Shown: in pieces, positions 1-17,248 of the stretch
Numbering within the stretch: the first letter of the stretch is position 1
Layout of the letters: each line of letters opens with the position of its first letter
Origin: Tritrichomonas foetus
Taxonomy: Eukaryota > Parabasalia > Tritrichomonadida > Tritrichomonadidae
Reading direction: 5' to 3'
NCBI GenBank assembly: GCA_001839685.1
Contig: MLAK01001195.1
Location: forward strand, 1 to 17,248
Length of the DNA stretch: 17,248 nt
Program-made: the position numbers and the translations under genes
The notes under the pieces: model-generated
Database searches by the model: none
What the model saw: the letters and a program-made list of their open reading frames with translations, nothing else
Told to the model about the DNA's origin: nothing

Positions 1-830
1 AACAATGTAATTAAACAATTAGCAAACTAATTAAACAACTAACGATGTAATTAAACAATTAATAAACAAATTCTACAATCAACAATGCAATTAAACAATT
101 AGCAAACTAATTAAACGATTAACAATGCCTTTTAACTATTTTCAAACGAATTAAGCCACTAATAGTATAAATATATAATTAACATTAAATATAATTTAAA
201 ATCACTACTAATAGTTTAATTAGGTTAATAATTGTTTAATTAGTTTAATAATTATTTAATGACATTACTATTTGTGTAATAATCGTTTAATTACATTATG
301 GATTGTTGAATTTGTTTATTAATTGTTTAATTACATTGTTGATAATTTAATTACTTTGTTGATTGTTTAATTGGATTGTTNANTNTTNAATTNCATTGNT
401 NATTGTTTAATTATATTGTTATTTGTTTAATTTATTTATTTATTGTTTAATTGCATTGTTGATTGTTTGATTACATTGGAGATGGTTTAATTGCATTGTT
501 AATTGTTTGATTGCATTGTTATTTGTTTAATTTATTTATTGTTTAATTACATTGTTAATTGTTTGATTGGATTGTTAACTATTTAATTGCATTGATAATT
601 GTGTAATTGCATTGTTGATTGTTTAATTTATTTATTAATTGTTTAATTGCATTGTTGATTGTTTAATTTATTTATTAATTGTTTAATCACATTGTTAATT
701 GTTTAATTGCATTGTTAATCGTTTAATTAGTTTGCTAATTGTTTAATTACATTGGTGATTGCGTAATTAATTTACTAAATGCTTCCTTACATTATTAATG
801 GCTTAATAACATTATGAACTTACTTATTAC
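1..830. repeat. 20-bp-period AT-rich minisatellite with an inverted left arm
   Basis: Tandem 20-bp units occupy this stretch. On the + strand from about 210 to 820 the core is GTTTAATTGCATTGTTGATT, often alternating with GTTTAATTTATTTATTAATT. From 541 to about 820 the register is kept exactly at 20 bp; one unit near 525-540 lacks 4 bases. From 1 to about 190 the same units appear in reverse complement (AATTAAAC instead of GTTTAATT), so the array is an inverted duplication that probably continues off the left edge. By eye, 1-60 reverse-complemented matches 697-756 at about 55 of 60 positions. Units decay after 760. Isolated N bases lie at about 381-401. Function unknown; it could be a foldback element, a TIR-like array or a plain satellite. 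Confidence 0.9.
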
Positions 831-1502
831 TTTAATAAATATTAACCAAAAATAATGATTACGAGNTAANGTTAAAAACATTAATATTTAATCAGATATT
901 TTAAATTTATTTTTGTGAAAATAATCANAAAAAGAATANCATACAATTATTGAATAGATTCTCAAATAATTTGAATAAAAGCAAAATGTGCATTCAAATT
1001 TATTGAATTTTTTTTGTGAGAGAAATATTATTTGAATACTTTTTCATTCTATCATTAATAAAAGCATTAGTTTTATGTGCATAANNANGAAATAATTTAA
1101 TTTAATGATAATAACACTATTTTATAATTTATATGTTTATTATTTTAACTACTTTCATTTCTCAAAATCAAAAATAATAATTTCCCTAAAATTGATATTT
1201 TTTAGAAAGAGAAAATAATGATATAAACATGTTTATAAAAGTTTTTTATATAATTCTATATCACTTTAATATCTGGAAAATTTGTTTAATGCATATAAAA
1301 AATAGTAGCTTTGAAGCTTATATTCAAAAAGTTCTCATTCCGCATTTGGGACGCAAAAAATTACTTTTTATCTCGATTTTTCGAAATTTGTCGTGAAACA
1401 TCTTTAATAATTAATAATAAAATGATTTATTGAGGAAGGAACGAGAAATAAAAATTTTTTTTTTGGCCCGAAATTTGGAATTTTTCCAAAAAATGAAAAA
1501 AA
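831..1502. other. AT-rich intergenic stretch, no gene seen
   Basis: No open frame with a plausible ATG and coding character is visible. The sequence is very AT-rich, with further isolated N bases near 866, 870, 928, 939 and 1085-1088. It holds only short repeated words, such as AATAAAAGCA followed by ATGTGCAT at about 975-993 and again, more widely spaced, at 1056-1083. I see no tRNA-like box. Confidence 0.6.
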
Positions 1503-1629
1503 GCATGGGTCACTACCCATGCATGCCGAAATGTCAGATTTTTTGGTTTTTTACAACACTGGTCAATTTGGCGGTTAATTGCCCATTAACCGTTGGGTCA
1601 ATTACGATTCGGGTCAATTACGATTACCC
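1503..1629. repeat. Cluster of two perfect hairpins and a direct repeat
   Basis: GCATGGGT (1503-1510), a 4-nt loop and ACCCATGC (1515-1522) form a perfect 8-bp stem. CGGTTAAT (1572-1579), a 5-nt loop and ATTAACCG (1585-1592) form a second perfect 8-bp stem. GGGTCAATTACGATT occurs at 1595-1609 and again at 1611-1625, with a period of 16 bp; a partial GGTCAATT lies at 1561. The last copy is followed by ACCC, which can pair with its own GGGT. This GC-richer island in AT-rich DNA lies about 220 bp before the ATG at 1849. It may be a regulatory element, a small structured RNA or a relic of a mobile element end; the sequence does not decide. Confidence 0.7.
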
Positions 1630-1848
1630 AAATAAAATTATAATTTTTTATTAATGGTGTAACTTAATAATCGAAGAATTGAGTTTTCATGGAGATATTT
1701 CAAAAACATTGAATTCAATTATCAGATTGTTTATCCTTTCAATTTTCCACATCATCGATTATTTACATTCAATTAGCCATTAATTTCATCAACATTATTG
1801 TTGTACGACGATCAAAAACATTTCAAAAACCTGATTTTACATCTGAAG

Positions 1849-3276
1849 ATGTCTTCATATAAAGAAAGCGATGATTGTTTTGTTCAAAAAAGCAAAACTA
1901 TATTCTCGTATGAAGTATCAACTGTAAAATCTAGCAAGCCAAATTTGACCAAACTTCAGAATTTGTTTGATCAATTTCATAATTCGATTATTTCATCGAA
2001 TTTTTCGCCCGCTGAAATAGCAAATATTTTCCATGAAATTGATAATATTATTACAAATTCACATGAAAATCAACTCACCAACTTTTTCGCTAATGCTTCT
2101 CAATATATCTGTGATTTTATTGGATTTTATCAAATCGTCAAAGAATCAAGTCATGCATATTTATTTGATACTTACTTTAGTGTGTTGCTATCAATTTCTT
2201 TAAAATCGCATGTATTGTCACATCCATCTTTTTATGAATTTTTTCTGATGCTTGTTCAAATTTTTGATACCCTTGATATCAAAAATTGTCCAAAAGTCAG
2301 GAATACTATCATAAATATTATTGTTGATTATCATGATCCAGCATTATTATTAGCTTATTTAAACACGCCAGCTTTTCACAAACTTTTTGATTTATGTGTA
2401 ACTCCACAACCATCAGCATCCATTGATACTAAACAAATTCAAACAGCTTGTTTAATTGCTACGAAAAGAACTCTTTTCAATTTGAAACAAGTTGTTAATT
2501 TGAAAGATGAACCAATTTATACTCAAATTGTGAATTTTTTCATGAGTTTATTCCAAATTCCTAATATAGATAGTGATATGAATCAACTTTATGTTTTTAT
2601 GGAGCTATCATCAATTATTTTCTCTGAGATTCCAGAATTGGTGGAAACAATCATTGAATGCAATATTTATGAAGTTGTCTTTCGAATGATTCAAATTGAT
2701 AATCGGTATGCTTATGATGCTTTTAAGTATTTAACACAAATCCTTCAATGTTGCAAACTTCATATGGTTCCTGATTTTGATAATTGTTTAAATTTCAGTG
2801 AATTATTGAAGTTTTTCTCTGTTTCAAAAAGTGACGAACCAAAATTAAGAAGTATGTTATTATTTTCTTCTAAATATATATCATTTGGTACTGCTTTTAT
2901 TCATAAGTTTATTGAAAATAATTTCTTTGAAATGCTCTATTCAGAATTTATAATGGGTGGAATGACATTTGAAACGTCAATTGTTGCTTTGGATTGTTTA
3001 ATTAATGCAGTTATTTTTGGAAGTTTACACCAAATTGATTTTTTCTTTGAAAAGGGAGCTTTACAGATCTTTGTACATTTCTTGGAAATGGATTCGAATG
3101 AAGAACAAACCGAAAGGATTTTAAATGGGATCAAAAGAATATGGGAGTCATGTAATGAATATGGAAAAGCAGACATTTTTTCGGAAATTTTTGTAAATGA
3201 ATCTGGCTATGATATTCTCATGAGTTTGGAAACATGCCCAAATCTTGCACAAGAGCTTAGTGATTTGCTTAGTTAA
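1849..3276 (+). CDS. Helical (ARM-repeat-like) protein of unknown function
   Basis: A 475-residue protein is read from the ATG at 1849 (MSSYKESDD). The frame stays open to an upstream TTG at 1798, but that is not a credible eukaryotic start. After a polar N-terminus of about 35 residues the chain is almost entirely amphipathic helix. Regularly spaced Leu, Ile and Phe, and helix pairs broken by short polar loops, suggest an ARM/HEAT-type solenoid. I see no signal peptide, membrane segment or catalytic motif. The closing part (CPNLAQELSDLLS) looks like a natural C-terminal helix, so the gene appears complete. No exact TCAYW initiator lies close to the ATG. The stop is TAA without an overlapping TAAA. 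It converges on the next gene. The ARM-like label rests on composition and pattern only; a trichomonad-specific helical family is equally possible. Confidence 0.85.
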   Translation: MSSYKESDDCFVQKSKTIFSYEVSTVKSSKPNLTKLQNLFDQFHNSIISSNFSPAEIANIFHEIDNIITNSHENQLTNFFANASQYICDFIGFYQIVKESSHAYLFDTYFSVLLSISLKSHVLSHPSFYEFFLMLVQIFDTLDIKNCPKVRNTIINIIVDYHDPALLLAYLNTPAFHKLFDLCVTPQPSASIDTKQIQTACLIATKRTLFNLKQVVNLKDEPIYTQIVNFFMSLFQIPNIDSDMNQLYVFMELSSIIFSEIPELVETIIECNIYEVVFRMIQIDNRYAYDAFKYLTQILQCCKLHMVPDFDNCLNFSELLKFFSVSKSDEPKLRSMLLFSSKYISFGTAFIHKFIENNFFEMLYSEFIMGGMTFETSIVALDCLINAVIFGSLHQIDFFFEKGALQIFVHFLEMDSNEEQTERILNGIKRIWESCNEYGKADIFSEIFVNESGYDILMSLETCPNLAQELSDLLS

Positions 3277-3607
3277 TTCTATGTTTTTTCAATAATATTT
3301 ATAAGAATTTACTAACATAAAACTTTATGTTATTTATAAAAACTATCTTATCATTGGCAAACTGTACTGGTATGGTGTTATTACCTATAAAATATTTATT
3401 TGGAGTATTCTCATTTCAATTAAATATTACTCAATTTAGTATTATAATCTAGAGATTATTATATTTCAGGTTTTCAAACTGAATATTCTCTAAAAATTTT
3501 CTAAAAGTATCCATGAAACTAGAGTTTAAGTAATATTTGTTTGATAAAGTAAATTTTTAAAATATGTGTATAATAATAATAATAAGAAAATATTTTATTC
3601 ATAGCTT
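3277..3607. other. Convergent intergenic region with a short TAA microsatellite
   Basis: This 331-bp spacer lies between two convergent genes. It is AT-rich and holds no credible open frame. A short run of TAA/ATA triplets sits at about 3569-3586, just beyond the end of the minus-strand gene. Both 3' UTRs must lie here. Confidence 0.6.
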
Positions 3608-3612
3608 TTATT
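3607..3612 (-). terminator. Stop-overlapping polyadenylation signal (AATAAA)
   Basis: On the minus strand the stop codon TAA at 3610-3608 is embedded in AATAAA. In trichomonads the UAAA tetranucleotide, often including the stop codon, acts as the polyadenylation signal. The match is seen directly; its use here is inferred. Confidence 0.55.
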
Positions 3613-4927
3613 TTCCTTCTAATATATCAACAATTTCATTAAGTACAAATTGAATTCTAGCAAAAGACAATTTATTTGATTGAGTAATTTTATCAAAATC
3701 ACAATCAATTTCTTGAGAATTTACATTCATTATCTTCATCCCTTTGATTTTCTCTTCTTTTGGCTTTTCATTATTTTCAATTGCCTTTGTCAGTGAACTT
3801 TTAACCGATTTTATACATTTTTCTATATTGTCCATCACTTCTTTTGTACCAAAAATTCGAAAACAATGAATTCTTCGATCAAGAAGAAGCAAAAATTGCA
3901 AAAAGTTTAAAATAGTTAAAACAGTTTCCAAATTTACAATTAGGTTCGATAAAATAGAAATATCCAAAATAAATGGCAAAATATTAACTATCATTGGTGA
4001 CCTAAAAATTCCACTCTTTGAATGGGAAATTTCACGTTCAAGTTGTTGACATATGGCAGAATGTGCAACTTCAGGTAGATCTTTTGATTCAAGTGTAGCT
4101 TGATAAGAGTAAAAACGATCGTTTTCAGAGAAATTAGAAATTAAATTTTTCGCAATTTTCCAAGAATTTTGTGCGTCTTCAATTTTAGTTAAATGCGGTC
4201 CTATTCGTAGAATATTTACAAATAGATCACGTGGAGAAGAAGGTGAACTTATATTCTTTACTAACTCTATTCCGTCACGTTGATGATCAGGATTTCTACT
4301 TTCAAATAAGTACTTTGTAATTCGTTCAATTGATAAAGAAATAAAAATATCTGGATAAATTGTAGCACAACGTGCAAATGAAATTTGATAAGCAGGAGGT
4401 AATTCAAAAAAGTGTTTGGCTACGGTCGAATCAACTGTTTTAGAATCACCTAAAAATGTTGGTAAAATTGAATCAACTAATTTGTTTGTCACATGTGATG
4501 AAAATAAAGATATGAAAATTTTATATGATGGAACTTCGTCAAGGTCATTTGTAATAAGATAATTATAAACTTCATTTCTTTCTTCAGCTGTAAACGAAAC
4601 TGTACAGTGATATAATAAATCAACATATTCTTGAGAAATTAAAGGTGATGCATTTTTGAGTTTCTCAAATAAAATTCTAAATAAAGGAATCATTCTCATA
4701 AATAAGTTAAATTCAAGAACTTGCTTTGTTGCAAGCCATTCTGATATCATTAAATATGTTTCTTTTCCACTTTCATTCTGTAAAACTTCTGTAAGCTTTT
4801 TCATTTCACTTTCATGTGGTTGCTTCATATCAGCAACCTCATTTAGCCACTCCATGATGTCGTCATAATACTCCATTCGTGAGCGAAATTGAGAAGTTTG
4901 TTCAGAAATTTCATCATATTTCACCAT
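3608..4927 (-). CDS. Helical protein, possibly glomulin/ALF4-like
   Basis: A 439-residue, all-helical, probably cytosolic protein with an ATG start (MVKYDEISEQ). No signal peptide, membrane span or catalytic motif is visible. The segment at about residues 320-355 is a long hydrophobic helix pair ending in a patch close to LNFLQFLLLLDR, followed by a charged helix. This recalls the late part of glomulin/ALF4, the HEAT-like inhibitors that bind RBX1 of cullin-RING ligases. The resemblance is faint and from memory, so I offer it only as an alternative to 'unknown helical protein'. Residues at about 385-400 are Lys/Glu-rich and look like a loop. The stop TAA is the start of TAAAA, within AATAAA on the minus strand, a good trichomonad polyadenylation signal. 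The gene shares a 126-bp divergent promoter region with the gene at 5054. Confidence 0.85.
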   Translation of the reverse strand: MVKYDEISEQTSQFRSRMEYYDDIMEWLNEVADMKQPHESEMKKLTEVLQNESGKETYLMISEWLATKQVLEFNLFMRMIPLFRILFEKLKNASPLISQEYVDLLYHCTVSFTAEERNEVYNYLITNDLDEVPSYKIFISLFSSHVTNKLVDSILPTFLGDSKTVDSTVAKHFFELPPAYQISFARCATIYPDIFISLSIERITKYLFESRNPDHQRDGIELVKNISSPSSPRDLFVNILRIGPHLTKIEDAQNSWKIAKNLISNFSENDRFYSYQATLESKDLPEVAHSAICQQLEREISHSKSGIFRSPMIVNILPFILDISILSNLIVNLETVLTILNFLQFLLLLDRRIHCFRIFGTKEVMDNIEKCIKSVKSSLTKAIENNEKPKEEKIKGMKIMNVNSQEIDCDFDKITQSNKLSFARIQFVLNEIVDILEGK

Positions 4928-5053
4928 TGAGGTGCATCAAAAAGTTACAAATTGATAGACCATTCAAAATTCACTCTTAAAAATATGAACATAATTAACC
5001 ATATGTTCACGTATATATGGTCAATATTATCAATTAATTTGAATTTTTCGTGA
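4928..5053. promoter_or_regulatory. Short bidirectional promoter region
   Basis: These 126 bp separate two divergent ATG codons and must hold both promoters. No exact TCAYW initiator is present close to either ATG. Both sides have a one-mismatch TCAAT: on the plus strand at about 5021 and 5031, and on the minus strand about 30 nt before the 4927 ATG. A palindrome-like CCATATGTTCACGTATATATGG lies near 5000-5021 with matched ends (CCATAT/ATATGG). The region is defined by its flanking genes; individual elements are tentative. Confidence 0.5.
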
Positions 5054-5830
5054 ATGGCTTATTCGGAGACATTCTTTTCTGTTTTACCAACTCCCGAAGA
5101 AAAATCGAGTCGAAAAAGGAAATATTACATCTTCCGTGCGAGTGCTGACCCCGAATCAGCTGTTCGAGACATCGCATCAAAATACTGTAAACAACAGACA
5201 ATTAAAGCGCTTTTAGATCCACTCAAATGTGTCATGCAGCTTCAGAAAATCATGTCAGGAACATCGCATATGGAAAATCTATCCGATTTAGTCGCAATTT
5301 GTTTCGTTTTCACATATCGTAATATTCAATCTCAATCTCAGTCAATTGGACTCCTTAAGCATTGTTTAAATAACAACTTCAAATTTGACGATGAAGAACT
5401 CGATTTAATGGTGAAATCGATGATTGATGATCCTCCTCAAAGTCATCGTGACATGAATTTTTGTAGTCAGGTAGTAGCTTTGATTTGTAAGCAATCAAAG
5501 TATTGTGCAAAGCTTCTTCTTGAAAGATTCAAAGAAAAGAAGCTTTCTGAATCACAAGTGAAGTTTTTGACAGAAATTTCAAAAGAAATCTGTTTGAATC
5601 CTACAAATTTCACACAAAATGAAATAGAAATATTACGAACACCACTGGTCGCAGATCCAACTATTGTAAAGGAGAAAAAGATCAAAAATACGCCAACTAT
5701 GAAAAAAATGGAGCAGGCAGAAATGAAAACAAAGGTAAATACATATTACTCGCGATTCAAGAGTTACCAAAATGTTCTATTCATTATACTAACAATCATT
5801 CTTTTATTAGCAATTGTGTCAATATTATAA
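5054..5830 (+). CDS. Tail-anchored membrane protein of unknown function
   Basis: A 258-residue protein from an ATG (MAYSETFFSV). It has no N-terminal signal peptide. The N-terminal 30 residues are polar and basic (KSSRKRKYY). Residues at about 30-185 are mixed helix with many Cys and Lys. Residues at about 190-235 are strongly charged (KEKKIKN, MKKMEQAEMKTK) and likely helical. The last 19 residues (NVLFIILTIILLLAIVSIL) form one clean membrane span ending at the C-terminus. That is the layout of a tail-anchored protein facing the cytosol, normally inserted after translation by the GET pathway, as with SNAREs and other organelle surface proteins. I do not recognise the cytosolic domain; it is not an obvious SNARE or MSP/VAP domain. 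The stop is followed at once by TAAAA, giving AATAAA over the gene end. Confidence 0.88.
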   Translation: MAYSETFFSVLPTPEEKSSRKRKYYIFRASADPESAVRDIASKYCKQQTIKALLDPLKCVMQLQKIMSGTSHMENLSDLVAICFVFTYRNIQSQSQSIGLLKHCLNNNFKFDDEELDLMVKSMIDDPPQSHRDMNFCSQVVALICKQSKYCAKLLLERFKEKKLSESQVKFLTEISKEICLNPTNFTQNEIEILRTPLVADPTIVKEKKIKNTPTMKKMEQAEMKTKVNTYYSRFKSYQNVLFIILTIILLLAIVSIL

Positions 5831-5834
5831 TAAA
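5829..5834 (+). terminator. AATAAA polyadenylation signal at the stop
   Basis: The stop TAA (5828-5830) runs directly into TAAAA, creating AATAAA at 5829-5834. This agrees with the UAAA polyadenylation signal known in trichomonads, which sits at or near the stop codon. Confidence 0.55.
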
Positions 5835-6372
5835 ATATCTATACATATTAAGCAGCTTTATATTTTAAGTCTTTTAACTCAGTATTTACAAACATGGGAG
5901 TTGGGATAGAGAAGTTACATTCCTATATTACTGACCAAGGTTACTAAATTAGGGTTCCCAAAAATTATGATATATTGTTGTGATACAAAGTTATTATACA
6001 AAGAGTACTCTATGGCTTATAGTGTGCTGGGATTTGTTTGATCATACATATCATCACAGGCTGCTTTTTAAGCTATTGCTTTAAAAGAGATCAGTTAAAA
6101 GTAATTTGAAGTAAAAAGAAACATTAAATTTGCATTTTTCGTAAAATTTTAAAGACATTTCTTATTAAAGATTTTGGATTAGGCAAATATTTCAATATCT
6201 TTGATATGAAAAAGAGATTTTTTTGCTTCTGGATTTTTCGATTTAACTAAATCCAAAGCTTTATGTCTAAATGTCAATTAAGTCAAATCTATATCCGATT
6301 CTTGCAAATGTCCATCTTGTGTGGAGGATGTTTGAAACTAACTTAGAAAGGCCAAGAAATATTACTTAACAA

Positions 6373-6490
6373 GGTAGCCATATTTCCATCATTTGTGCCA
6401 CTGACATGGATGATCTCGAGTATAAATATGATTTCATTGAAGATAAAGAAATCAATAAGCCGACTCATATTTAAGGAAAATCAAGAAAAT

Positions 6491-6532
<42 letters not shown>
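6373..6532 (+). pseudogene. Possible processed (retrocopied) 3' gene fragment ending in poly(A)
   Basis: A 33-codon plus-strand segment runs from 6373 to a TAA at 6472-6474. It has coding-like composition, including the peptide ICATDMDDLEYKYDFIEDKE. Only 17 nt separate the TAA from an uninterrupted run of 41 A (6492-6532). Stop, very short 3' UTR and poly(A) is how a trichomonad mRNA ends, so a reverse-transcribed copy is one explanation. Against it, upstream frames break quickly (a TAA lies four codons earlier), no target-site duplication was found, and AT-rich intergenic DNA can grow A-tracts by slippage. I do not recognise the peptide. Confidence 0.3.
6492..6532 (+). repeat. Homopolymer run of 41 A
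   Basis: A pure A-tract lies in the intergenic region and is by far the longest homopolymer in the window. Its exact length may be an assembly estimate. Confidence 0.95.
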
Positions 6533-6533
<1 letters not shown>

Positions 6534-6649
6534 GAACTTAAAATGGTTTTTTATTTTTCATTTTTCATGTATTAGTTATTATTGTATTTGTTATGATTAA
6601 ACATGATTTATCTTTCTTTATGTATTTTAAATTTTTAAATTTCTGAGAT

Positions 6650-6655
6650 TTTATT
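6650..6655 (-). terminator. Stop-overlapping polyadenylation signal (AATAAA)
   Basis: On the minus strand the stop TAA at 6653-6651 lies inside AATAAAA, the same arrangement as at two other genes in the window. Use as a cleavage signal is inferred from trichomonad practice. Confidence 0.5.
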
Positions 6656-7901
6656 CTTCAAAAATACTGCCATAGAGTTCGAATTTACTTAAACAGAGAA
6701 TATTATCTAAATTACTATTTTTCCCAGTTTGTCGAAGTCTAAATATTTGGGCCTGAACTGGTTCTGAGATGTCAAAACTTTGAGAAATGTACCGATGACA
6801 AAGGGAACTGTCATTTTCATGCTTGTCTAATTCAATCCAGTTTATTTTGTCTTTTGAATATTCTAAAATCCAATTTCGCAAAAAGTTATTAGGACCAGAT
6901 GAAATGGAATAATAGGTTGGTCTTACCTTCATATTTTTAAATACAATTTTAATAGAGGAATTCTCTATATTTCCAGTACAAAAAATAGAATCCTTAGAAT
7001 CATCAAACAAACTATATAAATTGCCAGTAGAGAGACTTGAAGCAAATAAATTTACGGAATTTCGAAGTGGCCTTTTATATACTGATATGTACTTTAGAAT
7101 ACCACCATTTGAAATTGATTCGGAAACAGGAAAAGAAACTTTATTGCTGATATGCTTGTGATTGGGTAATAATTTCCTACATATGGAAGACCAAATTTCA
7201 TGAGTTAATTGAGTATAATCAAAATAGGTTAGAAATTCAGCGATTTCACTTTCTTTTAAAGCAGAAAAATTAACATAACCAAATAAATAATTGAATTTTG
7301 GGTTAATCTTGGTAAGTTCAATGATTAAATGGAGTAAACTTCCTTCATCTTTGAGTTTTATGTCTTCATGAGTAAAAACGTAGTGATATAAATCAAAATT
7401 GCTATTCAATAAAACCTTTTCATCAATTTCGTAAAAATGAGAAGCAAGAAAAGAAATTTCCTCTTCAATAAACTTCATTTCTTTTGAAAGAGATTGTTTA
7501 AAAATAATCCTATCGATCACATTATTTATATTGATGTATTTGCTAAACATTTGATGTTTCGAATAAATCACGTCCAAAATCTCACCCGAGCACTGAAGAT
7601 CATCAACTATTGTTAACAAAATTTTAATATCACTTGATTTCAACTTTTGAATATTATAGACTTTGAAAGTAAGATATGATTCGATAAATTTGCACACTTC
7701 TCGACTATCTGGCGAATCTGTTTGAATTTTATATGATTCTATTGATGAATCAAGATAATGAAAATTTTCGATTTTTTTCGAAAACAAGTCTGCAACGATT
7801 CTTGGTGTTTGAATTATGTATTTATTAATGATCAGAGAAAAGTCATTTTCATAATTGTTCAGATTAATTTGATTTATGTTCTGTGGTTTCCATTGGAACA
7901 T
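6651..7901 (-). CDS. BTB-like / F5-8 type C (discoidin) domain protein
   Basis: A 416-residue protein from the ATG at 7901 (MFQWKPQN); a TTG five codons upstream is in frame but unlikely to be the start. Residues at about 20-110 have the BTB/POZ-like pattern common in trichomonads: a strand pair (NDFSLIINKYIIQT), then VADLFSKKI, then a later helical part. Residues at about 110-245 are helical and BACK-like. Residues at about 260-416 fit an F5/8 type C domain: GGILKYIS near its start, a middle strand set (SIKIVFKNMKVRPTYYSISS), then LRNWILEYSKDKINWIELDK, and a closing FELYGSIFEE. No signal peptide is present, so it is probably intracellular, unlike animal coagulation-factor discoidin proteins. 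Very large families of this layout exist in trichomonads, with unknown function; a role as a substrate adaptor or glycan/lipid binder is a guess. Confidence 0.9.
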   Translation of the reverse strand: MFQWKPQNINQINLNNYENDFSLIINKYIIQTPRIVADLFSKKIENFHYLDSSIESYKIQTDSPDSREVCKFIESYLTFKVYNIQKLKSSDIKILLTIVDDLQCSGEILDVIYSKHQMFSKYININNVIDRIIFKQSLSKEMKFIEEEISFLASHFYEIDEKVLLNSNFDLYHYVFTHEDIKLKDEGSLLHLIIELTKINPKFNYLFGYVNFSALKESEIAEFLTYFDYTQLTHEIWSSICRKLLPNHKHISNKVSFPVSESISNGGILKYISVYKRPLRNSVNLFASSLSTGNLYSLFDDSKDSIFCTGNIENSSIKIVFKNMKVRPTYYSISSGPNNFLRNWILEYSKDKINWIELDKHENDSSLCHRYISQSFDISEPVQAQIFRLRQTGKNSNLDNILCLSKFELYGSIFEE

Positions 7902-9844
7902 GATGTAAAATGGCAAAATAAATAAAAAGTTATTAAAAAGTTGAAGAGTATAACCGTCACAACCGTATTTTTAGATAAGTAACAACCAATCCAATTAACC
8001 CATTGCTAGATGATAAGTGTTTTTCATCAACAATGAAAATATATTGATGTAATTGATTGTTCATCTAATCTCTAAGTTTGAGATTCTCACAAAATATTTT
8101 ACATGACTTAGCAAAACAGTTTGAAATTTATTCGAATTAAAATTGATGATCTAATAATTTTAATGTCTCCTATTTCTTTCTAAATATAAGCCAACCAATA
8201 GTTTTACTCCAATTTTTTACACATGATCTTCCATTTTAAACAAGTTTAAACAATGAAAATTGGTTATTTTCAATGAATAAATTAAAGGAAGTGTGTCATA
8301 AAGTTGTTTGCGTAAATGAAAGTTTATCTATTGGATTCCAACATTTGATTTGATTCACAAATATATTTAGGCATATAAATACTCAGAAGTCGCCTCTTTA
8401 TCACTCTGACATTTCGATATTAGAATAAGTTATTAGAAATAAAATATTGATACTTACATGATCCATTATATTTATCGAGAATCTTCATCATTCATCTCAC
8501 AAGCTTGATGTGCATTTTTCCGAGATTATATATTATATGGAGATAACGTATGTATAATATTTCCATCTTATACAAAGTTCTTACCTTTTCGAAACGATTA
8601 ATCATAGGAAGAAGTGGATTAATTGCCATCGCATGGTATGGTTGACGATATATCATATATGAATCGTAATATAACATAAATGTTTCCTCTCTCTACTTTT
8701 TCGTATTTCTTCTCTCTAGTTCTTAGAATTACTCTGGCTCCAATAGGTAGCATATTTCTAGAGTTTTTGAATCATGGAAATGGCTCTAATAATCGAATAC
8801 TAATTCCAATTTTTTGGCAGCATTCTATATTGAACAATTTAGCTTTCTAAAGTTTCCTAATTAACAGGATATCGTAGCCATATAATTACTTATGTTATTT
8901 CAATTACACTTTCACTGGTTGCTTACAACATATTATTTTAATAATATCACTTAAAATAGAAAAGTCATCAGTGGTTTGACCAAACAAGATAAATTTTATT
9001 AATCTAAACAATATTGAATGTTTTTATTATATGAGCCAGCAAACTTGGTAATGATTTTCAAATGTATAGAAAAACGAAAATCCAATTTTTAACTAAAAGT
9101 CTAGTAAACGTAAAAATTCAAATTCTAATTTAATGAATAATCCGGATATATACCAAAAATTCGGATTCACATTTATAAAGAGATAAAAAAGAAAAAAGTC
9201 AATAATCAACTCAATTTTTTGTGCTCAAGTCAATAAGAGACGAAATAAAAATGAGATTGTAATTTTGTGAAAATCTAATATTACTAATAATGTGAACACT
9301 TATCAATGATAATAATACAAGAAAACCCGAAATTAATCAAATCTTTTGCTCAATGAAAAGGTTCAAATGATTAAAAATATTACAAAAACCAACTCCCGAA
9401 CCCAATTCCTATGAATGGAAAACAACCACTAGAAAGATCTTTCTTGAGACATACTATTTTACTTCGTAGTCATACTTGTAAACACGTGTTTGTGATTTGG
9501 TTGTGTGATTGGGTTTTATGTCTCAATTCAACAACCGATTAGCGTTTCTGCAACGATCACGATCGAGAGAAAATATGTCTTTCACCACTCTGATTTTAGC
9601 CAAAAATTCATTCATATTGAGCCCAATCAGTCTATTTAGTCTTTTTACATATGATGCCATCACAATTCATTCTCCACTATCCACACCCGAAAAAAGTAAT
9701 TCACAACATCTCATGTGTTGTCATGAAAACGACTTCAGTTTTCTGATTCTAACGATTTTTTTTGGTTCATATGAAAAAGTTCGAAATTCACAACTATTTT
9801 GAAAAAATGATTGAAAAAATTCTGAGAAGTTGAAATAAAAATTC
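7902..9844. other. Gene-poor intergenic region
   Basis: This stretch of about 1.9 kb separates the heads of two divergent genes. Short open frames occur (for example 8492-8677 minus and 9518-9802 plus), but they lack recognisable domains and have the biased composition expected of AT-rich noncoding DNA. A 12-bp perfect palindrome AAACACGTGTTT (9480-9491) contains a CACGTG box. A TCACA initiator-like match lies at 9788-9792, 55 nt before the next ATG. The 7901 gene has CCATTTT, one mismatch from an initiator, about 10 nt before its ATG. No tRNA-like boxes were found. Confidence 0.55.
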
Positions 9845-10990
9845 ATGGATTCGAGAATGAATATTCCGCAATATTCAAAAGAAGACCGCGTTGTTTTTCA
9901 GAGCCCCAGTCAAACTAAACCCAGCACACGAAGTCGACATAATGATGATCCCCTTGATAATCAATCAAATAAAACAAAAGATCGAAGCAAATCTTCGAAC
10001 GACAATCAAAAGAACGACCAACAACAGCAGCAACCACCACCAGAAGAAGAAATTGTCATCACGCGCGCGCAAGTTCGAGAGGCCGCCAAATCTTTACTCG
10101 AAGGAGCCTCACCAGAATCAATTGACGTAATGATGTCAAAGCGGGTTTATAATTACTTGAAACGCTACAAAAACGAGGTTTTAAGCATTCCTGATTACTA
10201 TCAAGCACAGAGAATCGACGACGTATGTTCTCAACTTATGCTCATTGGAAATTCCAACGCTTACAGTAGTTTTCAGAATTCACAGATCGCTGATTACCAG
10301 AGAAAGCTAAATCAGGCCAAAAAAGGACTCCAAGATACTCGGCAGGCAAGAAAGGATTATGAGATTAATTTCGATAATTATCGAAATGAAGCAATGGAAA
10401 ATTTATTGAAGAAACAACAAAAAGAAATCGAAGATTTAGAAATTGAGTATTCAGGAGAAGTCCCTCCAAAGTATCGAAAATTTTCCAAGGATATTTTAAA
10501 TATGCGAAAACAGGAATTCTTTCTGCAGAAAACACAGCAATATTTAGAAGCACAAAAATTGCATGAGGAGGCAGATGCATTGGAAGCTTTCGAATATGAG
10601 CAGATAAAAATTCAATACATAAACATTGGAATAGAAATGCGTGAAAAATTAATCGAGAAGCATAAAAAGCAAATATTTTGCTTGAATGAAAATATGGACA
10701 GGAAAAATGCAACCGAGATTCCGAGATTTATCCAAAAAGAAAAATACTACATGACACTAATCGACCAATTCCAAAGAAAAATAAACGCAGAAAAAATGAA
10801 AGCTTCTGAAGCCAAAAGTGTAACTAAATCTATTCTTGGTGAAACAATAAATGAAAAAAGTTCCCTTCCAAAACTTGGAAACGTGGTTCCTCAGTCGCCA
10901 ACAAAAAGAGTAACGACTGTAAACAATTCAAGGCGATATACAAAGTCGAGAGCTACTATTCAGAAAAGATCAAAAAGTTCATACCATTAA
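9845..10990 (+). CDS. Coiled-coil protein with disordered Q/P-rich N-terminus
   Basis: A 381-residue protein from an ATG (MDSRMNIPQY). Residues 1-70 are polar and disordered, with a QQQQQPPP run near 59-66. Residues at about 72-135 form a short helical domain (TRAQVREAAKSLLEG, then a YNYLKRYK patch). From about 148 to 300 the chain is long charged helix with coiled-coil character, broken by a conserved-looking turn, EVPPKYRKFSKDIL, near 205. The C-terminal 60 residues are basic and Ser/Thr-rich (SPTKRV, KRSKSSYH), with possible phosphorylation sites. I associate this layout, with the helical domain followed by the PPKYRKFS-type turn, with a multi-copy trichomonad coiled-coil family of unknown, possibly cytoskeletal, role. 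That family link is from memory and untested. The gene converges on the Hel2-like gene. Confidence 0.85.
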   Translation: MDSRMNIPQYSKEDRVVFQSPSQTKPSTRSRHNDDPLDNQSNKTKDRSKSSNDNQKNDQQQQQPPPEEEIVITRAQVREAAKSLLEGASPESIDVMMSKRVYNYLKRYKNEVLSIPDYYQAQRIDDVCSQLMLIGNSNAYSSFQNSQIADYQRKLNQAKKGLQDTRQARKDYEINFDNYRNEAMENLLKKQQKEIEDLEIEYSGEVPPKYRKFSKDILNMRKQEFFLQKTQQYLEAQKLHEEADALEAFEYEQIKIQYINIGIEMREKLIEKHKKQIFCLNENMDRKNATEIPRFIQKEKYYMTLIDQFQRKINAEKMKASEAKSVTKSILGETINEKSSLPKLGNVVPQSPTKRVTTVNNSRRYTKSRATIQKRSKSSYH

Positions 10991-11424
10991 TTTTAGTTTA
11001 GATTGATTCTTTGTGTGGTGAAATGTAACCCTTATTAGTGAAAAAGGGGAGAACCTTTTAAATTTCACATTTCATTGGGGATATTTTGTTTATTTGTTTT
11101 TAAGATAAAGTTAAGACCATGAAATAATGTAATATAAAACTTATATAGATGAAACATATTAGAAAATTTCTAATTTTTAGATTTCATTTTTTTTTTCCTG
11201 ATTCAAATTTTAATTATTAATTTTAGCTCAAGAAGAATTCGACAATTTCGTTTGGAAATATTTCTTATCATTAGATATCATATAATTAATAATGAATAAA
11301 GATGGTATCAATAAAAACAAATAATACAAAATTTTCAAATTTATTTAGACGTATTAAAAACATAGATTAAAAACAATTGTGGTATTTCTAAAACACCTAC
11401 TTGTTCCAAATATTTGTACCAATT
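10991..11424. other. Convergent intergenic region with a nested inverted repeat
   Basis: 434 bp hold both 3' ends of the flanking genes. Just after the plus-strand stop, TGAAATGT (11019-11026) pairs with ACATTTCA (11067-11074), and inside it CCCTT (11029-11033) pairs with AAGGG (11044-11048), giving a nested stem-loop in the likely 3' UTR. The remainder is AT-rich with T- and A-tracts and no gene. Confidence 0.5.
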
Positions 11425-11427
11425 TTA
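11424..11427 (-). terminator. Stop-overlapping TAAA polyadenylation signal
   Basis: On the minus strand the stop reads TTC TAA AAT, so TAAA includes the stop codon. AATAAA is not formed, only the minimal trichomonad tetranucleotide. Confidence 0.45.
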
Positions 11428-13035
11428 GAAAGAAATGAGAACTCGAACTGGCTTCTTCTTTTTTCCACGTCCACCCTGCTGCTGTGGCGGTGGAGGATGA
11501 TTAGCGCCGTCTTTTTTGTGGGCAATCTGAAGGTTTCCTGGCTGCGGCCTCTCAATTGTCACTGAGATCCCACCTTGTTGCTGAACCATTTCCTGTGATT
11601 GCTTAACAACTGGTGTCTGTTGTGGCTGAGCAGAAAGTTGAACTGGTTGTTGAACTGGTCGTTGTGGAGGTGGAGGTGGATGTGGAGGGTCGTTTCGTGG
11701 GCGGAATCTGAATTTATCATTGACATTTTGGTTATTTTTCCTTCTTGGTGTATTTTCAATATTTGGCTCGTTGCTATTTAGATTGTCATCACTAGTAGCA
11801 TTAGTTAAGTAGCTGTGGTTTTTCCGGTTACGATTTTTATTTCCATTTTTAGTATATCTATTGTTGTGATTGTTTCCATTATTGCTGTTATTGTTTGGGT
11901 TTGAGTTAGTCGTGAATTGGCTTGGCGATGATTGCGTGGAATGAACCTGCTGGGGTGAAGTGATTGATGATGATCTAACATGAATCCTGTTTAGTTCAGC
12001 TCGCTTCTCAGGAAGTGGAAGAAAGGCAACCATGTCATTGAAGAGGGAATCTTTCTCTTGTGCGCAAGTCTTCACAAACACCGAATAGAATTCCTCAGCA
12101 GAAATCTTACTGGAGACATAAAATCTTGCTGCTTTCATTAATTCTTCTTTATCTTCTTCAGTGAGTACTTCATTGAGTCTCTGCATGAATTTTCTATTTA
12201 ATTCCTTTTTCCTGACAATGCTTTCATTCTCTCCAATATTTCTGGGTTTATCATTCCTATCATCGTCAGCAAAATCGGCCAAATCTATGACACCTGGACG
12301 TTCATTATGGACAGTTTGGAGATGAATCATGAGCTCCCCACGTGTGGCAAAAGCAATGAGATCATGTGTGCTACATTGTGGATAATGGCAAATAAAATGG
12401 CACTTTTCATGATGACTAATTAATTCAGCGGCGTCTTTAAACCACTTTATGATATTCTGTTTTGCACATATTTCACATCGATGATGCTTTTCAAGCATGT
12501 GTTTGGCAAGAGCATCATGATCGAAGCATATCTGATTGGGACAACACTGGCACCGGGGATGTTGTTGCTGTAGATGGGTTTGATATTCTTTGTTGGATTT
12601 AAAAACAGGCAAGTCTCCTGGCAAAAAGCGGTTAGATGCGTGACATATTTGGCATACTCTCATTTTGTGAATTTTGACGTGGCTGGCGAACATATCGAAA
12701 GCACTCATACTAAGTGAACATTCTGGACATGTGAAATGAAAAAGAGAAGAAATAAAATCGTGAACGTTTTCTCGATCGAAATAGAAAATTTGGAATTTTG
12801 AGTCATATTTTGGCCTTTTGCTTTTGCCCTGTGAATAAGTTTGAATAGATAAATCTGTTGAGACAATAGGATGGCCTTCGAGAGGCTTTTGGCAATAATA
12901 ACAATTTGTATGATGATAACAACGGGTATCGCGGATGTAGCAATTTATGCACATATTGTTGTGGTCACAAGGAAGGAACACTCGGTATTTGATTGGCTCC
13001 ATACAAAAGAAGCAATGCTCTTTTTCATTCTCCAT
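11425..13035 (-). CDS. ZNF598: ZNF598/Hel2-type RING and C2H2 zinc-finger E3 ubiquitin ligase
   Basis: A 536-residue protein from an ATG (MENEKEHCFF). The RING sits at residues 8-48: C8xxC11, C23xH25, C29xxC32, C39 and C45xxC48. It is followed by a run of Cys/His fingers to about residue 245: CPECSLSMSAFDMFASHVKIH, CQICH...HLQQQHP, CCPNQICFDHDALAKHMLEKHH, CEICAKQ...HHEKCH and CHYPQCS...HLQTVH. RING plus this finger block is the diagnostic layout of ZNF598/Hel2, which senses collided ribosomes and ubiquitylates 40S proteins to start ribosome-associated quality control. Residues at about 275-350 are a helical segment; about 355-500 are Asn-, Pro- and Gln-rich and disordered. The C-terminus (GRGKKKKPVRVLISF) resembles the basic-then-hydrophobic tail of family members. 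The length is somewhat short, from a compact linker. The family call is strong; ribosomal substrates are inferred. Confidence 0.9.
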   Translation of the reverse strand: MENEKEHCFFCMEPIKYRVFLPCDHNNMCINCYIRDTRCYHHTNCYYCQKPLEGHPIVSTDLSIQTYSQGKSKRPKYDSKFQIFYFDRENVHDFISSLFHFTCPECSLSMSAFDMFASHVKIHKMRVCQICHASNRFLPGDLPVFKSNKEYQTHLQQQHPRCQCCPNQICFDHDALAKHMLEKHHRCEICAKQNIIKWFKDAAELISHHEKCHFICHYPQCSTHDLIAFATRGELMIHLQTVHNERPGVIDLADFADDDRNDKPRNIGENESIVRKKELNRKFMQRLNEVLTEEDKEELMKAARFYVSSKISAEEFYSVFVKTCAQEKDSLFNDMVAFLPLPEKRAELNRIHVRSSSITSPQQVHSTQSSPSQFTTNSNPNNNSNNGNNHNNRYTKNGNKNRNRKNHSYLTNATSDDNLNSNEPNIENTPRRKNNQNVNDKFRFRPRNDPPHPPPPPQRPVQQPVQLSAQPQQTPVVKQSQEMVQQQGGISVTIERPQPGNLQIAHKKDGANHPPPPQQQGGRGKKKKPVRVLISF

Positions 13036-13039
13036 TTTT

Positions 13040-13047
13040 GAAAATGA
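13040..13047 (-). promoter_or_regulatory. Initiator-like element (TCATTTTC)
   Basis: The minus strand reads ATCATTTTCAAAAATG, with the ATG at 13035. TCATT matches the trichomonad initiator consensus TCA+1Y(T/A), and the +1 A (13045) lies 10 nt before the ATG, typical of the very short 5' UTRs in these organisms. This is the clearest initiator in the window. Confidence 0.55.
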
Positions 13048-14933
13048 TAATTGGAAAATGTCAGAATAAAGGTGAAAAATTTCAAAAGAAATTGAAGAGG
13101 TTGATCAGATTTTGCAATTGTGAACCACAAATATAAATGTTGAGGGAGAAACTTTTTCATTGCATAATCAAACCTGACATTCAAATTATTCCAAGGTATT
13201 CGAAAAGGTAGAATAAGATTATCTGAGAGAATAGTAAATGCATGAAACCATCTATATCATGATTGCAAATAGTAAAACCAGCCAAATTCCTCATTTTTCT
13301 CCAATAATGACTGAATATCATTTAATAAGTGAAATACCAATTTATGTCTGATAATTGAATGAAATTCTGTAGGAAATGGATTAATATATAGTTATCCTCG
13401 AATTCTACTTCGAATAATCAAAAAATATTGATTTGATATATATTTCCCTAAAATGAAAACGGCCCGTGATTCGTAGAGTATCTTATCATAAAATATCATC
13501 ATTTGCTGCAATCTATTGGTTTATTTTTACCGAAAAAAAATAATATTTCCGAATTAGAAATTTCAAACATATAGTACTGAACAATTGAGGCTGAAACGAG
13601 TTATCACGGAATAAATCTTTATAAAATTAACTTTTAGAATTGGAATGTGAGTCTCTCAGGAATTATTGTAAAGATACGATTAATTTAAATGACTCTATAC
13701 AATCCTATTGAATTTTGTGTATTCAATTTTCTGAATTTATCTTATTCAAAAAAATTATAAAGAGGGGAGATTCAGATAATGAGAGTAGATGATAAATCAT
13801 ATTTAAATGATGATTTGGGCAAACATTACCAAAATAAACGAAATGATAGAATTTGATCATTTGAATGTGTCCCTATCAAAAATTTCAATGATTAGAATTT
13901 AAAGATATTTTTTGAATCACTGTCACTCATTTTTCATGTGCATTTTGACAAAGTTTAGATAAAGATGCATCATACAAGGCATTACAAATAGAATTCAATA
14001 GGAAATATCCATCAATGTGTGATTTTATCTCCGATTTTAAGGATAAACTCCGGTGAAGTGATGGCAAATCGACGATAAGAAACTTTTTGATGAAAAAAGT
14101 CCTTTTTATAAACGTGCTTTTTTTATCAATTTTGAATCCATGATCTGTCCACTATCAGTCTTCGGAAATTCGGTTTATCTCATTTAATCAAAACGATAAT
14201 CATCAACAAAGCAGCTATAAAGCCGTCCTCTAACAAGGGAGTTCAAATTAAAGATCCTAGAATGCAAAAAGTTATCAAAAATTAATATTTTCTCCTTCGC
14301 CGGGATCTCTTCCCAAAGTTATGAGCAAAATATATATCTTCAAAATTTTTTTATAGATTTTCATAGCAATACACTAATTATCTTTTTTGTCAAAAAATAT
14401 AGCAATTCATTTTTTAATTAATATTCATTTCATCAACGAAGATGAATCTAATGCATTTCTGGAGACAGATTTTTACTACAAGAGAAAAGTTATAAAAGAA
14501 GTTCGGAATGTTAACAATCTATTTTTCATAATCTTGCATAAATTCCTTCAGAATAATTATCTATTGAAAATTCTCCAATTTTATATATAGGAGTCTTAGA
14601 TTCTGTTGATATTCCACCAATCGCAAAAATTTTATTGATTCACTATTTATAGTTCTTCATTGTTGGAATTCGAGCCAATTGCAATATTCTTAATTATTGC
14701 AACTAAACTAATCAACAATTTTCGGTATTCAAGTACAGATTGAGGAGTCAAAAGTTTTCGATAAGGATGAATAATGAATTTATTGATGTAAGAAAGGCAT
14801 GACACTAGTCATACATTAAGAGCTAATGTAAGCAAGGATTTATATTGCTTCAAAGAATTTAGAAAATTGTTTTGTTGCATCAACTACTGAAGAACATGGC
14901 TGTATTTCTTGGAAAAGCACATACATTCTATGA
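13048..14933. other. Gene-poor region between the Hel2-like gene and the transposase-USP gene
   Basis: About 1.9 kb with no supported gene. Short stop-free runs (for example 14387-14590 and 14832-14933 on the plus strand) have no recognisable domain. If the gene to the right belongs to a transposon, one terminal inverted repeat should lie here, downstream of its stop. Its partner is outside the window, so it cannot be recognised. No tRNA-like or CRISPR-like structure was seen. Confidence 0.5.
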
Positions 14934-17248
14934 TTAATCTTTTGTAAAGAAAGCAATAACAGATTTTTGGGAAATTTCCTCCAATTCTTTTTGCATATTT
15001 TCATCTGAAAGTTTACTTAGTTCATATATGATTTCATCATCAATGATGACTATTTCCCCTTCAGAGAAAACTACAGTCTTAAAGTGAGACTTGGAATTTA
15101 TATTGTTCCCAGGGTTAGTGATAATTGAATTAAGAATGTAATAATTATCGTCAATTTCTAACATTCTTGGAACATCGACATCTCTATTATTAAACATGTT
15201 TGTGCTTTTCCTGTCAAGTTGAATAATTAATAATGTTGGAAACTCTAGCTCTAGATTAGCATTGTAATTTTGATGACCTCTGCTACAAAAAACTGAATGA
15301 ATATCGCGAATGATGCACTCCCTAAAAGATTCAAATTCATGATTTATTTTGATTTGTATTCCGTACGTGTCTCCATCAATCAAGGGGCTGTGACAAAATG
15401 TGCAAAATTGTTGATTCAGTAAATGCTTATGAAAATAAATATCCTTATTTTCAATTCCAGAAATATCCACTATATATTCGATTGCAGAAAAAACATCAAA
15501 TTGTTGACAACCATTTCGAATGAATGTTGTTTGCACACATTGAGGCATTTCAATAGAATGATCACTATTTAGAAGTTTACATATAAAATGATAGAATACT
15601 GGGAAAGTGATTTGAATATTCTGCATATTTCTTCTGAAGTGCTCTGAACTCAACAAGGCTTGGATGGCTGCATTTAGCCAACAGGTTTGATATAGGTTTT
15701 TGATACCAACGCTTAAAAAATATGATCCATTTGACATCATTAATCTTTTGAGTTTTTGGTTTTCAAGATAATAGCTCAAATCGTTTTGATTTAATAATTG
15801 CACATATTTTTCTGATAAACAATCAGAAATCGAAACCTCCAAATCCTCAGAATCGTCTTCTGACGTTATTAATGCCTGTTCTAAATAGTTTTCAAAAGCG
15901 GCTTGAGTTTCAGGAGAGTCTTCTTCTTCTATGAAAAGAGATTCTCTGATTAAATCTAGCATAATTGAATCAAATGAATCTTGACATTCATTTCCTTCAA
16001 AATCTTCTGGAATTTCCCTTAATATGGATTTTGTGTGTCCAATATCACTTTCCTTCCCATTATTGCGGTATAAATTCCTTAATTTGTTTTGTTTTTCGCG
16101 ATAAGTAATATTTTTAATTTTATATTCACGATGTACTGAAGTAAAATTTTGCAGCGTATCATTAAAAATTTTTGTCTTTGTCATTTTTGTTTGGGAAAAT
16201 AAATTCTTCATCCAGGTATCTTCGTTATTTGAAAGAACTGCTAGGTTATTCCTTAATTCGTACGAGTTCCGAAATGCATAGAGCTTCGGAGCGAAAAAAA
16301 GTCGTGCATGATGAAATGATTCTAATTTTTGTGTTGAGTATGCTTGCGAAGAAAATTTTATAATTTTTTGAGTATTTTCAAGAAATTTTATAAAGACTAA
16401 TTTAGTGTTTGGGTTGGATTCATCAAAATATGCTCCTTTATCCACTTCAGTTTTGTGATTACACAGAGGAGTACAATTTCTTGAAAAATGATTCACGATG
16501 TTCAAGTACTTATCAACTCGCAACTGGTCATTAGGTTCAAATTTTATCAAATATTTCACATACCTTATAAAGTCAGGGATTAAATTAGAAAATACTCCTT
16601 TGGTTTTTGTACTATTGTTTATTTTGACAAGCATTCTTTTTATTGACGAAAGCGCATGTCTGGGATCAATATGACGATTAAATTGATTCATATTTTTAAC
16701 ATGTTTCCACAAACTGGCATCTAAATCCGAACAAAAACCAGTAAACTTTCTGTCGCTAATAACATCACGTAATGATTCAATCCCTACAATTTCAAGAGTA
16801 TTTGGCGAAACATTAGTATTTACATTCCCCCTTAAACCCGGATAAGGTTTAGTAAAAAATGCTTGGCCGACAATTTTTCCTTCAAGATTCATTATTGTCG
16901 TTGTATGCTGTTTGGCATAACGAGGATGTGACCAGGATCCGTCCACAAAACAACAATTATTATCAATCATACTGTTTTTCCATTTTAGCATAGAATTTGA
17001 AGTCATTTCTTTTATTTTCAAGCCAAGATTGCTCTGCTTTTGATATACAAGAGAATTTCCATATGTTTTTATGCCGATTAATCCCAGAAAAAGTCTTGCT
17101 TTATAGATAGTTATACCCGAACAAAGAATGGCGGCTAAATAAGATTCGCATGACGTGTCTTTTCTAATATCATAATGAAAAGGTATTTCTGGGTTATTGT
17201 CATCATCATTATTATTGTTATAATTGTTATTATTATCATTATTATTGT
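14934..17248 (-). CDS. Kolobok/THAP9-like transposase fused to a ubiquitin-specific protease (5' end outside window)
   Basis: At least 771 stop-free codons run from the right edge to a TAA at 14936-14934; a frame starting at 17021 would use TTG and cut off conserved sequence. The edge encodes an Asn/Asp-rich tract, then YLAAILCSGITIYKARLFL, typical of transposase N-terminal helices. Transposase core: FVDGSWSHPRYAKQHTT (catalytic Asp codon 16941-16943), FCSDLDASLWKHV (Asp 16725-16727 or 16719-16721), a C-x3-C-x-H patch near 16460, and KLESFHHARLFFAPK (Glu 16320-16322). An acidic linker follows. USP domain: GIKNLYQTCWLNAAIQALL (nucleophile Cys 15681-15683, oxyanion Asn 15696-15698), CQQFDVFSAIEYI, FCTFC, and YYILNSII...SHFKTVV (His 15084-15086), ending SVIAFFTKD. 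All catalytic residues appear present. Either a transposon gene or a domesticated copy; no terminal repeats are visible. Confidence 0.8.
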   Translation of the reverse strand, partial: NNNDNNNNYNNNNDDDNNPEIPFHYDIRKDTSCESYLAAILCSGITIYKARLFLGLIGIKTYGNSLVYQKQSNLGLKIKEMTSNSMLKWKNSMIDNNCCFVDGSWSHPRYAKQHTTTIMNLEGKIVGQAFFTKPYPGLRGNVNTNVSPNTLEIVGIESLRDVISDRKFTGFCSDLDASLWKHVKNMNQFNRHIDPRHALSSIKRMLVKINNSTKTKGVFSNLIPDFIRYVKYLIKFEPNDQLRVDKYLNIVNHFSRNCTPLCNHKTEVDKGAYFDESNPNTKLVFIKFLENTQKIIKFSSQAYSTQKLESFHHARLFFAPKLYAFRNSYELRNNLAVLSNNEDTWMKNLFSQTKMTKTKIFNDTLQNFTSVHREYKIKNITYREKQNKLRNLYRNNGKESDIGHTKSILREIPEDFEGNECQDSFDSIMLDLIRESLFIEEEDSPETQAAFENYLEQALITSEDDSEDLEVSISDCLSEKYVQLLNQNDLSYYLENQKLKRLMMSNGSYFLSVGIKNLYQTCWLNAAIQALLSSEHFRRNMQNIQITFPVFYHFICKLLNSDHSIEMPQCVQTTFIRNGCQQFDVFSAIEYIVDISGIENKDIYFHKHLLNQQFCTFCHSPLIDGDTYGIQIKINHEFESFRECIIRDIHSVFCSRGHQNYNANLELEFPTLLIIQLDRKSTNMFNNRDVDVPRMLEIDDNYYILNSIITNPGNNINSKSHFKTVVFSEGEIVIIDDEIIYELSKLSDENMQKELEEISQKSVIAFFTKD
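17193..17248 (-). repeat. AAT-type triplet repeat encoding an Asn/Asp tract
   Basis: The right edge is a low-complexity run of ATT/GTT/ATC triplets, read on the minus strand as Asn with some Asp and Tyr. It stays in frame with the transposase-USP gene, so it is likely a coding linker ahead of the transposase rather than intergenic satellite. Its full length is not visible. Confidence 0.75.

Follow-up and report, generated by a model that had tools for sequence, protein, structure and literature searches.

Can a transposon carry a deubiquitinase as part of its own transposase and, if so, what would the enzyme do there? The question is raised by one end of a 17,248-nucleotide contig of Tritrichomonas foetus, a cattle parasite (MLAK01001195.1, C802 in our set; hereafter the window), where a transposase and a ubiquitin-specific protease (USP, peptidase C19) are joined in one reading frame. 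The window was compared with the assembly of the same organism (63.7 Mb, 1,064 contigs), the only eukaryote genome in the comparison; genome counts given below are lower bounds. The frame occupies positions 14934-17246 of the minus strand and has 770 stop-free codons. The initial annotation, which named no strand, had reported an unbroken frame of at least 771 codons with a Kolobok-type DDE transposase and a USP on a trichomonad mobile element, and this description was borne out. The 5′ end of the frame is open, because the contig ends there.

The translated frame (all coordinates on the minus strand) begins with an Asn/Asp-rich, microsatellite-coded stretch at the contig end (17193-17246). 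It is followed by a Kolobok-type DDE transposase domain at about residues 95-345 (16212-16964), assigned by homology in an alignment with four relatives, with D102, D174/D176, D194xxH197, the zinc-finger-like H253/C258/C262/H264, and E309. An acidic linker, evident from the translation at about residues 395-510 (15717-16064), separates this domain from the USP domain, which spans residues 513-745 (15012-15710) according to Pfam UCH, a host-USP profile and hhalign. Alignment placed the Cys box NLYQTCWLN, with N517 and the catalytic C522, at 15672-15698, and the His and Asp boxes, with H721 (SHF) and D736/D737 (IIDDE), at 15033-15089. The motifs quoted in the initial annotation are present (DGSWSH, residues 102-107; CSDLD, 172-176; LESFHH, 308-313; NLYQTCWLN, 517-525; SHFKT, 720-724). 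Its label 'THAP9-like' found no counterpart, as no THAP domain was found in the visible frame, whose N-terminus is missing.

A frame of this kind could be an assembly chimera, or two distinct genes read as one; indeed, the contig stops in a microsatellite, and a second copy of the element, on another contig (C437), contains a gap of 2,476 N. Within the element, however, that second copy matches the window at every one of the 3,056 bases compared, the joined part included, and the sequence outside the element differs. The same layout is, furthermore, repeated in another family (family B, below) at at least ten other loci. The junction is thus no chimera, unless one error was repeated in both contigs, and we regard an artefact as extremely improbable.

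The element, here family A, ends in the window at 14037-14063 with TTAA (14037-14040, the expected target-site duplication) and a 23-bp terminal inverted repeat, GGATAAACTCCGGTGAAGTGATG. Between this end and the gene lies a non-coding stretch (14064-14933, downstream of the gene on the minus strand) that is the same in both copies. The C437 element measures 6,156 bp including its gap, which starts at the base corresponding to window position 17093; both of its ends read TTAAGGATAAACTCCGGTGAAGTGATG and carry the same 27 bases as the window end. About 1 kb separates the start of the element from the start of a ZNF598-like gene located downstream of it (11425-13035, minus strand; PAH_ZNF598 E 3.8e-8, RING-like E 1.4e-5).

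The first 17 bases of the end, with up to two mismatches, occur at 95 genome sites, versus 4 for the reversed control. Exact matches number 81, and 34 of them make 17 neighbouring inverted pairs less than 8 kb apart. Twelve of these pairs span 2.8-3.2 kb and two span 1.1 kb; the three others measure 3.7, 5.3 and 6.2 kb, and the longest is the C437 element. Two of the 16 other pairs (L035, L036) were compared with it; they are 3,111 bp long, with a gap of 1,276 N, and 1,119 bp long. About 490 bp of the end downstream of the gene are 94.6-95.1% identical to C437 and about 270 bp of the other end 88-89%, and the present sequence of these two elements (outside the gap of the longer one) contains no transposase frame. 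Since family A has its ends in common with shorter elements that lack a visible transposase frame, it appears, from these two examples, to be the coding member of a wider group whose other elements are non-autonomous.

Pfam supported one half of the annotated fusion directly. UCH matched residues 513-745 (E 4.5e-5, 23.6 bits, just below the curated gathering cut-off of 23.9), whereas the transposase half alone matched no transposase model at E 1. It can be recognised as a transposase because its relatives in the same genome, found with phmmer at L013 (E 7.7e-22), L015 (2.4e-19) and L018 (3.5e-18), match PF20700, 'Mutator-like transposase' (L018 8.5e-13, L013 1e-12, L015 1.6e-9). Weaker phmmer matches were obtained with family C (E 1.3e-11 and 1.4e-11). 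All five aligned rows share the DxD of the second D, the DxxH and the closing E, and the first D is present in all four rows that reach it. The conserved zinc-finger Cys between DxxH and E is kept in four of five rows and is absent from L015.

Available portions of the Kolobok literature describe a DDE transposase in which C/DxxH and a zinc finger precede the last E, a TTAA target and RR/YY termini (PMC9587614), and a THAP domain that is 'usually' present (PMC6004289). Family A starts with GGATAAACTCC and family B with GGGGCAACTG, each inverted at the far end, consistent with the 5′-RR...YY-3′ termini that set Kolobok apart from piggyBac. TTAA stands outside both inverted ends of the C437 copy, and its duplication was demonstrated in family B (below); the N-terminal ORF of family B showed no THAP domain. 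We also considered a Mutator assignment, after the name of PF20700. Mutator-like elements duplicate about 8-9 bp of their target; the duplication in family B is the 4-bp TTAA, and A has no match to PF20700 at E 1, and this assignment was rejected. The window element thus shows most of the features expected of a Kolobok-type element.

To what extent is the other half a USP? Families B, C and D, described below, exceed the UCH gathering score that A narrowly misses (51.6, 36.1 and 85.3, respectively). We built a profile from 20 USPs of this genome, taken from the 143 UCH matches listed and mostly picked for a whole domain within one short stretch. In a 37-sequence set, this profile matched the window protein at E 1.7e-6, whereas no decoy did better than E 0.51; the 32 decoys comprised 20 shuffled and 4 reversed sequences, 6 other proteins of the window and 2 transposase-only proteins. 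Alignment of profiles by hhalign with the 20 host USPs gave a probability of 97.2% for the USP half of the window, 0.18% for the transposase half used as a control, and 99.6% for families A, B and C together. A single-sequence search of the PDB returned 12 weak matches, the best (E 0.19) to the USP28/USP25 Cys box. The structure prediction proposed with the initial annotation assigned no fold: models of the whole frame (3 alignment rows) and of the USP half (4 rows) had mean pLDDT of 29.3 and 35.9, unusable for that purpose, and a fold search with the USP-half model gave no match below E 0.001 and no USP among the 50 matches listed. Of the 143 UCH matches, six are family D copies, and some genes contribute two matches each; even so, the number of deubiquitinases is large for a single protist.

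The layout of the window frame recurs in the T. foetus genome in families B and C, as a search for other two-domain copies revealed; both have the order DDE-linker-USP, with an acidic stretch ahead of the USP. Family B is identical at three loci over 730/730 residues and at seven over 725, and its USP half (270 aa) is identical at 15 loci. Eleven exact pairs of its ends were found, ten of 3.3-3.5 kb and one of 1.1 kb. One family B element is inserted in a 20-bp tandem repeat, and its excision in silico with one TTAA kept restored 66/68 period matches, compared with 58/72 when two TTAA were kept and 50/64 when none was. The period being best restored with a single TTAA, the target duplication at this insertion is the 4-bp TTAA.

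Two further observations concern this family. A stretch of nine A (GAA AAA AAA ATC) marks a -1 change of frame between its 222-aa N-terminal ORF and its DDE-USP ORF, and is present in all five copies matched by a length-tolerant pattern (L018:3601-3637 and four more); the offset would stem from programmed -1 frameshifting or from a homopolymer that was systematically miscalled. Inverted pairs of about 238 bp whose ends, TTAAGGGTCAACTGCCAT, differ from the family B end by two mismatches are probably a family of MITEs.

Family C (UCH E 7.2e-9) was found at three loci. At one of them (C755) the transposase is split across two frames beside ambiguous bases, and a pattern search of the genome found no inverted partner for the family C end. 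The genome also holds Kolobok-like ORFs of 425 and 408 aa that consist of the transposase only. The USP is therefore not required by all such elements, and is an addition to some families rather than a constant. Another relative (C592; L025:3218-5697) has a Kolobok-like frame after a stretch with a weak, below-cut-off match to DUF3447 (E 4.9e-4); it is apparently a broken copy with its USP-like end in another frame. A 465-aa USP frame on C326 (L031:234-1628; UCH E 7.3e-15), in which no transposase was found, matches the family C USP at E 6.7e-8 and is possibly a donor, a leftover or a host gene. Longer candidate frames of 1,190, 1,563, 1,998 and 7,992 aa (the last partly read) proved to be assembly gaps translated as X.

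The genome-wide UCH search also revealed six identical frames of 747 aa, family D, in which UCH (residues 28-306, E 6.8e-24) is combined with DDE_3 (573-699, E 7e-23), the latter presumably marking a Tc1/mariner (IS630)-type transposase. Here the USP is at the N-terminus, opposite to the Kolobok-like families. The full 747 aa are identical at eight loci and 699 aa at a ninth; L029:2091-4331 (C21) is one of these loci. Two of them have 2,689 bp in common at 99.9% identity with different 5′ flanks, one of the 3′ flanks being a gap. The database entry for this protein, TRFO_12536, is named hypothetical or USP domain-containing protein. Family D scores best among the 73 DDE_3 matches in the genome; the two largest other DDE_3 groups (frames of 289 and 446 aa) do not overlap with the UCH matches listed. 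As family D, with its DDE_3 domain, is distinct from the Kolobok-like A, B and C, USP fusions occur in two transposase superfamilies of this genome, Kolobok-like and Tc1/mariner-type.

Between D and its diverged copy D′, dN/dS was 0.19 in the USP and 0.08 in the transposase, at a dS of 1.84 that is near saturation and with a bootstrap 5-95% range of omega of 0 to 0.28. For the closer pair, D′ and C226, omega was 0.55 (0.30-1.15), compatible with neutrality. The ratios hint at constraint, short of proof.

Is the USP of the window family a catalyst? Alignment with the 20 host USPs defined 15 host-invariant columns. Eight of these are conserved in A, namely the catalytic Cys with the Asn upstream of it and the Asn that follows, the Gln, the Asp of box 2, a Gly, the His and the latter Asp of the pair. 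Seven are lost: the Glu of box 2 (QQDxxEF), a Phe, a Lys, a His, the Gly that precedes the catalytic His, the Trp and a late Tyr. The columns of C522 and of N517, which we take to be the oxyanion position of the USP Cys box, are invariant in 20/20 aligned host USPs, and the His box and the Asp are found in A as H721 and D736/D737. What we read as the third catalytic position of USPs is Asp in A and C, Asn in D and Ser in B; in the host rows listed it is Asn or another residue, directly preceding the invariant Asp. The domain might therefore be a non-catalytic passenger, or a remnant that binds ubiquitin: just eight of the 15 columns survive in A, B has Ser where hosts have Asn or Asp, transposase-only relatives exist and one dN/dS pair fits neutrality. 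However, all five of A, B, C, D and D′ have preserved the catalytic Cys and His, even though A is only 26% identical to B, 18% to D and 17% to D′. A retains the upstream Asn and the Asp pair as well, and USPs are present in two superfamilies at opposite ends of the protein. We thus consider a non-catalytic domain unlikely for the window family; an idle passenger is possible for the diverged window copy and for B with its Ser.

As to the origin of these domains, a tree was built from 26 USPs. Its longest three terminal branches were C, A and the solo USP, and the Kolobok-like USPs (A, B, C) stood on one side of a branch in 0/200 bootstrap trees; the tree thus neither establishes nor excludes a single capture in the Kolobok-like families. 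Protein-database searches, two of which scored solely the candidates with the most shared words, returned only T. foetus proteins (that of the window, TRFO_12536, TRFO_27008 and TRFO_37885).

These results are best explained jointly, we think with about an even chance of being right, if an autonomous DNA transposon of the Kolobok superfamily that has moved recently has the greater part of its coding end in the window, and if the C-terminal USP of its transposase deubiquitinates the transposase or its complex in cis. The transposase would bind the element ends, cut, and insert at TTAA in a cut-and-paste manner, where the target comes from family B and the chemistry is what we infer. The USP, tethered by the acidic linker on the same chain, would be an active deubiquitinase; its residues are observed, its activity we infer. 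Since it rides on the transposase, it would act on whatever is in reach, that is, the transposase itself and the complex on DNA. Removal of ubiquitin would slow degradation or extraction of the complex, and slower removal would allow more transposition in a host whose ubiquitin system is large. Both roles suggested in the initial annotation, shelter of the transposase or its complex from the proteasome and a change of ubiquitin on host chromatin, are plausible. In favour of this explanation we counted the two loci, the inverted ends with TTAA, families B, C and D, the kept catalytic residues, the D/D′ omega, and the precedents of OTU and Ulp1 on Ginger1 and of VTD and OTU on Helitrons, as given in the available portions of PMC2836005 and PMC9741609. 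Against it we counted the UCH score below cut-off, the seven of 15 columns lost, the failed models, the transposase-only ORFs, the near-saturated dS of D/D′, the closer pair that allows neutrality, the split C755 locus and the family C end without a partner.

Alternatively, the USP may act not on the transposase but on chromatin or repair factors (ubiquitinated histones, the clamp or break-repair proteins), and so facilitate excision, integration or the repair of gaps at the donor or the target. We rate this as a serious rival, if clearly less probable than action in cis. A DDE transposase would carry the USP to the element ends and to the target. A profile of the A, B and C USP halves and one solo USP matched 102 PDB sequences at E ≤0.01, the best 60 of which all belong to the USP family; USP46 was at the top (E 6e-14), and USP12 and yeast Ubp8 were among the many USPs matched. 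Ubp8 acts on histone H2B. However, this result may be driven by B, C and the solo USP; the match is generic and need not reflect A, and nothing points to a substrate. A role in repair for OTU and Ulp1 on transposases was proposed by Bao et al. (2010; PMC2836005, in the part of the text available).

A cysteine protease in frame with another enzyme might also cut the fusion protein itself or a partner, with no role in ubiquitin-dependent stability. Known USPs cut after ubiquitin, and Pfam finds no ubiquitin-like unit in the visible frame, which makes self-processing very unlikely. Deubiquitination of the transposase or its complex is our preferred reading. Families of the same layout in one genome suggest that ubiquitin removal may help elements to jump or to survive. 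With the ends of A and B defined, a single active-site change (C522A in A) could test this idea.

A broader reading, which we advance tentatively and consider rather doubtful, is that parabasalid transposases are hindered by ubiquitin tagging as part of a host ubiquitin-based genome defence, and that different superfamilies would each have captured an active USP as a recurrent counter-measure: C-terminally in the Kolobok-like elements, N-terminally in the Tc1/mariner-like ones and possibly in another type in T. vaginalis. If USPs were indeed captured repeatedly by different superfamilies, it would suggest that cells tag transposases with ubiquitin for removal, and that transposons reverse the tagging.

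How does the fusion compare with known systems? The initial annotation knew of no USP fused to a transposase. That claim goes too far: the available part of Bao et al. (2010; PMC2836005) mentions a T. vaginalis protein, XP_001314237.1, that combines transposase_11 with peptidase C19, likewise a C19 protease with a DNA transposase in a trichomonad. That protein was assigned to pfam01609, and PF01609 had no match here at E 0.001; the two were compared by description only. Apart from that protein, the portions of the open-access literature available to us, titles and abstracts included, describe no USP-transposase element; a USP on a Kolobok or Tc1/mariner element, recent multicopy USP-transposase families and such fusions in two superfamilies of one genome were not found there. 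Kolobok lineages 0, D, E, H and P have accessory proteins (PMC9587614, in part) and have in common with the window element TTAA, RR/YY termini, DDE with C/DxxH and a zinc finger. Accessory domains are frequent among them; those named there are exonucleases, a His-Me nuclease, a RecQ helicase and KolX, whereas here the domain is a USP, and the word 'protease' is absent from that text. Ginger1 likewise has a cysteine protease of the ubiquitin/SUMO pathway at the C-terminus of its transposase, but the proteases are of OTU or Ulp1 type and the transposase is of another superfamily (PMC2836005, in part). The Helitron VTD and OTU domains are transposon-borne deubiquitinases as proposed here, and VTD activity was measured; however, Helitrons lack a DDE transposase, and the active-site layout of VTD is unusual (PMC9741609, in part). 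Ulp1 on Mutator is also known (PMC2836005 and PMC9741609, in part). Since ubiquitin-pathway proteases are already known on transposon proteins, the kind of fusion is not new. Within T. foetus, family D resembles A in being a multicopy USP-transposase, and differs in its Tc1/mariner-type transposase and N-terminal USP. In 2010, scattered domain fusions had led to the proposal that the ubiquitin pathway has a part in DNA transposition (PMC2836005, in the part available); here, recent multicopy families in one genome have a deubiquitinase-like domain within the transposase itself.
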